Origin: Agromyces sp. S2-1-8 | Lineage (GTDB): Bacteria; Actinomycetota; Actinomycetes; Actinomycetales; Microbacteriaceae | DNA: 64,000 bases | Assembly (NCBI RefSeq): GCF_021129215.1 | Contig: NZ_JAJOLP010000001.1 | Span: forward strand, 3,596,001 to 3,660,000 | Direction of reading: 5' to 3' | In this document: one piece after another, positions 1-64,000 of the stretch | Layout: every line of letters begins with the position of its first letter | How positions within the stretch are numbered: the stretch's first letter is position 1 | The notes under the pieces: model-generated | What the model was told of the DNA's origin: nothing | Databases searched by the model: none | What the model saw: only the letters and a program-made list of their open reading frames with translations | Program-made: the position numbers and the translations under genes

Positions 1-1051
1 GCGCACCGAGCACGCCGCCGAGCGTGCCGCCCGCGACCGCCGCGATCACCACGAGGGCTCCGGGAACCGCGACCGCGCGGTTCATGATTCGGGGGCTCAG
101 CACGTACGCCTCCACCTGCATGTAGATCAGGTAGTAGATCGCCGCGGCGAGCGCGGTGTACGGCCCGGCGGCGAGGCAGACGAGCGAGATGATGACCGCA
201 CCCGTGAGGGTTCCGACGAGGGGGACCAGCGAGAAGAGGAAGGCGATGAACGCGAGCAGGATCGGCGCGGGAGCCCCGATGATCGACAGGAAGAAGAGGC
301 TCAGCACGCCGTTGACGGCGGCGAGGCTGACCTGCCCGATGACGTATCGGCCGACCGACCCGGTGATCTCCTCCGACACGTCCCGGTAGCCGGCACGCGA
401 CGACGCAGGAACGAACCGCGCCGCGTAGCGCTTCATCGAGTCGAGCGAGGCGAGGAAGTACAGGGTGAGGATCAGCACGATGGTCGCCCCGGTGAACCCG
501 CCCGCGATGCCGGCGCCGACGGCGAGGATTCCGCCGCCGAGCGAGCCGAGGTTCGCCGGATCGGCGAGCCACTCGCCGGCCGACTCGATCGCTCCCTTGA
601 TCGCGTCCTCGGACCCGGTGATGCCGTTGAGCCAGATGACGAGGTCGCTGTGCTGGGCGTTCTCGACGATCGCGGGCCAGTTCTCGATGACGTAGGTCGT
701 CTGCTCGACCACGATCGGCACGATCGTCGCGATCAGCCCGACGAACAGGCCGATCACGACGGCGAACACGATGAGGATCGCAGCCCAGCGGGGCAGCCCC
801 CGTCGCTGCATCCAGCTCACGACCGGGTCGAGGCCGAGCGCGAGGAAGAGCGCGAGCGCGACGTAGAGGATGACCGTGCCCAGCTGCCCGACGATGCCGC
901 CGAGCACGAGGGCGAGCAGCACGCCGATCGCGCCGACGAACCCGATGCGGAACGCACGGATCTTCACCTCGGGCGAGCGCGCATCGCCGTCGCTCGTCAC
1001 CTCGGCCGCGGGCGGTGGCGCCGCCGGCGCACGCTTCGTACGGATTCGCAT
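1..1051 (-). CDS. AI-2E family transporter, 3' end beyond the window
   Basis: About 350 codons are visible and the gene runs off the left edge, so the C-terminus is missing. After a short Pro/Ala-rich cytoplasmic head there are paired hydrophobic segments, a long soluble loop (about residues 110-170), then further membrane segments containing the family-typical stretch VPLVGTLTGAVI near residue 295. AI-2E family (TqsA/YdiK-like) proteins are multi-pass exporters or Na+/H+ antiporters of uncertain substrate; the name does not prove autoinducer transport. The ATG at 1051 is chosen because TAGCGT (1059-1064) lies 7 bases upstream, a leaderless-type promoter. The gene is divergent from the MFS transporter at 1156. 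Confidence 0.85.
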   Translation of the reverse strand, partial: MRIRTKRAPAAPPPAAEVTSDGDARSPEVKIRAFRIGFVGAIGVLLALVLGGIVGQLGTVILYVALALFLALGLDPVVSWMQRRGLPRWAAILIVFAVVIGLFVGLIATIVPIVVEQTTYVIENWPAIVENAQHSDLVIWLNGITGSEDAIKGAIESAGEWLADPANLGSLGGGILAVGAGIAGGFTGATIVLILTLYFLASLDSMKRYAARFVPASSRAGYRDVSEEITGSVGRYVIGQVSLAAVNGVLSLFFLSIIGAPAPILLAFIAFLFSLVPLVGTLTGAVIISLVCLAAGPYTALAAAIYYLIYMQVEAYVLSPRIMNRAVAVPGALVVIAAVAGGTLGGVLGA

Positions 1052-1155
1052 GGTGCCGACGCTACCGCCGCGCCGAGGCATCCCCCGGGAATGAAACGGA
1101 TGCCGCGGCGATTGTGATCAACGGGGCGCCGCCGCGCGCCCGGGTGAGGAGTGGC

Positions 1156-2598
1156 GTGGGCGACGCAGCAGGTGTGGGTTTCCGATCCGAGCGCGGGCCG
1201 GTGCTCATCGCGGTCATGCTCGCGACGGGGCTCATCGCGATCGACTCGACCATCCTCGCGACGGCGGTGCCGTCGATCGTGCGCGACATCGGCGGGTTCG
1301 CGCAGTTCCCGTGGCTGTTCTCCATCTACCTGCTCGCGCAGGCGGTGTCGGTGCCCGTGTACGCGAAGCTCGCCGACACCGTCGGCCGCAAGCCGATCAT
1401 GCTCGTCGGCATCGCGCTGTTCCTCGTCGGATCGGTGCTCTGCGGGTTCGCGTGGGACATGACGTCGCTCATCGTGTTCCGCGCGGTGCAGGGCCTCGGC
1501 GCCGGCGCCGTGCTGCCGGTCTCGATCACCATCACGGGCGACATCTACACGGTGCGCGAGCGCGCCAAGGTGCAGGGCTACATCGCGAGCGTGTGGGCGG
1601 CGTCGTCGGTGCTCGGCCCGACCCTCGGCGGGGTGTTCGCCGAGTTCCTGTCGTGGCGCTGGATCTTCTTCATCAACATCCCGCTCTCCCTCATCGCGGC
1701 GCTCATGCTCTGGCGGGCCTACCACGAGTCGTTCGAGCGCAAGAAGCATCGCATCGACCTGACCGGCTCGATCGTGCTGACCGTCGGGCTCACGCTCGTG
1801 ATCCTCGGCGTGCTCGAGGGCGGACAGGCCTGGGCGTGGCTCTCGTGGCAGAGTCTCGTCGCCTTCGGCGTCGGCGCCGTGCTGCTCGTCGCGTTCGTGT
1901 TCATCGAACTGCGCGCAGCCGAACCCGTGCTGCCGCTCTGGGTCTTCTCGCGCCGCCTCATCGTGACGACCTCGCTCATCTCGCTCGGCGTCGGCGCCGT
2001 GCTCATCGGGCTCACGTCGTACGTGCCGACGTTCCTCGAGATCACGGCCGACGCGACGCCCATCGTCTCGGGGCTCGCGGTCGCCGCGCTCACCCTCGGC
2101 TGGCCGATCTCGGCGTCGAACTCGGGCCGGCTGTACCTGCGCATCGGGTTCAAGAACACGGCGCTCATCGGCATCACGATCGCGGTGCTCGGCAGCATCG
2201 CGCTGTTCGCGGTGTCGTTCGTGCCGAACGTCGTGACCACGGCGATCGCGTGCTTCATCGTCGGCCTCGGCCTGGGGCTCATCGCCTCGCCGACGCTCAT
2301 CGCCGCCCAGTCGTCGGTGCCGTGGGAGGAGCGCGGCGTCGTGACCGGCGCCAACATGTTCCTGCGGTCGGTCGGCAGTGCCGTCGGCGTCGCGATCTTC
2401 GGCGCGATCGCGAACGGCGCGATCGCCCGGTCGGGACTCGGCGACCACTCCCCCGTCGCGATCCAGGCCGCGTCGGCCGCGGTGTTCTTCGCCGTCGCCG
2501 TCGCGGCGGTGCTCACGATCATCGCCGCCGTCGCGATGCCGCGCGCCCGCGTCGACGAGATCGAGCACCGCCCCGTGGAGGCCGCCGCCGCGAGCTGA
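1156..2598 (+). CDS. MFS transporter, DHA2 (EmrB/QacA-like) family
   Basis: Predicted 480 residues with many hydrophobic helices, consistent with the 14-segment DHA2 drug:H+ antiporters. The first helix carries the DHA2 signature around IDSTILATAVPSI, and the loop between helices 2 and 3 has the MFS motif LADTVGRKP. The frame is open further upstream (to 1015), but that would run into the divergent AI-2E gene. GTG at 1156 is preferred because AGGAG (1147-1151) stands just before it; GTG at 1144 is an alternative. The likely role is proton-driven export of hydrophobic drugs across the cytoplasmic membrane; the substrate cannot be told from sequence. It converges with the next gene 12 bp away. 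Confidence 0.85.
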   Translation: MGDAAGVGFRSERGPVLIAVMLATGLIAIDSTILATAVPSIVRDIGGFAQFPWLFSIYLLAQAVSVPVYAKLADTVGRKPIMLVGIALFLVGSVLCGFAWDMTSLIVFRAVQGLGAGAVLPVSITITGDIYTVRERAKVQGYIASVWAASSVLGPTLGGVFAEFLSWRWIFFINIPLSLIAALMLWRAYHESFERKKHRIDLTGSIVLTVGLTLVILGVLEGGQAWAWLSWQSLVAFGVGAVLLVAFVFIELRAAEPVLPLWVFSRRLIVTTSLISLGVGAVLIGLTSYVPTFLEITADATPIVSGLAVAALTLGWPISASNSGRLYLRIGFKNTALIGITIAVLGSIALFAVSFVPNVVTTAIACFIVGLGLGLIASPTLIAAQSSVPWEERGVVTGANMFLRSVGSAVGVAIFGAIANGAIARSGLGDHSPVAIQAASAAVFFAVAVAAVLTIIAAVAMPRARVDEIEHRPVEAAAAS

Positions 2599-2610
2599 GC
2601 CCAGCCGGTC

Positions 2611-4065
2611 TCAGTCCCAGCGGCCCGCGGGCGGCATGACCTCGCCCTCGAGGGTGCGCACCCAGCGATCGCCGGTCGCGCGGTGCTCGGCGCGAGTCGC
2701 GAAGCGGTAGTGGTAGGCCCGCACCCTGATCCAGCGCGGCGGCGCCCCGTCGAACGGGTCGTGCGCGAGCAGCGCGAGCGTCGCAGGATCGGCCGCGAGC
2801 AGCCGCTCGAGGAACACCGCGAACCACGGCTCCCACATGCGGCCGAGCGGCAGGAACCACATGAGCCAGTCGAGCCGCAGATGGTAGGGCGCCCACTGGC
2901 GCGGCAGCGCGCGCAGGTCGCCCGGCTTGCCCTTGAAGCCGTACTCCCGCCAGGAGGCATCCTCGTCGGGAACCTCGTCGTCGGTGCCCTCGACGACGAT
3001 CTCGATGCGCCGCGTCGTGACGGTGCCGAACGCGCCGTAGGCGTTCACGAGCATCCACCGGTTGAAGCTCGCGTTCATGAGCTGGCGGTGCGCGAACAGG
3101 TTGCGCAGCGGCCACCAGCTGAGCACGACGATCAGCGCGCCCACCGCGAGCACCACGATCGTGAACCAGAGCGGCGAGCCCGAGGCATCCGAACCGAGGT
3201 CGGCCGGAATCGCGGGGATCAGCCAGTGCCACACCGGATCGGTGATCGCCGAGGCCGCGAGCACGACCGTGATCCAGTTGAGCCAGGCGAAATTGCCGGT
3301 GACGATGAGCCACAGCTGCGTGAGGATGACGACCGCCGCGGCCGCCGAGCCCGCCGGCCCCGGCACGAACAGCAGGAACGGCACCACGAGCTGCGCGAAG
3401 TGGTTGCCGAGCACCTCGCCCCGATGGAACCACGGCGGCAGCAGGTGCGCCTGCCTGCTGAGCGGGCCGGGCATCGGCTGCGTCTCGTGGTGGTACATGA
3501 GCGCGGTGAGGTCGCGCCACTCGCGCCCGCCGCGGATCTTGATCATGCCCGCCCCGAACTCGAGCCGGAAGACGAGCCACCACACCGCGACGATCGTCAC
3601 GACCGGCGGCGGCACCTCGTCGGAGCCGAGGAACGCGACCGTGAAGAGCGCCTCGCACAGCAGCATCTCCCACCCGAAGCCGTAGAAGGTCTGGCCGACG
3701 TTCACGATCGACAGGTACAGCACCCACAGCGCGAGGAACAGCACGAGCGGCAGCCAGGGCGGCCCCAGTTGCGGCAGGCCGGCGACGAGGGATGCCGCGA
3801 GCACGATGCCGGCCGCGGCGACGACCACGAGCCGACGATCGGAGTACCCCCAGCGGAAGAGGCTCGGCCCCCGCAGTCGCGCACCGGGCGCACTCGCCCG
3901 GCGCAGGAGTTCGGGCACCGGCAGCAGGCCGCGCTCGCCGAGCAGCGGCCGGAACTGGTTCAGCGTCGAGACGAACGCGACCACGGCGAGCGCCGCGACG
4001 CCGCGCTGCAGCACCTGGCGGGCGACCTCGTAGTCGTGCGCGTCGAACCAGGCGGTCCAGTCCAC
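2611..4065 (-). CDS. Lipase maturation factor (LMF1)-like membrane protein
   Basis: The 484 residues match the bacterial lipase maturation factor family in length and layout: N-terminal WTAWFDAHDYEVARQVLQR, five or more membrane segments, the conserved FRLEFGAGMIKIRGG block (about residues 160-175) and a soluble C-terminal part with WLMWFLPLGRMWEPWF. In animals LMF1 matures secreted lipases in the ER; the bacterial role is unknown. Start is GTG at 4065, chosen because TAGCGT (4072-4077) stands exactly 6 bases upstream, implying a leaderless mRNA. The preceding oxidoreductase ends 67 bp upstream, so this gene probably has its own promoter. Confidence 0.8.
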   Translation of the reverse strand: MDWTAWFDAHDYEVARQVLQRGVAALAVVAFVSTLNQFRPLLGERGLLPVPELLRRASAPGARLRGPSLFRWGYSDRRLVVVAAAGIVLAASLVAGLPQLGPPWLPLVLFLALWVLYLSIVNVGQTFYGFGWEMLLCEALFTVAFLGSDEVPPPVVTIVAVWWLVFRLEFGAGMIKIRGGREWRDLTALMYHHETQPMPGPLSRQAHLLPPWFHRGEVLGNHFAQLVVPFLLFVPGPAGSAAAAVVILTQLWLIVTGNFAWLNWITVVLAASAITDPVWHWLIPAIPADLGSDASGSPLWFTIVVLAVGALIVVLSWWPLRNLFAHRQLMNASFNRWMLVNAYGAFGTVTTRRIEIVVEGTDDEVPDEDASWREYGFKGKPGDLRALPRQWAPYHLRLDWLMWFLPLGRMWEPWFAVFLERLLAADPATLALLAHDPFDGAPPRWIRVRAYHYRFATRAEHRATGDRWVRTLEGEVMPPAGRWD

Positions 4066-4132
4066 ATGTCCACGCTACGCCCGGGCCCGTCGGGCGAATA
4101 GGAGCGGAACCGCCTCGAGACTTCAGAGCCCC

Positions 4133-5596
4133 TCAGGCGCCGATGCCGAACCGCTCCTTGAGCGCGAGCTTCGCCGCGTACCACCCGTTCATGCCGTGCA
4201 CGGCCGGCCCCGGCGGGGTCGCGCTCGAGCACAGGTACACCCCCTCGACGGGTGTGCGCCATGGCGCCGTCGACACCACGGGCCGCTTGACGAGCTGTGC
4301 GAGCGTGAGCTCCCCCGAGTAGATGTCGCCGCCGACGTAGTTCGCGTTGTACGCGCCGACCTCGGCCGCCGAGCTCGCGGCCGACGCGAGCACGACGTCG
4401 CGGAACCCCGGTGCGAACCGCTCGACGGCGGCGGTCACGAGCTCGGTCGCGTCGAGCGTCGACCCGGCCGGCACGTGCGTGTACGCCCAGAGCACGTGCT
4501 TGCCGGCGGGTGCGCGGGTCGCGTCGACCACGCTCGGCTGGCAGACGAGCACGTAGGGATGCCTCGGCGCCCCGCCGTGCCCCGACACCTGCAGGCTCAC
4601 CCCGGGTTGCAGGCCTCGCGCGACCGCGTTCTCGGCGAGCGCGATCTCGCGCCGGCTGCCGCCGACGTGCACGGTCGGCGCGAGCCTTACGGCGGGGTTC
4701 GCCCACGGAACCGGCCCGTCGAGCGCGAAGTCGACCTTCGCGATGCCCGAACCGTAGCGGTAGCGGCGGAGTGCCCGTTCGTAGCGGCCCGGCAGGTCGG
4801 CCGAGAACAGCAGCTCGGGCGACGTGTCGAGCAGCACCGCCCGCGAGCCCGAGACCTCGTCGAGCGCGCGAACGGGCGCGTCGGTCACGATCTCGGCGCC
4901 GCGCTCGCGCAGCTCGGCGACGAGCGCGTCGGCGATCGCCTGGGACCCGCCGACGGGCAGTCCCCACCCGACACCGTGGCCGTGCATCGCGAGCAGGAGC
5001 CCGGCGCCGGCCGAGGCGAGCGAGGGCATCGCGCCCGCGGCATGCGCGACGACCCCGGTGAGCAGCGCGGGGGCGACGTCGCCCCTGAAGCGCGAGTTCC
5101 ACGCGGCCGTGCCCTGTTCGAGCGCACGCAGCCCGAACCGCACGGCGGCGATCGGGTCGCGCGGCACCTGCAGCAGCTGCGAACCGGTGAACGCGACAAC
5201 CCCCCGCTGGCGGGCGAGCAGCGGTGCGACGAGGCGGCGCCACGCCGGACCGTCGACGCCGAGCCCGTCGGCCGTGCGGTCGAGGTCGCGCCAGGCGATG
5301 CCGGCCCGCCCGCCGGGCAGCGGATGGGCGTACGAGACCTCGGGCACGACCCACTCGGGGGCATGCGGGCCGTCGATGAGGCCGAGCTTGTGGAAGACGG
5401 GCGAGGCGAGCCCGGCGGGGTGCACGGCCGAGCACACGTCATGCCGGAACCCGGGCAGGGTGAGTTCGGCGGTGCGCACCCCGCCGCCGAGCGTCGGGGC
5501 GGCCTCGAGCACGCGAACCGAGAGGCCGGCCCGGGCGGCGACGACCGCGGCGACGAGGCCGTTCGGCCCCGAGCCCACGACGGTGAGGTCGGCCAC
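4133..5596 (-). CDS. Phytoene dehydrogenase-like FAD-dependent oxidoreductase
   Basis: Predicted 487 residues. The N-terminus VADLTVVGSGPNGLVAAV is a dinucleotide-binding GxGxxG fold, followed by VLEAAPTLGGGVRT, typical of CrtI/NAD(P)-FAD oxidoreductases. The C-terminal PGPAVHGMNGWYAAK block is the family's second FAD-contact motif. GTG at 5596 is chosen because it places the Rossmann strand at the N-terminus and follows the NUDIX stop (5599-5601) by only 2 bp, so the two genes are co-transcribed. Whether the substrate is a carotenoid is not shown: no phytoene synthase or prenyl transferase is nearby. Confidence 0.85.
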   Translation of the reverse strand: MADLTVVGSGPNGLVAAVVAARAGLSVRVLEAAPTLGGGVRTAELTLPGFRHDVCSAVHPAGLASPVFHKLGLIDGPHAPEWVVPEVSYAHPLPGGRAGIAWRDLDRTADGLGVDGPAWRRLVAPLLARQRGVVAFTGSQLLQVPRDPIAAVRFGLRALEQGTAAWNSRFRGDVAPALLTGVVAHAAGAMPSLASAGAGLLLAMHGHGVGWGLPVGGSQAIADALVAELRERGAEIVTDAPVRALDEVSGSRAVLLDTSPELLFSADLPGRYERALRRYRYGSGIAKVDFALDGPVPWANPAVRLAPTVHVGGSRREIALAENAVARGLQPGVSLQVSGHGGAPRHPYVLVCQPSVVDATRAPAGKHVLWAYTHVPAGSTLDATELVTAAVERFAPGFRDVVLASAASSAAEVGAYNANYVGGDIYSGELTLAQLVKRPVVSTAPWRTPVEGVYLCSSATPPGPAVHGMNGWYAAKLALKERFGIGA

Positions 5597-5598
5597 GG

Positions 5599-6300
5599 TC
5601 AGAACTCGCGCTGGTAGACCCAGGGCAGGCGGTCCATCAGCAGCCGGTGCCGGTGGCCCCTCGCGCCCGACACCTCGTCGTCCTCCTGCCAGAGCACCAT
5701 GCGCCGGGCGTCGTCGCGACGCGCCACGTACTCGAGCACGTCGCCCGAGGCGAAGGCGGTGAGCGCGTGGTCGACCGAGTCGACGCCCGCGAGGCCGTGC
5801 AACGTGACCCACGTCGGCGGCCAGAGCGTGAGCTCGCCCGCCGCGTGCCGCTCGAGCGCGTCGGCCGGCCGCAGCCAGTCGACCGCGACGACCTCGTCTG
5901 CGGCGAGCCGGAACTCGCCGTCGGGCACGCGCACCGCGAAGAACGTGGTGGTGAGCTGCTTGGGCGCCCCCTTCGGCGGCGTCCACCGCGAGAACGGCAC
6001 GAGCTCGTCGGCGGCGAGCACGAGACCCACCTCCTCGGCGACCTCTCGCACCGCGGCACGCCGGGCGGCGTCGATGCCGTCGCGCGGCGTGCCGTGCAGG
6101 TCGCCGTCGTCGACGGCACCGCCGGGGAACACCCAGGCGCCCGCGAACGAGCCGCGATCGCTCGGCCGTTCGGCGAGGAGCACCTCGACGCCGAGCTCGC
6201 CGTCCCTCAGCAGCACGACGGTGGCGGCGGAGCCGGTGGCGGGCGGGGCGGCGACGGAGACGGAGGTGGAGGTGGACCGGGACTCGGGCACGGTGTCCAT
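5599..6300 (-). CDS. NUDIX hydrolase
   Basis: The 233 residues contain a Nudix box around residues 60-85 (GGAVDDGD... then AAVREVAEEVGLV), which binds Mg2+ and cleaves nucleoside-diphosphate-X bonds. The layout resembles the CoA-pyrophosphatase/NUDT19-type subgroup, with inserted sequence before the REVAEEVG helix. ATG at 6300 is preceded at 6 bases by TAGGCT (6307-6312), a leaderless promoter, so it leads the operon with the oxidoreductase 2 bp downstream. It is divergent from the MBL hydrolase, whose own -10 box is 47 bp away. The substrate is not identifiable. Confidence 0.85.
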   Translation of the reverse strand: MDTVPESRSTSTSVSVAAPPATGSAATVVLLRDGELGVEVLLAERPSDRGSFAGAWVFPGGAVDDGDLHGTPRDGIDAARRAAVREVAEEVGLVLAADELVPFSRWTPPKGAPKQLTTTFFAVRVPDGEFRLAADEVVAVDWLRPADALERHAAGELTLWPPTWVTLHGLAGVDSVDHALTAFASGDVLEYVARRDDARRMVLWQEDDEVSGARGHRHRLLMDRLPWVYQREF

Positions 6301-6371
6301 CCCTTCAGCCTAAGCCGGTGGCCGCGGCCGGGCCAGACCTCGTGCGCCGAGGCCGCCGCTACACTGCCGAC

Positions 6372-7208
6372 ATGCAGGAGCCCGCCGACCAGCCGCACGT
6401 CGACCCCGCGGGGCCGTCGCGATTCGCGCGCGCCGTGCTGGCGCCGAACCCCGGCCCGATGACGCTCGACGGCACGAACAGCTACGTGCTGCAGGCGCCC
6501 GGCGCGCGCACGAGCGTCGTCGTCGACCCGGGGCCCGCCGATGCCGGCCACCTCGCCCGCCTCGCCGCCGCTCCCGTCGAACTCGTGCTCATCACCCATC
6601 ATCACGCCGACCACACCGAGGCGATCGACGCGTTCGCCCGGCTGACCGGGGCTCCGGTGCGCGCGATCGACCCGACGTTCTGCCGCGACGCCGCCCCCCT
6701 CGCCGACGGCGAGCGCATCGTCGCCGCCGGCCTGGCGCTCGAAGTCGTCGCCACCCCCGGTCACACGCGCGACTCGGTGTGCTTCGCACTGCTCGGCGAA
6801 GCCGGTGCGAGCGCCGGAGCCGCCGCCGACGCAGACCCGCCGCGCGCGGTGCTCACGGGCGACACCGTGCTCGGCCGGGGCACGACGATCATCGCCGATC
6901 CCGACGGGGCGCTCGGCCCGTACCTCGGTTCGCTCGAGCGCCTGCGCGCGATCGGCACCCCCGGCCCGGTCGCGGTCCTGCCGGGCCACGGCCCCGAGCT
7001 GCCCGACCTCGCCGCGATCTGCGACGCGTATCTCGCCCACCGCGCCGAGCGACTCGACCAGGTGCGCGCCGCGCTCGCCCGGCTCGGCGCGGATGCGACG
7101 GTCGGCGAGGTCACCGATCTCGTCTACGCCGACACGGATGCCTCGGTGCGGGGTGCGGCCGAGGCATCCATGCGCGCCCAGTTGGCGTACCTGCGCGACC
7201 TGGCCTGA
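6372..7208 (+). CDS. MBL-fold metallo-hydrolase (LACTB2-like)
   Basis: Predicted 278 residues. The metal-binding motif HHHADHTEA lies near residue 75, GHTRDS near 125 and LTGDTVLG near 160, followed by a C-terminal winged-helix segment as in LACTB2/RNase-type beta-lactamase-fold hydrolases. The frame is open to 6318, but ATG 6372 is chosen because TACACT (6360-6365) is exactly 6 bases upstream. The family includes endoribonucleases and thioester hydrolases; the actual reaction is unknown. It ends against a bidirectional terminator shared with the next, convergent gene. Confidence 0.85.
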   Translation: MQEPADQPHVDPAGPSRFARAVLAPNPGPMTLDGTNSYVLQAPGARTSVVVDPGPADAGHLARLAAAPVELVLITHHHADHTEAIDAFARLTGAPVRAIDPTFCRDAAPLADGERIVAAGLALEVVATPGHTRDSVCFALLGEAGASAGAAADADPPRAVLTGDTVLGRGTTIIADPDGALGPYLGSLERLRAIGTPGPVAVLPGHGPELPDLAAICDAYLAHRAERLDQVRAALARLGADATVGEVTDLVYADTDASVRGAAEASMRAQLAYLRDLA

Positions 7209-7223
7209 CGCCCCCTCCGACGC

Positions 7224-7259
7224 CGAATCGCCCGGCTCCGCGGGGAACCGGGCGATTCG
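7224..7259. terminator. Bidirectional terminator between convergent genes
   Basis: Arms CGAATCGCCCGG (7224-7235) and CCGGGCGATTCG (7248-7259) are perfectly complementary, with an inner TCC/GGA pairing around GCGG. It sits between the MBL stop (7208) and the convergent oxidoreductase stop (7283) and can serve both. Confidence 0.8.
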
Positions 7260-7282
7260 ATCGATACGGCGAGGTGCGGAGG

Positions 7283-7855
7283 TCAGGCCGCGACGGCGAA
7301 GCCGCCGGTCCAGCCGATCTTCTCCTGCACGGCGAGCGTGAGCTGGAGGAAGCCGATCGACTCGAGCTCGCGGGCCCGCTTCAGGGCACCGGCGTCGATC
7401 GCCTTGACGCCGCCGGCGCGCACGACGTCGATGAGGGCCTGCTTGGCCACCGCGTCGTCGCCCGCGACGAGCACCGTCGTCTCCTCGTCGCCCACGGTCT
7501 TCGAGGCGAGGGTCGCGGCGAAGTTCGTGTTGAACGCCTTGAGCACGCGCGACTCGGGCAGCAGCTCGGCGAGCTCGGCGGCCTTCGAGCTGTCGGAAGC
7601 GGGAACCAGCGAGTCGAACGTCTCGAAGTCCAGCGGGTTGGTGATGTCGACGACGATCTTGCCGGCGAGCTCGGCGCGGCGCGCCTCGGCGATCTCGGCG
7701 ATCGCGAAGTGGGGCACGGCGAGCACGACGATGTCGCCCGTGACCGGCTGCGAGAGATCGCGGCCGAGCACTTCGACGCTGTTGCCGCCTGCGGCGACGA
7801 TGCCCCCGATGGCCTGGCCCATGTTGCCGTTCCCGATGATGCTGACGGTCGTCAT
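7283..7855 (-). CDS. NADPH-dependent F420 reductase-like / NAD(P)-binding oxidoreductase
   Basis: Predicted 190 residues. The N-terminus MTTVSIIGNGNMGQAIGG is the GxGxMG Rossmann motif of the F420H2:NADP oxidoreductase (Npd/FNO, PF03807) family; VVDITNPLDFETFD and KAFNTNFAATL are also family blocks. It may pass hydride between NADPH and F420 or act on another small substrate. The start at 7855 has AGGAAAG upstream. It is divergently arranged with a MarR regulator, and two inverted repeats lie in the shared 102-bp promoter region, so MarR control is likely. Confidence 0.8.
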   Translation of the reverse strand: MTTVSIIGNGNMGQAIGGIVAAGGNSVEVLGRDLSQPVTGDIVVLAVPHFAIAEIAEARRAELAGKIVVDITNPLDFETFDSLVPASDSSKAAELAELLPESRVLKAFNTNFAATLASKTVGDEETTVLVAGDDAVAKQALIDVVRAGGVKAIDAGALKRARELESIGFLQLTLAVQEKIGWTGGFAVAA

Positions 7856-7890
7856 TGTCTTTCCTCCCCGCGCCTCGTCGACGCGATTAC

Positions 7891-7938
7891 TTGTTTCGAC
7901 AACCATCACTCTAGGGCAAATAAGTTGTCCCGTCAACT
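7891..7938. promoter_or_regulatory. Probable MarR operator region in divergent promoter
   Basis: Two inverted repeats lie between the divergent genes: TTGT-TTCG-ACAA (7891-7902) and AGTTG-TCCCGT-CAACT (7923-7938). The second overlaps the likely -35 TTGTCC (7925-7930) of marR, so binding would block its promoter. Their position suggests autoregulation by the adjacent MarR protein and co-control of the oxidoreductase. Confidence 0.6.
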
Positions 7939-7957
7939 ATTGCGGTAGACTGGCCGC

Positions 7958-8482
7958 ATGACCGACGACACGAAGTGGCTCAACGCCGAGGAATCGGCGG
8001 CGTGGGTGCGCCTCATCGCCGTCGCCGAGCTCCTGCCCGGCGCGCTCGACGCGCAGCTGCTGCGCGACGCCGGGCTCACCCACTTCGAGTACGTCGCGCT
8101 CATGGCGCTCGCCGACGCCCCCTCGCGCACGATGCGCATGACCGAGCTCGCCTCCCGCACGAATGCGACACTGCCGAGGTTGTCGCACGTCGCCCGCCGG
8201 CTCGAGGAGCGCGGCCTGATCCGCCGCTTCCCGTGTCCCGAAGACCGTCGCGCCACGAACGCGACCATCACCGAGGCCGGGCTCGACCTCATGGCCGAGG
8301 CGGCGCCCGGGCACGTCGACACCGTGCGCGCCAACGTGTTCGACGCGCTCACGGCCGAGCAGCTCGAGCAGCTCTACGTCATCGCCGGCGCCGTGCTCGC
8401 GAAGCTCGACCCCGACGAGCGGCTCACCGCGACGTCGTGCCAGTTCAGCGAGGGCCCGGTCGTCCGCACCCTCGCGGGGTAG
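7958..8482 (+). CDS. MarR family transcriptional regulator
   Basis: The 174 residues have the winged-helix MarR layout: dimerisation helix with LRDAGLTHFEYVALMAL, recognition helices MTELASRTNATLPRLSHVARRLEERGLIRR (about residues 62-92), and the wing with CPEDRRATNATITEAG. MarR proteins are usually repressors released by phenolic or oxidising ligands. The ATG at 7958 has TAGACT (7946-7951) exactly 6 bases upstream, so the mRNA is predicted to be leaderless. The target is most likely the divergent F420-reductase-like gene and itself. Confidence 0.9.
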   Translation: MTDDTKWLNAEESAAWVRLIAVAELLPGALDAQLLRDAGLTHFEYVALMALADAPSRTMRMTELASRTNATLPRLSHVARRLEERGLIRRFPCPEDRRATNATITEAGLDLMAEAAPGHVDTVRANVFDALTAEQLEQLYVIAGAVLAKLDPDERLTATSCQFSEGPVVRTLAG

Positions 8483-8652
8483 TGGCCTCGATTCGCTGAG
8501 GCCTCCCGAGCTCGTCGGGAGTGCGCCCTGCCGGCTTCACCCGCCTGGGCGCCGGTGCCGCGGAGACTCCGCGTAGATCCCGCACGCGGGGTTAGCCGGT
8601 CCCCCGCATGGACTCCGGTCCCGCGTACGGGCATTGCCGATCCCGCGTGCGG

Positions 8653-8750
8653 GCGCCGGTCCGTCGCGTGGGAATCGTCGATCCCTCCCTTCAGCGCCGG
8701 CCCGTCGCGTGGGAATCGTCGATCCGTCCCTTGAACGCCGGTCCGTCGCG
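8653..8750. repeat. 41-bp direct repeat, 2.4 copies
   Basis: Units 8653-8693 and 8694-8734 differ at only a few positions, followed by a partial third copy. Each begins GCGCCGGYCCGTCGCGTGGG. The head of the unit resembles the 19-bp family that follows, suggesting one grew from the other. Confidence 0.8.
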
Positions 8751-8753
8751 TGG

Positions 8754-8867
8754 GGCGCCGGTTCCACGCGTCGGCGCCGGTTCCACGCGTCGGCATCGGT
8801 TCCACGCGTCGGCGCCGGTTCCACGCGTCGGCATCGGTTCCACGCGTCGGCGTCGGTTCCACGCGTC
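8754..8867. repeat. 19-bp tandem repeat, 6 copies
   Basis: Six consecutive units begin at 8754, 8773, 8792, 8811, 8830 and 8849. The unit is GGCRYCGGTTCCACGCGTC, varying only in the RY dinucleotide. A degenerate seventh unit follows at 8868, and looser relatives (CCGATCCCGCGTGCGGGCG) precede from about 8600. Confidence 0.9.
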
Positions 8868-8904
8868 GGCGTCGATCCTGCGTGGACATCGCTCCGGGGA
8901 ACGA

Positions 8905-9024
8905 GGACACAAGTCCACAACTCCACACCCCTGCAGGACACAAGTCCACAACTCCACACCCCTGCAGGACACAAGTCCACAACTCCACACCCCTGCAGGA
9001 CACAAGTCCACAACTCCACACGTC
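8905..9024. repeat. 31-bp tandem repeat, about 3.8 identical copies
   Basis: Units 8905-8935, 8936-8966 and 8967-8997 are identical, and a fourth begins at 8998 and diverges after CTCCACAC. The core is CACAAGTCCACAACTCCACA followed by CCCCTGCAGGA. A near-identical core with the same 31-bp period occurs at 41207-41299. Confidence 0.95.
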
Positions 9025-9067
9025 TTCCCAATGAGGCCCCGCCACCTGGCGGGCCAGCGAGGAGCGA

Positions 9068-9151
9068 GGAACGACCACCGCGGAACGCGGAACGACCACC
9101 GCGGAACGCGGAACGACCACCGCGGAACGCGGAACGACCAGCGCGGAACGA
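9068..9151. repeat. 21-bp tandem repeat, 4 copies
   Basis: Units begin at 9068, 9089, 9110 and 9131. The consensus is GGAACGACCACCGCGGAACG plus C; the fourth unit has two changes and leads into the 14-bp array, with which it shares GGAACGACCA. Confidence 0.9.
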
Positions 9152-9156
9152 GCAGG

Positions 9157-9268
9157 GAGGAACGACCAGGGAGGAACGACCAGGGAGGAACGACCAGGGA
9201 GGAACGACCAGGGAGGAACGACCAGGGAGGAACGACCAGGGAGGAACGACCAGGGAGGAACGACCAGC
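9157..9268. repeat. 14-bp tandem repeat, 8 copies
   Basis: Eight perfect or near-perfect copies of GAGGAACGACCAGG run from 9157 to 9268, the last ending in GC. A 14-bp period is not a multiple of 3, so it does not reflect a protein repeat. Confidence 0.95.
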
Positions 9269-9373
9269 GATAAGCGCCGAGTGAGGAGCGTGTCGCGAGG
9301 AGCGCGCCGCGCCTCGCTCCTGAGCTCGAGCTCTCCTGAGCTCGAGAGCCGAGGAGCAAGTGGATTCTCTCCG

Positions 9374-9395
9374 CCGAGAGCAGCACTGCTCTCGG
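9374..9395. promoter_or_regulatory. Perfect 10-bp hairpin upstream of clpP
   Basis: CCGAGAGCAG (9374-9383) and CTGCTCTCGG (9386-9395) are perfect complements separated by CA. It lies 45 bp before the clpP start and just after GAGCTCGAG-rich palindromes. It could be an operator for the PopR/ClgR-like protein nearby or a terminator for anything crossing the repeats; it does not obviously match the published ClgR box. Confidence 0.45.
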
Positions 9396-9439
9396 CAGCA
9401 TCCGCCCCACCGTGCGCCGACGCCGCGCAGGCTGGGTTC

Positions 9440-10060
9440 ATGAGCGAACAGACCCCGGCGATCCAGCCGATCGACGCCGAGCTCACCGCCCGGCTCTTCC
9501 ATGAACGCATCATCGTGCTCGGCGACGAGCTCGACCAGCAGGGCGGCAACCGCCTCTGCGCGCAGCTCGTCACCCTCGCCGGCGACGACCCCCGCCGCGA
9601 CATCCGGTTCTGGATCAACTCGCCCGGGGGCTCGGTGTCGGCCATGCTGGCGATCTCCGACCTCATGCGCTCGATCCCGAACGACGTCGCGACGATCGCG
9701 TACGGCATCGCGGCGAGCGCCGGCCAGTTCCTGCTGAGCGCCGGTACCCCGGGCAAGCGCTTCGCCCTGCCGCATGCGCGCATCCTCATGCACCAGGGCT
9801 CGGCCGGCATCGGCGGCACGGCGGTCGACGTCGAGCTGCAGGCCGACGAGCTGCGGTACACCCGGGACACCGTGCTCGGCATCACCGCGGAGAACACCGG
9901 CCAGCCCATCGCGAAGATCGCCGAGGACTCGCTGCGCGACCGCTGGTACACGGCCGACGAGGCGGTCGACTACGGCTTCATCGACCGCGTCGTCGACGGC
10001 TTCGACGAGATGTTCCCGAGGGCTGTGCGGCCCCAGACCGGATTGCGAGTGCCCGCATGA
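9440..10060 (+). CDS. clpP: ATP-dependent Clp protease proteolytic subunit (active-type ClpP)
   Basis: Predicted 206 residues, the normal ClpP length. The catalytic triad can be placed: Ser in AYGIAASAGQF (about residue 98), His in ARILMHQGS (about 123) and Asp in LRDRWYTADEA (about 172). The N-terminal LTARLFHERIIVLGDEL and INSPGGSV blocks are canonical. ClpP forms the heptameric chamber fed by ClpX/ClpC. ATG 9440 is preceded at 6 bases by CAGGCT, a weak form of the leaderless -10 seen elsewhere. The next ClpP-like gene overlaps it by 4 bp (ATGA), so the subunits are translationally coupled. This is an accessory copy by context: there is no clpX or tig beside it. Confidence 0.9.
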   Translation: MSEQTPAIQPIDAELTARLFHERIIVLGDELDQQGGNRLCAQLVTLAGDDPRRDIRFWINSPGGSVSAMLAISDLMRSIPNDVATIAYGIAASAGQFLLSAGTPGKRFALPHARILMHQGSAGIGGTAVDVELQADELRYTRDTVLGITAENTGQPIAKIAEDSLRDRWYTADEAVDYGFIDRVVDGFDEMFPRAVRPQTGLRVPA

Positions 10061-10686
10061 CCAGCTACACGATCCCCTACGTCGTCGAACGTCGGGGCAA
10101 CAGCGAGCGCTCGCTCGACGTCTACAGCCGCCTGCTCTCTGAGCGCATCGTCTACCTCGGCACCGAGATCGACGACGGCGTCGCGAACGTGCTCATCGCG
10201 CAGTTCCTGCACCTCGCGTCGGAGTCGAACGACACCCCGATCAGCCTCTACCTCAACTCCCCCGGCGGTTCGCCCGGCGCGGCGCTCGCGGTCTACGACA
10301 CGATGCAGCACATCCGGCCGGATGTCGCGACGACGTGCGTCGGCCAGGCGGGCGGACCGGCGGCGGTGCTGCTCGCCGGCGGGGCGAAGGGGCAGCGTGC
10401 GATCCTGCCGCACGGCCGGGTCGTGCTGCACCAGCCCTCGACGCAGGGCCGCGGCACGATCCCCGACCTCATCATCCACGCCGACGAGGTCGTGCGAGTG
10501 CGCGCCGAGCTCGAGGCGGCCCTCGCCGCCGACACCGGGCACGACGTGGCGACCCTGCGGCACGACACCGACCGCGACCTCATCCTGCCCGCGGCGGCGG
10601 CCGTCGAGTACGGGCTCGCCGACCACGTGCTGACGGCACGGGTGCCGGTCGGCGCCGGCGCGGCCGCCTACGCGGCGAGCAGGTAG
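10057..10686 (+). CDS. ClpP-family paralogue lacking the catalytic serine
   Basis: The 209 residues show full ClpP homology (SLDVYSRLLSERIVYLGTEI, LYLNSPGGS, VVLHQPS, HDTDRDLILPAAAAVEYGLADHVL). However, the nucleophile block that should read GQAASM is GQAGGPAAVLLAGG near residue 100: the codons are GGC GGA CCG, so Ser is replaced by Gly. His and Asp of the triad remain. The protein should therefore be proteolytically dead or regulatory, comparable in principle to cyanobacterial/plastid ClpR. It overlaps the active clpP by 4 bp, suggesting a fixed-ratio mixed complex. It converges with the HTH regulator gene, the two stops overlapping by 19 bp. Confidence 0.9.
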   Translation: MTSYTIPYVVERRGNSERSLDVYSRLLSERIVYLGTEIDDGVANVLIAQFLHLASESNDTPISLYLNSPGGSPGAALAVYDTMQHIRPDVATTCVGQAGGPAAVLLAGGAKGQRAILPHGRVVLHQPSTQGRGTIPDLIIHADEVVRVRAELEAALAADTGHDVATLRHDTDRDLILPAAAAVEYGLADHVLTARVPVGAGAAAYAASR

Positions 10687-11150
10687 ACGCCGCCGCGCGG
10701 CGCGGCGACGGTCGCGCCGCCGTCGGCGATCGCGCCCGAGGCCTCGTCGAGGTCGAGCACCAGCACGGTGCCGACGTCGACGGCGGGATGCCTCGCCGGC
10801 GCGTCGGCGCGGAACGCGAGCGCGCGCTCGTGGTCGAGGCGCTCGCGCCGCTCGGCCTCCAGCCGTTCGGCCTCGTGGCGGGCGCCGAGCACCTCGCCCA
10901 CCCGGTGCGCGACCTCGAAGAGCTCGAGCCCGAGCGCCTCGGCGACGGCGCCGAGCACCTCGCTCGACGGCTCTTTGCGGCCGCGCTCGATCTCGGAGAG
11001 ATACTGCGGTGAGACGCCGGCCGAGGCCGCCACCTCGGTGAGGATCCGCTCCTGGGCGAGCCGCTCGCCTCGCAGCACCTCGCCGAGCACGTCGCGCCAG
11101 AGCGGCTTCGACCTGCGCGGGACCGTTGGGAACTCGACGACCTTGCCCAT
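10668..11150 (-). CDS. XRE-type regulator, PopR/ClgR-like (clp gene regulator)
   Basis: The 160 residues carry an XRE helix-turn-helix (about residues 20-75): LGEVLRGERLAQERILTEVA, then SAGVSPQYLSEIERGRKEPSSEVLGAVAEALGLELFEV. This is very like ClgR/PopR, the actinobacterial activators of clpP genes that are themselves Clp substrates. The C-terminal half has a charged helix and ends in VYLLAA; a hydrophobic Ala-Ala tail is the kind of degron by which ClgR/PopR are fed to ClpP. ATG 11150 has TAGCCT (11157-11162) exactly 6 bases upstream (leaderless). The head-to-tail convergence with the clpP pair supports regulation of that pair. Confidence 0.8.
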   Translation of the reverse strand: MGKVVEFPTVPRRSKPLWRDVLGEVLRGERLAQERILTEVAASAGVSPQYLSEIERGRKEPSSEVLGAVAEALGLELFEVAHRVGEVLGARHEAERLEAERRERLDHERALAFRADAPARHPAVDVGTVLVLDLDEASGAIADGGATVAAPRGGVYLLAA

Positions 11151-11204
11151 GCCCCGAGGCTAACCGCGGCCGGTACGCGACGACAGGGCGATCCGCTCAC
11201 AGCA

Positions 11205-11240
11205 GAACGGGCCGCTCCGCATGCGCGGAACGGCCCGTTC
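11205..11240 (-). terminator. Hairpin terminator after the DUF1540 gene
   Basis: GAACGGGCCGCTCCGC (11205-11220) pairs with GCGGAACGGCCCGTTC (11225-11240) with one mismatch and loop ATGC. It lies just downstream of the minus-strand gene ending at 11252 and separates it from the regulator gene starting at 11150. Confidence 0.8.
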
Positions 11241-11251
11241 GGCAGGTGGTC

Positions 11252-11554
11252 TCAGGCGACTTCGTAGGTGAGGCAGTCGGCGTCGTCGTGGCCGGCGCCG
11301 ATGCGCACTGCGGCTGCGGTGCATTCGAGCTTCGAGTTGTGGATGCACTCCGAGCGCTGGCATGCTCCGACGTGCGTGAGCACCTTGTCGAGCCCGCCCT
11401 TGGAGCCGAGCGGGATGAAGGTGACGCACTCGGCGTCGCCGGGCGAGCCGGCGATCGTGACGGCTGCCGCGTGGCAGTGCGAGTGGTCGTTGTAGGAGCA
11501 ACCGGCCACCGAACACTCGGCGACCGCGGGCATCTCGTCGAGCGTCATGCTCAT
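11252..11554 (-). CDS. DUF1540 domain protein, two Cys-rich repeats
   Basis: Predicted 100 residues. Two DUF1540 repeats are visible: AECSVAGCSYNDHSHCHAAA...DAECVTF (about 12-45) and GACQRSECIHNSKLECTAAA...DADCLTY (about 62-97). The spacing of Cys and His suggests a small metal-binding fold; no function is established for the family. Start 11554 has a perfect AGGAGG (complement of 11560-11565) 5 bases upstream; a second ATG 6 bases further in is possible. A partial iron-box-like sequence lies about 110 bp upstream. Confidence 0.85.
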   Translation of the reverse strand: MSMTLDEMPAVAECSVAGCSYNDHSHCHAAAVTIAGSPGDAECVTFIPLGSKGGLDKVLTHVGACQRSECIHNSKLECTAAAVRIGAGHDDADCLTYEVA

Positions 11555-11715
11555 GGTGACCTCCTGAGGCGGTTGCGACTCTGCTGTGTTCGGATGGTAG
11601 CCCCGCCACCCGCTCGACCGCAGCACCTGCGGGCCGATTTTCCGCAGATCAGTCGGACTTTCTTCTGAGGATTGCCTTACCTATCAGCTCCGAACGGGCG
11701 GCGAGCCGGCGATGT

Positions 11716-11919
11716 TCAGGCGGGCGCGTTGTCGGGATCGATCGTCTCGATCGTGTCCTCCTCGACCGGGTTGTCTGCCTCGACGTCGTTGGCGTCGGTG
11801 CCGCGCTCGGGTCCGTCGGGCGCCTCGGCGGGTTCGCCCTCGCGATCGAGCCGCTCTTCTGCGCCGGTCGTGTCGTCGGGGTCGCGCGGGGTCGGCCCCG
11901 GTCGTCGCTCGTCGGTCAT
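11716..11919 (-). CDS. Small acidic hypothetical protein
   Basis: The 67 residues are strongly acidic and proline-rich (MTDERRPGPTPRDPDDTTG... ending EEDTIETIDPDNAPA), with no hydrophobic segment; the protein is probably disordered. I do not recognise a family. ATG 11919 is supported by GGAGG 7 bases upstream and by the absence of another frame. It lies between the tandem GNAT gene and the DUF1540 gene on the same strand, with a terminator on its upstream side, so it is probably transcribed from its own promoter. Confidence 0.6.
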   Translation of the reverse strand: MTDERRPGPTPRDPDDTTGAEERLDREGEPAEAPDGPERGTDANDVEADNPVEEDTIETIDPDNAPA

Positions 11920-11976
11920 GATGCCGCCTCCGCTCGTCGAGTTCACGTCGTCGATTCGAGCCTGCGCGGCTGCGAG

Positions 11977-12002
11977 GCATCCGTCAACGGCTTGACGGAT
12001 GC
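11977..12002 (-). terminator. Hairpin terminator after the GNAT gene
   Basis: GCATCCGTCAA (11977-11987) and TTGACGGATGC (11992-12002) are perfect complements with loop CGGC. The structure starts 12 bp beyond the stop of the minus-strand GNAT gene. Confidence 0.8.
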
Positions 12003-12013
12003 ACCGCGCGGGT

Positions 12014-13057
12014 TCAGTACTCGAGCACGTGGCTGTGGTGCGTGTTGGCGACCACGTACCCGAGCCCCTCGTAGAGCCCGAGCGCCCCGGTCGGGCTCTC
12101 GGCGTCGACGTCGAGGATGGACTGGTCGAGCCCCTCGTCGCGGCATGTTTCGAGATGCCGGGCCAGCAGTCCCTGCGCGATGCCGCGCCCGCGCCGCTCG
12201 CGGACCACCCCGACGAGCTGCACGTACGACGAGCTGAAGCCCTGGCCCGCCCAGTCTCCCTCGTTGCGGAGCGCGAGCACGAACCCGACGACGCGGTCGC
12301 CGGCCGCGCCGTGCTCGACGGCGACGAACGAGAGCGACGGCGCGAACTGCTCGCCGCCGACGATACGGCTCCACGTCTCCGGTGCGGTCGACTGGCTGCC
12401 CCAGTGGTCGGCGAAGGCCTCGTTGCGGGCGAGGCGGGTCGACTCGGTCCACTCGGCCGCCCACGGCACGAGATCGACGTCGTCGGTACGCGGCGCGATC
12501 GACTCGATCGGAAGCGAGACGTCGCGGCCGAGCGTGAAGAAGTGACGGCGCTGCGGCAAGCCGGCCCGTTCGAGCAGCGCGCCCGCATCGGGTGCCCGTT
12601 CCTCGGCGTAGGCGATGATCCAACCCGGCAGCGCGTCGTCGAACGCTGCGAGTCGTTCGCGCGCCCGCTCGAGCTGCCAGCCGAGCAGCGCCCGGCCGAT
12701 CCCGCGGGCGCGCGCCTCCGGGCGCACGGCGCCGAACGCGATCGCGCGGACGAGCGTCTCTCGTCCGGTCGGCACGACGACGGAGCCCGAGGCGAGGATG
12801 CGCCCGCCACGGTCGATACCGAGCATGGTGTCGCGAGCAGGGTCGATGTGCGAGACCTCGAACGCCTCCATCACCTCGTCGCGCGTCTCGATCCACTCGG
12901 GGTGGTCGGCCCTCGCGACGTCGGCGTGGAACGCGAGCAGTTCGTCGACGTCGCCCACCGTTGCGGGGCGCCAGGTGTCGATGTCGGGGTGAGCCGGCCG
13001 TTGCGGCTCGGGCGAGGGGCCGACACGACGCGACAGCGGAAGCTCAGAGGCGGACAT
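12014..13057 (-). CDS. GNAT family N-acetyltransferase with tandem GNAT domains
   Basis: Predicted 347 residues. Two acetyl-CoA-binding motifs A are visible: RPEARARGIGRALLGW (about residue 115) and RERRGRGIAQGLLARHL (about 280). The C-terminal domain ends with the LGLYEGLGYVV pattern typical of GNATs. The two-domain layout recalls mycothiol synthase (MshD), but length and sequence do not prove it. The start at 13057 has a weak -10-like GAGGAT 6 bases upstream. It is divergent from a 36-residue membrane protein gene. Confidence 0.8.
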   Translation of the reverse strand: MSASELPLSRRVGPSPEPQRPAHPDIDTWRPATVGDVDELLAFHADVARADHPEWIETRDEVMEAFEVSHIDPARDTMLGIDRGGRILASGSVVVPTGRETLVRAIAFGAVRPEARARGIGRALLGWQLERARERLAAFDDALPGWIIAYAEERAPDAGALLERAGLPQRRHFFTLGRDVSLPIESIAPRTDDVDLVPWAAEWTESTRLARNEAFADHWGSQSTAPETWSRIVGGEQFAPSLSFVAVEHGAAGDRVVGFVLALRNEGDWAGQGFSSSYVQLVGVVRERRGRGIAQGLLARHLETCRDEGLDQSILDVDAESPTGALGLYEGLGYVVANTHHSHVLEY

Positions 13058-13146
13058 GCCCAGATCCTCGCACGAACCGCGGCCGACGCTGGAGTTCCGG
13101 TCGCCTGCGGGAGCAGAATGGGTGCCACTGGACTCGGAGGTGGGCG

Positions 13147-13257
13147 ATGTCGGTCGAACAGATGCTGTGGTCGGTGCTCGGAGCGATTGCGGTGGTCGGC
13201 GGAATCGGGTTGCTCGCCGCGCTCTGGGCGCTCGTGCGCCGACCGCGCCAGCAGTAG
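13147..13257 (+). CDS. Small single-span membrane protein, 36 residues
   Basis: The frame encodes MSVEQMLWSVLGAIAVVGGI... then a hydrophobic core of about 20 residues and the basic tail RRPRQQ, the signature of a tiny N-out/C-in or tail-anchored membrane protein. GGAGG stands 6 bases before the ATG, which is strong support in such a short frame. Some small proteins of this form modulate transporters or sensors; no family is recognised. It stands alone between two minus-strand genes. Confidence 0.6.
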   Translation: MSVEQMLWSVLGAIAVVGGIGLLAALWALVRRPRQQ

Positions 13258-13283
13258 TCGCGCGGTCGTCACCGGCGCCGCGC

Positions 13284-13922
13284 TCAGCGGACGGCTTCGG
13301 CGATCGGCGTCGCGCCGGCATTGAAGCGGATCGTGCGACGAATCGTCGCGGGCTCGAGGAGCACGGCGGCCGCGACCGCTGCGACGTCGGCCCGGTCGAC
13401 GGTCAGGCTCTCGGACGCCTCGGCGTCGATGCCGCCCGTGCCGTCGCCGTCGGTGAGCCGGCTCGGCCCGAGAATGGTCCAGTCGAGCGTCGTCGTCGCG
13501 AGGTGCTCGTCGGCCGCGGCCTTCGCCTCCGCGTAGGCGTGGAAGGAGTCGCCCGCGGGCACCGAGTGATCGGGCGACCGGAAGTACGAGACCATCACGT
13601 ACCTGCGCACACCGGCGGCGTCGGCCGCGGCCATCGAGCGCAGCGCGGCGTCGCGATCGACCGCGTACGTGCGCCGCGGATCGCCGCCGCCCGCACCCGC
13701 CGACCAGACGACGGCGTCGTGCCCGCGCAGCAGCGCGGTCAGGCCGTCGACGTCGAGGGTCTCGATGTCGGCCACGACGGGCGTCGCGCCGGTCGCTGCG
13801 ACGTCGTCGGCGTGCTCCGGGTTGCGGATGACGGCGTCGACCTCGTCGCCGCGCTCGGCGAGCAGGCGTTCGAGGTGCAGGGCGACCCTGCCGTGACCGC
13901 CGATGAGTACGATGCGTGCCAT
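13284..13922 (-). CDS. NAD(P)H-binding SDR-like protein (NmrA/NAD(P)-epimerase type)
   Basis: The 212 residues begin MARIVLIGGHGRVALHLERLL, a GxxGxxG dinucleotide fold. YAEAKAAADEHL (about residue 135) is the SDR-type YxxxK catalytic or structural block, and LDWTILGPSRLTDG is typical of the atypical SDR group that includes YwnB/NmrA-like proteins. It probably senses or uses NAD(P)H. Start 13922 has GAAGGAG 7 bases upstream. It is divergent from a NUDIX gene 66 bp away. Confidence 0.8.
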   Translation of the reverse strand: MARIVLIGGHGRVALHLERLLAERGDEVDAVIRNPEHADDVAATGATPVVADIETLDVDGLTALLRGHDAVVWSAGAGGGDPRRTYAVDRDAALRSMAAADAAGVRRYVMVSYFRSPDHSVPAGDSFHAYAEAKAAADEHLATTTLDWTILGPSRLTDGDGTGGIDAEASESLTVDRADVAAVAAAVLLEPATIRRTIRFNAGATPIAEAVR

Positions 13923-13988
13923 GGGCGACTCCTTCGCGTTTCCCGATCCACGCTACCCGTCGGGTACGACCGTGCAAGGTGCGCGATC

Positions 13989-14480
13989 ATGCCGGTGACG
14001 AGTGCGGGGCTGCTGCTGCATCGCGACCTCGGTGCGGGTGTCGAGGTCTTCATCGCGCACATGGGCGGCCCGTTCTGGGCGCGCAAGCACGAAGGCGCGT
14101 GGACGGTGCCGAAGGGCGAGTACGAGGCCGTGGCCGAGCACCCGCTGCTCGCCGCCCGGCGCGAGTTCGGCGAGGAGATCGGCGTCGCGCCACCCGAGCT
14201 CGACTACGCCGACCTCGGCGAGTTCCGCTACGCATCGGGCAAGCTGATCCGCGTGTTCACGGGCGAGGCTCCCGACTTCGACGTCGCCGTCGTCGCGAGC
14301 AACACGTTCGAGCTCGAGTGGCCGCCCCGCTCGGGCCGCGTGCAGGCGTTCCCCGAGGTCGATGACGCGCGCTGGGTGGCGATCGACGAGGCACGGACGC
14401 TCGTGACCAAAGGGCAGGTGCAGGTGCTCGCCGCGCTCGAGACGCGGCTCGCGGCGTCGCCGCCCCGGTCGGTCGAGTAG
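13989..14480 (+). CDS. NUDIX hydrolase
   Basis: Predicted 163 residues. The Nudix box is GEYEAVAEHPLLAARREFGEEIG (residues about 43-65), in the DR2231/AP4A-hydrolase-like arrangement where the protein opens with SAGLLLHRD and ends with a FPEVDDARWVAIDEA block. It hydrolyses a nucleoside diphosphate derivative, with Mg2+ at the EEIG helix; the substrate is unknown. ATG 13989 follows AAGGTG at 7 bases. The stop lies inside a REP-type palindrome. Confidence 0.85.
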   Translation: MPVTSAGLLLHRDLGAGVEVFIAHMGGPFWARKHEGAWTVPKGEYEAVAEHPLLAARREFGEEIGVAPPELDYADLGEFRYASGKLIRVFTGEAPDFDVAVVASNTFELEWPPRSGRVQAFPEVDDARWVAIDEARTLVTKGQVQVLAALETRLAASPPRSVE

Positions 14481-14562
14481 GCGCGCGGCGTCGTCTCGAG
14501 ACCGTGGACGCTTCGGGGCGGGTGTCGCGAGACGCGCGTCGTACTACCCGACCGACCGGTGC
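14464..14562. repeat. REP-type palindromic element overlapping two gene ends
   Basis: CGGTCGGTCGAGTAG near 14469 pairs, with one mismatch, with CTACCCGACCGACCG ending near 14562. Inside is GTCTCGAGACC. It covers the last codons of the NUDIX gene and the 3' end of the sirtuin gene. The same words (GGTCGAG, ATCGAGACC) recur at 40144-40226, so the two belong to one repeat family. Confidence 0.65.
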
Positions 14563-15239
14563 ACCTCGTCGCACCACTCGGGCACGACTTCGCTCGCGGG
14601 CCCGTGCCGTACGGCGTCGAACAGCGGGGTGATCTCGCTCGACGCGAGATTGAGCTCGACCGTCTGCGCACCGTGCTCGGCCGCGGTGACGACGAAGCCG
14701 GCCGCCGGGTACACTGCGCCCGATGTTCCGATCGCGGCGAACACGTGGCACGCGGCGAGCGCCGCCTCGATCTCGTCGAGGCCGTAGGGCATCTCGCCGA
14801 ACCAGACGACGTCGGGGCGAAGCATCCGCTCGCCGCACGACGGGCAGGCCGGCCGGCCGACGAGGTCGCCGGGCACCGGCGACCGTGTCCCGCATCCGGT
14901 GCAACGCGCGAGCGCCAGCTCGCCGTGCATGTGCAGCACCCGCTGCGAGCCCGCCTGCTCGTGCAGGTCGTCGATGTTCTGGGTGACCACGAGCAGGTCG
15001 TCGCCGAGCGCCTCCTCGAGGCGGGCGAGCGCCCGGTGCGCCGGGTTCGGCTCGGCGAGCGCGACCGCGTGCCGCCTCGCGTCGTAGAAGCGCTGCACGG
15101 TCTCGGGGTCGCGCTCGAAGGCCTCGGGCGTCGCGACGTCCTCGACCCGGTGCCCCTCCCACAGGCCGCCGGCATCGCGGAAGGTGGGCACCCCGCTCTC
15201 GGCCGAGATGCCGGCCCCGGTCAGCACGACGACCCGCAT
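14544..15239 (-). CDS. cobB: NAD-dependent protein deacylase (sirtuin, CobB-like)
   Basis: The 231 residues have all sirtuin signatures: GAGISAESGVPTFRD (about 8-22) for NAD binding, TQNIDDLHEQAGS (about 86-98), the catalytic His in LHMHGEL (about 105), a zinc knuckle CTGC...CPSC (about 114-138) and GTSGAVYPAAG. It removes acetyl, or through the Tyr/Arg pocket succinyl/malonyl, groups from lysines, releasing nicotinamide. The Tyr-Arg pair of the class III (SIRT5-like) group may be present in YDARRHA. Start 15239 follows a GGAGG that is close to the ATG. It is divergent from the coiled-coil gene. Confidence 0.9.
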   Translation of the reverse strand: MRVVVLTGAGISAESGVPTFRDAGGLWEGHRVEDVATPEAFERDPETVQRFYDARRHAVALAEPNPAHRALARLEEALGDDLLVVTQNIDDLHEQAGSQRVLHMHGELALARCTGCGTRSPVPGDLVGRPACPSCGERMLRPDVVWFGEMPYGLDEIEAALAACHVFAAIGTSGAVYPAAGFVVTAAEHGAQTVELNLASSEITPLFDAVRHGPASEVVPEWCDEVHRSVG

Positions 15240-15294
15240 GCCTCCATGAGACCACGGGCTGTCGGAATCGCGCACGATCTTGCAGGATGGCCGT

Positions 15295-16191
15295 ATGCCG
15301 GCCGATGCGCTCATCGACGAGGCGGGAGCGCTGTACGCGCTCCGCCCCGAGGAGTTCACGGCCGCCCGCAACGCCCGCGCTCGCGAGCTGCGCGACGACG
15401 ATCGCGAGCTCGCCGACGCCGTGGCGGCGCTGCGGCGCCCCTCCCCCACGGCCTGGCTCGCGAACCAGCTCGTGCGACACCGCGCCGACGAGGTCGAGGC
15501 GCTGTTCGAGCTCGGCGACGAGCTGCGCGAGGCGCAGGACGGGTTCGACGCGGCGGCGCTCGCCCGCTTCGCGAAGGAACGGCGCCGACTCGTCTCGGCC
15601 CTCGCGCAGGAGGCGGGCGGACTCGCCGAGGAGCTCGGCGCCCCGGTGCGCCAGCCCGTGCTCGACGAACTCGCCCAGACGCTGCAAGCCGGCATGGCGG
15701 ATGCCTCGGCCGCCGACGCCGTGCGCAGCGGCCGGCTCGTGCGCAGCCTCGAGGCGGTGGGCGTCGACGTGGACCTCGACGGCGCTGTGGCGGGCGGACC
15801 GGACGGGGCGAGGCCGGCGAAGCGGTCCGCACGCTCGAAGGGGGCCGGACGCACCGAGGCCGATGCCGCGGACGCCGCCCGTGAGCGGGAGGAACGCGAG
15901 CAGCAGGAGCGCCGGGAACGCGAGCGCGCGGCATCAACCGCCGAGGAGCACGCCGCCGAGGCATCCGCCGCCCTCGACGACCTCGAGAGCGAACTCGCGG
16001 CGCTCGACGAGCGCATCGACGCCGACACCGCCCGGCGCGACGAGCTCGACGAGGAGCTGCGCGGTCTCGAGGAGCGTCTCGCCGAGGGCGGTCGTGAGCG
16101 GCGGAGGCTCGCGCGCGATCGCGACCGGGCGGCGCGGGTCGCCGAGTCGGCACGTGACGAGGCCGCCGCGGCGCGCGACGCGCTCGACTAG
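15295..16191 (+). CDS. Actinobacterial conserved hypothetical protein with long coiled coil
   Basis: Predicted 298 residues. The N-terminal third (LRPEEFTAARNARARELRDD, LRRPSPTAWLANQLVR) is a conserved actinobacterial block of unknown function. The C-terminal third (about residues 190-295) is almost entirely charged heptads rich in E, R and A, a predicted coiled coil. There are no membrane spans. ATG 15295 is preceded at 6 bases by CAGGAT. Its TAG stop is reused as the first three bases of the -10 box of the next gene. Confidence 0.65.
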   Translation: MPADALIDEAGALYALRPEEFTAARNARARELRDDDRELADAVAALRRPSPTAWLANQLVRHRADEVEALFELGDELREAQDGFDAAALARFAKERRRLVSALAQEAGGLAEELGAPVRQPVLDELAQTLQAGMADASAADAVRSGRLVRSLEAVGVDVDLDGAVAGGPDGARPAKRSARSKGAGRTEADAADAAREREEREQQERRERERAASTAEEHAAEASAALDDLESELAALDERIDADTARRDELDEELRGLEERLAEGGRERRRLARDRDRAARVAESARDEAAAARDALD

Positions 16192-16194
16192 CCT
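16189..16194 (+). promoter_or_regulatory. -10 hexamer TAGCCT whose TAG is the preceding stop codon
   Basis: TAGCCT ends 6 bases before the ATG at 16201. Its first three bases are the in-frame stop of the coiled-coil gene. The downstream PLP enzyme is therefore predicted to have a leaderless transcript starting at or next to its ATG, with no intergenic room for a ribosome binding site. Confidence 0.7.
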
Positions 16195-16200
16195 TTCGGC

Positions 16201-17277
16201 ATGCACGAGGCCGCCCACTCAGAACTCCATCCCGACACCCTCGCCGTCATCGCCGGTCGCCCCGCGCATGCGCCTGACGCGCCGATGAACGTGCCGGTGC
16301 ACCTGACCTCGACGTACGTCGCCGGCGGCGACCTCGAGTACGGGCGCTACGGCAACCCGAGCTGGACGGCGTTCGAGGACGTCCTCGGCGCGCTCGAGGG
16401 CGGGCGGTGCGTGTCGTTCTCCTCCGGCATGGCCGCGATCTCGGCCGTGCTCGACCTCGTCGAGCCGGGAGGACTCGTCGTGGCGCCGCGGCACTCGTAC
16501 ACGGGCACGGTCGCCCTGCTCGAGGAACGCGCGGGCCAGGGGCGCCTGCGTGTCGAGTTCGTCGACATCGCCGACACGGCTGCGGTGGCCGCGGCGAGCG
16601 AGGGGTCGGCGCTCGTGTGGTTCGAGACGCCGACGAACCCGGCCCTCGAGGTCGCGGACATCGCCGCGATCTCGGCCGCCGCGCACCTGCACGGGGCGCT
16701 CGTCGCCGTCGACAACACGTTCGCGACGCCCCTGCTCCAGCGTCCGCTCGCGCTCGGCGCCGACCTCGTCGTGCACTCGGCGACGAAGTACCTCTCGGGC
16801 CACAGCGACGTGCTGATGGGGGCCGTGGTGACCGCGTCCGACGAGCGCGCCGACTCGATCCTGCAGCGGCGCACGCTCGCCGGGGCCGTCCCCGCGCCGC
16901 TCGAGGCGTTCCTCGCGCTGCGCGGGATGCGGACGCTCGCCGTGCGACTCGAGCGCGCACAGGCGAACGCGCAGGAGCTCGTGCGTCGCCTCGACGGCCA
17001 CGCCGCGCTCGAGGAGGTGCGCTACCCGGGTTTCGGGGCGGTCGTCTCGATCGTCGTGCGCGGCGGCGCCGCGCCGGCCGATGCGCTCGTCGGGCGCACG
17101 AGACTGTGGGTGCACGCGACGAGCCTCGGCGGGGTCGAGTCGACGTTCGAGCGTCGCCGGCGCTGGCCGGCCGAGCAGCCCACCATTCCCGACGGGCTCG
17201 TGCGGCTGTCGGTCGGCATCGAGCAGGTCGACGACCTCTGGCGCGACCTCGCGGGCGCGCTCGACGCGATCGCCTAG
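16201..17277 (+). CDS. PLP-dependent trans-sulfuration enzyme (cystathionine gamma-synthase/lyase type)
   Basis: The 358 residues match the Cys/Met metabolism PLP family: YGRYGNPSWTAFE, SFSSGMAAISAVLD, VWFETPTNPALEV, the DNTFATPLL block, and the PLP lysine in HSATKYLSGHSDV (about residue 200). It is slightly shorter than the usual 380 residues. The family includes cystathionine beta/gamma-lyases and synthases, and motifs alone do not choose between them. It converges with an alpha/beta hydrolase, the stops overlapping by 4 bp. Confidence 0.85.
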   Translation: MHEAAHSELHPDTLAVIAGRPAHAPDAPMNVPVHLTSTYVAGGDLEYGRYGNPSWTAFEDVLGALEGGRCVSFSSGMAAISAVLDLVEPGGLVVAPRHSYTGTVALLEERAGQGRLRVEFVDIADTAAVAAASEGSALVWFETPTNPALEVADIAAISAAAHLHGALVAVDNTFATPLLQRPLALGADLVVHSATKYLSGHSDVLMGAVVTASDERADSILQRRTLAGAVPAPLEAFLALRGMRTLAVRLERAQANAQELVRRLDGHAALEEVRYPGFGAVVSIVVRGGAAPADALVGRTRLWVHATSLGGVESTFERRRRWPAEQPTIPDGLVRLSVGIEQVDDLWRDLAGALDAIA

Positions 17278-18113
17278 AGCCGCTCGAGCAGCCAGTCCAT
17301 CGCGTCGGGCACCGTGTCGAGCACGGAGACGTGCCCGTCGTCGAGGCGCATCCACAGCGAGGCGTTCGGCAGGCGGCCGAGCATCCACGCCGCATGCGTG
17401 CGCGGCACGATGCGATCGCCATCGCCCTGCACGAGCAGCACGGGCGCCGCCACCCGCTCGAGTTCGAAACCCCACGGCTTCGCGAAGGCGACATCGTCGT
17501 CGACGAGCCCGTCGGGGCCGTCGCGCCCGGCTCGAGCCGAATCGGAACCGAGATCGGCCCACGTCCCCTCGAGCGCGGCGAGGTCGACCGGCAGGAAGAC
17601 GTCGGGGTCGAACTCGTCGGTCTCGGCGAACGCCGCCCGGGCGGCCCGGCCCGCGCGGGCGGCGCGGAGCGCCCCGGGCGCCCGCATGCCGCCGAACCAG
17701 TCGAAGGCCTCGGTGTAGGGCGCGACGCCGGCGAGCGTGACGACGCCGATCACGCGATCGGGTGCGAGCGCAGCCCCGGCGAGGGCGTGCGGGCCGCCAC
17801 CCGAGGCGCCCATGGCGGCGAAGCCCTCGACGCCGAGCGCGTCGGCGACCGCGACCGCGTCGGTTGCGGCCGATGCGACGTCGCGCCCCGGGTTCGGCGT
17901 AGAGCCCCCGTAGCCCGGCCGTCCGTACGAGATGAGCCGGATGCCTCGCGCCGTCGCCGCTGCGAGCACCGCGCCGAGCGGCGCCCCGGTCTGGGGCGAG
18001 CCGTGGTGCCACATGAGGGTGAGTCTCGCCGAGGCATCCGCCCCCGAGTCGTAGGCATGCAGGACGCGCCCGTCGTCGAGCCCGACCTCGTGTTCGGTGA
18101 CCATGCGCGTCAT
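17274..18113 (-). CDS. Alpha/beta hydrolase
   Basis: Predicted 279 residues. The oxyanion region HHGSPQTG (about residue 34), the nucleophile elbow GASGGG (about 103) and a C-terminal LDDGHVSVLD block giving the catalytic His complete the fold. No lipase or dienelactone-specific block stands out; a hydrolase of small esters or amides is likely. It starts 5 bp after the stop of an upstream lipoprotein gene on the same strand, so both are likely one transcript. Confidence 0.85.
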   Translation of the reverse strand: MTRMVTEHEVGLDDGRVLHAYDSGADASARLTLMWHHGSPQTGAPLGAVLAAATARGIRLISYGRPGYGGSTPNPGRDVASAATDAVAVADALGVEGFAAMGASGGGPHALAGAALAPDRVIGVVTLAGVAPYTEAFDWFGGMRAPGALRAARAGRAARAAFAETDEFDPDVFLPVDLAALEGTWADLGSDSARAGRDGPDGLVDDDVAFAKPWGFELERVAAPVLLVQGDGDRIVPRTHAAWMLGRLPNASLWMRLDDGHVSVLDTVPDAMDWLLERL

Positions 18114-18117
18114 GTCG

Positions 18118-18564
18118 TCAACGACCGTCGGCCCGCACCGGAGGCAGTTCGACGGAGACGACGTCGCCGACCTGCTCGTCGCCGGCGACCGCGGCGGGTT
18201 CGAGGGTGGCGGTGAGGCCCGACGGGATGCTGACCTTCACGGGCAGTCCCCCGCACCCGGACGACCAGTCGGTCTCGCTCAGGATGATCAGGCACGTGGT
18301 CCGATCCTGCGGGTCCTCGGCAGCGTAGTAGACGGTGCCGATGGAGTCTTCCCCGACCCGACGGACCGTTTCGCGATCGATCGTGTCCTGGAAGTCCACG
18401 AACGCGGGCGGCAGGTCGCTCGGCCGCTGTTCGCGGTCGAACACGGGCAGGTCGTTCACCGAGGGCGTGCATCCGGCGAGCACCGCGAGCGCCGACAGCA
18501 CCGCGGCCGCCCCGGCGCATCGGCGGGCGGCATCTCGCGTACGCACCCGCCACGGATGGGACAT
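18118..18564 (-). CDS. Predicted lipoprotein, 148 residues
   Basis: The N-terminus is basic, followed by a hydrophobic stretch and the lipobox LAGC with Cys32, so the protein should be lipid-anchored on the outer face of the membrane. The mature part contains two Cys (about 110 and 120, LIILSETDWSSGCGG) and no recognised domain. Start 18564 has GAGG upstream. The next gene, an alpha/beta hydrolase, starts 4 bp after the stop, suggesting a two-gene operon. Confidence 0.75.
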   Translation of the reverse strand: MSHPWRVRTRDAARRCAGAAAVLSALAVLAGCTPSVNDLPVFDREQRPSDLPPAFVDFQDTIDRETVRRVGEDSIGTVYYAAEDPQDRTTCLIILSETDWSSGCGGLPVKVSIPSGLTATLEPAAVAGDEQVGDVVSVELPPVRADGR

Positions 18565-18669
18565 GCGACCTCGCTTCGACTCGCCGGCACCTGTCGCGCG
18601 AGTCTTGCAGGATCCGACGGCGTGCGCAATGGCTCGGGAGGGGCCGAGGCGCACGCCTAGGCTGGGCGG

Positions 18670-19437
18670 GTGATCGGCGGATTCCTCTCGGGCGTGCGGA
18701 TGCTCGCGCGCGGCTTCGCGTTCTGGTCGAAGCGGCCGGGCATCATGTTCCTCGGCCTGTTTCCCGCCGCGATCGTGTTCGTCGTGGTCGTCGCCGGGCT
18801 CGTCGGCCTCGGATTCGGACTGCCGTCCATCACCGACTGGCTCACGCCGTTCGCCGACGACTGGGTCGACCCCTGGCCGGGCATCGTGCGGGGCGTGCTC
18901 GGCACGGTCGTCTTCGCGGCCGCCGTGGTGCTGGCCGCGGTCACGTTCACGGCCGTCACGCTCGCGGTCGGCGACCCGTTCTACGAACGCATCTGGCGCG
19001 CGGTCGAGACCGACCTCGGCGGCCCCGTTCCCGAGCAGGGCGCGGGGTTCTGGCGCGCGGTCGGCGACTCCCTCGCGCTCATCGGGTTCGGCGCGCTCAT
19101 CGCGATCGGCGTCGGGCTCGTGGGCTTCGTGCCGCTCGTCGGCGCGGTCGTCGGCCCGGTGCTGGGCGTCGTGCTCTCCGGACGGCTGCTCGCCGCCGAG
19201 CTCGTGTCGCGCGCCTTCGCGGCGCGGGACCTTCACGGGGCCGACCGCCGCAGGCTGCTGCGCGGGCATCGCGGGGCCATGTTCGGCTTCGGCGTCGCGA
19301 CCCAGCTCTGCTTCATGGTGCCGCTCGGGGCGGTGTTCACGATGCCGGCCGCGGTGGCCGGGTCGACGATGCTCGCGCGGGCGGCGCTCGACGGGGTTAC
19401 GTCGTCGTTCGATCCGGCGCACGCCCCTCGAACATGA
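18670..19437 (+). CDS. EI24 domain membrane protein (CysZ-like)
   Basis: Predicted 255 residues with four long hydrophobic segments and the family blocks GVRMLARGFAFWSKRPGIM, AVGDPFYERIWRAVE and RLLRGHRGAMFGFGVATQL. The EI24/CysZ family in bacteria includes the sulfate transporter CysZ; whether this one carries sulfate is not shown. It starts with GTG 18670, with TAGGCT (18658-18663) exactly 6 bases upstream, so leaderless. It converges with the methyltransferase, the coding ends overlapping by 41 bp. Confidence 0.85.
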   Translation: MIGGFLSGVRMLARGFAFWSKRPGIMFLGLFPAAIVFVVVVAGLVGLGFGLPSITDWLTPFADDWVDPWPGIVRGVLGTVVFAAAVVLAAVTFTAVTLAVGDPFYERIWRAVETDLGGPVPEQGAGFWRAVGDSLALIGFGALIAIGVGLVGFVPLVGAVVGPVLGVVLSGRLLAAELVSRAFAARDLHGADRRRLLRGHRGAMFGFGVATQLCFMVPLGAVFTMPAAVAGSTMLARAALDGVTSSFDPAHAPRT

Positions 19438-19999
19438 GGATCGGCACGGGGCCGAACGGCAGCGACTTCGCGCGCATCCGTCGCACGTCGGTGCCGATGA
19501 ACCCCGCGTCGAGGAGCGCTCGCTCGGTCTCGCGATCCCAATGGCAGCCGTGGCACCACCGCTTGGAGATCGGCGTCGCGACGCGCTGCACCGCCCGCTT
19601 CAGCGTTCGGGGCGGCGCGGCGACGTGGTCGACGAAGACCACCAGGCCGCCGGGCACGAGCACCCGTCGCACCTCGGCGAGCGCGGCGGCCTGATCGGCC
19701 ACCGAGCAGAGCACGTAGGTGCCGACGACGGCGTCGACCGAGTGGTCGGGCAGCGGAATCGCCTCGGCGACCGCGCCGAGCGGCTCGGCGGTGTGACGCC
19801 ACTCGCGCGCCCGCGTCGCGAGCTCCGCGCGACGGTCGGCGTCGGGCTCCAAGCCGATCCACTCGACATCGAGGTCGAACGCCCCGAAGTTCTCGCCCTC
19901 GCCCGCACCGATCTCGAGCACGCGCCCGCGCACGCGGCCGAGCAGTTCGCGCTCGAGGTCGTCGATCGCGTCGCGATCGACCGGTCGGGCTGAGGTCAT
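19397..19999 (-). CDS. Class I SAM-dependent methyltransferase
   Basis: The 200 residues have the methyltransferase motif I VLEIGAGEGENFGAF (about residue 33) and motif IV GTYVLCSVADQAAALAEVRRVLVPGG (about 113-138), as in UbiE/COQ5-type and METTL7-like enzymes. HGCHWDRETERALLDAGF is METTL7-like and suggests a small hydrophobic or thiol acceptor. Start 19999 has TAGCGT (20006-20011) 6 bases upstream, a leaderless promoter. Confidence 0.85.
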   Translation of the reverse strand: MTSARPVDRDAIDDLERELLGRVRGRVLEIGAGEGENFGAFDLDVEWIGLEPDADRRAELATRAREWRHTAEPLGAVAEAIPLPDHSVDAVVGTYVLCSVADQAAALAEVRRVLVPGGLVVFVDHVAAPPRTLKRAVQRVATPISKRWCHGCHWDRETERALLDAGFIGTDVRRMRAKSLPFGPVPILMFEGRAPDRTTT

Positions 20000-20066
20000 T
20001 CCGGCACGCTACCGCGCTTCGGCGACGCTGTCATCGACCTCGCGAAGCGGGGGATGCCTCGGGGAG

Positions 20067-20648
20067 TCAGCGATCGAGACCGGCGGTGCGCGTCGCCGCG
20101 GCGATGAACGAGGGACGGACTCGCTCCCACCCGTCGAGGTAGCCGCCGACCATCGCCGCGTCGCGCAGCAGCACGAGCTGACCGGCCGTCGCCCCTGGGT
20201 CGTCGGCCTCGGCGGCGCCGAGCACCTTCTCGAGTTCGGACCGGAACCACTCGCGGTGCTCGGCGACGGCGCGCCGCACGCCGCTCTCGGGGTCGGGGTA
20301 CTCGGCCGCGGCGTTGATGAACGGGCAACCGCGCGTGTGATGCCGTGCGACGTCGTCGGCGAGCCCCTCGATCACGAGTCCGACGAGCTGCCCCGGCTCG
20401 GCTCCCGACGCCTCCGCCGCGTCGAACGCTCCTCGGATGTTCGCGTCCTCGACGCCGAGGTAGGCCTCGACGAGATCCTCCTTGCTCGGGAAGTGACGGT
20501 AGAACGTCGCGCGGGTGACGCCGGCCTCGGCGATGATGCGGTCGACGCCCACGGCGTGGATGCCCTCTCGATAGAAGAGCTCGGACGCGGTCTGGAGCAG
20601 CCGTTCGCGCGCCGCGGAGGCGCCGGTGGAGGTGGTTCGTGCAGCCAT
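20067..20648 (-). CDS. TetR family transcriptional regulator
   Basis: The 193 residues open with a TetR HTH (AARERLLQTASELFYREGIHAVGVDRIIAEAGVTRATFYRHFPSKEDLVEAYL, residues about 12-64). The C-terminal ligand domain has RGCPFINAAAEYPDPESG, common in AcrR/TetR proteins with a C-terminal TetR_C_33-like domain. Start 20648 follows TATCAT with 7 bases between (leaderless). Palindromes in the divergent region strongly suggest autorepression and control of the adjacent hydrolase. Confidence 0.9.
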   Translation of the reverse strand: MAARTTSTGASAARERLLQTASELFYREGIHAVGVDRIIAEAGVTRATFYRHFPSKEDLVEAYLGVEDANIRGAFDAAEASGAEPGQLVGLVIEGLADDVARHHTRGCPFINAAAEYPDPESGVRRAVAEHREWFRSELEKVLGAAEADDPGATAGQLVLLRDAAMVGGYLDGWERVRPSFIAAATRTAGLDR

Positions 20649-20659
20649 ACCAAAGATGA

Positions 20660-20675
20660 TAGAACGATCTTTCTC
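20660..20675. promoter_or_regulatory. TetR operator copy 1 (imperfect)
   Basis: TAGAACGATCTTTCTC is an imperfect copy of the perfect palindrome at 20730. Its first bases overlap the -10 TATCAT (20656-20661) of the TetR gene, so binding would block that promoter. Confidence 0.65.
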
Positions 20676-20682
20676 TTTTTGC

Positions 20683-20712
20683 TTGACATCCGTTCCGCCC
20701 TGGGCGTACAGT
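20683..20712 (+). promoter_or_regulatory. Sigma-70-type promoter for the alpha/beta hydrolase
   Basis: TTGACA (20683-20688), an 18-bp spacer and TACAGT (20707-20712) precede the gene at 20800, giving a 5' leader of about 80 bases. The palindromic operator lies at +11 or so, positioned to stop elongation or initiation. Confidence 0.65.
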
Positions 20713-20729
20713 CCGGGAATACAAAGAGA

Positions 20730-20745
20730 TAGAACGATCGTTCTA
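20730..20745. promoter_or_regulatory. TetR operator copy 2, perfect 16-bp palindrome
   Basis: TAGAACGATCGTTCTA is fully self-complementary. Together with the imperfect copy at 20660 it brackets the hydrolase promoter, which fits repression by the divergent TetR protein. Confidence 0.75.
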
Positions 20746-20799
20746 CTTCACAGATCACGAAGCGGTCACCCGATCGCCCCACCACAAGGAGCAGGAACC

Positions 20800-21648
20800 A
20801 TGAACACCACCGGCGCGAACAGCAGCAAGGCCACCATCGTCCTCGTCCACGGACTCTGGATGACCCCGAAGAGCTGGGACACCTGGGCCGAGTACTTCCG
20901 GGCCCGCGGCCACGAGGTCATCGTCCCGGGGTGGCCCGGCATCGACGACCGCGACGTCGCCGACATCCGCTCGAACCCCGAGTCGCTCAAGGGCATCGGC
21001 CTGAAGCAGATCGCCGACCACTACGAGCGGATCATCCGCGCCCTCCCCGAGAAGCCGATCATCATGGGCCACTCCTTCGGCGGCGTGATCACCCAGATGC
21101 TCGCCGACCGCGGCCTCGGCGCCGCCTACGTGGGCGTCGAGCCCGGGCAGGCCGCCGGCATCACGACGCTGCCGGCATCGACCCTCCGCACCGGCTTCCC
21201 GATCCTCGCGAACCCGTTCGACCGCAACGGCGCGAAGCCCCTCTCGAAGGCCCACTTCCACTTCACCTTCGGCAACGACCTCGCCCGCGAGGCATCCGAC
21301 CGCCTGTGGGAGGAGTTCGCGGTGAACTCGTACAACCGCGTCTTCTTCGAGGGCGTCGCCTCGACGATCAACGAGAAGGGCGGCGTGACCCACGTCGACT
21401 ACGCGAAGCCCGACCGCGCCCCGCTGCTCGTCATCACCGGCGAGATCGACCACGTCGTGCCGCCGGCGATCGGCCGGGCGATCGTCAAGAAGTACACGCA
21501 GACCGGCAGCCCGTCGGTCGTGGAGTACCGCGAGTTCGCGGGCCGCACGCACCGCATCGTCAGCCAGGACGGCTGGGAGGAGGTCGCCGAGTTCGCGCTG
21601 AACTGGGCGACCGAGCACGCGCAGGCGACGCAGGGGCAGGTCGCCTGA
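20800..21648 (+). CDS. Alpha/beta hydrolase, TetR-controlled
   Basis: Predicted 282 residues. The motif VLVHGLWMTPKSWDTW (about residue 16) is the oxyanion-loop region, GHSFGG (about 89) the nucleophile elbow with Ser, ITGEIDHVVPP the acid region, and RTHRIV holds the His. It resembles hydrolases and dehalogenase-like enzymes often induced by xenobiotics. ATG 20800 has AAGGAG upstream. Divergent TetR plus two operators implies that its substrate or a related compound is the inducer. Confidence 0.85.
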   Translation: MNTTGANSSKATIVLVHGLWMTPKSWDTWAEYFRARGHEVIVPGWPGIDDRDVADIRSNPESLKGIGLKQIADHYERIIRALPEKPIIMGHSFGGVITQMLADRGLGAAYVGVEPGQAAGITTLPASTLRTGFPILANPFDRNGAKPLSKAHFHFTFGNDLAREASDRLWEEFAVNSYNRVFFEGVASTINEKGGVTHVDYAKPDRAPLLVITGEIDHVVPPAIGRAIVKKYTQTGSPSVVEYREFAGRTHRIVSQDGWEEVAEFALNWATEHAQATQGQVA

Positions 21649-21671
21649 CCGAACAGCCCGCACGTCGCGCG

Positions 21672-21703
21672 GAAGGCGCGGACCCGCATGGGTCCGCGCC
21701 TTC
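21672..21703 (+). terminator. Terminator after the alpha/beta hydrolase
   Basis: GAAGGCGCGGACCC (21672-21685) and GGGTCCGCGCCTTC (21690-21703) are perfect 14-bp complements with loop GCAT, 24 bp after the stop. Confidence 0.85.
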
Positions 21704-21746
21704 GCCGTATCCCGATAGCATCGACCAACCCCCGAGGAGGTAGAGG

Positions 21747-22241
21747 ATGAGCGCAGACCCGACGATCTCGGCGCCGCCGGGATGGTACGAGGACCCCGAG
21801 GCACCGGACGTCCTCCGCTGGTGGGACGGGCACCGCTGGTCCGAGACCGGGTTCGCCCCGAAGCCGCTGCAGGGCTGGGGACCGCCAGCGCCCGACGCGA
21901 CGAATCGCATCGCGCGGTGGGCCCGCACCGTCTTCTTCTGGGCGCTCGGCGTCGGGGTCTGCTTCTGGCTCCTCCCGATGATGCTCACGTTCCTTCCGGA
22001 CCCCAGGGCTCAAACGGTCGGGGTCGTCCTCGTCTGGATCGGCGGCCTGCCCGCGTTCGTGCTCATGGTGCTAGCGATCGTGTTCGGCGCGATCGGCGCG
22101 CATCGAGCGGGGCAGCTCGACGGCATCGGCCGAGGTGCCGCCCTCACCGGGCTGTTCGGCGGCATCGGACTGCTCGCCGCGCCGGCGCTCCTCGCGCTCG
22201 TCGCGCCGCTTCTCGCCCTCGGCTTCGTCGCGAGCAACTAA
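21747..22241 (+). CDS. DUF2510 domain membrane protein
   Basis: The 164 residues start with a DUF2510 motif (PPGWYEDPEAPDVLRWWDGHRWSE, about residues 10-33), a small Trp-rich domain common in actinobacterial membrane proteins. Three hydrophobic segments follow (about 62-85, 96-120, 132-160), resembling the DUF4190-type membrane region. The role is unknown; such proteins are often stress or envelope related. GAGGAGG and AGAGG precede the ATG. Confidence 0.8.
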   Translation: MSADPTISAPPGWYEDPEAPDVLRWWDGHRWSETGFAPKPLQGWGPPAPDATNRIARWARTVFFWALGVGVCFWLLPMMLTFLPDPRAQTVGVVLVWIGGLPAFVLMVLAIVFGAIGAHRAGQLDGIGRGAALTGLFGGIGLLAAPALLALVAPLLALGFVASN

Positions 22242-22270
22242 GCCGGCGACTCGCGCGCGCAAACGCGAGC

Positions 22271-22300
22271 GGATGCCGTGAGCACGGGCCCACGGCATCC
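22271..22300. terminator. Terminator between convergent genes
   Basis: GGATGCCGTG (22271-22280) and CACGGCATCC (22291-22300) pair perfectly across a 10-base loop. It lies between the DUF2510 gene and the convergent epoxide hydrolase. Confidence 0.7.
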
Positions 22301-22317
22301 CGGTCGGCGATCTGCGC

Positions 22318-23481
22318 TCAGCTCGAGCGCAGCCCCGCGAAGAACTCCCGGATGTCTCCGACGACGAGCTCGGGCACCTCGAGCGCCGCGAAGTGCCCGC
22401 CGCGGTCGAAGCGACTCCAGTGCACGATGTTCGAGTTGTCGCGCTCGGCGAAGACCCTGATCGTCTGGAAGTCGTCGGCGAACACGGCGACACCGGTGGG
22501 CGCCGCGTTCACGGCGGGGGTGTCCCCCGCCGCGGCCGCCGCCGCAGCCGCACGGGCGTCCTCGAGGTACATGCGGCTCATTCCCGCCGCGGCGTTCGCG
22601 AACCAGTTGACGCTGACCTCGGTGAGGATCGCGTCGAGCGGCACGAGCGACGTGCCGTTGCCGAAGGAGTTGAAGAGCTCGCTGTAGGCGAGCAGCCCGA
22701 CCGGCGAGTCGCTGAGCCCGACCGCGACGGTCTGCGGACGGCTCGCATTCATGGTGTTGTAGCCGCCGACCGACTGGAACCACTGCATGTGCTCGAGGCC
22801 CGCGTAGTCCTGCGGCTCGAGCCGTTCGAACTCGGCGGGGTCGCCCGAGGGGAACGAGAAGAGCTGCAGCACGTGGAGCCCGAGGAAGCCGTCTGGGTTC
22901 AGCAGGCCGAGCTCGCGGGCGACGAGCGCGCCGTTGTCGGAGCCGTGGATGCCGTACTCGTCGTACCCGAGCCGGCGCATGAGCTCGTCGTAGGCGCGGG
23001 CCACGCGGGCAGTGGTCCAACCGGCCCCGACCGGGTTCGAGGAGCCGAAGCCCGGGGCGTCGGGCACCACGACGTCGAACGCGTCCTCGGCGCGGCCGCC
23101 GTGCGCGACCGGGTCGACGAGCGGACCGATGAGGTCGAGGTAGTCGACCGACGAGCCGGGGTAGGTGTGCGCGAGCAGCAGCGGCGTCGCGCCCGGGTGC
23201 GGCGAGCGCACGTGGATGAAGTGGATCGGCTGCTCGTCGACCTCGGTGATGAAGTGCGGCACCGCGTTGATGCGGGCCTCGACGGCGCGCCAGTCGAGTT
23301 CGCGCCAGCGGTCCACGGCCTCGCGGAGATAGGAGTTCGGCGTGCCGGCATCCCAGTCGTCGACCGGGGCGGGCTGGGGCAGCCGGGTGCGCGCGAGGCG
23401 CTCGCGCAGGTCGTCGAGTTCGGCCTCGGCGACCTCGATGCGGAAGGGGCGGATGGCGGTGGAAGCGCTGGTCGTGTTCAT
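22318..23481 (-). CDS. Epoxide hydrolase (EHN-domain alpha/beta hydrolase)
   Basis: Predicted 387 residues. The N-terminal epoxide-hydrolase domain (FRIEVAEAELDDLRERLARTRLPQP, NSYLREAVDRWRELDWRAVEARINAVPHF) is followed by HTYPGSSVDYLDL (oxyanion region) and GIHGSDNGALV, where Asp is the predicted nucleophile in place of the Ser of lipases. DRGGHFAALEVPE supplies the catalytic His. It opens an epoxide to a vicinal diol. Start 23481 has TACCGT (23489-23494) 7 bases upstream, a leaderless form. The WYL-type regulator is divergent. Confidence 0.9.
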   Translation of the reverse strand: MNTTSASTAIRPFRIEVAEAELDDLRERLARTRLPQPAPVDDWDAGTPNSYLREAVDRWRELDWRAVEARINAVPHFITEVDEQPIHFIHVRSPHPGATPLLLAHTYPGSSVDYLDLIGPLVDPVAHGGRAEDAFDVVVPDAPGFGSSNPVGAGWTTARVARAYDELMRRLGYDEYGIHGSDNGALVARELGLLNPDGFLGLHVLQLFSFPSGDPAEFERLEPQDYAGLEHMQWFQSVGGYNTMNASRPQTVAVGLSDSPVGLLAYSELFNSFGNGTSLVPLDAILTEVSVNWFANAAAGMSRMYLEDARAAAAAAAAGDTPAVNAAPTGVAVFADDFQTIRVFAERDNSNIVHWSRFDRGGHFAALEVPELVVGDIREFFAGLRSS

Positions 23482-23544
23482 GTCTTCGACGGTACGTTCG
23501 ATATAGGCATGATTCGTTCCTAATTCGGAAGGAAGATCGACGCG

Positions 23545-24498
23545 ATGACCGACACCGCCGCGCGCCTCCTCGCCCTGCTCTCGCTGCTGCAGTCTCGCCC
23601 CGACTGGAGCGGGTCCGAGCTCGCCCGGCGCCTCGACGTCACGCCGCGCACCATCCGCAACGACATCGATCGCCTCCGCGAGCTCGGCTACCCCGTCGAC
23701 GCGACCCGCGGCGCGGCCGGCGGCTACCGACTCGGCGCCGGCGGCAAGCTGCCGCCGCTGCTGCTCGACGACGAGGAGGCGATCGCGGTCGCGGTCGGCC
23801 TGCGCGCCGCCACCGGCGTCGCCGGCATCGAGGAATCGAGCGGGCGGGCGCTCGCGAAGCTCGAGCAGGTGCTGCCCGCCAGGCTGCGGCCGACCGTCGC
23901 CGCCCTGCACGGAACGGTCGATCGCGCCCCCGAGAACACGGGGACCGACGCCCCCGACCCCGAGGTCGACCCCGCAGTGCTGCAGGCCGTCGCCGCCGCG
24001 ATCCGCGACGTCGAGTGGCTCCGCTTCGACTTCAAGGGCGAACCCGTGCTCGTCGAGCCCTATCGGCTGCTGAGCTGGCAGCGACGCTGGCACCTGATCG
24101 CGCGCGACCCGCGCAGCAGCGTGTGGGGCACCTACCGGGTCGACTGGATCGAGCCCCGCATGCCGACCCGGCGGCGATTCGATCCGCAGCCGGTGCCGGG
24201 CGGCGACCCGACGGCCTTCGCGATGCGCACGATCGCGACGACGGGCTGGAACGTGCACGCCCGTCTGCACATCGCCGCGTCCGCCGAGGCCGTGCTCGAT
24301 CGCATCAATCCCGCGGTCGGCGCCGTCGAACCGGTCGACGACGGCACCTCGGTCCTGATGACGGGTGCCGACAGCCTCGAGACCATCGCGGCGTACATCG
24401 GCATGCTCGGCATGGACTTCACGGTCGAGTCGCCCGCCGAACTCCGTTCGGTGCTGCGCACCTACTCCGAGCGGTACGCCCGAGCCGCTTCCGGTTGA
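23545..24498 (+). CDS. WYL-domain HTH regulator (YafY/DeoR-like)
   Basis: The 317 residues contain an N-terminal HTH_11 domain (LLSLLQSRPDWSGSELARRLDVTPRTIRNDIDRLRELGYPV), the YafY-type linker GAAGGYRLGAGGKLPPLLLDDEEA and a WYL domain (residues about 150-220) with EPYRLLSWQRRWHLIARD. WYL domains bind nucleic acid or small ligands. It is separated by 63 bp from the epoxide hydrolase and probably controls it. ATG 23545 follows GGAAGGAAG. Confidence 0.85.
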   Translation: MTDTAARLLALLSLLQSRPDWSGSELARRLDVTPRTIRNDIDRLRELGYPVDATRGAAGGYRLGAGGKLPPLLLDDEEAIAVAVGLRAATGVAGIEESSGRALAKLEQVLPARLRPTVAALHGTVDRAPENTGTDAPDPEVDPAVLQAVAAAIRDVEWLRFDFKGEPVLVEPYRLLSWQRRWHLIARDPRSSVWGTYRVDWIEPRMPTRRRFDPQPVPGGDPTAFAMRTIATTGWNVHARLHIAASAEAVLDRINPAVGAVEPVDDGTSVLMTGADSLETIAAYIGMLGMDFTVESPAELRSVLRTYSERYARAASG

Positions 24499-24522
24499 AT
24501 CGCCGGGGCATCGGGCTCGAGC

Positions 24523-25050
24523 TCACCCGAGTCCGACGCGGTCGGGCACCGCGGCGGCGACCGTGGGCAGCCAGGTGCCGACCTCCGGCCACGCCCGCGC
24601 GGCGGGCAACCGGCGCAGCAGCTGCGCGAGCGAGGCGTCGGCATCGGGCCACGGGATGACGCGACTGGGCGACGCGCTCGCGAGCACGCCGAGCCACCAG
24701 TGCTTCCACGTGACCGGCAGGTTCTCGGGGTGGATCACGACGTAGTAGTCGGGCACGCTGAGATCGTGCCGCCCTGCCGCCTCGAGCGCCCGGGCGATCT
24801 CGAGCTCGAGCACGCCGTAGGTCGAGAGGTCGTCGAAGAACTCCACCCAGGCCGCGGCGACGTGCGCGAGCGGGTCGTGGTCGTGCACGACGTACGGGGC
24901 ATCGGAACCCGACGACCAACGGGCGACCTCGGCGTCGGAGGCATCGGGCAGCGATGCGGCCCGCACGTTCGCGAACCTCTCGAGCGCGTGGATGGCACTC
25001 GCCGTCTCATCTCCGACGACGACCAGCGTGGTGCTGGACGGAGCCTCCAT
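24523..25050 (-). CDS. Hypothetical protein, 175 residues
   Basis: I do not recognise a family. The sequence is soluble, begins MEAPSSTTLVVVGDETASAIHALERF and contains VVHDHDPLAHVAAAWVEFFDDL and DYYVVIHPENLPVTWKHWWLG. The frame is supported by a leaderless-type TAGACT (25057-25062) exactly 6 bases before ATG 25050 and by codon usage. It ends 25 bp from the convergent WYL regulator and starts 34 bp after the siderophore-interacting protein gene on the same strand. Confidence 0.65.
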   Translation of the reverse strand: MEAPSSTTLVVVGDETASAIHALERFANVRAASLPDASDAEVARWSSGSDAPYVVHDHDPLAHVAAAWVEFFDDLSTYGVLELEIARALEAAGRHDLSVPDYYVVIHPENLPVTWKHWWLGVLASASPSRVIPWPDADASLAQLLRRLPAARAWPEVGTWLPTVAAAVPDRVGLG

Positions 25051-25083
25051 CTTCGCAGTCTACGACCGCGGCGACCCGGCCGC

Positions 25084-25875
25084 TCAGCGGGCGCGCCAGT
25101 ACCCGCAGAACGACACGTTCCGCTTCGGCGCGCCGCGCTCGTTCACGAGGTGGCGGCGGGCGCCGGTCGCCAGCTTCGACTCGCCTGCGGCGAACGCGTA
25201 GACCCTGCCGTCGGGGAACGGCAGCTCGCGCAGGTGCTCGAGGGCTGTGCGCCCGGCGGGCGCTTCGGGCCGGCGGATGACCCAGTGCACATCGAAGCCG
25301 GCCGGCGCATCGACGTGCTGGAAGTCGTCGGCGTCGGGGATCTCGACGATGGCGTGACCCCGGGTGTCGCGCGGAAGGTCGCGCAGGATGCCGAGCACCG
25401 CGGGCAGGGCGCTCTCGTCGCCGACGAGCAGCGTCCAGTCGGACTCGACCGGCTGGAATCCGCAACCCTGGTCGATGAGCGCGACCCGCGCACCGACCGG
25501 CAGGTCGTTCGCCCAGGGCCCGGCCACACCGGCCTCGCCGTGCACGACGAAGTCGATGTCGATCTCCCCCGTCTCGGCGCGGAACTCGCGCACGGTGTAG
25601 TTGCGGATGACGGGTCGCGTCGCCTTCGGCAGCGTCAGGTAGCGGAGATAGCCGGCCATGTCGTACGTCTCGGCGAGGTTGTCGAAGCGAGTGTCGCCGG
25701 CGGTCGGCACCGCGAGCCGGAACCACTGGTCGAATCCGAGGTGGCGCCAGTCGGCGATCCCGTCGCCCGCGACGGTCAGGCGCACGAAGTGCGGCGAGAT
25801 TCGCGCCGCCCTCGTGACCTCGGCCTCGACGACGCCGCTCGATGCGTGCGTGATCGCGATGTTGCTGACTGCCAC
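25084..25875 (-). CDS. Siderophore-interacting protein (FAD-dependent ferric-siderophore reductase)
   Basis: The 263 residues match the SIP (ViuB-like) family: FVRLTVAGDGIADW, the flavin contact RNYTVREF (about residue 93), GCGFQPVESDWTLLVGDESALPAVLGIL and the C-terminal NVSFCGYW. SIPs reduce imported ferric siderophores with NAD(P)H to release iron. GTG 25875 has GGAGGG upstream. A near-consensus iron box stands 18 bp upstream, so DtxR/IdeR repression is expected. The downstream hypothetical gene may be read through. Confidence 0.9.
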   Translation of the reverse strand: MAVSNIAITHASSGVVEAEVTRAARISPHFVRLTVAGDGIADWRHLGFDQWFRLAVPTAGDTRFDNLAETYDMAGYLRYLTLPKATRPVIRNYTVREFRAETGEIDIDFVVHGEAGVAGPWANDLPVGARVALIDQGCGFQPVESDWTLLVGDESALPAVLGILRDLPRDTRGHAIVEIPDADDFQHVDAPAGFDVHWVIRRPEAPAGRTALEHLRELPFPDGRVYAFAAGESKLATGARRHLVNERGAPKRNVSFCGYWRAR

Positions 25876-25892
25876 AGGGCCCTCCGTGCTAC

Positions 25893-25911
25893 TTAGGTAA
25901 CCCTAACCTAA
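25893..25911. promoter_or_regulatory. DtxR/IdeR iron box
   Basis: The 19 bases TTAGGTAACCCTAACCTAA match the DtxR/IdeR consensus TTAGGTTAGSCTAACCTAA at all but two positions. It sits 18 bp upstream of the siderophore-interacting protein start, consistent with Fe2+-dependent repression of that gene. Confidence 0.85.
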
Positions 25912-26101
25912 CCGATGCGATCCGATCGTGCATCCCGCTCGACACGCCCCGTCCAGCCGGCCCTTCGAAAGGAAACCTGAAAAACTCGCGCGACCTGCGT
26001 CATGATTCGCCGCCGTCACCGTCTCTCTGTTCGAGTGGTACCATCGTGCGCCCGCACGACGCCGACTCATCCCCCCGTCTGCAACACAGAGAGCCCGAGA
26101 C

Positions 26102-27997
26102 GTGAAGCCCCAACGAATCCGACGCGCCCTCCGCACGGGCGCGACCATCGCCGCCGCCGGAAGCCTGGCCCTGATCGGCGCCGTGGCACTCGCCACCGCG
26201 GCGCCCGCCGCGCCTGCCAACGCCGCCGAACCGCTGCCGCTCTGCCCGCCCGACGGCGAAGCCCCGCCGATCGGCCCGGTGCCCACGTACACCGACTCGA
26301 ATGTCGCGGTCTACGCCGGAGGCGACTTCCACGCGACCTCGAGCGCGGCCGAATCCGAGGGGCTCCTGCTCGTGCGCGGCAACGCGACCTTCGACAAGAC
26401 GAGCGGCGGCGTGTTCAACGTCGGCGTGGTCGGCGCGGGCTCGGGCATCGTGCCGGCGGGCGGCGAGACCATGCTCGCGGTCGGCGGCGACCTCGTCGTC
26501 GGCGCGACGACGACGCTCGACGTCGGTGCGAACATCACCGGTGGCGGCGCCGTGAAGGTCGGCGGCACCTCGACCGGCACCGTCGTCACGAACGGCGGCG
26601 GAATCCAGACCGGCCTCGGCCAGGCCGCCGCGATGGACCCGAACGCCGACTTCCACACCGTCGTCGCCGACGCCTCGGCCGATCTCGCGGGCCACCCTGC
26701 CACCGGCACCACGCTCGTCTCGGGCAACCAGGTCGAGTTCGTCGGCACGCCCGGCGACGACCCGCAGGTCTTCACGCTCGACACCGGTGCGATCTCGGCG
26801 ATCACCGAGATCACGTTCACCTCGGTGCCCACGGATGCGCCGATCGTCATCAACGTCACCGGCGACGACGTGGCGTTCGCGCCGAACTACTTCGCGATCG
26901 ACGGCGTGCGCGTCGACGACCTCACGAGCGCCGAGTTCGGCAACGCCGCATCGCGCATCCTCTGGAACTTCACCGACACGACGACGCTGCTCGTCGGCGG
27001 CACGAGCCAGGTCATGGGCTCGATCCTCGCGCCGAACGCCGACGCCGAGATCACAGCCTCGACCAACGGTCGCGTGCACGTCGGCGGCGACCTCACCACC
27101 CGCGGCGCGGGCAACGAGCTGCACAACTACCCCTGGACCGGCGGCGGCCCGCTCGGCTGCCAGAAGGTCGGCGGCTTCTCGGCCGCGAAGACCGTGTCCG
27201 GCCCCGAAGCCGGCGACGTGCCCGCCGAGACCGAGTTCACGCTCGCGTACTCGTACGACCTCGACGGCGAGACCGTCACCGACCAGCTCACCCTCCTCGC
27301 CGACGGCACGGTCGTCGACGGCCCGCAGGACCTGCCGGTCGGCACGATCGTCGACTTCGAGGAGGTCGACCTGCCCGCCGTCCCCGGTGTCGAATGGGGC
27401 ACCCCGACGATCAGTCCCGAACAGGTCACGATCGCCGAGGGCGCGAACACGCTCGTGAGCGTCACGAACCGCGCCGGAGCCGACGTCGTCACGACGGCCG
27501 GCGGCTTCTCGGCCTCGAAGGAGATCGCGGGCGACGCGGCGGGCGATGTTCCCGCCGGCACGACCTTCACGCTCGCGTACTCGTACGACCTCGGCGGCGA
27601 GACCGTCGACGGAGCACTCTCGCTGCCGGCCGACGGCACGGTCGTGGACGGACCGCAGGACCTGCCCGCCGGCACGGTCGTCACGTTCGAAGAGGTCGAC
27701 CTGCCCGCGATCGACGGCATCGAGTGGGGCACGCCCGAGCTCAGCGCTTCGACCGTCACGATCGCCGACGGCGAGAACGTCGAGGTCACGGTGACGAACA
27801 CCGCCGCCGCGGTGACGCCGACGCCGTCGCCCGGGCCCGGCCCGTCGCCGAGCCCGTCGCCCTCCAGCCCGGCGGCTCCGGGTCACGGCGACCTCGCCGA
27901 GACGGGCTTCGACGGCCTCGCACCGATGATCGCCGGCGGGCTCGCCCTGCTGGTCGGTGCCGCACTGTTCGTGGCCGCCCGCCGCCGGAAGGCCTGA
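26102..27997 (+). CDS. Choice-of-anchor-A surface protein with LAETG sorting signal
   Basis: The 631 residues: signal peptide (about 1-41, ending APANAAEP); a choice-of-anchor-A beta-rich domain (about 60-345, beginning NVAVYAGGDFHATSS); two DUF5979-like repeats of about 100 residues (about 355-455 and 465-565) sharing GGFSA, FTLAYSYDL and VEWGTP; a Pro/Ser linker; then LAETG (about 598), a membrane span and RRRKA. LAxTG is the motif of class E sortases, so the protein should be covalently wall-anchored. GTG 26102 is the only start before the signal peptide; a plausible -10 TACCAT lies at 26039. It is likely a surface adhesin or matrix protein. Convincing as a surface protein, not as a specific activity. 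Confidence 0.85.
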   Translation: MKPQRIRRALRTGATIAAAGSLALIGAVALATAAPAAPANAAEPLPLCPPDGEAPPIGPVPTYTDSNVAVYAGGDFHATSSAAESEGLLLVRGNATFDKTSGGVFNVGVVGAGSGIVPAGGETMLAVGGDLVVGATTTLDVGANITGGGAVKVGGTSTGTVVTNGGGIQTGLGQAAAMDPNADFHTVVADASADLAGHPATGTTLVSGNQVEFVGTPGDDPQVFTLDTGAISAITEITFTSVPTDAPIVINVTGDDVAFAPNYFAIDGVRVDDLTSAEFGNAASRILWNFTDTTTLLVGGTSQVMGSILAPNADAEITASTNGRVHVGGDLTTRGAGNELHNYPWTGGGPLGCQKVGGFSAAKTVSGPEAGDVPAETEFTLAYSYDLDGETVTDQLTLLADGTVVDGPQDLPVGTIVDFEEVDLPAVPGVEWGTPTISPEQVTIAEGANTLVSVTNRAGADVVTTAGGFSASKEIAGDAAGDVPAGTTFTLAYSYDLGGETVDGALSLPADGTVVDGPQDLPAGTVVTFEEVDLPAIDGIEWGTPELSASTVTIADGENVEVTVTNTAAAVTPTPSPGPGPSPSPSPSSPAAPGHGDLAETGFDGLAPMIAGGLALLVGAALFVAARRRKA

Positions 27998-28020
27998 GCA
28001 ACGGGGCTCCGGCCCTGATC

Positions 28021-28068
28021 GAACGAGGATGCCTCGTGCCGCACCTGCGGCACGAGGCATCCTCGTTC
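28021..28068 (+). terminator. Very long terminator hairpin after the surface protein gene
   Basis: GAACGAGGATGCCTCGTGCCGC (28021-28042) and its exact complement (28047-28068) form a 22-bp perfect stem with loop ACCT, 24 bp after the stop. It also truncates the end of the decayed dioxygenase on the other strand. Confidence 0.9.
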
Positions 28069-28069
28069 T

Positions 28070-28572
28070 CGGGGTGGCGCCGCGCACGCTCTGCTCATCG
28101 CCGCTCGTCGCGCAGACGAGCAAGTCGACCTCTTCGGGCAGCGCGATCTGCGAGGTCTTCACGATCGGCCCCGAGGCGACCGCGTTGTCGACGTCGGAGT
28201 AGATCTCGAAGTGGATGTGCGGCCGGCGCCCCGAATAGCAGGCGGGGTAGTTGGAGGTGGACCGCACGGTACCCGTCTCGTCGGTCGCCTGCACGGCGCG
28301 CGGGTAGTTCTCGTGCTCGACGCCCGGGGAGCACAACGAGTAGTTCCCGGCGCGATCGCCGTGCCAGAGGTAGACGCCGGCTCCGACGAGGGCAGCGTCG
28401 TGAGCCCGATGCCGACGAAGATGCCGAGTGCGCGACGGCGATCGACGAGGGTGCGGATGTCGTGGACGAGGCCCCGGTGGTCCTCGTCGATCTCGTTGCC
28501 GTCGGCGTCGACCCAGCGGCGGTCGGCCTCGCGGGCGGTGTTCGTCGATCGGGCGTCGGTTCGGTCGGTCAC
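28070..28572 (-). pseudogene. Decayed intradiol ring-cleavage dioxygenase
   Basis: A start with GAGGAG gives VTDRTDARSTNTAREADRRWVDADGNEIDEDHRGLVHDIRTLVDRRRALGIFVGIGLTTL, the N-terminus of the intradiol dioxygenase family with its Tat-like leader. Then the frame is lost. In another frame (about 28390 down to 28075) comes VGAGVYLWHGDRAGNYSL... and PACYSGRRPHIHFEIYSDV, the catalytic part with the His ligands in PHIHFE. About 100 codons between these two blocks, and the usual C-terminal segment after SGDEQSVR, are missing. Frameshift, internal deletion and 3' truncation make this a pseudogene. It once would have cleaved catechol or protocatechuate-type rings. Confidence 0.75.
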
Positions 28573-28634
28573 GGCTGGCTCCTCACGTCGGCAGCGAGCA
28601 TTGCCCGGATGCCTCGCCTCGGGCTGTGCGACCG

Positions 28635-29189
28635 CTACGCCTCTGCCATGAGTGCGCGCACCGCCCGCTCGAGGAGGGGTCGCGCGTCGAGCACCGGGTC
28701 GACGGTGAGCCGGTGCAGGACCAGTCCGTCGCCGAGCGCCATGACGGTCTTCGTCGCGGTCGCCGGGTGCGGCATGCCGAAGCCGACCAGGAACGCTTCC
28801 GTCCAGCGTTCGAACTCGAGTCGCTGCCGGCGCAGCGGGGTGCCGAGCTCGGGGTCGCTGCCGAGCTCGAGCCACAGCGAGTACCGCGCTCGGGTTCTCG
28901 CGGCGAGCGGTCCGGTCTGCAGGTCGAAGATCTGGCAGAGCCCCTCGACGAACTCGTCGGGGCTGCGAGGGGCCGGCGCGCCGGAGGAGTCGAAGTCGGC
29001 GCGCTCCTGCTCGGCGAGGTGGTCGACGCAGCCGGCGAGGAGCGACCTGCGGGTGCGGAACCAGTTCGAGGTGCTGCCGGCGGGCAGCCCGGCGGCCGCA
29101 TCGACCCTGGCGTGGGTGAGCGCGCGCACCCCCTCGGTGCCGAGCAGCTCGATCGCCGCATCGAGGGCACGATCTCGGGTCGTGGGCAT
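28635..29189 (-). CDS. TetR family transcriptional regulator
   Basis: Predicted 184 residues. The N-terminal HTH is TRDRALDAAIELLGTEGVRALTHARVDAAAGLPAGSTSNWFRTRRSLLAGCVDHLAEQE (residues about 4-60). The C-terminal half (ARYSLWLELGSDPELGTPLRR) fits TetR ligand domains. The frame allows GTG at 29195, but ATG 29189 with GAGG before it is preferred. Two palindromes in the 77-bp gap to the divergent hydrolase operon identify its probable operators. Confidence 0.85.
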   Translation of the reverse strand: MPTTRDRALDAAIELLGTEGVRALTHARVDAAAGLPAGSTSNWFRTRRSLLAGCVDHLAEQERADFDSSGAPAPRSPDEFVEGLCQIFDLQTGPLAARTRARYSLWLELGSDPELGTPLRRQRLEFERWTEAFLVGFGMPHPATATKTVMALGDGLVLHRLTVDPVLDARPLLERAVRALMAEA

Positions 29190-29212
29190 GTACACCTCGC
29201 TCGTTCGGGTCT

Positions 29213-29226
29213 ACTATGAACATAGT
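29213..29226. promoter_or_regulatory. TetR operator, perfect 14-bp palindrome
   Basis: ACTATG-AA-CATAGT, arms fully complementary. It shares the pattern ACTAYGAACRTAGT with the copy 15 bp further on, so both are sites for one dimeric regulator. Confidence 0.75.
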
Positions 29227-29227
29227 C

Positions 29228-29245
29228 CTACTACGAACGTAGTAG
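29228..29245. promoter_or_regulatory. TetR operator, perfect 18-bp palindrome
   Basis: CTACTACG-AA-CGTAGTAG, arms fully complementary. It lies 22 bp before the first hydrolase ATG and is centred 17 bp from the other operator, close to two helical turns, which favours cooperative binding. Confidence 0.8.
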
Positions 29246-29266
29246 CGCCGCGACGAAGGAGTCGTC

Positions 29267-30193
29267 ATGGACGAGCACGCACGCCACACGCTCGAGGCCC
29301 GAGCACCCACCTGGTCGCCGCCGCTGCCCGACGCGCCCGGCTTCGAGCATCTGGTCGTCGAGACGCCCGGACTGCGCAGCCACGTGGCGACGATCGGCGA
29401 GGGCGAACCCGTCGTGCTGCTGCACGGATTCCCCGAACACTGGTGGATGTGGCGGGAGGTCGCGCCACGGCTCGCCGCCGCCGGCTATCGGGCCGTCTGC
29501 CCCGACCTGCGCGGCACGGGCTGGACCGAGGCGGTCGACCCGCGCATCGGGCCCGAGACGTACCTCGACGATCTGATCGCCCTCCTCGACGCGCTCGCCC
29601 TCGAACGATCGCGGTTCCTCGCCCACGACATGGGCGCGATCCCGGCCGCTCAGCTCGCGTACCGGCATCCCGAGCGCGTTCGCTCCCTCGTGCAGCTCTC
29701 GGTGCCGCCGTTCTTCATGGGGTTCAGCCCGAAGCTCGCGCCGGGGTTCCGGCACATGCCGCGGCTCCTCGCGCACCGCCCGGGCCGCTCGCTCGACTGG
29801 CTCTACGACGAGGGCCACATCGCGCACCCGCCGTCGGCTGCGACGGTCGCGGCGCACCTGGCGCCCGCGTCGCGCCCCGAGGTCGACGGCGCCGTCCGCC
29901 GGATCTTCGGCGGCATGGCGATACCGATGTCGCTGCGGTTCGCACGCGGCGAGTACCGCCGACAGCGGCTGCACCCCCCGACGCTCGTCGTGTTCGGCCG
30001 CCTCGACCATCCCTGGGACGAGTCGCTCATCAGGCGACTGTGCCGCGACGCCGACCGGTACGCCGACGACTTCGGGCTCGCGTTCGTCGACGACGCCGCG
30101 CACTTCATCGTCGACGATGCGCCCGACGCGGTCGCCGAGCTCGCGCTCGACCACTTCGGGCGCACGACCGAGCCGTCCCCACGCACCGAGTAG
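29267..30193 (+). CDS. Alpha/beta hydrolase of the epoxide hydrolase/dehalogenase group (copy 1)
   Basis: Predicted 308 residues. Oxyanion motif LLHGFPEHWWMWREV (about residue 48), nucleophile Asp in LAHDMGAI (about 120), catalytic acid in VFGRLDHPWDE and His in DDAAHFI. The Asp nucleophile and HGFPEHW block fit epoxide hydrolase or haloacetate dehalogenase chemistry. ATG 29267 follows GAAGGAG. A close paralogue follows 12 bp downstream, indicating tandem duplication; both are under the divergent TetR. Confidence 0.85.
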   Translation: MDEHARHTLEARAPTWSPPLPDAPGFEHLVVETPGLRSHVATIGEGEPVVLLHGFPEHWWMWREVAPRLAAAGYRAVCPDLRGTGWTEAVDPRIGPETYLDDLIALLDALALERSRFLAHDMGAIPAAQLAYRHPERVRSLVQLSVPPFFMGFSPKLAPGFRHMPRLLAHRPGRSLDWLYDEGHIAHPPSAATVAAHLAPASRPEVDGAVRRIFGGMAIPMSLRFARGEYRRQRLHPPTLVVFGRLDHPWDESLIRRLCRDADRYADDFGLAFVDDAAHFIVDDAPDAVAELALDHFGRTTEPSPRTE

Positions 30194-30205
30194 CCGGAGG
30201 TCATC

Positions 30206-31111
30206 ATGGACGCATCCGTTCCCCGCACCGTCCCCGCCGACGCGTCGACCTGGTCGCCGCCGTTGCCTGCGGCGACCGGCTTCGACCACTTCGTCGTCGA
30301 GACGCCCGGCCTGCGCAGCCATGTCGCCGCGATCGGCGAGGGCGAGCCGGTCGTGCTGCTGCACGGATTCCCGCAGCACTGGTGGCAGTGGCGCGAGATC
30401 GCACCGCGGCTCGCCGAGCACGGGTACCGGGCGATCTGCCCCGACCTCCGCGGCGCGGGTTGGACGGCGGCCGACGACCCGCGCATCCGGCGCGAGACGC
30501 GACGGCACGACCTCGTCGCCCTGCTCGACGTGCTCGAGCTCGACCGGGTGCGGCTCGTCTGCCACGACATGGGTGCGATCACGGGAGCGCAGTTCGCCTA
30601 TGCCCACCCCGAGCGCGTCGCCTCGATGGTGATGCTCTCGGTGCCGCCGACGTTCATGTCGTTCAGCCCGAAGCTGATGAGCGGGCTCGATCACCTGCCG
30701 CCGCTCAGCCTGCACCGACGCGGCCGCTCGCTCGCCTGGCTCTTCACCGACGAGTACGCGGCGCAGGGCTTCGCGCCCGAGACGGTGGAGTCGTACCTCT
30801 CACCGACGCGCCGACCCGAGATCGACGGCGCGATCGGCAGGCTGTACCGCGGCATGATCCTGCCCGAGGCGGGCCGGATCTTCCGCGGGGCCTACAAGAA
30901 GCAGCGCCTGCATGCCCCGACGCTGATCGTGTTCGGCCGCCACGACGAGCCGTTCACCGAAGACCTCGTGCGGCGGATCTCGGGCGATCCGGCCCGGTTC
31001 GCCGACCGCCTCGAGTTCGCCTTCGTCGACGGCGCCGCGCACTTCATCACCGACGACGCCTCCGACGCCGTCTCGGCGCTCGCACTCGACTGGTTCGAGC
31101 GCGCGGGGTGA
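30206..31111 (+). CDS. Alpha/beta hydrolase of the epoxide hydrolase/dehalogenase group (copy 2)
   Basis: The 301 residues align end to end with the preceding gene: WSPPLP..GF.H.VVETPGLRSHV, LLHGFPQHWWQW, VCHDMGAITGAQ, LSVPPTFMSFSPKLMSGL, VFGRHDEPFTED and DGAAHFI. All catalytic positions are kept, so both copies look functional. GGAGG lies 6 bases before ATG 30206. Divergence is spread along the gene rather than clustered, suggesting an old duplication with a shift in substrate range. Confidence 0.85.
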   Translation: MDASVPRTVPADASTWSPPLPAATGFDHFVVETPGLRSHVAAIGEGEPVVLLHGFPQHWWQWREIAPRLAEHGYRAICPDLRGAGWTAADDPRIRRETRRHDLVALLDVLELDRVRLVCHDMGAITGAQFAYAHPERVASMVMLSVPPTFMSFSPKLMSGLDHLPPLSLHRRGRSLAWLFTDEYAAQGFAPETVESYLSPTRRPEIDGAIGRLYRGMILPEAGRIFRGAYKKQRLHAPTLIVFGRHDEPFTEDLVRRISGDPARFADRLEFAFVDGAAHFITDDASDAVSALALDWFERAG

Positions 31112-31114
31112 GCA

Positions 31115-31540
31115 CTACATGGCCGTCGTGCCGTCGCTCATCACCGGCGTGATGAGCCCGAACAGGTTGCCGTCGGGGTCGTGGAGGTAGGCGCCGCGGC
31201 CGACGCCCTCCATGTCCTCGGGCGGCAGCGCCTCGGTCCCGCCGAGTTCGATGCCTCGCGCGAAGAGGGCATCGACGTCATCGACGCCGACCACGATGTT
31301 GCAGCCGTTGACCGCGGCACCGGGTTCGGGCGCAGGACCCTGTCGCTGCGTGAGCCCGCCGTTGATGCCGTTGCCCGGCTTGCCCTCGACGTTGCCGATG
31401 GCGCCCTCACCGGTGTCGATCACCCAGTAGGGCGTGTCGCCGAACTGCGTGAAGCTCCACCCGAGCAGCTGGGAGTAGAAGTCGACGAGCCGCTGCGGCT
31501 CGCTCGCGTGGATCTCGAAGTGCACGACCAGGTTGGCCAT
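31115..31540 (-). CDS. VOC family (glyoxalase/bleomycin-resistance-type) protein
   Basis: Predicted 141 residues with one VOC module pair: VVHFEIHASEPQRLVDFYSQLLGWSF, then VVGVDDVDALFARGIELGG and RGAYLHDPDGNLFGLITPV. Metal-binding positions (His8 region and Asp/Glu in DPDGN) fit a VOC metalloenzyme or binding protein. GAGGAGGG precedes ATG 31540. It converges with the hydrolase pair 3 bp away. Confidence 0.85.
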   Translation of the reverse strand: MANLVVHFEIHASEPQRLVDFYSQLLGWSFTQFGDTPYWVIDTGEGAIGNVEGKPGNGINGGLTQRQGPAPEPGAAVNGCNIVVGVDDVDALFARGIELGGTEALPPEDMEGVGRGAYLHDPDGNLFGLITPVMSDGTTAM

Positions 31541-31591
31541 CGTCCGTCCCTCCTCGAGCGGCCGGCGGTCGCGGCCGTCACGCGGCACAGG

Positions 31592-32170
31592 CTACGCCGG
31601 GCCCGCGACATCCTCCACCGGGTCGATCGCGGTGCGACGGCGATGGTAGTGCCGGTAGGCCTTGTCGCGATTGCCGCACATCTCCATCGAGCACCAGCGG
31701 CGCGCGTGGTTGCGGCTCGTGTCGACGAACAGCCAACCGCAGCTCGGGCACTCCTTCACGCGCGCGAGCCGGTCGCCCGTGAGCTCGTCGACCGCCGACT
31801 CGGCGAAGCGGGCGACGAGGGCCTCGACGCCCCAGCGCTCGGGCCAGTCGCGCGAGACGGATGCTCCGTCGACGACGAATCCGTGGGCCTCGAGGCCGCG
31901 GGCGTGGGCGGTCGCGATGACGCGCACCGCCGCGGGATCGCCGGTCTCGCCCGCGGCGATCGCGGCGAACACCTCCGTGATCGCGGTGCGGAGCCGGGCG
32001 AGCCGCCGATGGCCCTGCTCGTCGATCGTCGCCTCGAGCGGCAGCCCGAGCGAGTCGGCCCACGCTGCGGCGACCGCGGGGTCGGCGAGCCAGTCGGTCT
32101 TCTGGTCGCGGCCGGTCACCGAGTTCACGAGTTCGAGCGCGAGGGAGTTCGCGACGTGTTCGAATTCCAC
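31592..32170 (-). CDS. CGNR zinc-finger/ABATE-domain transcription regulator
   Basis: Predicted 192 residues. The C-terminal CGNR zinc finger is clear: KECPSCGWLFVDTSRNHARRWCSMEMCGNRDKAYRHYHRRR (about 137-178) with four Cys. The N-terminal half is an ABATE (stress-induced) domain, LALELVNSVTGRDQKTDWLADP. Start is GTG 32170. The inverted repeat ACCTGT-N12-ACAGGT lies in the 66-bp gap to the divergent MFS gene, which the regulator probably controls. Confidence 0.85.
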   Translation of the reverse strand: MEFEHVANSLALELVNSVTGRDQKTDWLADPAVAAAWADSLGLPLEATIDEQGHRRLARLRTAITEVFAAIAAGETGDPAAVRVIATAHARGLEAHGFVVDGASVSRDWPERWGVEALVARFAESAVDELTGDRLARVKECPSCGWLFVDTSRNHARRWCSMEMCGNRDKAYRHYHRRRTAIDPVEDVAGPA

Positions 32171-32184
32171 TGACCCATTCTCTC

Positions 32185-32208
32185 ACCTGTTCGATGGGAT
32201 TGACAGGT
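32185..32208. promoter_or_regulatory. Inverted repeat operator candidate for the CGNR regulator
   Basis: ACCTGT (32185-32190) and ACAGGT (32203-32208) are perfect complements with 12 bases between. They lie between the divergent starts at 32170 and 32237, overlapping the promoter region of both genes. Confidence 0.55.
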
Positions 32209-32236
32209 TACACACTCCAAGCGTAGCCTCACCGCT

Positions 32237-33529
32237 ATGGAGCATTTTACTGGTGAGGTGATCGACGAGGCGACCGACGAGGCGACGAAGCCCGGGCCGT
32301 TCGGCTGGCTGTGGGCCGGCGCGGGCGCCGCCAACCTCGGCGACGGGGTCATGCTCACCGCCCTGCCCCTCATCGCGCTCACCGCCGGCGCGTCGCCGGG
32401 TGAGATCGCGCTCGTCGCGACGATCGCGACGATCGCGTGGCCGCTCTTCGGGCTGCACGCGGGGTGGATCGTCGACCGGGTCCCGGCACCGCGCCTGCTT
32501 GCGACCGTCAACGCGATCCGCGTGATCGCCTTCGCGGGGCTCACCGTCGTCGTCGTGCTCGACGGGCCCGTCGTCGCGGCCGTGCTCGGTGCCGCGTTCG
32601 TCTACGGTGTCGCCGAGACCCTCGTCGACACGTCGCTCGTCGCCGCCGTGCCGGCGACCGTGCCCGGCAGCGCCCTGACGAGCGCGAACGCCCGCCTCGA
32701 GGCGACCGTGAACGTCGCGAACCAGCTCGTCGGCCCACCGCTCGCGGGATGGCTCGTCGGCATCTCGTCGGCGCTGTCCGCCGCGACGGGCAGCGGCCTG
32801 TACGCGCTCGCGGGTCTCGCCGCCGTCGGGCTGGCCGCGGGATGGCGTCGGTCGCGGTCCGGTGTCGCGACGACGGCGGGCGGCGGCGCACCTTCCGCCC
32901 GGGCCGGCCGGGTGCGCGACGGCATCCTCTTCCTGTGGCGGCATCCGCTGCAGCGCTCGCTGACGCTGCTCACCGCGGCGATGAACCTCGTGTGGGGCAT
33001 GTGGCTCGCGCTCTTCGTCGTGCACGCCGTCGCACCAGGGCCGCTCGGCCTCTCCCCCGCCGCGTACGGCTGGCTGCTCACGGCGATGGCCGCGGGCGGC
33101 ATCGGTGCGTCGCTCGTGACGAGCGCGCTGCAACGCACGTTCGGCAGTGGCGTGCTGCTCTTCGTCGACTGCCTCGGCACGATCGCCCTCGTCGCCCCGT
33201 CGGCGTTCGGCGCGCCGTTGTGGGCCGTCGCCGCCGGCGTCGTCGTCGCCGGGGCGGGCTCGAGCATCTGGCGCATCGTCGTCTCGGTCATCCGGCAGCG
33301 GACGACGCCCGCCGGGCTCATCGGCCGGGTGTACGCCGCGTCGCGCGTCATCAGCTGGGGCGCGCTGCCCCTCGGCTCGGCGATCGCCGGCCTCGGCGCG
33401 GCCTCGTTCGGCGTCGAGTCGGTCTTCACGGCCGCGACCGTCGTCGCGGTCGTGGCCGCGGCCGGCTACGTCGTCGTCTGGCGACGTCGTCTGGCCGGGG
33501 CGCCCGGGCCGGTGGGCGAGCAGCACTGA
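32237..33529 (+). CDS. MFS transporter (CGNR-linked, efflux type)
   Basis: Predicted 430 residues with about 12 hydrophobic helices. It begins FGWLWAGAGAANLGDGVMLTALPLIAL, the start pattern of MFS_3-type (macrolide-efflux/enterobactin exporter-like) proteins, and contains HAGWIVDRVPAPRLL in the first cytoplasmic loop. ATG 32237 has TAGCCT (32224-32229) 7 bases upstream, leaderless. Divergent pairing with a CGNR regulator suggests induced efflux of a toxic compound. Confidence 0.85.
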   Translation: MEHFTGEVIDEATDEATKPGPFGWLWAGAGAANLGDGVMLTALPLIALTAGASPGEIALVATIATIAWPLFGLHAGWIVDRVPAPRLLATVNAIRVIAFAGLTVVVVLDGPVVAAVLGAAFVYGVAETLVDTSLVAAVPATVPGSALTSANARLEATVNVANQLVGPPLAGWLVGISSALSAATGSGLYALAGLAAVGLAAGWRRSRSGVATTAGGGAPSARAGRVRDGILFLWRHPLQRSLTLLTAAMNLVWGMWLALFVVHAVAPGPLGLSPAAYGWLLTAMAAGGIGASLVTSALQRTFGSGVLLFVDCLGTIALVAPSAFGAPLWAVAAGVVVAGAGSSIWRIVVSVIRQRTTPAGLIGRVYAASRVISWGALPLGSAIAGLGAASFGVESVFTAATVVAVVAAAGYVVVWRRRLAGAPGPVGEQH

Positions 33530-33548
33530 GCGCCGGTCGTGCGCGGTG

Positions 33549-33582
33549 CGGGTGCCCGCCGTCGCGGCACGGCGGGCACCCG
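33549..33582. terminator. Terminator between convergent genes
   Basis: CGGGTGCCCGCCGT (33549-33562) and ACGGCGGGCACCCG (33569-33582) are perfect 14-bp complements across CGCGGC, between the MFS stop and the convergent MBL-fold gene. Confidence 0.85.
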
Positions 33583-33598
33583 GTCGGGAGCGGGCCGA

Positions 33599-34384
33599 TC
33601 AGCCGACGGAGACGCTCTCGCCCCGGACGGGCACGCGGAGGCGATCGGCGAGCCCCGCTCGTGCGAATGCGCGCGCGAGCTCGTCGACGCCCTCGGTGAA
33701 GTGACCCCAGCCCTCGGCGTGCACGGGCACGATCAGCGCATCGCCGAGCGCGAGCGCCGCCGCGATCGCCGTGCCCGAGTTGAGCGTGATGTCGACGTCG
33801 CCGAACGCGCCGACGTTCGCCCCGCCCGCGAACAGGATCGCGACCTCGATCGGCCCGACCCGCTCGGCGACCTCGCGCACCACGTCGACCGAGGCGTTGT
33901 CGCCCGAGACGTACACGACCGGCTCGCCCGGGGCCCGCAGCACGAACCCGGTCACGACGCCCGTCACGGCCTCGGCACCCTCCGGGCCGTGCAGCGCCGG
34001 AACACCGGTCACCTCGACGTCGCCGACCTGCACGGTCTGCCAGTTCTCGAGCCCCGTCACGCCTGGGATGCGCTCGGCCGCGCCGGGCGTCGAGAACACC
34101 TTCGGCACCCGGGCGAGCAGGTCGCGCCCGGCGTGGTCGAGGTTGTCGGCGTGCTCGTCGTGCGAGAGCAGCACGACATCGATGCGGCCGAGCTCGTCGG
34201 GCGAGAGCGCCGGACCGGTGAGCTTGTGCAGGTCGACGCGGCCGGGGTACACGCCCGGCTCGTCGAAGGTGGGGTCGGTGAGGAAGGTCAGGCCGGCGTA
34301 CTCGAACGCGACCGTCGGGCCGCCGACCAGACGGACGGACAGGGCGGTGGCGGCGGTGGTCGTGGACGTGGAGGTTTCGGTCAT
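33599..34384 (-). CDS. MBL-fold metallo-hydrolase (UlaG/RNase Z-like)
   Basis: The 261 residues have the metal-binding block LLSHDEHADNLDHAGR (about residue 72), where the HxHxDH motif appears as HDEHADN, a variant seen in UlaG-type lactonases. ALHGPEG and PVHAEGWGHFTEG (about 215) carry further ligands. Start 34384 has the -10-like GAGCAT 6 bases upstream. It is divergent from a GlxA-type regulator, but no obvious operator is shared. Confidence 0.75.
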   Translation of the reverse strand: MTETSTSTTTAATALSVRLVGGPTVAFEYAGLTFLTDPTFDEPGVYPGRVDLHKLTGPALSPDELGRIDVVLLSHDEHADNLDHAGRDLLARVPKVFSTPGAAERIPGVTGLENWQTVQVGDVEVTGVPALHGPEGAEAVTGVVTGFVLRAPGEPVVYVSGDNASVDVVREVAERVGPIEVAILFAGGANVGAFGDVDITLNSGTAIAAALALGDALIVPVHAEGWGHFTEGVDELARAFARAGLADRLRVPVRGESVSVG

Positions 34385-34457
34385 GTTCCGATGCTCGCGG
34401 CTCGAACACTTTCGAGCCAGTGGCCCGCAGGCGATGCTGCGATAAGATCAGGCCAAC

Positions 34458-35468
34458 ATGGATGCCTCGCCCCTGCCCCGCGTGGTCGTGCTCGCGTTCG
34501 ACGGAATGAGCCCGTTCCACCTCTCGGTGCCCACGCTCGTGCTCGGGGCGGCGGGCCTCGACGGCGCCGAAGCGCTCTACCGGGTGACGGTCTGCGCCGA
34601 GCGGCCCGGTTCGCTCACGACCGGAGCCGGCTTCTCGATCGCGGTCGACGCGGGGCTCGAGGCGTTCGACGACGCGGATACGATCGTGATCCCGAGCTGG
34701 TCCGTCGATCGCGAGCCGTCCGGGCGGCTGCTCGAGTCGATCCGCACGGCCCACGCTCGCGGCGTGCGCATCGTCGGACTCTGCCTCGGCGCGTTCGTCG
34801 TCGCCGCCTCCGGCATCGCCGACGGCCGTGAGGTCACGACGCACTGGGCGCTCGCCGACCGCCTCGCCGACGAGCATCCCGGCGTCGTCGTCCGCCGCGA
34901 CATCCTCTGGTCGGACCTCGGCGACGTCGTCACCTCCGCGGGGGTCGCCGCCGCGCTCGACTGCTGCCTGCACCTCGTTCGCGCCGACCACGGCAGCGCC
35001 GCGGCCACCCGGTACGCCCGGTCGCTCGTGCTCGCACCGCATCGCAGCGGCTCACAGGCGCAGTACATCCCGGTGCCGATCGCCGATCCCGCGGGCGACG
35101 ATCCCATCGAGGTGGCGATGGCGTGGGCCAGGGCGCGCGTGGCCGACCCGATCGACCTCGACTCGTGGGCCAGGGCGGTGCACCTCTCCCGGCGCACCTT
35201 CACCAGGCGGTTCCGCGATCGAACGGCGACGAGTCCGCAGCAGTGGCTGCTCGAGCAGCGCGTCGACCACGCGAGGTCGATGCTCGAGAGCGACGACGTC
35301 CCGGTCGAGCTCGTCGCCGCGAGATCGGGCTTCGGCAGCGCCGTCACGCTGCGTCACCACTTCCAGCGCCGGCTCGGCGTGAGCCCCGCGGCGCATCGCG
35401 CGCTCTTCCGAGGGCGGACGACAGCTTCTCGGCCGACGTCGGCGGCGGCATCCCCGGCGGAGCTGTAG
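34458..35468 (+). CDS. GlxA-type transcriptional regulator (DJ-1/PfpI domain plus AraC HTH)
   Basis: Predicted 336 residues. N-terminal class I glutaminase-amidotransferase/DJ-1 fold: VVVLAFDGMSPFHLSVP, IVGLCLGAFVVAASGI (about 107-122, with Cys), GREVTTHWALADRLADEHP. C-terminal AraC HTH pair: DLDSWARAVHLSRRTFTRRFRDRTATSPQQWLL and VELVAARSGFGSAVTLRHHFQRRLGVSP (about 233-310). The family senses a ligand through the DJ-1 domain. TAAGAT at 34443-34448 lies 9 bases upstream, giving a leader of only 2-3 bases. The stop lies inside a 29-bp inverted repeat. Confidence 0.9.
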   Translation: MDASPLPRVVVLAFDGMSPFHLSVPTLVLGAAGLDGAEALYRVTVCAERPGSLTTGAGFSIAVDAGLEAFDDADTIVIPSWSVDREPSGRLLESIRTAHARGVRIVGLCLGAFVVAASGIADGREVTTHWALADRLADEHPGVVVRRDILWSDLGDVVTSAGVAAALDCCLHLVRADHGSAAATRYARSLVLAPHRSGSQAQYIPVPIADPAGDDPIEVAMAWARARVADPIDLDSWARAVHLSRRTFTRRFRDRTATSPQQWLLEQRVDHARSMLESDDVPVELVAARSGFGSAVTLRHHFQRRLGVSPAAHRALFRGRTTASRPTSAAASPAEL

Positions 35469-35538
35469 GAACTCTCGCGCGGCACGCCGATCATCCGGGA
35501 CCCGGCACGGGCGTGCCGCGCGCGAGTTCCTACAGCTC
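35460..35538. repeat. 29-bp inverted repeat with 21-bp loop (strong hairpin)
   Basis: The arm starting GAGCTGTAGGAACTCTCGCG (35460-35488) pairs with 35510-35538 with one mismatch. It contains the TAG stop of the GlxA-type gene and may be its terminator, but the stem is longer and the loop larger than a usual terminator, more like a mobile palindrome. Confidence 0.7.
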
Positions 35539-35741
35539 GGCCGGCGGAGGCCGAGGCATCCGTGACCGGGATGCCGCGGCCCGGGCGGCGGCCCGGTGAC
35601 GCTGCTGTTGCGGCATCCCGCCCGGGGGTTCCATCCCGGGCCGAAGGCGCGAATGATGGAGAGCGGTGCGGAGCACGCCCGCGAACCGCACCGACGACGA
35701 GCCGAGGCGCCCGTACCGCCCGGCATGCGAAGGAGCGAATC

Positions 35742-36347
35742 ATGGGCATCATCGCCGCCGACCTGTTCGTCACGCTCGACGGGGTGTACCAGGCCCCGGG
35801 CGGCCCCGACGAAGACGAGGAGCACGGGTTTCCGTACGGCGGATGGCAGGCGCCGTACCTCGACGACGAGAACGGTGCCGACATCATGGCCGGCATCGAC
35901 CGGCTCGACGCGCTGCTGCTCGGACGCAAGACCTACGACATCTTCGCGGCGTACTGGCCGCACCAGACGGGTCCGATCGCCGAGAAGTTCGACGCGGTGC
36001 CGAAGTTCGTCGTCTCGCGCACGCTCCGCGACGCGGAGTGGGAGGGCACGACCGTGCTCGGCGACGCCGCACGCGACCTGCCCGCCGTGAAGGAGCGGTT
36101 CACGGAGATCCACACGATCGGCAGCGGCGACCTGCTGCAGACCCTCCTCGACGAGGACCTCGTCGACCGGTTGAACCTGTTCGTCTACCCGGTCGCGTTC
36201 GGCACCGGCAAGCGGGTCTTCCGCGACGGGGCGAAGCCGGCGGCGTTCACCCTCGCCGAGCCCGCGCGCACGTACCGCAGCGGCGCGATCGGCCTCGCGT
36301 ACGACCGGGCCGGAGTCCCGGTGACGGGGATCAGGGTCGACGGGTGA
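35742..36347 (+). CDS. Dihydrofolate reductase family protein (RibD C-terminal type)
   Basis: Predicted 201 residues with the RibD_C/DHFR-like fold: MGIIAADLFVTLDGVYQAPGG, LLLGRKTYDIFAAYWP, KFVVSRTL, TIGSGDLLQTLLDEDLVDRLNLFVYPVAFGTGKRVF. These proteins (YyaP/YwjB type) are NADPH-binding reductases of unknown substrate; they are not the folate enzyme itself. AAGGAG precedes ATG 35742. The TfoX-like gene follows 25 bp later. Confidence 0.85.
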   Translation: MGIIAADLFVTLDGVYQAPGGPDEDEEHGFPYGGWQAPYLDDENGADIMAGIDRLDALLLGRKTYDIFAAYWPHQTGPIAEKFDAVPKFVVSRTLRDAEWEGTTVLGDAARDLPAVKERFTEIHTIGSGDLLQTLLDEDLVDRLNLFVYPVAFGTGKRVFRDGAKPAAFTLAEPARTYRSGAIGLAYDRAGVPVTGIRVDG

Positions 36348-36372
36348 ACGTCTGAGCGGGAGGACCGACGAC

Positions 36373-36696
36373 GTGGCGACGCGCGACGAGGGCTTCGCAC
36401 TCCTCGAAGAGCTCGCGCCGGCATTGCTCGCCGAGCCCGACGTGGGCTTCGGCCGCATGTTCGGCTCGGAGGGCCTGTCGGTGCGCGGCAAGTTCTTCGC
36501 GTTCGTGTCGTCGCAGGGCGACCTCGTCGTGAAGCTCGATGCCGACCGCATCGAGGAGTCCGGCCTCGACAACATGGTGATGCGCGGGCGACCGATGCGG
36601 GAGTGGGCGGTCGTGCCCGTCGGCGAGGGCGTCGATCGGTGGCGCGAGGTCGCGCGTGAGGCGTACGAGTTCGTCGACTCGATCACGCCGCGCTGA
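36373..36696 (+). CDS. TfoX/Sxy N-terminal domain protein
   Basis: The 107 residues match the TfoX N-terminal domain: VGFGRMFGSEGLSVRGKFFAFVSSQGDLVVKLDADRIEE, then MREWAVVPVGEGVDRWREVAREAYEFVDS. In proteobacteria TfoX/Sxy acts in competence with CRP; the isolated domain in actinobacteria has no known role. GTG 36373 has GGGAGG 9 bases upstream. Probable operon with the DHFR-family gene. Confidence 0.75.
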   Translation: MATRDEGFALLEELAPALLAEPDVGFGRMFGSEGLSVRGKFFAFVSSQGDLVVKLDADRIEESGLDNMVMRGRPMREWAVVPVGEGVDRWREVAREAYEFVDSITPR

Positions 36697-36702
36697 GACG
36701 GC

Positions 36703-38544
36703 TCAACCGTTCGGGTACAGCGGCAGCAGCCAGGGAACCATGGTGATCGCCACGATCATCACGACGAGGGCGAACGGCGTGCCGATCCGCATGAAGTCCG
36801 CGAACCGATAGCGGCCCGGTCCGAGCACGAGCGTGTTCACGGGCGACGACACGGGCGTCATGAACGCGGCCGAGGCTGCCAGCATGACGACCATCGCGAA
36901 CGGGTACGGCGAGGCCCCGAGCTTCTCGGCGGTGGCGATCGCCACGGGCCCCATGAGCACCGCCGTGGCGGTGTTCGACACGAACAGCCCGATCACCGCG
37001 GTCGTGGCGAACAGGCCCGCGAGCAGCACGACGGGACTCCCCTCGCCGAGGAGGCCGGTCAGGGCGTCGACCGCGAGGTCGATGCCGCCCGTGCGTTCGA
37101 GGGCGAGCGCGAAGGGCAGCATGCCCACGATCAGCAACAGCGTCGGCCAGTGGATCGACCGGTAGGCGCTCGGCATGTCGATGCAGCCGAACGCGCCCAT
37201 CATGAGGCACGCGATGAGCGCGGCGATCACGTTCGGCACGATGCCCGTGACCATGAGCACGACCATGACGACGACGCTGAGCAGCGCGTACGGCGCGCGG
37301 TTCGCCGCGGGCGACTGCTCGCGCACCTCGGCGGGAAGCTCGAGTGCGACGAAGTCCGTGCTGCGGGCGGTGAGCCGCTTGACGTCGTCCCAGGCCCCGA
37401 CGACGAGCAGGGTGTCGCCCAGTCGTACGCGTTCGGCGGCGAGCGAGCCCGGCAACGCCTCGGTGCCGCGACGCAGGCCGATCACGTCGATCCGGTACAG
37501 CTCGCGGGTGCGCAGTTCGCCGACGGTCCGGCCCAGCGCGGCCGAATTCGGCGGCGGCATCACCTCGCCGAGGCCCACCTCGCGGGATCGCTCGGCGAGG
37601 AACCCCTCGTCGACCGGGAGGACGCGCAGGTGCAGGCGGCGCAGGTCCTCGGCGAGGTCGTCGCGAGGTGCGAAGACGTCGACGAGCAGCACGTCGCCCC
37701 TGACGACCGGTGACGACAGTCCGGTCGCCGTGACGCGGAGCGTGCGCTGCAGCCACCGACGGCGCTCCACGGCGATGACGCGCATGCCGTGCCGGTGCAG
37801 GTCGATCTCGGTGGGACTCCGCCCGATGAGCGGCGACCCGCGCCCGACCTGCACTCGCCGATCGCGGTCGGCGAGCCGGTAGTCGCGCATGAGGTGACCG
37901 TACGTGCGGTCGTCCGCTGCCGAGTCGTCGGCCGTGTCGGCGCCGAGGAACCGGCGGGCGATCAGCAGGTAGCCGATGCCGAGCGCGAGCACCACGAGCC
38001 CGAACGGGGTGACCGAGAAGAACCCGAACCCCGCTTCGCCCGCACGCACGAGCTCGGCGTCGATCACGAGGTTCGGCGCGGTGGCGATGAGGGTCAGCAT
38101 GCCGCTGATGAGCGCGGCGAAGCTCAGCGGCATCATGAGCTGGCGCGGCGAGATGCGCAGTCGCGTGGCGATGCTCAGCACGACCGGGATGAAGATCGCC
38201 ACGACCCCGGTCGAGCTCATGAAGGCGCCCAGCAGCGCGACGCCCAGCATGAGCAGCACGATGAGCCGGGTACTGCTCGTTCCGGCCCTCGCCGAGAGCC
38301 AGTCGCCCAGCCGGTAGGTGAGCCCGGTGCGCGAGAGCCCTTCGCCGATCACGAAGAGCGCGGCGATGAGCACGACGTTGGGGTCGGAGAACCCAGACAG
38401 CGTCTCAGGGACCGTCAGCACCCCGGTGAGCGGAAGGGCGACGAGGAGACCCACCGCGACGACGTCCATGCGCGGACGGTTGATCGCGAACATCACGATC
38501 GACGCGACGAGCAGGGTGAGCACAACCAGCAGTTGCCAGTTCAC
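36703..38544 (-). CDS. SLC13 family permease with two TrkA-C domains
   Basis: Predicted 613 residues. Two hydrophobic blocks of the SLC13/CitM type (about 1-190 and 400-610) flank a cytoplasmic region with two RCK-C/TrkA-C domains (about 210-300 and 320-390; VFAPRDDLAEDLRRL and RVRLGDTLLVVGAW). GFSDPNVVLIAALFVIGEGL and TPVSSPVNTLVLGPG are family signatures. Likely a Na+-coupled anion transporter (sulfate, dicarboxylate or similar). GTG 38544 has TACTGT (38551-38556) 6 bases upstream, leaderless. It converges with the TfoX-like gene. Confidence 0.85.
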   Translation of the reverse strand: MNWQLLVVLTLLVASIVMFAINRPRMDVVAVGLLVALPLTGVLTVPETLSGFSDPNVVLIAALFVIGEGLSRTGLTYRLGDWLSARAGTSSTRLIVLLMLGVALLGAFMSSTGVVAIFIPVVLSIATRLRISPRQLMMPLSFAALISGMLTLIATAPNLVIDAELVRAGEAGFGFFSVTPFGLVVLALGIGYLLIARRFLGADTADDSAADDRTYGHLMRDYRLADRDRRVQVGRGSPLIGRSPTEIDLHRHGMRVIAVERRRWLQRTLRVTATGLSSPVVRGDVLLVDVFAPRDDLAEDLRRLHLRVLPVDEGFLAERSREVGLGEVMPPPNSAALGRTVGELRTRELYRIDVIGLRRGTEALPGSLAAERVRLGDTLLVVGAWDDVKRLTARSTDFVALELPAEVREQSPAANRAPYALLSVVVMVVLMVTGIVPNVIAALIACLMMGAFGCIDMPSAYRSIHWPTLLLIVGMLPFALALERTGGIDLAVDALTGLLGEGSPVVLLAGLFATTAVIGLFVSNTATAVLMGPVAIATAEKLGASPYPFAMVVMLAASAAFMTPVSSPVNTLVLGPGRYRFADFMRIGTPFALVVMIVAITMVPWLLPLYPNG

Positions 38545-38575
38545 GCTGCCACAGTATCGGCCGGGCGACCGGCCG

Positions 38576-40105
38576 TCACCCGCGCAGCAGCCCCCGCAGG
38601 GTCTGGATCGTGTCGGCGTCGGCCGGCCGCTTGTCGTCGCGATAGCCCTTGACGCGCGCGAAGCGCAGGGCGATGCCGCCGGGGTAGCGGCTCGACCGCT
38701 GCACGCCGTCGATCGCGATCTCGACGACGGTGACGGGCTCGACCCAGACCGTGTGCGGGGTGCGCCGCACCTCGATCTCTTGGAAGCGCTCGGTCTGCCA
38801 ACGCAGCAGCTCGTCGGTGAGGCCCTTGAACGTCTTGCCGACCATGACGTAGCCGCCGGGCTCGCCGAACTCGCCATCGGGATCGAGTGCGCCGAGGTGC
38901 AGGTTGGAGAGCCAGCCCGTGCGGCGCCCCGAACCCCACTCGCACGCGAGCACGACGAGGTCGTACATGTGCACCGGCTTGACCTTGACCCAGCTCGACC
39001 CGCGCCGCCCGGCGGCATACGTCGAGCCGATCGCCTTGACGACGACCCCCTCCTGCCCCGCTGCGAGCGCCTCGGCCGAGACCCGCTCGGCCGTCTCGGC
39101 GTCGGCGGTCACCTCTCCGGGGATGCGGTGCGCGGGCGCGATGCGCTCGAGCTCGGCGAGCCGCGTCGCGAGCGGCTCGTCGAGCAAGTCGCGTCCGTCG
39201 ACATGCAGCACGTCGAAGAACCAGGGATGAAGCACCGTCTCGCGGGCGCGCTCGGCGCCGAACCGCGACATCGTCTCTTGGAAGGGGCGCGGCGCCCCCT
39301 CTTCGTCGAGCGAGAGCGTCTCGCCGTCGAGGATCACGTCGCGCACGGGCAGCGAACGCACCACCTCGACGACCTCGGGCAGCCGGTGCGTGACGTCGGC
39401 GAGGTTGCGCGTGAAGACCCGCACGTCGTCGCCCTCGCGATGCACCTGGATGCGCGCGCCGTCGAGCTTGTACTCGACGGATGCCTCACCCGTGAGCTCG
39501 ATCGCGGCGGTCGGCGTCGATGCGGTCGCGGCGAGCATCGGCAGCACGGGCCGACCCACGACGAGCCCGACCGCCTCGAGCTGTTCGACCGTACCGGTGA
39601 GCGCGAGCCGCGCGGTCTCGCCGAGGTCGCCCGAGAGCATGGCCGCACGGCGCACGACGTCGCCCGGCCGGTCGGCCGCGCGTGCGATCGCATCGGTGAG
39701 CACGCCCTCGAGCGCCCCCGTGCGCATCTCGCCGAGCAGCACGCCGCCGAGGAAGTGCTGCTCGCGGTCGGTCGCGCGCCCGAGCAGGTCGGCCAGTTCG
39801 CGAGCACGGTCGCCCGACGAGCCGGCACCGCCCGCCGCGGCGAGCCGGTCGAGCGTCTCGTCGAGCTCGTCGACCGTGAGCGACGGCTCGACTGCCGCCT
39901 GCGTGGCATCGACCGCGGCGGCGAGCCCGCGCCAGCCGACGCCGACCCGACCCTGTCGCGGCTTGCCGACGAGGAAGCCCACGGCGGGCGCGATCTCGTC
40001 GGGTTCGAGCCGGCGCAGCAGTTCGGCGAGCGCGTCGACCTTCGCGAGGCGCGACCGGGTCGACGCGACGGCGTCGGCGGTGGTGACGAGCTCTTGGAGC
40101 AGCAC
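38576..40105 (-). CDS. ATP-dependent DNA ligase
   Basis: Predicted 509 residues. The nucleotidyl-transfer motif I VEYKLDGARIQVH is near residue 210, with Lys about 213 as the adenylated residue. DGETLSLDEEG (motif III), EGVVVKAIGS (motif IV) and SSWVKVKPVHMYDLVV (motif V) follow in order; the C-terminal OB-fold ends RFARVKGYRDDKRP. This is the LigB/LigC-like group of actinobacterial ATP ligases used in repair, beside the essential NAD-dependent LigA. GTG 40105 has GAGACT 6 bases upstream. It is divergent from a glycosylase-like gene across a REP. Confidence 0.9.
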   Translation of the reverse strand: MLLQELVTTADAVASTRSRLAKVDALAELLRRLEPDEIAPAVGFLVGKPRQGRVGVGWRGLAAAVDATQAAVEPSLTVDELDETLDRLAAAGGAGSSGDRARELADLLGRATDREQHFLGGVLLGEMRTGALEGVLTDAIARAADRPGDVVRRAAMLSGDLGETARLALTGTVEQLEAVGLVVGRPVLPMLAATASTPTAAIELTGEASVEYKLDGARIQVHREGDDVRVFTRNLADVTHRLPEVVEVVRSLPVRDVILDGETLSLDEEGAPRPFQETMSRFGAERARETVLHPWFFDVLHVDGRDLLDEPLATRLAELERIAPAHRIPGEVTADAETAERVSAEALAAGQEGVVVKAIGSTYAAGRRGSSWVKVKPVHMYDLVVLACEWGSGRRTGWLSNLHLGALDPDGEFGEPGGYVMVGKTFKGLTDELLRWQTERFQEIEVRRTPHTVWVEPVTVVEIAIDGVQRSSRYPGGIALRFARVKGYRDDKRPADADTIQTLRGLLRG

Positions 40106-40143
40106 GCGCCCAGTCTCGCACCCGCCGCCGACATGCGATCCGT

Positions 40144-40226
40144 GGTCGAGTGGGCGCGCAGGGGCGTATCGAGACCACGAGCCCTCGCCGACGGTGGTCT
40201 CGATACGCGCTTCGCGCTCCTCGACC
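40144..40226. repeat. REP-type palindrome between ligase and glycosylase-like genes
   Basis: GGTCGAG (40144) and GTATCGAGACCAC (40166-40178) are mirrored by GTGGTCTCGATAC (40194-40206) and CTCGACC (40220-40226). Loop is 15 bases. It shares words with the element at 14464-14562. It ends 12 bp before the -10 box of the glycosylase-like gene. Confidence 0.8.
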
Positions 40227-40249
40227 GGCCGGGAACGTACCCTTGGAGC

Positions 40250-41146
40250 ATGACCACCGTGCTCGCCGCCGACGACTGGCGTGCCCGCGCCGGGGCGCAC
40301 GCCGAGCGGGCCGACGCCCTCACGGCCGGTCATCGCGCCCGCGCAGCGGCGCGCGAGAAGCACCCCATCGAGGACTTCCTCTTCACGTACTACTCGTACT
40401 CGCCGAGCCTGCTGCGCCGCTGGCATCCCGGCCCCGGCCTCGAGCTCGACGGCGCCGCCGGCACGCCTCGCGCCGAGTGGCGCTGGTACGGCGCCGGCCG
40501 CTCCCCCGGATCGCTCGTCGTCGACCGTGACGCGATGCAGGCGGAGAAGGGACCGATGCTCGCGACCGTCGAGCGCATGCTGCGGCTCACGGCGTCACGC
40601 CAGGGCGCGTTCGGATGCTTCGGGCTGCACGAGTGGGCGATGGTGTACCGCCAGCGCGAGCACCGCCACCCCGTGCCGCTGCGGCTCGGCCAGGCCGCGA
40701 CCGACGAGGTCGTCGAAGCGCACGAGCTGCGCTGCACCCACATCGACGCCTACCGGTTCTTCACGGCCGACGCGGTGCCGCGCAACCGCTTCGAGCCGAC
40801 CCGCGAGACGCAGCCGAGGCTCGAACAGCCCGGCTGCCTGCACGCCAACATGGACGTCTACAAGTGGGCCGTGAAGCTCGGTCCGCTCGTGCCCGGCGAG
40901 CTGCTGCTCGACGCGTTCGAGCTGGCCAGGGACATCCGCTATCTCGACATGCAGGCGTCGCCCTACGACATGGAGCCGTGGGGCGGCGAGCCCGTGCGCA
41001 TCGAGACGCCCGACGGCAAGGCCGAGTACGTGCGTCGGCAGCGCGGGTTCGCCGAGCGGGCGAACGGGCTCCGGCGCAGCATCCTCGATGCCGCGTTCGC
41101 AAGGTCGACGCCGGCGACGGCCGGCACGTCGACGAGATCGCGCTGA
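40250..41146 (+). CDS. Actinobacterial 3-methyladenine DNA glycosylase-like protein
   Basis: Predicted 298 residues. I recognise the family by its blocks HPIEDFLFTYYSYSPSLLRRWHPG, CFGLHEWAMVYRQ, TQPRLEQPGCLHANMDVYKWA and DLYD-like DIRYLDMQASPYDM. It is commonly annotated as 3-methyladenine DNA glycosylase, but I see no helix-hairpin-helix or catalytic Asp loop, so the annotation is doubtful. ATG 40250 has TACCCT (40238-40243) 6 bases upstream, leaderless. Divergent pairing with a DNA ligase is suggestive of repair but not proof. Confidence 0.6.
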   Translation: MTTVLAADDWRARAGAHAERADALTAGHRARAAAREKHPIEDFLFTYYSYSPSLLRRWHPGPGLELDGAAGTPRAEWRWYGAGRSPGSLVVDRDAMQAEKGPMLATVERMLRLTASRQGAFGCFGLHEWAMVYRQREHRHPVPLRLGQAATDEVVEAHELRCTHIDAYRFFTADAVPRNRFEPTRETQPRLEQPGCLHANMDVYKWAVKLGPLVPGELLLDAFELARDIRYLDMQASPYDMEPWGGEPVRIETPDGKAEYVRRQRGFAERANGLRRSILDAAFARSTPATAGTSTRSR

Positions 41147-41180
41147 ATCGGGCTGAATCGGGCTGAATCGGGCTGAATCG
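41141..41180. repeat. 10-bp tandem repeat, 4 copies, starting in the stop codon
   Basis: Four 10-bp units (consensus GGCTGAATCG, the first with CG in place of GG) run from 41141 to 41180, the first overlapping the TGA stop of the glycosylase-like gene. Confidence 0.9.
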
Positions 41181-41437
41181 GGCTGGGCGGGAGATCCACT
41201 TCCGTGGAGGCGTCCACAAGTCCACAAATCCACACCCGAGGCGTCCATGAATCCACAAATCCACGCCCGAGGCGTCCACACATCCACAAATCCACACAGC
41301 CGCCGGCGCGATTCCCCGCCGGATCCGCTGAGCGCGGCGAGCGGTGCGCCGTCGCGACGATGCGCGCGAGCGCGACGGCCCACCAGATCGCGAGGCGTCG
41401 GTACGGACGGCCTCGGTGGCGACCGGCCTGAGGGCGC
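41147..41437. repeat. Gene-free patch with 10-bp and 31-bp tandem repeats
   Basis: This 291-bp gap has no credible gene. It holds the end of the 10-bp array, a 31-bp array at 41207-41299 and about 130 bp of GC-rich sequence with no feature that I can name. The patch separates the glycosylase-like gene from the convergent aldo/keto reductase. Confidence 0.75.
41207..41299. repeat. 31-bp tandem repeat, 3 copies, related to the array at 8905
   Basis: Units 41207-41237, 41238-41268 and 41269-41299 each start GAGGCGTCCA and contain two or three TCCACA cores at 8-bp spacing. Unit 1 holds CACAAGTCCACAAATCCACA, differing from the 8905 repeat by a single base over 23 positions, and both arrays have a period of 31 bp. 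Confidence 0.9.
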
Positions 41438-42364
41438 TCAGGGCACCTGGTAGCCGGCGGCGCGGAAGAGCTCGTACCACTCAGGGCGCGTGAGCGGCAC
41501 GGCCGAGCCCGCCGCCGCGTCGGCGACGCGCGACGGGTTGGTCGTGCCGAGCACGACCTGCATGTTCGCGGGGTGCCGGGTGATCCACGCGGTCGCGATC
41601 GCGATCGGCGCCACGTCGTACTTCTCGGCGAGCCGGTCGATGGCCGAGTTGAGCTCGGGGTAGTCGGCCGACCCGAGGAACACGCCGCTGAAGAACCCCG
41701 CCTGCAGTGGAGACCACGCCTGGATCGTGATGCCGTTCATCCGGCAGTAGTCGACGATGCCGCCGTCGAGCATCGTCGACTGCCAGAACCCCTGCATGTT
41801 CGCCGAGATGCCCTGCGCGATGATCGGCGCGTGCGTGATCGACAGCTGCAGCTGGTTGGCGACGATCGGCTGCCGCACCGAGCGGCGCAGCAGTTCGAGC
41901 TGGCTCGGCGTGTGGTTCGAGACCCCGAAGGCGCGCACCTTCCCTGACGCCTCGAGCTCGTCGAACGCCCGGGCGACCTCGTCGGGCTCGACCAGGGCGT
42001 CGGGGCGGTGCAGCAGCAGGATGTCGAGGTAGTCGGTCTGCAGCGCCTCGAGCGACCCCTCGACCGACTCGATGATGTGCTCGTACGAGAAGTCGAAGTA
42101 CGGGCCGTCCTTCACGATGCCGCACTTCGTCTGCAGGGTGACCTGCTCGCGCTCCGCGGGCGTCAGCTGCATCGCCTCGGCGAAGCGGCGCTCGCAGGCG
42201 TGCAGCGTCTCGCCGTAGATGTCGGCATGGTCGAAGAAGTCGATGCCCGCGTCGCGGGCCGTGCCGATGAGGGTGCGCACCTCGTCGTCGCCGAGCTGCT
42301 CGATGCGCATGAGTCCGAGCACGACGTTGGGCGCCGCGATGCCGGCGAGATCGATGGTCTTCAC
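41438..42364 (-). CDS. Aldo/keto reductase (YdhF-like)
   Basis: The 308 residues have the AKR catalytic Asp and Tyr in GIDFFDHADIYGE (about 40-52), the Lys in QTKCGIV (about 78) and the His in ILLLHRPDAL (about 118), followed by RAFGVSNHTPSQLELL. The GLMR, DILLLHRP and TTNPSRVADAAAG blocks fit the YdhF subgroup. It reduces aldehydes or ketones with NADPH. GTG 42364 has TAGCCT 6 bases upstream, and its TAG is the stop of the preceding SDR gene (42374-42376). Confidence 0.85.
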   Translation of the reverse strand: MKTIDLAGIAAPNVVLGLMRIEQLGDDEVRTLIGTARDAGIDFFDHADIYGETLHACERRFAEAMQLTPAEREQVTLQTKCGIVKDGPYFDFSYEHIIESVEGSLEALQTDYLDILLLHRPDALVEPDEVARAFDELEASGKVRAFGVSNHTPSQLELLRRSVRQPIVANQLQLSITHAPIIAQGISANMQGFWQSTMLDGGIVDYCRMNGITIQAWSPLQAGFFSGVFLGSADYPELNSAIDRLAEKYDVAPIAIATAWITRHPANMQVVLGTTNPSRVADAAAGSAVPLTRPEWYELFRAAGYQVP

Positions 42365-42370
42365 TGGTGC

Positions 42371-42376
42371 AGGCTA
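42371..42376 (-). promoter_or_regulatory. -10 hexamer TAGCCT overlapping the SDR stop codon
   Basis: Read on the minus strand, TAGCCT ends 6 bases before GTG 42364, and its TAG is the stop of the upstream SDR gene. It is the second such stop/-10 fusion in the window. Confidence 0.7.
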
Positions 42377-43114
42377 TCGGTCGGCCACCCACTCGTCGAA
42401 CGTCCGGGTCGCACGCACGGCGCCCGGACCGGGCAACGTGACGCCGGATCGCATCGCGGCGAACTGCTTGCCGGGCAGTGACACGGCCAGCACCGGTCCC
42501 TTCAGGCCCTGGGCTCTGGCGAGCTTGCGGATCATCTCCTCGAGCCGCTCCTCGCGCGGGCCGGCGAGGTCGGCGACGTGCCCGGCGGGGCCGGCCTCAG
42601 CGAGCGCGACGAGTCGCTCGCCGACCTCGCGCGCCGCGACCGGCGCGGTGCGCACCTTCGGCGCGAGGTGGACGCCCGCGAACGACATGCCCTCGAGCAT
42701 CTGCCCGGCGAACTCGTGGAACTGCATCGCGCGCTGGATGGTCCAGGGCACGTCGCCCTGCTCGACGACGCGCTCCTGGGCGAGCTTCGCCGCGTAGTAC
42801 CCGTACGGCGCACGGTCGATGCCAACGATCGAGAGCAGCACGTGGTGGGGCACGCCGGCCGCGGCCTCTGCGGCGAGCAGGTTCCGCGACCCCGTCGTGA
42901 AGAACGCCTCGGCCTTCTTCGCGTCGAGCGTCGTCACGTTGCTCGTGTCGACGACCGCGTCGACGCCCTGCAGCGCCCGGGCGAGTCCCTCGCCCGAGAT
43001 CACGTCGACCCCGGCCGAGCGGGTGAGCACCACGACCTCGTGCCCGCGTTCGCGGGCGACGTCGACGACGTGGCGTCCGACGGTTCCGGTTCCCCCGGCA
43101 ACGGCGATCTTCAT
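42374..43114 (-). CDS. NAD(P)-binding SDR, probable ECF41-linked oxidoreductase
   Basis: Predicted 246 residues. The N-terminus MKIAVAGGTGTVGRHVVDVA is a GxxGxxG NAD(P) fold, and YGYYAAKLAQERVVEQGDVPWTIQRAMQFHEFA is the NmrA/HSCARG-like atypical SDR pattern. Start 43114 has AGAGGAG upstream. It is divergent from a frameshifted ECF41 sigma factor. ECF41 genes are typically neighbours of oxidoreductase, epimerase or carboxymuconolactone decarboxylase targets, so this SDR was probably its target. Confidence 0.8.
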   Translation of the reverse strand: MKIAVAGGTGTVGRHVVDVARERGHEVVVLTRSAGVDVISGEGLARALQGVDAVVDTSNVTTLDAKKAEAFFTTGSRNLLAAEAAAGVPHHVLLSIVGIDRAPYGYYAAKLAQERVVEQGDVPWTIQRAMQFHEFAGQMLEGMSFAGVHLAPKVRTAPVAAREVGERLVALAEAGPAGHVADLAGPREERLEEMIRKLARAQGLKGPVLAVSLPGKQFAAMRSGVTLPGPGAVRATRTFDEWVADR

Positions 43115-43246
43115 GATGGGCTCCTCTGCATTCGGGCCGCGGATGCGGCGGCGGGCGGGGCATCCGTTCGCCCCTTCACCATCTCGACGACGCAGCCCGC
43201 CGGAATGCAAGGTGCCGGGCGCGTCGCCGCGTGCGAGGCTGGGGGC

Positions 43247-44171
43247 ATGCCCGATGCGCCCATCGCTCCCACCGACGCGCGCGACGAGGCGCTCGACGCC
43301 GAGCGGCCCGCCCTCGTCGGCCTCGCCTACCGCATGCTCGGCACGGTGGCCGACGCCGAGGACGCGGTGCAGGAGGGCTTCGCCCGCTGGTACCGGATGC
43401 CTCCCGCAGACCGCGACTCGGTCGACCGGCCCGGCGCGTGGCTGATGCGCACGGTGGGCCGCATCTGCCTCGACCAGCTCGGCTCGGCACGTCGGCGACA
43501 CGAGCACTACGTCGGCGAGTGGCTCCCGGAGCCGTTGCCGACCGCCGACGCCGCACGGTTCGCGGTGCGGGCCGCCGACGACCCGCTCGATCGCGCGATG
43601 CGACGAGTCGGTCTCGACGGCGCTGCTCGTCGTGCTCGAGTCGCTCACCCCCGCCGAGCGGGTCGCGTTCGTGCTGCACGAGGTGTTCGCGATGCCGTTC
43701 GCCGAGATCGCGGAGGTCGTCGGACGCACGTCCGCGGCCTGCCGGCAGCTCGCCGCCTCCGCCCGCCGGCACGTGCGCGAGCGACGAGCGGGCGTCGTCA
43801 GCCGCGAGCGCCACGACGAGGTCGTGCGCGCGTTCGTCGCCGCAGCGGGCACGGGGCGGCTCGAGTCGCTGCTGTCGCTGCTCGACCCCGACGTCGTGCT
43901 CCACTCCGACGGGGGCGGATTCGTCTCGGCGACGCGACGCCCCGTGCTCGGCCCCGACCGCGTGGCCCGATTCATCGCCGGCACCCTCACCCAGCGCGGT
44001 CCGGCGCTCGAGTGGTCGCTGCATGAGACGGCCGACGGGCTCACGCTCGCCTTCGGCGAGGACGGGATCGTCGATACCGTCGCCGTCATCGAGGTGCGCG
44101 GCGACGCGATCACCAACGCCTGGGTCATGCGCAACCCCGAGAAGCTCGGGCGGTGGAACGCGCCGGCGTGA
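43247..44171 (+). pseudogene. ECF41 (SigJ-like) sigma factor interrupted by a frameshift
   Basis: The first frame (from 43247) gives sigma region 2, LVGLAYRMLGTVADAEDAVQEGFARWYR, and the ECF41 marker WLPEP at about residue 91. After DPLDRAMR (about 43600) the reading must shift by one base to continue as DESVSTALLVVLESLTPAERVAFVLHEVF (region 4), then the SnoaL-like C-terminal domain with DGGG (near 43909) and NPEKL (near 44134), the other two ECF41 signatures, ending at 44171. The shift lies around the sequence ATGCGACGAG. Either the gene is dead, or two bases are missing/one added by sequencing error. The weak -10-like GAGGCT stands 6 bases before the ATG. Confidence 0.8.
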
Positions 44172-44195
44172 ACACGCCACCCGTATCCTGAGCCG

Positions 44196-44486
44196 ATGGA
44201 GCTCGACTTCAGCGGTGCGCTGTGGTTCTGGCGCGGTCCCGCCCCGTGGCACTTCGTGACGGTGCCCGACGCAGCGTGCGACGACCTCGCGGCGATCGCG
44301 CCGTTCGTGAGCTACGGCTGGGGCATGGTGCCGGCGACCGTGCGCATCGGCGACAGCGAGTGGCCGACCGCGCTGTGGCCGAAGGACGGCGGCTACATCG
44401 TGCCCGTGAAGGCGTGGGTGCGCAGCGCCGAGTCGCTCGAGGTGGGCGACGTCGTCGACGTGCGACTCAGGGTCGGAACGCCCTGA
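44196..44486 (+). CDS. DUF1905 domain protein
   Basis: The 96 residues match DUF1905: MELDFSGALWFWRGPAPWHFVTVP, SYGWGMVPATVRIGDSEWPTALWPKDGGYIVPVKAWVR. The family is a small beta-barrel of unknown function. ATG 44196 has TATCCT (44184-44189) exactly 6 bases upstream, leaderless. It converges with the VOC gene 16 bp downstream. Confidence 0.85.
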   Translation: MELDFSGALWFWRGPAPWHFVTVPDAACDDLAAIAPFVSYGWGMVPATVRIGDSEWPTALWPKDGGYIVPVKAWVRSAESLEVGDVVDVRLRVGTP

Positions 44487-44502
44487 GCCGCACCGCGACG
44501 AC

Positions 44503-45126
44503 TCACGCGTCGGCGGGGGCCGTGACCGGCGCCCAGGCGAAGCCGTCGGGGTCGGTGTACGCGCCGTCGCCGCTCGCGATCACGAGGCGGTGCGAGCCAG
44601 AGCCCTCCTCGGGCACGCCCGCGTCCTTCGCGAGCGCGCGGCGCTTGTAGAGGCCGAGGCCGATCGGGCTGCGGGGCGTGTCGAAGTCGACGTAGCTGCC
44701 GAAGCTCTTGCCGACGGCGAAGCCGTGCTCGGCGTAGAAGCGCTTGCTCGCCGGGACGTCGTCGACGCCGAGCAGCAGGACGAGCCGATCGAAGTCGCGG
44801 CCGACGGGAACCGTGTCCTTCTTCGCCGAGGTCGCGAACTTCCAGATCGCGCCGTCGGGCGCCTGCACCGATGCGCCGACGCCCCAGAGCGACTTGGCGA
44901 CGGGCTTCAGCACCGTGGCGCCGGCGGCGACGGCGGCGTCGAAGAGGGCCTGCACGTTGCCGGGCTGCGCGACGACGAGCGACAGCGTGTAGCCGCGGAA
45001 GCCCGTCGACGGCTCAGTGGCGAGCCGTGTGCGCACCCGTCCGTCGAGGCCGAGGGCGTCGGTGTAGAAGCGGTCGGCGGCGGTGGGGTCGTCGACGTCG
45101 AGGGTAATGGATTCGATGGTTGACAT
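44503..45126 (-). CDS. VOC family protein, two-domain glyoxalase type
   Basis: Predicted 207 residues in two VOC modules: ITLDVDDPTAADRFYTDALGLDGRV...VQAPDGAIWKF (about 5-95) and LVLLLGVDDVPASKRFYAEHGFAVGK...DPDGFAWAPV (about 105-200). The second repeats the fold and DPDGF motif. The role could be resistance or a lyase; unknown. ATG 45126 has TAGCGT (45134-45139) 7 bases upstream, leaderless. Confidence 0.85.
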   Translation of the reverse strand: MSTIESITLDVDDPTAADRFYTDALGLDGRVRTRLATEPSTGFRGYTLSLVVAQPGNVQALFDAAVAAGATVLKPVAKSLWGVGASVQAPDGAIWKFATSAKKDTVPVGRDFDRLVLLLGVDDVPASKRFYAEHGFAVGKSFGSYVDFDTPRSPIGLGLYKRRALAKDAGVPEEGSGSHRLVIASGDGAYTDPDGFAWAPVTAPADA

Positions 45127-45201
45127 GTCGATCACGCTACGAGCGAGGCCCGCCCCGACGCTTCTCGAATCCTGACCGATGTGCGCCGACGTGCTCTGGC
45201 A

Positions 45202-45219
45202 ACGCAAACATGTTTACGT
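45202..45219. promoter_or_regulatory. LacI-type operator before the GH5 gene
   Basis: ACGCAAACATGTTTACGT is an 18-bp near-perfect palindrome: one base-pair mismatch. It abuts TTGACA (45219-45224). The same ACGYAAAC half-site occurs at 54240-54253, 54279 and 60604, next to genes of the carbohydrate cluster and the LacI gene. Confidence 0.8.
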
Positions 45220-45248
45220 TGACATTGCGGCTGGCACCCCCATAGCAT
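45219..45248 (+). promoter_or_regulatory. Promoter of the GH5 gene
   Basis: TTGACA (45219-45224) and TAGCAT (45243-45248) with an 18-bp spacer. The operator overlaps the -35 box, so repression would act by blocking polymerase. The leader to ATG 45322 is about 68 bases. Confidence 0.6.
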
Positions 45249-45321
45249 TGCGACCGCCAGGCGTCGCCGCGAGTGCAGCCCGACAGCGTGACGACGCGGA
45301 GAAACGAACAGGGAGGTTCGA

Positions 45322-47247
45322 ATGCATCGTCGCATCGCGACACTCGCAGTGGCCGCGGTCACCGCGGCGCTCGCCGTCTCGGCCATCGTCCCCGCGCATG
45401 CGGCGACCGAGTCGACGCCGATCGCACAGGTCACCGGGCCGCAGCTCGCGGCGTCGTGGACGCCGCCGCTGAGCACGAGGGGCCGGTACATCGTCGACGC
45501 CGACGGCGACCGATTCAAGCTCGAGTCCGCCAACTGGGACGGCGCACAGGGCCATTGGAACGGCAGCGGTGACAAGAACGACCCGGCCAACCACAACAGC
45601 GGCATGAGCTACGACATCCCCATGGGGCTCGACCGCGTGCCGATGGCGACGCTGATGAGCGACTTCCACGGACTCGGGCTCAACAGCATCCGGCTGTCGT
45701 ACTCGAACGAGATGCTCGGAATGACCACCCCAGTGCCCGACGTCGCCGTGGCGGCGAACCCCTCGCTGAAGGGCAAGACCCCGCTGCAGGTCTTCGACGC
45801 GGTGGTCGACGCCCTCACGGCCGACGGCTTCGCGGTGATCCTCAACAACCACACCACGACGTCGCGCTGGTGCTGCGGCGCCGACGACGGCAACTCGAAG
45901 TGGTACAGCAGCCAGACCACGGAGAAGTGGATCAGCGACTGGGTGATGCTGACCGAGCGCTACGAGGACAACCCCCGCGTCGTGGGCATGGACCTCCGCA
46001 ACGAGGTCCGCCGCGACGTCTGGAACGACCCGAACTGGGGCATGGGCGACGGCAACGATCTCTACCAGGCGTTCCAGAAGGCCGGCGTCGCCATCCAGCA
46101 GGCGAACCCCGACGTGCTCGTCATCATGGAGGGCATCAACTGGCAGGGCATCCCGCTCGACGGCTTCTTCCACGACCGGCCGCACCTCAAGCCCGTCGCG
46201 AACCTCTCGAACGCGCTCCCCTACCCCGACAAGCTCGTCTACGCGGCGCACATCTACGCCTACACGGGGCCGAAGCACACGGGTGCGACGGGGCTCGGCG
46301 AGACCCACGACCCCCGCTACCGCGACCTCACCCAGAGCGAGCTCGTGGCCGAGGTGAACCGGGCCGCCGCGTACGTCAATACGGCGGGCCAGCATTACAC
46401 CGCCCCCGTGTGGTTCAGCGAGTTCGGCATCGGCCACGCCGCCGACACCGGCGCGCTCGACAAGGCCTGGTGGGTGAACTTCACCGACATCCTGATCGCG
46501 AACGACAGCGACTTCGCGGCGTGGCCGCTCGTGACGCAGGCCGATGCCGCCGGGAACTTCGCCGACGGCTACTCGCTGCTCGCCTACAAGCCCGACGGCA
46601 CGAAGCTCAGCATCGCCGACGACTGGCGATACCCGCAGTGGGTGAAGCTCGTGAACGCGAACGGCAAGACCGGCCCCGTGGCCTCCGCGCCGCGCTGGAA
46701 CATGATCGGCAGCGGCAGCTTCGTCGACAGTCAGTCGTCGCTGCGCATGCTGCAGGCGGGCGACTGGTCGCCGGGCCAGTGGAAGGGCACCTGCCCCGAC
46801 AGCCAGCGCCTGCAGGGCATCGCGCGGAGCACCAACCGGGGCCTCTGCACCGACATCGGCGGCATCGCCACTTCGAACCCGCGCGTGCAGAGCGGCGAGG
46901 GCAACATCACGAACGACTGGGCCCCGGGGTACAGCAAGCTGCAGTGCAACCCGGGCGAGGTCGCCGTCGGCTACAGCCTCGGCACCGGCACCGGTACGAA
47001 GGCCGCGATGTGGAAGCTCGCCTGCGCGACGAGCACCACGGCGCTGCCGGCGAGCCAGGGCCGCCTGATCTGGTTCGACCAGGGCGACAACCGCCCGGCG
47101 GGCGGCGGCTCAACCGCCAGCGACTGGGCGCCCGGCAACTACAAGGGCCAGTGCAAGGACACCGAGTACATCGCGGGCGTTGCCTTCACCTACAACTGGA
47201 ACCACGGCGGCGTGCCCGACGCGCTGCTCTGCAAGCCGCTGACCTGA
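45322..47247 (+). CDS. Secreted glycoside hydrolase family 5 protein with C-terminal Cys repeats
   Basis: Predicted 641 residues: signal peptide (1-27, ending PAHA), GH5 domain (about 50-450) with the acid/base Glu in DLRNEV (Glu228) and the nucleophile in WFSEFGI (Glu367). The C-terminal 190 residues contain three repeats, each with DW(S/A)PG, a following Cys about 10 residues on and another Cys near the end. I know of no named domain for them. GH5 covers endo-beta-mannanase, endoglucanase and other activities; the neighbours point to mannan or glucomannan. GGGAGG precedes ATG. It is a direct target of the LacI-type operator above. Confidence 0.85.
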   Translation: MHRRIATLAVAAVTAALAVSAIVPAHAATESTPIAQVTGPQLAASWTPPLSTRGRYIVDADGDRFKLESANWDGAQGHWNGSGDKNDPANHNSGMSYDIPMGLDRVPMATLMSDFHGLGLNSIRLSYSNEMLGMTTPVPDVAVAANPSLKGKTPLQVFDAVVDALTADGFAVILNNHTTTSRWCCGADDGNSKWYSSQTTEKWISDWVMLTERYEDNPRVVGMDLRNEVRRDVWNDPNWGMGDGNDLYQAFQKAGVAIQQANPDVLVIMEGINWQGIPLDGFFHDRPHLKPVANLSNALPYPDKLVYAAHIYAYTGPKHTGATGLGETHDPRYRDLTQSELVAEVNRAAAYVNTAGQHYTAPVWFSEFGIGHAADTGALDKAWWVNFTDILIANDSDFAAWPLVTQADAAGNFADGYSLLAYKPDGTKLSIADDWRYPQWVKLVNANGKTGPVASAPRWNMIGSGSFVDSQSSLRMLQAGDWSPGQWKGTCPDSQRLQGIARSTNRGLCTDIGGIATSNPRVQSGEGNITNDWAPGYSKLQCNPGEVAVGYSLGTGTGTKAAMWKLACATSTTALPASQGRLIWFDQGDNRPAGGGSTASDWAPGNYKGQCKDTEYIAGVAFTYNWNHGGVPDALLCKPLT

Positions 47248-47263
47248 TCGGCGGACGACGAAC

Positions 47264-47293
47264 GGGGCCGGGTCGCGATCGCGACCCGGCCCC
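47264..47293. terminator. 30-bp palindromic terminator after GH5 (identical to the one at 50944)
   Basis: A perfect 30-bp palindrome whose arms are GGGGCCGGGTCGCGA and TCGCGACCCGGCCCC. The same 30 bases occur after the GH84 gene at 50944-50973, so that gene is bracketed by two copies. Confidence 0.9.
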
Positions 47294-47425
47294 TTCATTC
47301 CGCCCCGGCTGCTCGGCCGGCGTCCACGCGTGCCCGGTGAGACCAGCGGGCCGTTCCCGGCATCGAGAGCGAATCGGCCGCCGACGCTTGACGCGAGACT
47401 TCGCGATCGCCTAGGTTCGACTCCA

Positions 47426-47441
47426 ACTTAGTTTACTAAGT
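47426..47441. promoter_or_regulatory. Palindrome upstream of GH84, unknown regulator
   Basis: ACTTAGT-TT-ACTAAGT, perfect 7-bp arms, 141 bp before the GH84 start. It is unlike the ACGYAAAC sites of the neighbouring cluster, so another regulator (a ROK- or GntR-type protein is possible) may act here. Confidence 0.5.
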
Positions 47442-47581
47442 CAACAAAGTCACCAGCGCGAAGCCCTCCAGCGGCGACGCGTTCACAACTTTCACACTCC
47501 TCGGATTCGTCGCCGGTGACGAGTCACCGCGACGGATCAGAGGCAACACCGACCCACACCCTGGGTCGAGGAGGCTGGATG

Positions 47582-50500
47582 ATGCGCCCGATAGCAGGCC
47601 GCAAAATGATGCTCGGAACGGTGCTGATGTCAGCGTTGACGCTGTCATTGCTTTCCCCCTGGGTTGCGAACGCGGAGCCGTCCGCAACGCGGCCGTGCAA
47701 GTACGACCTGTATCCCAAGGTCCACAGCTGCACCTCTGGGCCGAGAAGCATGGCGATTCCGGAACAGACGACGATCAATCTCGTCGTCGACGATGGCGTC
47801 GGCCCCAACACCGCCGCCAAAGCGGAGGCACTGTTCGAGACGCGTGGCTTCGCGGTGACGACGGCGAGCCCGGACTCATCGCGGCGCGACATCGACGTTC
47901 TGGTGGGTATCGACGACGACGAGGGCGCCGATGACGCCTACCTCGACGGGACGTACGACCCGGCTCGTTCAATTGCCAATGACGACGGCTACGTACTCGA
48001 GATCAATGCCGCCGATCGGGTCGTCGCCATCGAGGGCAGGGACAACGACGCTGCGTTCTACGGCGTGACCACCCTCGATCAGATCCTCAGCCAGGCGGGC
48101 GTGGTCCTCCGCGACACACTGATCGAGGACTACGCGGACGTCAAGTTCCGGGGATTCATCGAGGGCTTCTATGGAACCCCCTGGTCGCACGAGAATCGGA
48201 AGGACCTCATGGTCTTCGGTGGCGATCACAAGATGAACTCCTACCTCTACGGACCGAAGAATGATCCCTACCACGCCGCCCGCTGGCGAGAGCCGTATCC
48301 CGCCGAGAAGCTTGCTGAACTGAAGGAGTTGGTCGACACGGGACGTGAAACCAACGTGCAGTTCGTCTGGGCGGCACACGTCGGCGGCAAGATCGACCTC
48401 GGCTCCGATGCGGATGTCCGAGCCCTCGAGGACAAGTTCGATCAGCTCTACGAAATCGGAGTCCGACAGTTCGCGATCTTCTTCGATGACGCCGCGACGA
48501 ACAACGATCAGTTGGTGAACTTCATCACCCGCATCGATCGCGAGTACATCAAGCCCAAGGGCGACGTCCGCCCCATCATCTTCTGCCCGCAGTACTACCG
48601 AAAAGACGGCGGCAGTCCAGCGACGATCAACTACCTGAAGAGCATCAGCCGTTTCCCGAAGGATGTGGAGATCATGTGGACCGGCGACAACGTGGTGTCG
48701 CCGGTCTCGCAGAGCGCCATCGACTGGGTGACGCAATACATCGACCGGCCCGTCTACATGTGGTGGAACTACCCGGTCAACGATCTCGGGCGCGCCGGAT
48801 ATGTCCATATGGGACCGTCGAAGGGCCTGCACGCGGGCGTGGAGAACGTCTCCGGCTTCGCCGCGAACCCGATGAATCAGGCCCAGGCATCGAAGGTCTC
48901 CCTCTTCAGCGTCGCGGACTACACGTGGAACACCGACGATTACAATGCAGACCTGAGTTGGCAGGCCTCGTTCGCCCGCATCATCCCGGACGATGCGACG
49001 GCGGCCCGGGCGTTGCGGATCTTCTCGGCCCATGCCTCAGCCGGCCTGAATCCGTTCGACACCCCGGAGTCCGCCTATCTGCTGCCGGAGCTGGCCTCCT
49101 TCAAACAACTGCTCGCTGCCGACGGTGAGGTCGACGAATCAGGCGCGACCCTGATCCGATCCTTCGACGAGATCAGTAGCGCGATCGACACGCTCGAGGC
49201 GTACGACGGATCGAACGGCATCTCCGGAGAAGTGGGGCCTTGGCTCGACGAGCTCAAACGGATCGCGCAAGTGAGCAGGGCCACGGTTCAGGGAATCCTC
49301 GACCTGGACGACCTCACTCCGGATGATCCGGCGTCGATCCGAGCTGCGATGACCCTCATCTCGGACCAGCGAGCCGGCCTCAAGGCCGCAGTCTCGTCTT
49401 CGCCGAAGGTGATTGCGCAGAAGGAGCTCGTTCCCTTCATCGAGGAGATCCTCTCGCTCGTCGAGATTCGACTCATGAACGCGCTCTCGCTGCCGCCCAA
49501 GATGCATGGCTTCGGAAGCACGACCTTGGACTACCCGAAGATGCTGGACGGCGACCTGTCCACAGCGGCCGGATCGGGCGCATTCGTGTCCCGTGGAGCG
49601 TACTTCGGTGTGAATCTCGGCAGAACGACGCGCATCGACAACGTGCTCATCAGCATGGACGCCAAGAACTACTACAAGCAGGGCGTGCTCGAGGCATCGA
49701 TCGACAACGCCACCTGGTTCGAAGTGGCCGGTTTCGACAGCAGTTCGGTCTCCGCTCGGCAACTCGACGTCGAAGCACAGTTCCTGCGCTACCGCGCCAC
49801 CGACGAGTTCACGGATGAGGTCACCGGCTCGCCCAATCGCGGGTTGTCGGTCAAGGAGTTCCGCGTGAACGTGGAAGACCCTGCCGAGGTCTTCACGAAC
49901 GTGGCCGGTCTGCAGGGTCGTGCCCTCTCCTTCGAAGGATCGACCGTCGCGCTGCGAGGCTCCGGCGATCTCACCGTGGAGCCGGGAGAGTACTTCGGCT
50001 TCCGCTTCAACAAGCTCAAGAACGCGCATTCGCTGAGGATCGACGATGACCTGAGGTTCCTGAGCGCCGAGTTCTCGACCGACGGACGTGCATGGACCGC
50101 GATGAACTGGTCGGATCCGCGCATCAACGCAGCGACGTACATTCGCGTGGTGAACACGTCGACGGTCGCGCAGGACATCGCGCTACAGGAGCTCTCCGTT
50201 GCACTCGGCGGCTCCATCCGCCCCACGGCGAGCGCGCACAACGTGAGCGTCTACTCCGGAAAGGTCGAGAACATCGTCGACGGCGACCCGGTCACGTCCT
50301 TCTGGCTCCGAGGGGCGGGCGGTGACCGGCACTTCGTCTTCGATCTGGGACGCGAAATCCCGGTCTACGACCTGTGGATCAGATCGGAGAAGGACCTCGT
50401 GTCTTCGGGCCGCATCGAGTTGAGTTCTGACGGGACGAACTGGCGTGATCCGGTCACGTTCGCCAAGGCCGGGGCCGACAACGTCGTGAAGCTCGGCGGC

Positions 50501-50932
50501 GAGTCGGCTCGCTACGTGAAGCTGACGGACGGCGTGCAGAGCAACTGGCTCAAGGTGCTGGACGTCGCGGTCAATTCGACTGTCGACGAAGACACCACGG
50601 TGCTCACCGGTGATCCGGGCGGCCTCGAGAGGCTGCTCGATCTCGACCTCTTCACCTCCGTCGACGTGGGCGACACGGCCGGCGCATTGACGTACAGCAA
50701 CGTCAACACGCCCGACGCGACCAACCTCATCCTGGTCAAGGACGAAGAATCGGAGGTCGACCTAAAGGTCAAGCCGGCTGACGGTCAGGAGTGGATCGAT
50801 GCGGGGACACTGACCGGCGGTTATGTCAATGTCGATCTGAGCAGGTTCGGGGAGATCTCCGAGTTCAAGCTGCAATGGACCTCGGGCTCGGGACTGCGGC
50901 TGAACGAGTTGTTCGTCGGGACGCTCGGCTAG
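47582..50932 (+). CDS. Secreted GH84 beta-N-acetylglucosaminidase with F5/8-type C-terminal domains
   Basis: Predicted 1116 residues: a signal peptide ending VANA (about residue 31), an N-terminal GH20-like accessory domain, then the GH84 catalytic core (about 185-480) with FRGFIEGFYGTPW and the catalytic Asp pair in FAIFFDDAATNN (about 302-303). The rest (about 620-1116) is beta-rich with several F5/8-type C (CBM32-like) domains. It removes GlcNAc from O-GlcNAc or hyaluronan/mucin-type glycans. The gene uses TTG, ATT, AAT and GAT codons far more than its neighbours and is flanked by identical terminators. ATG 47582 lies 7 bases after GGAGG; 47579 is also possible. Strong sign of horizontal acquisition. 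Confidence 0.85.
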   Translation: MRPIAGRKMMLGTVLMSALTLSLLSPWVANAEPSATRPCKYDLYPKVHSCTSGPRSMAIPEQTTINLVVDDGVGPNTAAKAEALFETRGFAVTTASPDSSRRDIDVLVGIDDDEGADDAYLDGTYDPARSIANDDGYVLEINAADRVVAIEGRDNDAAFYGVTTLDQILSQAGVVLRDTLIEDYADVKFRGFIEGFYGTPWSHENRKDLMVFGGDHKMNSYLYGPKNDPYHAARWREPYPAEKLAELKELVDTGRETNVQFVWAAHVGGKIDLGSDADVRALEDKFDQLYEIGVRQFAIFFDDAATNNDQLVNFITRIDREYIKPKGDVRPIIFCPQYYRKDGGSPATINYLKSISRFPKDVEIMWTGDNVVSPVSQSAIDWVTQYIDRPVYMWWNYPVNDLGRAGYVHMGPSKGLHAGVENVSGFAANPMNQAQASKVSLFSVADYTWNTDDYNADLSWQASFARIIPDDATAARALRIFSAHASAGLNPFDTPESAYLLPELASFKQLLAADGEVDESGATLIRSFDEISSAIDTLEAYDGSNGISGEVGPWLDELKRIAQVSRATVQGILDLDDLTPDDPASIRAAMTLISDQRAGLKAAVSSSPKVIAQKELVPFIEEILSLVEIRLMNALSLPPKMHGFGSTTLDYPKMLDGDLSTAAGSGAFVSRGAYFGVNLGRTTRIDNVLISMDAKNYYKQGVLEASIDNATWFEVAGFDSSSVSARQLDVEAQFLRYRATDEFTDEVTGSPNRGLSVKEFRVNVEDPAEVFTNVAGLQGRALSFEGSTVALRGSGDLTVEPGEYFGFRFNKLKNAHSLRIDDDLRFLSAEFSTDGRAWTAMNWSDPRINAATYIRVVNTSTVAQDIALQELSVALGGSIRPTASAHNVSVYSGKVENIVDGDPVTSFWLRGAGGDRHFVFDLGREIPVYDLWIRSEKDLVSSGRIELSSDGTNWRDPVTFAKAGADNVVKLGGESARYVKLTDGVQSNWLKVLDVAVNSTVDEDTTVLTGDPGGLERLLDLDLFTSVDVGDTAGALTYSNVNTPDATNLILVKDEESEVDLKVKPADGQEWIDAGTLTGGYVNVDLSRFGEISEFKLQWTSGSGLRLNELFVGTLG

Positions 50933-50943
50933 GAACGACGAAA

Positions 50944-50973
50944 GGGGCCGGGTCGCGATCGCGACCCGGCCCC
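50944..50973. terminator. 30-bp palindromic terminator after GH84 (identical to 47264-47293)
   Basis: The same 30-bp palindrome as behind GH5, at 12 bp after the GH84 stop and 22 bp from the convergent metallophosphoesterase stop. It can terminate both. Confidence 0.9.
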
Positions 50974-50994
50974 TGCTCGTTCGGGCGTGAGAGG

Positions 50995-52113
50995 TCAGGT
51001 GAGCGGCGCGAGCCGCACCTCCTGCAGCACCGTGCCCGCGAGGTCGCGCATCGTGAGCACGAGCTCCTCGGCGCTCGCCTCGCCGTCGATCCAGGCGGCC
51101 GCCTCCTCGCTCGTCACGTCGAAGTCAGGCCCGCCGCCGATGAGCTGCGCGTACGGGAAGTCCTCGGTCGCCGGCATCCACGTCTGGTAGTGGGTATGCC
51201 CCGACACGATGACCTGGGCGCCCCACTCGACGAGCGCGTCGTGCCAGGCATCGCGGCTCATCCGGCTGAACCAGTCGTAGCCCTCGTCGTCGTAGTCGAC
51301 GACCGCCTCGTCGATCCAGCGCAGCGGGATGTGGCAGAACACGACGCGGTACGGGGCGTCCCGGAACTCGGGGCGCGCGGTCACCTCGCGCAGCCACTCG
51401 GCCTGCTCGGCGCGCAGCGGCTCGAAGGCGACGCGCCCCTCGAACGTCGGGTGGGCGTCGGGCTTGTCCTCGCCGGTGTGGAGCACGACGCACGCGACCG
51501 GCCCGATGCGGAACGCGGTGAACGGCCGCCCCTCGGGCGTCGCCACGAAGTCCTCGAGCTGGTACGCCCAGGTGCCGCGCACGTCGTGGTTGCCCACCAC
51601 GATCGCGAGGGGGCGCCCCGCACTGACGTCGAGGCCCGCCGGGTTCAGCACCGTCGAGGTGAACCACGACGGGTCCTTCCAGTCGTTGCAGAGGTCGCCG
51701 TTCCAGACGAGCACGTCGACTTCGGGGGTCGCCTCGTGCAGCGCCCGCAGGGTGTCGTCCTGCTGATGGGTGTCGTTCCACACGGCGAAGCGCGCGCGAT
51801 CGGATGCCGCGTCGAGGGTGCGCACGGGCTTCCACCCGCTCTCGTGCCGCTCCGCCGGCGCCTCGACCGACTCGGTGACCGAGCGCACGCGCAGGGCGGT
51901 GCCGGCGGGCCACCCCGCGGTGCGGACACGCAGCACCCGGTCGCCCTGGGGCACCATGCCGAAGGCGTCGGCGGTCGCGGTGCCGCGCGTGCCGTCGGCC
52001 CCCTCCCACTCGAGCCATCCCCGGCTGAGCCGGCTCACACCCCAGACGACCTCGAACCCGTCGGCGCGCGGCGCCATCACGACGGGCGGGCTCGTCACGA
52101 GCTCGTCGCTCAC
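50995..52113 (-). CDS. Metallophosphoesterase with N-terminal Ig/FN3-like domain
   Basis: Predicted 372 residues. The metal motifs of calcineurin-like phosphoesterases appear in order: WNDTHQQ (about 113), NGDLCND (about 138), VGNHDV (about 172), FCHIPLRW (about 246) and SGHTHYQTW (about 292). The first 100 residues are a beta-sandwich-like domain. It is expected to hydrolyse a phosphomono- or diester. GTG 52113 shares 4 bases (GTGA) with the stop of the upstream DUF5054 gene, so it is translationally coupled to a putative glycosidase. No signal peptide: cytoplasmic. The substrate is unknown, perhaps a phosphorylated sugar. Confidence 0.8.
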   Translation of the reverse strand: MSDELVTSPPVVMAPRADGFEVVWGVSRLSRGWLEWEGADGTRGTATADAFGMVPQGDRVLRVRTAGWPAGTALRVRSVTESVEAPAERHESGWKPVRTLDAASDRARFAVWNDTHQQDDTLRALHEATPEVDVLVWNGDLCNDWKDPSWFTSTVLNPAGLDVSAGRPLAIVVGNHDVRGTWAYQLEDFVATPEGRPFTAFRIGPVACVVLHTGEDKPDAHPTFEGRVAFEPLRAEQAEWLREVTARPEFRDAPYRVVFCHIPLRWIDEAVVDYDDEGYDWFSRMSRDAWHDALVEWGAQVIVSGHTHYQTWMPATEDFPYAQLIGGGPDFDVTSEEAAAWIDGEASAEELVLTMRDLAGTVLQEVRLAPLT

Positions 52114-54200
52114 CTGCCGAGCTCCAGTTCGAAGCGGTAGCTGAGGTCGTCGTCGAACCACATCCGGAAGTTCGTGCCCCAGACGTTGTTGTGCAGGTTG
52201 ACGTGCAGGCCGTCCGCCGGCTCGGCCACGAGATCGTCGAACCGGAGCAGGCGCGGCTCACCGACCGCGACGAGCGGGGCGTCGATCGTGCGCAGGCGGA
52301 AGTGCTGCGAACCTCGGCATTCGATCGCGGAAACCGCGTGCAGGCTGCGGTTGCCGCGCGAGACGACTCGTCGGGGGTCGACCGGCACGCCGAGCTTGTC
52401 GAGACGCCAGTCGCCGTCGACCCTCGGGCGGAAGCCGAACCAGCTCGCCTCGGGAAGCCGCGACGCCTCGCGGTCGAGCACGTCGAGCTCGATGCCGATC
52501 GGGGCGTCGGCGTGCGGGAATCGATAGCGCAACCGCAGACGGCGGGGCGCACCCCAGAGCGCGGCGGCCCGCTCGGGCATGACGAGTTCGAATTCGACGC
52601 GGTCGGCATCGGCCTCGGTGATGCGGCCCGCTGACTCGACCACCGGTGCGGACACCTGCGCCGGCTGGCGTTCGGCGATCGAGAGCCCCGGCTTCGACTG
52701 GTCGGGGATCGCCCAGAAGCCGGTCTCGTCGAGGTCGCGGCAGTACTCGTCCACCCAGCGCGCCTCGTCGCGCTCGTCGAAGGTCTGATGGCGGTACGCA
52801 CCGAGTCGATGCTCGGGACCTGCCCACTGCCGGCCCGCTTCGTCGACGAGCGAGACGATCGAGCCGTCGTCGCCGAACCGCACCGTGAACCCGCCGAGCG
52901 CGAGGTCGTCGCCGCGCTCGACGGGTGTGCGCCGGGCGTCGCTGCTCGATGTGCCCCGCGTCTCGCCCGCCGACGTCGGCGTGAGGCCGGCGATCGCCGC
53001 GCGCGCCGCCGCACCGCGTTCGGGTGCGAGGGCATCGACCGCACGGTCGAGGTAGCCGCGCTGCTCCGCCCACGAGGCTTCGAAGCCCGAGTAGCGCAGG
53101 CCCTGCGCCCCGGCGTGCTCCGCGGCCCACTCGAACCGCGCCGCCTCCGGGGGGTTGGCGGCGAGGTCGATCTCGTCGCGCGAACGGGCCGCCGCGAAGT
53201 CGTCCTTCGTGTAGTTCGCGTAGTCGGGCAGGAAGGTCTTCAGGTCCTCGCCCCAGGTGTGCTCGGCGATGAGCAGCAGCGCCTCGCTGAACCGGTCGCA
53301 CTCGTCATCGCCCTCGACGAGGTCGCCGTTCGCGATCCACTCGGCTCGCAGCCCGAGCAGGCCGCGCAGGCCCGCGGTCAGCAGCGGGTCGGCCCCGACC
53401 CCGTGGATCCAGGTGTCGCCGATCTCGTCGTCGACGACGGGCAGCTCGTCGCGCACGGCGAGTACGGCTCGTGCGAAGTCGTCGAGGCCCGAGGCCACGA
53501 TGCGCGCATCCGGGTGCGCCTCCGCGAGCTGCGCGAAGAGCACCTCGACCTCGTCGGCCGAGGGTGGGCCGAAGTTGTCGCCCGTGAACGCGAGGTGCAG
53601 GGCGTCGGTGCCGCCGGGCACGACGGCGAGCCCGAGGTCGGTCGCTCCGTAGCTGCCGGCGTAGTTCACGACGACCTCGCTGCCGTCGGGTGCGACCCAG
53701 CGGAAGAACTCGGGGACCTCGGGAACCGCCGAGGCGCCGTTCACCCCGAGGTGCAGGTAGTCGAGCCCGGCCGCTGCGAGCGCGGGGACGAGGCCGACGG
53801 TGTGGCCGGGCACGTCGGTCATCTTCGCGGCGAGCGTACGACGTTCGAACCGTTCGTCGAGGCGCTTCGCGATCGAGATGCCGTAGTCGACGAGGGCTCG
53901 GTCCATCACCTCGGTGTGCGTCGTCAGGGGGAGGCCGTGCCAGTGGATGCGGCGCTTCCGGATCGCCTCCTCGAGCCGCGCCCGCTCGGCCGGAGCGCTG
54001 GATCGGAGGGACTCGTGGATGAGCCACGAGCCGGTCGTCCAGGTGAACCGCGCAGGGCCGCCGCGCCGCTCGAGCTCCTCGGAGAGGTCGATCGCCCTCG
54101 GCAGGTACGAGTGCAGGTACCGGTCGGCGATGTCACTGGCGAGCGCCGTGAAGCCGATGTCGAGGTGCGTCTTGAAGACGACGTGAATGGTGCTGATCAT
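52110..54200 (-). CDS. DUF5054 protein (GH38-like N-terminal domain)
   Basis: Predicted 696 residues. It starts MISTIHVVFKTHLDIGFTALA, the DUF5054 signature, with HLDIGF resembling the zinc-binding start of GH38 alpha-mannosidases. THTEVMDRALVDYGI and TDVPGHTVGLVPALAAAG (about residue 130) follow. The C-terminal half is beta-rich. No activity has been established for the family; an alpha-mannosidase-like retaining enzyme is likely. There is no signal peptide, so it acts on imported oligosaccharides. It is divergent from the ABC importer and shares the operator-rich promoter region. Confidence 0.75.
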   Translation of the reverse strand: MISTIHVVFKTHLDIGFTALASDIADRYLHSYLPRAIDLSEELERRGGPARFTWTTGSWLIHESLRSSAPAERARLEEAIRKRRIHWHGLPLTTHTEVMDRALVDYGISIAKRLDERFERRTLAAKMTDVPGHTVGLVPALAAAGLDYLHLGVNGASAVPEVPEFFRWVAPDGSEVVVNYAGSYGATDLGLAVVPGGTDALHLAFTGDNFGPPSADEVEVLFAQLAEAHPDARIVASGLDDFARAVLAVRDELPVVDDEIGDTWIHGVGADPLLTAGLRGLLGLRAEWIANGDLVEGDDECDRFSEALLLIAEHTWGEDLKTFLPDYANYTKDDFAAARSRDEIDLAANPPEAARFEWAAEHAGAQGLRYSGFEASWAEQRGYLDRAVDALAPERGAAARAAIAGLTPTSAGETRGTSSSDARRTPVERGDDLALGGFTVRFGDDGSIVSLVDEAGRQWAGPEHRLGAYRHQTFDERDEARWVDEYCRDLDETGFWAIPDQSKPGLSIAERQPAQVSAPVVESAGRITEADADRVEFELVMPERAAALWGAPRRLRLRYRFPHADAPIGIELDVLDREASRLPEASWFGFRPRVDGDWRLDKLGVPVDPRRVVSRGNRSLHAVSAIECRGSQHFRLRTIDAPLVAVGEPRLLRFDDLVAEPADGLHVNLHNNVWGTNFRMWFDDDLSYRFELELGR

Positions 54201-54239
54201 GCGGTGCTGGCTCCTTCGCCGACAGTCTTGCATAACTGG

Positions 54240-54253
54240 TGTTTGCGCAAACA
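54240..54253. promoter_or_regulatory. LacI-type operator overlapping the ABC operon -35 box
   Basis: TGTTTGCGCAAACA is a perfect 14-bp palindrome. It covers the -35 TTGCGC (54243-54248) of the promoter ending in TATACT (54265-54270; 16-bp spacer). It lies in the 111-bp region between the divergent DUF5054 and ABC genes, so binding could switch both. A half-site AACGCAAACATT is at 54279. Confidence 0.8.
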
Positions 54254-54311
54254 TGATCCTGACGTATACTCCACTGGGAACGCAAACATTCACGAAGGAG
54301 TGCGACCGCGC

Positions 54312-54359
54312 ATGACGAAGACGTCACCCGCCCGAGGTGCGAGAGCAGGCCGCAGATGA
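54312..54359 (+). CDS. 15-codon ORF overlapping the ABC permease start
   Basis: ATG 54312 opens MTKTSPARGARAGRR and stops at 54359, sharing ATGA with the permease start at 54356. AAGGAG lies upstream of it while no SD lies directly before the permease, so the small ORF would be needed for coupled translation. It may be only a relic or a leader peptide. No conserved motif. Confidence 0.35.
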   Translation: MTKTSPARGARAGRR

Positions 54360-55330
54360 CCACGGCGCACGTGCAGGCCGATCCCCCATCCGGCGTCTCC
54401 GCCGCGACGTACGCGAGCCGGGTCGCACCCGATGCCGCGACGGGTCGAACCGGTCGCCGCAGGGTGCGCCGCGACTGGGCGGGCTGGTGGTTCGTCGGAC
54501 CGTTCATGCTCGTCTTCGCGCTCGTGCTCATCGCGCCGCTCGCCTACGCGATCTTCCTCAGCCTCTTCCGCGAGACCCTGGTCGGCGGCACCCACTTCGT
54601 CGGGCTCGAGAACTACGCCCTCGCCCTGACCGACCCCAAGTTCTGGGACGCGACGATCCGGGTCACGGTCTTCCTCTGCGTCCAGGTGCCGATCATGCTC
54701 GGGCTCGCCCTCTTCGTGGCGCTCGCGCTCGACAGCGCGCGCCTGCGGTTCGTGCCGCTGTACCGACTCAGCATCTTCCTGCCGTACGCGGTGCCCGGCG
54801 TCGTCGCCGTCATGATCTGGGGCTACATGTACGGCTCCCAGTTCGGGCTCGTCGCCGACCTCAACCACTGGCTCGGCACGACCATCCCGGCCCCCCTCTC
54901 CGACAGCTACATCATGCCCGCGATCGCCAACATCGTGACCTGGGAGTTCGTCGGCTACAACATGCTGATCTTCTTCTCGGCCTTGAAGGCCGTGCCGCAG
55001 GAGCTCTACGAGGCGGCCGAGATCGACGGTGCGGGCGCGTTCCGCACGATCTTCGCCATCAAGCTCCCGTCGATCCGCGGAGCGATCCTCGTGGCGACGA
55101 TCTTCTCGATCATCGGCAGCTTCCAGCTCTTCAACGAGCCGGCCGTCCTGCAGTCGATCGCCCCGAACGTCATCACGAGCTACTTCACCCCGAACCTGTA
55201 CGCGTTCAACCTGTCGTTCGCCGGCTCGCAGTTCAACTACGCCGCGGCGATCGCGATCGTCTCGGGCCTCATCACGATGGTCGTCGCGTACTTCGCGCAG
55301 TCGACGGGCAACAAGCAGGAGAAGCGCTGA
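54356..55330 (+). CDS. ABC sugar transporter permease, subunit 1 (MalF/UgpA-like)
   Basis: Predicted 324 residues, six membrane spans, with the EAA loop EAAEIDGAGAFRTIFAIKLP (about 213-233) that contacts the ATPase. It starts MTTAHVQADPPSG. It belongs to the CUT1 type of oligosaccharide importers. The next permease gene starts in its stop codon (TGATG), so both are coupled. Substrate is probably a disaccharide or oligosaccharide of galactose or mannose (inference from the neighbours). Confidence 0.9.
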   Translation: MTTAHVQADPPSGVSAATYASRVAPDAATGRTGRRRVRRDWAGWWFVGPFMLVFALVLIAPLAYAIFLSLFRETLVGGTHFVGLENYALALTDPKFWDATIRVTVFLCVQVPIMLGLALFVALALDSARLRFVPLYRLSIFLPYAVPGVVAVMIWGYMYGSQFGLVADLNHWLGTTIPAPLSDSYIMPAIANIVTWEFVGYNMLIFFSALKAVPQELYEAAEIDGAGAFRTIFAIKLPSIRGAILVATIFSIIGSFQLFNEPAVLQSIAPNVITSYFTPNLYAFNLSFAGSQFNYAAAIAIVSGLITMVVAYFAQSTGNKQEKR

Positions 55331-56271
55331 TGGCCACCGAATCGATCACCACCGCCGGCCGTCGGCCGAGCCGTCTCGCGAGCGGGCGGGTGCCCTTCGC
55401 GAGCCGCCCTGCGCAGCGCCGCGGTCCGCGCAACCGCCGGGCCTCGATCACGCTGACGATCCTCATGATGCTCATGCTGCTGTACTGCGTCGTGCCGCTC
55501 GTGTGGCTCGTGATCAACGCGACCAAGAGCCGATCCGACCTCTACGACACCTTCGCGCTCTGGTTCGCACCCGACTTCGCCCTCTTCGACAACATCGTCG
55601 AGGTGTTCACGTACAACGACGGCGAGTTCACCCGCTGGTTCGCGAACACCCTGCTCTACGTCGTCGTCGGCGCGGGCGGCGCCACCCTGCTCGCCACCCT
55701 CGCGGGGTACGGGCTCGCGAAGTACCGCTTCCCCGGACGCCGCGCGGTGTTCGCCATCATCCTGGGCGCGCTCGCCATCCCCGGCTCCGTGCTCGCGGTC
55801 CCGCAGTTCCTCATGTTCAGCGGAATGGGCCTCACGAACACTCCCTGGTCGGTCATCATCCCGTCGCTCGTGAGCGCCTTCGGGCTCTACCTGGTGTGGG
55901 TGTACGCCGCCGAGGCGATCCCCGACGAACTCCTCGAGGCGGCGCGCCTCGACGGCGCGGGCGAACTGCGCATCTTCTTCTCGATCTCGCTGCGGCAGTT
56001 GGCTCCCGCCCTGATCACCGTGCTCATGTTCGCCGTCGTCGCGACGTGGAACAACTACTTCCTCCCGCTGATCATGCTGAGCGACCCCGAGTGGTACCCG
56101 CTCACGGTCGGCCTCAACCAATGGGCCTCGAAGTCGACCGCCGTCGGCACCCTGCCCATCCCGAACCTGGTGATCACCGGATCGTTGCTCACCGTGATTC
56201 CGATCTCCGCGGCCTTCCTCTACCTGCAGCGCTACTGGCAGTCGGGGCTCACCGCGGGGAGCGTGAAATAG
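55330..56271 (+). CDS. ABC sugar transporter permease, subunit 2 (MalG/UgpE-like)
   Basis: Predicted 313 residues with six spans; EAA motif is EAARLDGAGELRIFFSISLRQL (about 198-219). The cytoplasmic N-terminus is basic and about 40 residues long. It shares 1 base with the preceding stop. No ATP-binding subunit follows; CUT1 importers in actinobacteria often use a shared MsiK/MalK-type ATPase encoded elsewhere. Confidence 0.9.
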   Translation: MATESITTAGRRPSRLASGRVPFASRPAQRRGPRNRRASITLTILMMLMLLYCVVPLVWLVINATKSRSDLYDTFALWFAPDFALFDNIVEVFTYNDGEFTRWFANTLLYVVVGAGGATLLATLAGYGLAKYRFPGRRAVFAIILGALAIPGSVLAVPQFLMFSGMGLTNTPWSVIIPSLVSAFGLYLVWVYAAEAIPDELLEAARLDGAGELRIFFSISLRQLAPALITVLMFAVVATWNNYFLPLIMLSDPEWYPLTVGLNQWASKSTAVGTLPIPNLVITGSLLTVIPISAAFLYLQRYWQSGLTAGSVK

Positions 56272-56356
56272 CCGCCCCTGTCGGCCCGCACCACCCGCAC
56301 CACCCGCAAGACACCTGCAAACACCTCAGATACAGCACCCGAGAAAGGGACCGCAC

Positions 56357-57676
56357 GTGAAGAACACCACCAAGCGCCTGTGGAAGCGCGCCGGCGTCGT
56401 CGCCGGCACCGGCGCACTCCTCGTCGGCGCGCTCTCCGGCTGCGCCGCCGGCGCGTCGGGCGATGAGAGCACCGACATCGAGGCCGCCCTCGACACCGAG
56501 ACCACGCTCACCTGGTGGACCTGGGGCGACACCACCCAGGCCTGGGCCGACGCGTTCATGAAGGAGCACCCGAAGATCACGATCGAGGTCGTCAAGGTCG
56601 ACAACCCCGACGCCGCGGTGACCAAGCTGCAGAACGCCGTGAAGGCCGGCTCCGGGGCCCCCGACATCATCCCCGTCGAGTACCAGACGCTGCCCCAGCT
56701 GACGCTCGGCGACGCCCTCGCCGACCTGACGCCCTACGGCCTCGCCGACAACGAGGACGAGTTCACCGCATCGACGTGGAACGCCGTCAACGTGCAGGGC
56801 GAGCTCGTCGGCCTGCCGCTCGACTCGGGCCCCATGGTCATGATCTACAACACCGATCTCTACCAGAAGGCGGGCGTGGCCGAGGCCCCGAAGACGTGGG
56901 ACGAGTTCGCGGCGGCGTCCGCGAAGATCCACGCCTACGACCCCGAGGCGTACATCGCCAACGCGGGCGACGCCGGCTTCTTCACGAGCATGATCTGGTC
57001 GTTCGGCGGCCAGCCGTTCAAGACCGACGGCGAGAACGTGACGATCGACCTCCAGGACGAGGGCTCGAAGCAGTTCGCCGACTTCTGGGGCGGCATGCTG
57101 GAGAAGGGCGAGCTGTCGCAGGTCCCGACCTGGTCGGACGAGTGGAACCGGGCGCTCGCGGCCGGCAAGCTCGGCACGCTCATGATGGGGGCCTGGGAGA
57201 TCGGCGGCCCGACCGATGCCGGCGACACCTGGAAGGTCGCGCCGATGCCGTCGGCCGACGGTCAGCCCGCCTCGGCCGAGAACGGCGGCAGCGCGATCGC
57301 CGTCACCGAGCAGTCGAAGCACAAGGCGGCGGCCGCCGCCGTGCTGCAGTGGCTCGCCACCGGCGAGGGCCGCGACCTCGTCAACCAGGGCGGCTTCCCG
57401 TCGACGACCGCGACCATGAGCGACCCCGAGTGGCTCGGCCGCACCTGGCCGGAGGTCTACGGCGACCAGACCGCGAACGAGGTCGGCGCCGCCGCGGCCG
57501 AGTCCGTCATCCCCGGCTGGCAGTACCTGCCCTACCAGGGTTACGCGAACAGCGTGTTCGGCGACTCGGTCGGCAAGGCGCTCGCCTCGGAGAGCGACCT
57601 GAACGCCGCCCTGCTCGAGTGGCAGGACACCCTCGTCGAGTACGGCAACTCGCAGGGCTTCACCGTCAACGAGTAG
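56357..57676 (+). CDS. ABC sugar transporter substrate-binding lipoprotein
   Basis: Predicted 439 residues. The lipobox is LSGC with Cys29, so it is a lipid-anchored extracytoplasmic protein. WWTWGDTTQAWADAFMKEHPKITIEVVKVD and GLPLDSGPMVMIYNTDLYQKAGV fit the family 1 (CUT1) sugar-binding proteins. GTG 56357 has AAAGGGA upstream. It is last in its operon after both permeases, whereas in most such operons the binding protein is first. A terminator follows before the beta-galactosidase. Confidence 0.9.
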   Translation: MKNTTKRLWKRAGVVAGTGALLVGALSGCAAGASGDESTDIEAALDTETTLTWWTWGDTTQAWADAFMKEHPKITIEVVKVDNPDAAVTKLQNAVKAGSGAPDIIPVEYQTLPQLTLGDALADLTPYGLADNEDEFTASTWNAVNVQGELVGLPLDSGPMVMIYNTDLYQKAGVAEAPKTWDEFAAASAKIHAYDPEAYIANAGDAGFFTSMIWSFGGQPFKTDGENVTIDLQDEGSKQFADFWGGMLEKGELSQVPTWSDEWNRALAAGKLGTLMMGAWEIGGPTDAGDTWKVAPMPSADGQPASAENGGSAIAVTEQSKHKAAAAAVLQWLATGEGRDLVNQGGFPSTTATMSDPEWLGRTWPEVYGDQTANEVGAAAAESVIPGWQYLPYQGYANSVFGDSVGKALASESDLNAALLEWQDTLVEYGNSQGFTVNE

Positions 57677-57686
57677 CCGCACCGAA

Positions 57687-57720
57687 CCGCGGGGGATCTG
57701 CTCGCGCAGATCCCCCGCGG
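57687..57720 (+). terminator. Hairpin after the binding-protein gene
   Basis: CCGCGGGGGATCTGC (57687-57701) and GCAGATCCCCCGCGG (57706-57720) pair perfectly over TCGC. Read-through to the beta-galactosidase gene is probably partial. Confidence 0.8.
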
Positions 57721-57781
57721 CATGCCTCCCCACAACCGCTCCGAGCGTTTCGCCCGAGCCAGCACCTCCGAGAGAGCCCCG

Positions 57782-59527
57782 ATGCCTTCCTTCACGATCG
57801 GCGAGACCGACTTCCTGCTCGACGGAGCACCGTTCCAGGTGATCTCCGGCGCGATGCACTACTTCCGCGTGCACCCCGACCAGTGGGCCGACCGGATTCG
57901 GAAGGCTCGGATGATGGGCCTCAACACCATCGAGACCTACGTGCCGTGGAACGAGCACTCCCCCGAGCGGGGCGCCTTCCGAACCTCCGGCGGCCTCGAC
58001 CTCGCACGCTTCCTCGACCTCGTGCACGAGGCCGGCCTGTTCGCGATCGTGCGCCCCGGCCCGTACATCTGCGCCGAGTGGCACGACGGCGGCCTGCCGG
58101 GATGGCTCACCGCCGACCCGTCCGTGACGCTGCGATCGAGCGATCCCGCGTACCTCGACGCCGTCGGCGAGTACCTCGACGCGGTCTACGACGTCGTCCG
58201 CACCCGCCAGGTGCACGAGGGCGGCCCGGTCGTGCTCGTGCAGATCGAGAACGAGTACGGGGCCTACGGCGACGACGCCGACTACCTGCGGGCGCTCGTC
58301 GAGCGCACCCGCGATGCGGGCATCGGCGTTCCGCTCACGACCGTCGACCAGCCCCTCGACGGCATGCTCGCCCGTGGCGGCCTCGACGAGCTGCACCGCA
58401 CGGGTTCGTTCGGCTCGCGCGCGTCAGAGCGCCTCGCGACGCTGCGACGCCATCAGCCCACCGGCCCGCTCATGTGCTCCGAGTTCTGGTGCGGCTGGTT
58501 CGACAGCTGGGGCGAGCCGCACCACACCACGCCCGCCGCCGACTCGGCCGCGGAGCTCGACACCATGCTCGCCGCGGGCGCCTCGGTCAACATCTACATG
58601 TTCCACGGCGGCACCAACTTCGGGTTCACCTCCGGGGCGAACGACAAGGGCATCTACCGACCCATCGCGACCTCCTACGACTACGACGCCCCGCTCGCCG
58701 AAGACGGCACCCCGACCGAGAAGTACTGGCGCTTCCGCGAGGTCATCGCGAAGTACGCGCCCGTTCCCGACGAGGCTCCCGCCGAGCGCACCGACGCGCC
58801 GGTCATCGACATCGCGCTCGACCGCCGGGCGGCGGTCGGCGACACGGACCTCGTCTGCGACGCGACCTACGAGGGCCTGCCGGATGCCTCCGCCTTCGGC
58901 GCTCCCCGCGGCTTCTCGCACTACGCCGTCGACGTCGATCACGGCGGTCTCCTCGCGTTCTCGGAGGTGCGCGACCGCGCCCACGTCTTCCTCGACGGCG
59001 CCCGGGTCGGAACGATCGACCGCGAGCACGGCGAGCGGGTCATCGCGGTGCCGCGCGCCGGGCGGCTCTCGCTGCTCGTCGAGCATCTCGGCGGGGTCAA
59101 CTACGGCCCGCGCCTCGGCGAGGCGAAGGGGCTCATCGGGCCGGCGACGCTCGACGGGCGGCTGCTCGAGGGCTGGCGTGCCGGCGGACTGGATCTCGGC
59201 ATCGATCGGGTGCGCTCGGCGATCGCCGCCGCCGACCACCGCTCGTCCGCCCCCGTCGTCGGTCCGGCGTTCGCGGCGGGCACCTTCCACCTCGACGCGC
59301 CGAGCGACCTGCACCTCGATACGCGGGCCTGGGGCGCCGGGGTGGCCTGGGTGAACGGCTTCAACCTCGGACGGCACTGGAGCCGCGGACCGCAGCGCAC
59401 CCTCTACGTGCCCGCGCCGCTCGTGCGGGCGGGCGAGAACGAGCTCATCGTGCTCGAACTGTCGGGCCTCGTCTCGGCGACGGCGCGGTTCACCGACCGG
59501 CCCGACCTCGGACCGACCGAGGTCTGA
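57782..59527 (+). CDS. Beta-galactosidase, GH35
   Basis: Predicted 581 residues. GH35 catalytic domain about 5-330: SGAMHYFRVHPDQW, VPWNEH, GPYICAEWHDGGLPGWL, QIENEYG with acid/base Glu158 and CSEFWCGWFDSWG with nucleophile Glu234. C-terminal beta domains end GVAWVNGFNLGRHW. There is no signal peptide: it cleaves terminal beta-galactose inside the cell from imported oligosaccharides. The frame is open to 57722 but that part lies in the terminator; ATG 57782 is preferred. Confidence 0.9.
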   Translation: MPSFTIGETDFLLDGAPFQVISGAMHYFRVHPDQWADRIRKARMMGLNTIETYVPWNEHSPERGAFRTSGGLDLARFLDLVHEAGLFAIVRPGPYICAEWHDGGLPGWLTADPSVTLRSSDPAYLDAVGEYLDAVYDVVRTRQVHEGGPVVLVQIENEYGAYGDDADYLRALVERTRDAGIGVPLTTVDQPLDGMLARGGLDELHRTGSFGSRASERLATLRRHQPTGPLMCSEFWCGWFDSWGEPHHTTPAADSAAELDTMLAAGASVNIYMFHGGTNFGFTSGANDKGIYRPIATSYDYDAPLAEDGTPTEKYWRFREVIAKYAPVPDEAPAERTDAPVIDIALDRRAAVGDTDLVCDATYEGLPDASAFGAPRGFSHYAVDVDHGGLLAFSEVRDRAHVFLDGARVGTIDREHGERVIAVPRAGRLSLLVEHLGGVNYGPRLGEAKGLIGPATLDGRLLEGWRAGGLDLGIDRVRSAIAAADHRSSAPVVGPAFAAGTFHLDAPSDLHLDTRAWGAGVAWVNGFNLGRHWSRGPQRTLYVPAPLVRAGENELIVLELSGLVSATARFTDRPDLGPTEV

Positions 59528-59568
59528 TGAACTCCAGCGGCCCACTGCCGGCACGAGGCATCCGCCCG

Positions 59569-60600
59569 CTATGCGGTGACGCGGGCGGGCCCGGTGCTGT
59601 CGCGCACGACGAGCCGGGTGGGGATCAGGATCTTCTGCCGCTCGACGGCCCCGCCGTCGATGAGCGCGAGCAGCGACTCGGTCGCCTTGCGGCCGACGTC
59701 GTCGAAGTTCTGGTGCACGGTCGTGAGCGCGGGCCAGAAGGCGAGCGCCTCGTCGCTGTCGTCGAACCCGACGACGCTCACGTCGTCGGGCACGCGCAGC
59801 CCCGCCTCGTGCAGGGCGTGCAGCACGCCGAGCGCCATCTGGTCGTTGCCTGCGAAGATCGCGGTCGGCACCTCGCCCGACTCGATGAGCGCGCGGCCGT
59901 GTGCGAGCCCGGAGGCGGCCGACCAGTCGCCGACGAGCACCTCGGGCACCGGCAGTGCGGCCTTCTCGAGCACACGACGATATGCGTCGGCGCGGCGGGT
60001 CGCCGAGTACGAGTTCTGCGGGCCGGAGACGTGCACGATGCGGCGATGGCCGAGGCCGAGCAGATGGTCGAGGGCGAGCCTCGCGCCCTGCTCCTGGTCG
60101 GTGTCGACGATCGTGTACGGCAGTTCGGCGTCGGAGTCGACGATCACGACCGGGAGCCCGGCGGTGATCGTCCACTCGTCGAGCGGACCGACCTCCGCCG
60201 ACATGACGAGGATGATGCCGTCGACCGCCTGCTCCTCGAGCCGGCCGAACGCGCCCGCGACGTCGAGCTGGGTGGGGTCGGCGATCGAGAGCAGGGTCGT
60301 CGTGTAACCGGCCGACTCGGAGGCGACCGTCACGGCGTCGAGCGTGCGCTCGTTGCCGAGCGTGGCCAGGTTGAAGGTCACGAAGCCGATGCTGCGGAAG
60401 CGGCCCGACTTGAGATTGCGAGCTGCGCTGTTCGGACGGTAGCCGAGCTCGCGCATCGAGGCCAGCACACGATCGCGCGTCGACGGCCGTACGTTGTTCT
60501 GCCCGTTCGCCACCCGCGAGACGGTCTGCGCGGACACGCCGGCGTGCGCCGCGACGTCGTTGATCGAGGCTCGGGCGGAAGAATTCGGACCTTGCTTCAT
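59569..60600 (-). CDS. LacI family transcriptional regulator
   Basis: Predicted 343 residues. HTH: ASINDVAAHAGVSAQTVSRVANGQNNVRPSTRDRVLASMRELGYRPN (about 10-56), hinge then periplasmic-binding-protein-like ligand domain (GFVTFNLATLGNER, GIILVMSAEVGPLDEW, VVIVDSDAELPYTIVDTDQEQGARLA, FAGNDQMALGVL). ATG 60600 is used; GTG 60621 is a longer option. A half-site AACGTAAACACT at 60604-60615 lies right next to the start, so it represses itself, and the same motif precedes the GH5 and ABC genes. Confidence 0.9.
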   Translation of the reverse strand: MKQGPNSSARASINDVAAHAGVSAQTVSRVANGQNNVRPSTRDRVLASMRELGYRPNSAARNLKSGRFRSIGFVTFNLATLGNERTLDAVTVASESAGYTTTLLSIADPTQLDVAGAFGRLEEQAVDGIILVMSAEVGPLDEWTITAGLPVVIVDSDAELPYTIVDTDQEQGARLALDHLLGLGHRRIVHVSGPQNSYSATRRADAYRRVLEKAALPVPEVLVGDWSAASGLAHGRALIESGEVPTAIFAGNDQMALGVLHALHEAGLRVPDDVSVVGFDDSDEALAFWPALTTVHQNFDDVGRKATESLLALIDGGAVERQKILIPTRLVVRDSTGPARVTA

Positions 60601-60603
60601 GGC

Positions 60604-60615
60604 AACGTAAACACT
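60604..60615. promoter_or_regulatory. LacI operator half-site next to the lacI start
   Basis: AACGTAAACACT repeats the AACGYAAAC word of sites 45202, 54240 and 54279. It lies 4 bp before the LacI start codon, within the gap to the GH36 gene. Confidence 0.55.
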
Positions 60616-60647
60616 ATCCACAACCGCCCAGCGAGAGGAACCCTCCC

Positions 60648-62912
60648 ATGACCGTCGTCTCAGATTTCGGCCTCCTCCTGCGCTCGGGCGGCGTCGCGCT
60701 CGCGCTGGACGTGCGCGGGGGCGGACTGCCCACGGTGGTGCATTGGGGGCCCGACCTCGGCGATCTCGACGCCGTCGGGTTCGGCGCCCTCGCCGACGCC
60801 GGAATCGCCTCGGTCGCGGCGAGCGAGGTCGACGAGCCGGTGCAGCTCTCGCTGCTTCCCGAGCACAGCCGCGGCTGGCTCGGGCAGCCCGGCATCAGCG
60901 GCTCGCGCGACGGCTCGGCCTGGTCGCCTCGCTTCACCACGACCGGTGCCCGGCTCGACGGGAGGCGGCTCGACGTGCTCGCGGACACCGGGATCGCGTC
61001 GCCCGCCGAGGCTCGCGCCTCGGGACGAACCCTCGTGAGCTGCGGCGCGGGTCGGGTCGTCTTCGAGGCTTCCGACCGGGTGACCGGGCTCGGCCTCGAG
61101 CTCACCGTCGAACTCACCGAGTCGGGCGTCGTGCGATGCCGGGCCGTGCTCGAGAACCTCGAGCCGATGCCCTACCGGCTCGACGAGCTGCTGCTCTGCC
61201 TGCCCGTTCCGCCGTTCGCCGCAGAGACGCTCGACTTCGCGGGCCGCTGGGGCCGCGAGCGCGCAGCGCAGCGGCAGCAGGTCGGCGTCGGCCTGCACCG
61301 TCGCGAGGGACGCCACGGCCGAACCGGCCTCGATGCGGCGACCCTCCTCTTCGCCGGCGAGCCGGGGTTCGGCTTCGCGAGCGGCGAGGTCTGGGGCGTG
61401 CACACCGCGTGGTCGGGCAACCACGTGCACCAGCTCGAACGCGACCTCGGCGGCCGTCAACTGCTCGGCGGCGGCGAACTGCTGCTGCCGGGCGAGATCG
61501 TGCTCGAGCCCGGCGACCGCTATACGAGCCCGTGGGTGTACGGCGTGCACGGCAACGGGCTCGACGAAGCCGCGCGCCGCGTGCACCGGCTGCTGCGCGC
61601 CCGCCGGCAGCACCCGAGATCGCCGCGGCCGGTGACGCTCAACACCTGGGAGGCGGTCTACTTCGACCACGACTTCGACGTGCTCGCCGAGCTCGCCGAG
61701 CTCGCCGCCTCGGTCGGCGTCGAGCGGTTCGTGCTCGACGACGGCTGGTTCGGCGGCCGCCGCAACGACCGCGCGGGCCTCGGCGACTGGACCGTGTCGA
61801 GCGAGGTCTGGCCCGACGGGCTGCATCCGCTCGTCGACCGGGTGCGCGGACTCGGCATGCAGTTCGGCCTCTGGGTCGAGCCCGAGATGGTGAACCCCGA
61901 TTCCGAGCTCGCGCGGAGCCATCCCGAGTGGATCATGTCGGCCCGCGACGGATGGCCCGTCGAGTCGCGCCACCAGCAGGTGCTCGACCTCGCACATCCC
62001 GGCTGCTACGCGCACATCCGCGATGCGCTCGTGGCGCTGCTCGACGAGTACGACATCTCGTACCTGAAGTGGGACCACAATCGAGACCTCGTCGACGCCG
62101 GCTCGGGACCCGGCCGCCGACCCGGCGTGCACCGGCAGACGGCCGCGTTCTACCGGCTCGTCGACGAGTTGAAGGCGCGGTACCCGCACCTCGAGATCGA
62201 GTCGTGCTCGTCGGGGGGCGGCCGGGTCGACCTCGGCGCACTCGAGCGCACCGACCGGGTCTGGATCTCCGACAACAACGATCCGCTCGACCGCGGCGAC
62301 ATCAACCGATGGACGACCCAGCTCGTGCCGCCCGAGCTCATGGGCACCCACATCGCCTCGGCCCGCTCGCACACGACCGGACGCACGCACTCGCTCTCGT
62401 ACCGCGCGATCACGGCGCTGTTCGGCCACCTCGGCATCGAGACCGACCTGCGACGTGCCGACGATGCCGAGCTCGCCGAGCTCGCCGACTGGGTCGCGCT
62501 GCACCGCCGCCACCGGGAGCTGTTGCACGACGGCGACCTCGTGCGCCTCGACCACCCCGACACGTCGCTCGCACTCGAGGGGGTCGTGGCCCACGACCGC
62601 TCGCGCGCGCTCTACGCCTACTCGTCCCGGGCGCGCTCGCCGCTGGCGGGCGCGGGCCGGATCCGGTTGCCCGGGCTCGCGCCGCACCGCGACTACCGTG
62701 TCGAGCCCGTGCGCCTCGGTGAGCAGCCCGATGCCGGCGACCGCCCAGCCTGGTGGGACTCCGGCCGGCTCGTGCTCACCGGCGCGGCCCTCGGTTCGGC
62801 CGGGGTCGCGATGCCGGCGCTGCACCCCGAACAGGCCGTCCTGCTCGAGGTGACCGCCGTCGACGCCGAGGTCTTCGCCGACCTCCCCGGGGGCGACCAG
62901 GGCACCTCGTGA
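60648..62912 (+). CDS. Alpha-galactosidase, GH36
   Basis: Predicted 754 residues. N-terminal beta-sandwich, then the TIM barrel with VLDDGWFGGRRNDRAGLGDW (about 364-383), the nucleophile Asp476 in YLKWDHNRD and the acid/base Asp542 in WISDNNDPLDR. CSSGGGRVDLG is also typical. There is no signal peptide, so the enzyme releases alpha-1,6-galactose inside the cell from raffinose-type or galactomanno-oligosaccharides. Start follows GAGAGGA. The EamA gene overlaps its stop by 4 bp. Confidence 0.95.
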   Translation: MTVVSDFGLLLRSGGVALALDVRGGGLPTVVHWGPDLGDLDAVGFGALADAGIASVAASEVDEPVQLSLLPEHSRGWLGQPGISGSRDGSAWSPRFTTTGARLDGRRLDVLADTGIASPAEARASGRTLVSCGAGRVVFEASDRVTGLGLELTVELTESGVVRCRAVLENLEPMPYRLDELLLCLPVPPFAAETLDFAGRWGRERAAQRQQVGVGLHRREGRHGRTGLDAATLLFAGEPGFGFASGEVWGVHTAWSGNHVHQLERDLGGRQLLGGGELLLPGEIVLEPGDRYTSPWVYGVHGNGLDEAARRVHRLLRARRQHPRSPRPVTLNTWEAVYFDHDFDVLAELAELAASVGVERFVLDDGWFGGRRNDRAGLGDWTVSSEVWPDGLHPLVDRVRGLGMQFGLWVEPEMVNPDSELARSHPEWIMSARDGWPVESRHQQVLDLAHPGCYAHIRDALVALLDEYDISYLKWDHNRDLVDAGSGPGRRPGVHRQTAAFYRLVDELKARYPHLEIESCSSGGGRVDLGALERTDRVWISDNNDPLDRGDINRWTTQLVPPELMGTHIASARSHTTGRTHSLSYRAITALFGHLGIETDLRRADDAELAELADWVALHRRHRELLHDGDLVRLDHPDTSLALEGVVAHDRSRALYAYSSRARSPLAGAGRIRLPGLAPHRDYRVEPVRLGEQPDAGDRPAWWDSGRLVLTGAALGSAGVAMPALHPEQAVLLEVTAVDAEVFADLPGGDQGTS

Positions 62913-63757
62913 GCCCGATCGTGCTCGCCGCGGTGCTCGGCGCCGCGGTGCTCCACGGCACATGGAACGCGATCGCCAAGGCCATCCCCGCGCGCCTGGT
63001 CGCCTCGGCGCTCATCGGTGCCGTCTACCTCGTCGCGGGGGCCGTCGGATGCCTCGTGCTGCCGCCGATCGCGGCGGCGAGCGTGCCGTACCTCATCGCG
63101 TCGGCGATCGCGCAGACGCTCTACCTGGTGCTGCTGACGGCCGCGTACGCGCGCAGCGAGTTCGGTCGCGCGTACCCGCTGACCCGCGGGCTGTCGGTAC
63201 TCGGAATCACGCTCGCCTCGACGACGCTCCTGGGCGAGCGGCTCACCCCCGTGCAGCTGCTCGGCATCGCGGTCGTCGCGCTCTCGCTGCTCTCGCTGTC
63301 GTGGACGCGCGGGGGCGCACCGGGCGACCGGGTCGGCACGCTGCTCATGATCGCGGTCGGCGCGACCGTGACCGTCTACTCGGTGCTCGACGGCATCGGC
63401 GTCCGCGCCTCGGGGCAGCCGCTGGGCTACGCCGCGTGGCTCTTCCTGCTGCAGGGCGCGGCGATCCCGCTCGTGTGCCTCGCCCTCGCCCCCGATCGCC
63501 GGGCGTTCGTGCTGGGGTTGCGCACGCACGCGATGCTCGGGGTGATCGGCGGGGTGATCTCGCTCGCCGCGTACACGATCGTCGTCTGGGCCCAGTCGGT
63601 GGCCCCGCTGGCGGTCGTCTCGGCGCTGCGCGAGACGGGCGTGATCGCCGCGAGTGCGATCGGCTACGTCGTGTTCCGCGAACGGCTCCGGCCGTGGCGC
63701 CTCGTCGCGAGCCTGTGCGCCGTCGCCGGCATCGTGGCGATCCGCGCGGGCGGCTGA
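62909..63757 (+). CDS. EamA/DMT family transporter
   Basis: Predicted 282 residues with about 10 membrane spans in two EamA repeats, including TLYLVLLTAAYARSEFGRAYPLTRGLSVLGITLAS and SALRETGVIAASAIGYVVFRERLRPWR. GTG 62909 lies in GTGA overlapping the alpha-galactosidase stop, so it is co-translated with that enzyme. DMT proteins export metabolites such as amino acids or sugars; whether this one removes galactose is a guess. A hairpin TGACCGCC/GGCGGTCA starts in its stop codon. Confidence 0.85.
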   Translation: MSPIVLAAVLGAAVLHGTWNAIAKAIPARLVASALIGAVYLVAGAVGCLVLPPIAAASVPYLIASAIAQTLYLVLLTAAYARSEFGRAYPLTRGLSVLGITLASTTLLGERLTPVQLLGIAVVALSLLSLSWTRGGAPGDRVGTLLMIAVGATVTVYSVLDGIGVRASGQPLGYAAWLFLLQGAAIPLVCLALAPDRRAFVLGLRTHAMLGVIGGVISLAAYTIVVWAQSVAPLAVVSALRETGVIAASAIGYVVFRERLRPWRLVASLCAVAGIVAIRAGG

Positions 63758-63780
63758 CCGCCCGTCCCGACCGGCGGTCA
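63755..63780. terminator. Terminator between EamA and the convergent cyclase
   Basis: TGACCGCC (63755-63762) and GGCGGTCA (63773-63780) pair over a 10-base loop; the TGA is the EamA stop codon. Confidence 0.65.
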
Positions 63781-63797
63781 CCCGAACCCCGCCGCGG

Positions 63798-64000
63798 TCA
63801 GTCGAACGCGACCGCCCTGACCGGCGCCCCGTCGAGGTCGACGCGCAGCGGGAAGAACCCGATGCGCACCCGCTCGGCGAGCCCCTCGAGCCCGGTGAGG
63901 TTCTCGACGATGAGCCGATCGCTGCCGAGCACGGCCTCGTGCACCGGGAACGCGGTGCCGCCGTCGACCGTCGGGTCGGGGCTCAGGGTGTCGACCGCGA
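63798..64000 (-). CDS. Cyclase family protein (kynurenine formamidase-like), 3' end only
   Basis: Only the C-terminal 66 codons are inside the window; the start lies beyond its right edge. VDTLSPDPTVDGGTAFPVHEAVLGSDRLIVENLTGLEGL is the C-terminal region of the cyclase/KynB-like hydrolases, where FPVH carries a metal-binding His and ENL is conserved. Function cannot be assigned further. Confidence 0.75.
   Translation of the reverse strand, partial: AVDTLSPDPTVDGGTAFPVHEAVLGSDRLIVENLTGLEGLAERVRIGFFPLRVDLDGAPVRAVAFD

Follow-up and report, generated by a model that had tools for sequence, protein, structure and literature searches.

Analysis of a 64,000-nt stretch of DNA (G000:C1:3596001-3660000; in the following, the window), for which the nearest named relatives are Agromyces with up to 95% identity, revealed a backup locus of the clpP3-clpP4-popR kind, the second ClpP subunit of which carries glycine in place of the catalytic serine. 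A survey of accessory clpP pairs from actinomycetes demonstrated that such a dead partner is a frequent and recurrent property of this system. In the second subunit, called B throughout, catalytic residues are often lost and the rest of the protein is maintained. On the basis of sequence comparisons and of analogy with characterized relatives, we consider it probable that these loci encode a conditional backup Clp core, in which one ring cuts and the other docks the ATPase, and a PopR-like switch.

The accessory clpP locus of Agromyces

The first gene of the pair, clpP A (ClpP1/ClpP3-type; positions 9440 to 10060, plus strand), presumably encodes the catalytic ring and shares an ATGA at 10057-10060 with the following clpP B (ClpP2/ClpP4-type; 10057 to 10686, plus strand). 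Matches to the Pfam family CLP_protease (E 3e-60 for A and 1e-59 for B) indicate that both gene products are full-length ClpPs. Sequence identity amounts to 38% between A and B and to 40-42% between these two and the genome's own housekeeping subunits. The genes for this housekeeping ClpP1P2 pair are located about 1.2 Mb away (C1:2430483-2431720), and both of its subunits possess Ser-His-Asp. A gene for a PopR/ClgR-like HTH regulator of 160 amino acids (10668 to 11150, minus strand) is convergent with B, and the 3' ends of the two genes overlap by 19 bp. Directly upstream of the regulator gene, a small DUF1540-domain protein is encoded (11252-11551, minus strand). The intergenic region before the clpP pair (8638-9267) harbors differing tandem arrays with units of 41, 19, 31, 21 and 14 bp, and in several of them the copies are at least 93% alike.

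An initial reading of the window, made from the sequence only, had assigned a full catalytic triad to A and a nucleophile changed from Ser to Gly to B, and both assignments were confirmed by alignment. A displays Ser-His-Asp with the nucleophile motif GIAASAGQF. In the B motif GQAGGPAAV, a glycine encoded by the GGA codon at 10354 to 10356 (plus strand) occupies the position of E. coli Ser111 (Ser97 of the mature protein), and His and Asp are kept. The same reading had stated that the fold and the remaining residues of B are retained, which agrees with the presence of His and Asp, with the CLP_protease match and with the predicted structure of B, a ClpP fold with a mean pLDDT of 82. The best structure matches of predicted B include chains of M. 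tuberculosis ClpP1P2 and of E. coli ClpP, and the solved structures nearest to A include M. tuberculosis ClpP1, the best actinobacterial ones. Also, the HTH gene converging on the pair does encode the Leu-Ala-Ala end that had been described, its product terminating in GGVYLLAA.

Whether the exchange of Ser for Gly is conserved among family members had been raised as a point to check, and the outcome is twofold. Within the genus the glycine is conserved: an accessory pair is present in 50 of the 60 Agromyces genomes, and every accessory Agromyces pair examined carries Gly at the nucleophile position. Outside the genus it is not, as B proteins from other actinomycetes carry other states. Since Gly is found genus-wide and other substitutions occur elsewhere, a sequencing error or a strain quirk was discarded as an explanation.

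The locus is assigned to the clpP3-clpP4-popR system by its gene order, its regulator and operator, its genome context and its phylogeny, so that the likeness proposed in the sequence-only reading is justified. As in S. lividans, coupled genes of P1-type and then P2-type coexist with a separate housekeeping pair, a convergent ClgR-family regulator has an Ala-Ala end, and a two-site operator with a 4-nt spacer is present. As in Streptomyces, B of the window belongs to the ClpP4-type branch, apart from housekeeping ClpP2. In contrast to Streptomyces ClpP4, which has lost His, B of the window has lost the nucleophile Ser. The idea that the locus differs from Streptomyces by having a dead partner as in plastid ClpR needs one refinement; the ClpR analogy fits, but the implied contrast fails because the ClpP4 triad is broken too. 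In the open-access literature ClpP3P4 is called a backup core, and no report of a broken ClpP4 triad was found there. The loss may, however, already be remarked on, for example in the first papers on the S. lividans system, of 2000 and 2002.

Triad states of accessory ClpP pairs across actinomycetes

Pairs were collected from a sample made up of named genomes, 60 Agromyces genomes, 395 genomes of the class and 121 Streptomyces genomes. Removal of duplicates, of housekeeping loci and of three entries that were broken or incomplete left 230 distinct pairs. Six loci and L001 turned out to be housekeeping pairs and were taken out of the accessory set, and two apparent exceptions among A proteins were left out, L054 with a split, frameshifted gene and L067 at a contig edge. 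In the case of L054 (Microbacterium elymi), the frameshift-split A lies beside an intact Ser-to-Gly B, due either to an assembly error or to a real loss.

Clearly, the two subunits differ in the fate of their triads. All accessory A proteins (230/230) retain Ser-His-Asp and 53 of the 230 accessory B proteins do so, and in control housekeeping operons of the same genome set the triad is kept in 50/50 P1 and 50/50 P2. Among the 177 B proteins lacking the triad, the commonest states at the Ser, His and Asp positions are GHD (56), SGD (44), AHD (25), WHT (16) and GHE (8); EHN (5), EHH (5), WHD (4), SHN (4), SDD (3), SHS (2) and five singletons are rarer. Serine has been substituted by Gly, Ala, Trp, Glu or Phe, histidine by Gly, Asp or Gln, and aspartate by Thr, Asn, His, Ser or Glu. 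ClpP4-type proteins from Streptomyces have Gly for His in 45/45 distinct sequences (44 SGD and 1 SGE). B proteins with Asp-to-Asn or Asp-to-Glu changes may retain activity and hence the term 'dead' is safest for losses of Ser and His. The full triad in the 53 B proteins mentioned above indicates that triad loss is not required for a working system.

L200, L202 and their relatives (group f27/g54) have Glu at the nucleophile position of B and have also lost Asp, which is unusual in a protease chamber. A plasmid search returned four records, and the B triad is broken in both that were examined; here the whole trio of genes resides on large plasmids, of Tsukamurella tyrosinosolvens (L334; B Ser-to-Ala) and of Streptomyces fungicidicus (L335; B His-to-Gly). 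A phage search yielded just more distant ClpPs, with less than 60% identity.

In order to count the losses, a maximum likelihood tree of B proteins was constructed with the three triad columns removed and rooted on eight housekeeping ClpP2. The split between accessory B and housekeeping ClpP2 was recovered with support values of 98/96 and 100/100. Unordered parsimony requires at least 8 triad changes in B, and 9 losses are obtained if regain is disallowed; some sister species differ in their state (Cellulomonas, Actinotalea) and the exact number of losses therefore depends on whether regain is allowed. Strong support was obtained for the dead clades of Streptomyces (His to Gly; 100/100), of the f27-centred sequences with loss of Asp and Ser (100/98), of Nocardia and relatives (Ser to Ala or Gly; 100/99) and of Nocardioides with His to Asp (100/97), as well as for the Nocardioides Ser-to-Trp clade with its Phe and Ala sisters (96/93). 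Support is weaker (82/84) for the clade of the window itself, which comprises Agromyces, Leifsonia, Gordonia and Williamsia.

Like ClpR of cyanobacteria, plastids and apicoplasts, B is a subunit with ClpP fold but without a working triad that is paired with an active ClpP. In contrast to ClpR, the losses in B are nested among triad-intact actinobacterial sequences and look independent, which, in a tree made up of actinobacterial sequences, argues against common descent with ClpR. Also, PopR-like control and a lost docking pocket on the active partner have no stated counterpart in ClpR.

Dead B proteins are under purifying selection. The median dN/dS within dead B clades was 0.13 for those with Trp and 0.14 for those with His to Gly, followed by 0.15 for Glu, 0.19 for Ala and 0.24 for Gly in Agromyces; the active A partners from the same loci gave similar values. 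Conservation was also studied at 23 reference positions that are near-invariant in A, in housekeeping P1 and P2 and in E. coli. Among these, B proteins keep least Ser97 (47%), His122 (79%) and Asp171 (81%), and most of the other positions are kept at or near 100%, the oxyanion glycines being found in 230/230 B. Based on dN/dS and residue conservation, B was rejected as a pseudogene.

The regulator and its operator

The best NCBIfam match of the regulator is ClgR (NF041677; E 2.4e-21), although its score of 75.9 bits is below the curated cut-off of 170; a match to Pfam HTH_3 was found as well (E 2.7e-12). The ClgR profile is matched more closely by a ClgR-like gene at a different chromosomal location (101 bits). 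In 219 of the 220 loci with a match, the regulator gene is located downstream of the pair in convergent orientation. An Ala-Ala end is present in 196/220 regulators (Leu-Ala-Ala in 184), compared to 136 of 3981 control ORFs (3.4%). Some regulators, some from Agromyces among them, lack an Ala-Ala end (LVA, LAS). ClpP1P2 of S. lividans recognizes regulators of this type by their Ala-Ala ends (PMC9775585, PMC9765437). Streptomyces PopR is degraded by ClpP1P2, and clpP3/P4 are induced when ClpP1P2 fails (PMC9765437, PMC12607617).

In S. lividans, PopR activates clpP3P4 via the site TCTGCC-3N-GGCGAATCTGCC-3N-GGCAGA (PMC9775585, PMC9765437). A candidate double operator with the architecture of this published site is located upstream of A in the window, at 9372 to 9397 (plus strand), 68 nt before the start of A. 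It reads CGCCGAGAGCA-GCAC-TGCTCTCGGCA and consists of two YGCYNNNRGCR sites with a 4-nt spacer; it scores 16/16, and its spacing equals that of the published site. Across the loci, the pattern YGCYNNNRGCR-N4-YGCYNNNRGCR occurs upstream of A with a score of at least 15/16 in 182/238 cases, compared to 1.2 in dinucleotide shuffles. The pattern was framed with knowledge of Agromyces and of the published site from Streptomyces, so that its occurrence in the other families is what counts as an independent test. The simple ClgR motif (GTTCGC-5N-GCG) was rejected as the operator, being found upstream of A in just 11/240 loci. A genome-wide scan for the exact Agromyces-type operator, allowing up to 3 mismatches, gave no match. 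The genome-wide operator scan gave 11 degenerate matches without an informative control, and for both reasons no regulon is claimed.

Upstream of the regulator gene (11151-11350, minus strand), the window contains a single half-site, TGCTGTGAGCG, followed by GATC. Single 8/8 half-sites upstream of the regulator were encountered in 137/214 loci, with 38 expected, and this excess suggests, more weakly, autoregulation.

Docking features and a possible division of labor

Both the accessory pair and the housekeeping ClpP1P2 of M. tuberculosis and Streptomyces appear as asymmetric hetero-cores. In the housekeeping core ATPases dock on ClpP2, and in Streptomyces cutting is performed by ClpP1 (PMC9765437, PMC4416901). 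It is the pocket positions that decide where ATPases or ADEP dock on Streptomyces ClpP1P2; ATPases bind to ClpP2 only, and exchange of its Ser for Ala leaves full activity (PMC9765437). A proline in the N-loop, a feature associated with ATPase docking, occurs in 230/230 B and 50/50 P2 and in none of the A and P1 proteins. The N-loop of B in the window reads YTIPYVVER. As B starts directly at this loop, no propeptide is apparent; housekeeping P2, in contrast, has an N-terminal extension, and apicoplast ClpR also is without a prodomain (PMC7966870).

At the positions corresponding to E. coli 74, 76 and 96, A of the window has Arg-Trp-Ser and B has Ser-Tyr-His. With the aromatic docking pocket defined by Tyr or Phe at position 76 and Tyr, Phe, Trp or His at position 96, 100% of the B proteins and about 1% of the A proteins possess this pocket. 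Housekeeping ClpP1P2 differs from the accessory pair in that both triads are kept and most ClpP1 (92%) have the aromatic pocket that accessory A lacks. Judged from these residues, the accessory pair seems to take the division of labor known from ClpP1P2 further, with a cutter that lacks the usual pocket and a docker that often lacks the cutting site.

In the mechanism that we propose, A would form the cutting ring and B a non-cutting ring, the N-terminal loop and hydrophobic pocket of which would provide for docking of ClpX/ClpC and for substrate entry. Co-assembly of A and B is what we infer from gene coupling, the A and B frames overlapping by ATGA in 186/230 pairs, and from family precedent. 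Docking would occur through B and no catalysis would take place in it. The PopR-like regulator would activate the pair through the double operator, and its Leu-Ala-Ala end would be a degron for housekeeping ClpP1P2, which in Agromyces sp., by analogy with Streptomyces, presumably degrades the regulator. If the degron is read in this way, the pair would be silent as long as ClpP1P2 works and induced if ClpP1P2 is inhibited, overloaded or lost. As a docking ring need not cut, the B triad could be lost many times and the A triad never.

Two options had been offered at the outset for the function of the pair, a mixed chamber with altered cleavage or assembly and a decoy. Comparison of the residues favors the mixed chamber, in a form where just one of the rings cuts, and the decoy is less supported because B keeps docking loop and pocket and A has lost the pocket. 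As a decoy or dominant-negative subunit, B would join housekeeping ClpP1/ClpP2 rings or occupy the ATPases and so damp or redirect the main protease. There is precedent in S. hawaiiensis, where ClpP-ADEP disrupts complexes of ClpP1 and forms new ones with ClpP2 (PMC12607617), and with its docking pocket kept, B could titrate ATPases. However, B is translationally coupled to an always-active A, and A, having lost its own pocket, needs a docking partner. Viability of S. lividans requires at least one of clpP1/P2 and clpP3/P4 (PMC9765437), which means that the pair can replace the main core, impossible for a pure decoy. We therefore judge a decoy function to be unlikely.

Less probable still, and in our view very doubtful, is that B remains an enzyme which uses another nucleophile or residues from A or a neighbor and has an altered cleavage specificity. 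The invariant oxyanion glycines would fit such an activity, as would the His and Asp that remain in most lineages devoid of Ser. In Listeria monocytogenes ClpP1, Asn replaces Asp, so that there too one subunit of a mixed core has a non-standard triad, and this subunit is active in the hetero-complex (PMC9765437). In contrast to the Listeria case, Gly, Ala, Trp or Glu in place of Ser is not expected to be rescued by a mixed complex. Also, where Ser has given way to Gly, Ala, Trp, Glu or Phe, no shared new nucleophile is seen close by, a Trp would occupy the site, and Streptomyces B lacks the His outright. Equally improbable and mostly refuted is neutral decay of B toward a pseudogene, in which selection on a dispensable protein would have been relaxed. 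Although different lineages lose different residues as expected of an unconstrained triad, the dN/dS of dead clades (0.13-0.24) is similar to that of A, core positions outside the triad are almost fully kept (pocket and N-loop at 100%) and reading frames are open across whole genera. A relaxation confined to the catalytic residues would agree with the proposed division into a cutting and a docking ring.

Should B serve purely for docking, the ClpP2 Ser-to-Ala experiment would have been repeated in nature at least 8 times, which would demonstrate that a docking ring need not cut. This raises the question why the triad was never lost in the 50 sampled housekeeping ClpP2 and so often in accessory B. 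A more tentative extension, which we regard as possible but would not favor, is that the accessory core is reciprocally degenerate, insensitive to ADEP and equipped with fewer serine-reactive sites, and might thereby confer inducible tolerance to natural Clp-targeting antibiotics. The backup core would be ADEP-insensitive because activators of the ADEP type depend on a pocket that the cutting ring lacks. The pair offers a clean system in which to study asymmetric Clp cores and the survival of actinobacteria exposed to Clp-targeting natural products such as ADEPs and beta-lactones.

Beside the active site, Met98 is often replaced by Ala and Pro124 by Gly in accessory A proteins (numbering of mature E. 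coli ClpP). Every B with Gly, Ala, Trp or Phe instead of Ser adjoins an A of this Ala98/Gly124 type, an association that could reflect compensation or shared ancestry.

Follow-up and report, generated by a model that had tools for sequence, protein, structure and literature searches.

The GH84 locus and its paired palindromes

The window, a stretch of 64,000 nucleotides of the Agromyces sp. S2-1-8 genome, carries a gene for a GH84 beta-N-acetylglucosaminidase between a GH5 gene and a metallophosphoesterase gene, with a copy of the same palindrome on either side of it. The features of the locus are as follows.

45322–47247, plus strand: GH5 (cellulase-family) gene, the left neighbour (Pfam PF00150), which adjoins the metallophosphoesterase gene in 7 relatives
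47255–47294, no strand assigned: predicted terminator, copy 1, containing the palindrome 47264–47293 (from the repeat, genome search and fold)
47295–47386, no strand assigned: segment of ~92 bp after copy 1, for which the 60 genus genomes gave no convincing match
47387–47450, plus strand: predicted genus-type promoter with operator ACTTAGTTTACTAAGT (47426–47441), arranged as at the resident GH84 genes
47579–50932, plus strand: GH84 beta-N-acetylglucosaminidase gene (1117 aa) with GH20b, NAGidase and F5/8C domains (Pfam)
50935–50974, no strand assigned: predicted terminator, copy 2, containing a perfect palindrome (50943–50974), 10 bases past the GH84 stop codon
50995–52161, minus strand: metallophosphoesterase gene (Pfam PF00149), lying to the right and convergent with both GH5 and GH84

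Identical perfect 30-bp palindromes were read at 47264–47293 and 50944–50973, where the initial annotation had placed them, and are part of a direct repeat of 40 bp in which 39 of 40 positions are identical (47255–47294 against 50935–50974). No further copy was found in the 4.1-Mb genome at up to 3 mismatches, and a whole-genome search with the outer stem around any 12-base centre gave no third place. A dispersed repeat or REP-like element was ruled out, there being only two copies in this genome and one or none in the other surveyed genomes. Among hairpin pairs spaced closer than 15 kb, of which this genome gave 72 in 464 kb and its relatives 97 in 509 kb, the two copies were the sole identical pair; across the ~970 kb scanned, no other duplicated hairpin pair was identical, the next best (0.72 alike) being found in G049. 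In that genome, two terminator-like hairpins lie 2.4 kb apart (L080, positions 11550 and 13992), similar and not identical, possibly an older case of like kind. Hairpins with GGATGCCTCG arms form a separate group, accounting for 6 of 62 hairpins in the 464 kb of this genome (L047 11596, L052 4250, L057 11833, L059 2330, L061 10608 and window position 28021), and are perhaps a repeated palindrome family of the genus.

The terminator and its junction in related genomes

In RNA folding, copy 1 (47250–47305) gave −45.2 kcal/mol with a z-score of −6.9, and copy 2 folded strongly on both strands. The hairpin is stable, lies between convergent genes and shows a conserved stem and a variable centre across species, as expected of a bidirectional terminator. 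No uninterrupted U tract follows the stem, the tails reading TTCATTCC and TGCTCGTT, and a consensus terminator scan called neither copy. From fold and position we infer the palindrome to be a bidirectional terminator native to this spot between two convergent genes, GH5 and metallophosphoesterase, at which transcription from both sides would stop.

Eight of the 60 genus genomes were found to have the metallophosphoesterase gene, and the 7 besides this genome were all fetched for comparison of the junction. In every one of them GH5 directly abuts the metallophosphoesterase gene, with one terminator between the two and no GH84 gene there. The pattern GGGGCCGGGTCGC-N(2-8)-GCGACCCGGCCCC likewise occurred in 8 of the 60 genomes: each of the 7 relatives had one copy of the stem, always at the GH5/metallophosphoesterase junction, and this genome alone had two. 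Among 398 family genomes, a set including 10 of this genus and none of the 7 relatives, the stem was present in this genome only (0/388 in other genera). The palindrome centre differs among the relatives (AGTC, TGTT, AGCA, AGCA, AGCT, AGTT and GACT) and is GATC in both copies here. Because the stem is single at the junction in relatives and occurs here in two copies with the same GATC centre, the terminator is native to this locus and was duplicated in this strain; since the relatives have a single stem and a junction devoid of GH84, the arrangement is a real insertion at the terminator of the two genes, with a duplication of ~40 bp. The initial annotation had proposed just such an insertion, duplicating the terminator, and had named presence of the gene at this place in all relatives, with matching phylogeny, as the finding that would speak against it; the empty site in 7/7 relatives, with one terminator each, bears the proposal out. 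Two local irregularities were seen in other genomes: in G045 (L025) the junction contains an N and a repeated GH5 end, probably an assembly join, and in G008 (L020) the metallophosphoesterase reading frame is reported with one internal TGA.

The flanks inform on the extent of the duplication. The sequence ACGACGAA, left of copy 2 and inside the insert, resembles the native left flank more closely than do all 218 flanks of background hairpins, so the duplication reaches leftward beyond the palindrome. To the right of copy 1, on the insert side, likeness to the native flanks did not exceed chance, with 15 of the 218 background flanks as good. The base preceding the palindrome is C in copy 1 and A both in copy 2 and in 7/7 relatives, so the present-day copy 1 is not the source of copy 2.

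Composition, ancestry and promoter of the GH84 gene

The catalytic NAGidase domain (PF07555) was matched with an E value of 5.1e-106 over profile positions 1–292 of 295, and the motif FFDDAATNN aligned with the DDA of 6pwi, so that the paired Asp, catalytic in GH84 enzymes, is present. By this domain match and the alignable Asp-Asp motif the protein resembles the GH84 O-GlcNAcase family (NagJ, BT_4395 and human O-GlcNAcase), from which it differs in its C-terminal modules. The enzyme is predicted to be secreted and to remove terminal GlcNAc residues.

The gene had been described as foreign-looking, with lower GC and different codon use than its neighbours. Its GC content is 0.624 against a mean of 0.712, a value as low being found in 3 of 188 long background open reading frames (ORFs), and the codons TTG, ATT and AAT are enriched (8.9, 4.5 and 10.7 per 1000 against 2.4, 1.0 and 1.1). 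GC3 and codon score were only mildly low, with 30/188 and 35/188 ORFs, respectively, as low; all these ranks are rough because a simple GC3 rule served to call the background ORFs, some of which are false. The compositional part of the description thus stands for GC, a clear outlier, and for the three codons, whereas codon usage as a whole is just mildly unusual and not strongly foreign.

Foreign descent was better seen in comparisons of the protein. No full-length match was found in the 60 genus genomes other than its own, and at E ≤ 1e-150 the only matches in 398 family and 394 class genomes (one in each set) were to the genome itself. One pattern-based scan of a genome collection (~85,000 species; detecting close relatives only) gave as nearest relative a Streptomyces endocoffeicus protein with 70% identity over nearly the full length, followed by a Virgibacillus protein with 29% identity; the genus's own GH84 is ~35% identical to the insert protein. 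In a tree of the catalytic region the insert fell into one group with the Streptomyces and Virgibacillus sequences (support 100/99), away from the GH84 genes of the genus itself, among which the places of L011 and L012 are unsure because of long branches. By these comparisons the GH84 ORF is evidently of foreign descent, as initially proposed. The Streptomyces gene is itself GC-poor (0.557) beside GC-richer flanks and may therefore be foreign in its own host too. No like palindromes were found in a search around it. Carriage as phage or plasmid cargo was ruled out, as plasmids, phages and viral contigs contained no close GH84. In Virgibacillus halodenitrificans two GH84 copies stand in tandem (L032, 6001–9417 and 10075–13422).

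The region upstream of the ORF is of another kind. At 47387–47450 the elements TTGACG and TAGGTT are followed by operator ACTTAGTTTACTAAGT, whose exact 14-mer CTTAGTTTACTAAG occurs at two places in this genome, upstream of the insert GH84 and upstream of the resident GH84, the latter being divergent to an adjoining ROK-family regulator gene. At up to 3 mismatches, the operator was present at 10 of the 12 GH84 loci of resident type in the genus (missing at L011 and L012) and absent from 800 kb of sampled genome DNA; within 1 mismatch, the operator 19-mer was found in none of 195 sampled genomes of other genera, and at the Streptomyces GH84 locus no operator was found on the one strand searched. 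A weaker operator-like site lies upstream of a GH20 hexosaminidase gene in the same genome. The resident GH84 beside its ROK gene and the GH20 gene with its related operator (L064, 5281–6519; L066, 5481–8387) may form a ROK-controlled hexosaminidase regulon; a literature search on ROK operators of hexosaminidases in this family yielded nothing relevant. Over 45–48 bases the insert promoter shares 94% identity with the promoter of G026 and 93% with the one of the resident gene; it would have come either from the resident gene or, along with the ORF, from a genus member outside the sample. Neither the ~92 bp before the promoter nor the leader after it gave a convincing match. That the promoter-operator of a foreign GH84 gene is genus-type was unexpected. 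The ROK repressor beside the resident GH84 probably switches the insert along with other secreted hexosaminidases.

Origin and meaning of the arrangement

Our preferred reading, to which we assign a probability of about 0.72, is that a foreign GH84 ORF with a genus-type ROK-operator promoter was inserted at a native bidirectional terminator in an event that copied the terminator. A terminator would have stood between the convergent GH5 and metallophosphoesterase genes; the GH84 ORF with its promoter would have entered there, and the event would have copied the hairpin, so that GH5, GH84 and metallophosphoesterase would each still end at a full one. As no strain with an intermediate was found, the joining mechanism is one that we infer and have not seen; we favour illegitimate repair at the hairpin, or template switching there, either of which would duplicate it without a recombinase.

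Two other routes to the repeat appear less well supported than repair or template switching. One is that GH5 and its terminator were first duplicated in tandem and that the second GH5 later gave way to GH84 and its promoter, leaving the two terminators as the ends of the old tandem repeat. This predicts duplication toward the GH5 side and not demonstrably on the right, which matches the flank results, but it seems unlikely: no remnant of a second GH5 was found, the sequence from copy 1 to the GH84 start had no significant match elsewhere in the window, and the junctions of the 7 relatives showed no second GH5, the repeated GH5 end of G045 probably being an assembly join. Likewise, no donor segment matching the upstream DNA was found. 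The other route, a single crossover within the terminator integrating a circular molecule that bore GH84 and a like terminator, would yield the observed direct repeat on both sides, with cores made identical by crossover or conversion; we consider it improbable, given that the stem was found nowhere else in the genus or the sampled family, that the surroundings of the Streptomyces GH84 show no such repeat and that plasmid records hold no close GH84. The further idea in the initial annotation, that the palindrome is a landing site for cassettes, read here as a recombinase site, draws on perfect palindromes bracketing exactly one foreign gene and is hardly tenable, as the site is locus-specific, single in each genome and empty in 7/7 relatives, GH84 is the only gene of the insert, neither a recombinase gene nor several different cassettes at like sites were found, and a strong hairpin between convergent genes is where an ordinary terminator lies.

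The minimal mobile elements of Neisseria are variable single genes between conserved neighbours, acquired without mobility genes. The insert shares with them a single gene, conserved neighbours and the absence of mobility genes, and differs in that the gene is at the site in one strain only and the bracket is a duplicated terminator. Insertion of foreign genes without mobility genes is known: in homology-facilitated illegitimate recombination (PMC3240628) foreign DNA enters the chromosome, joined by homology at one end and illegitimately at the other. The present insertion resembles this process in the gain of foreign DNA with no recombinase in the insert, and differs in that a whole hairpin terminator is duplicated. 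A literature search, with few subscription papers within reach, returned no report of terminator duplication, of capture at terminators or of a duplicated terminator as a bracket.

With GH5, GH84 and metallophosphoesterase each ending at a predicted terminator hairpin, GH84 is probably insulated transcriptionally from both neighbours, and, standing between two terminator copies and behind a genus-type switch, the foreign gene seems to have been equipped with local on and off signals. The empty site in seven relatives makes this a clean case of a foreign gene with local-type control signals on both sides. A tentative extension, which we regard as rather doubtful, is that terminator hairpins are natural gene-capture sites, where breakage or fork stalling at the hairpin leaves an incoming gene with a copied terminator on either side. 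If so, copied terminators and a local-type promoter would make a ready-made transcription unit in few steps and without a mobile element. Were gene capture at such hairpins general, any genome could be searched for its signature, strain-specific genes flanked by duplicated terminators specific to the locus, and it would account for additions of new genes that leave the transcription of neighbours undisturbed.
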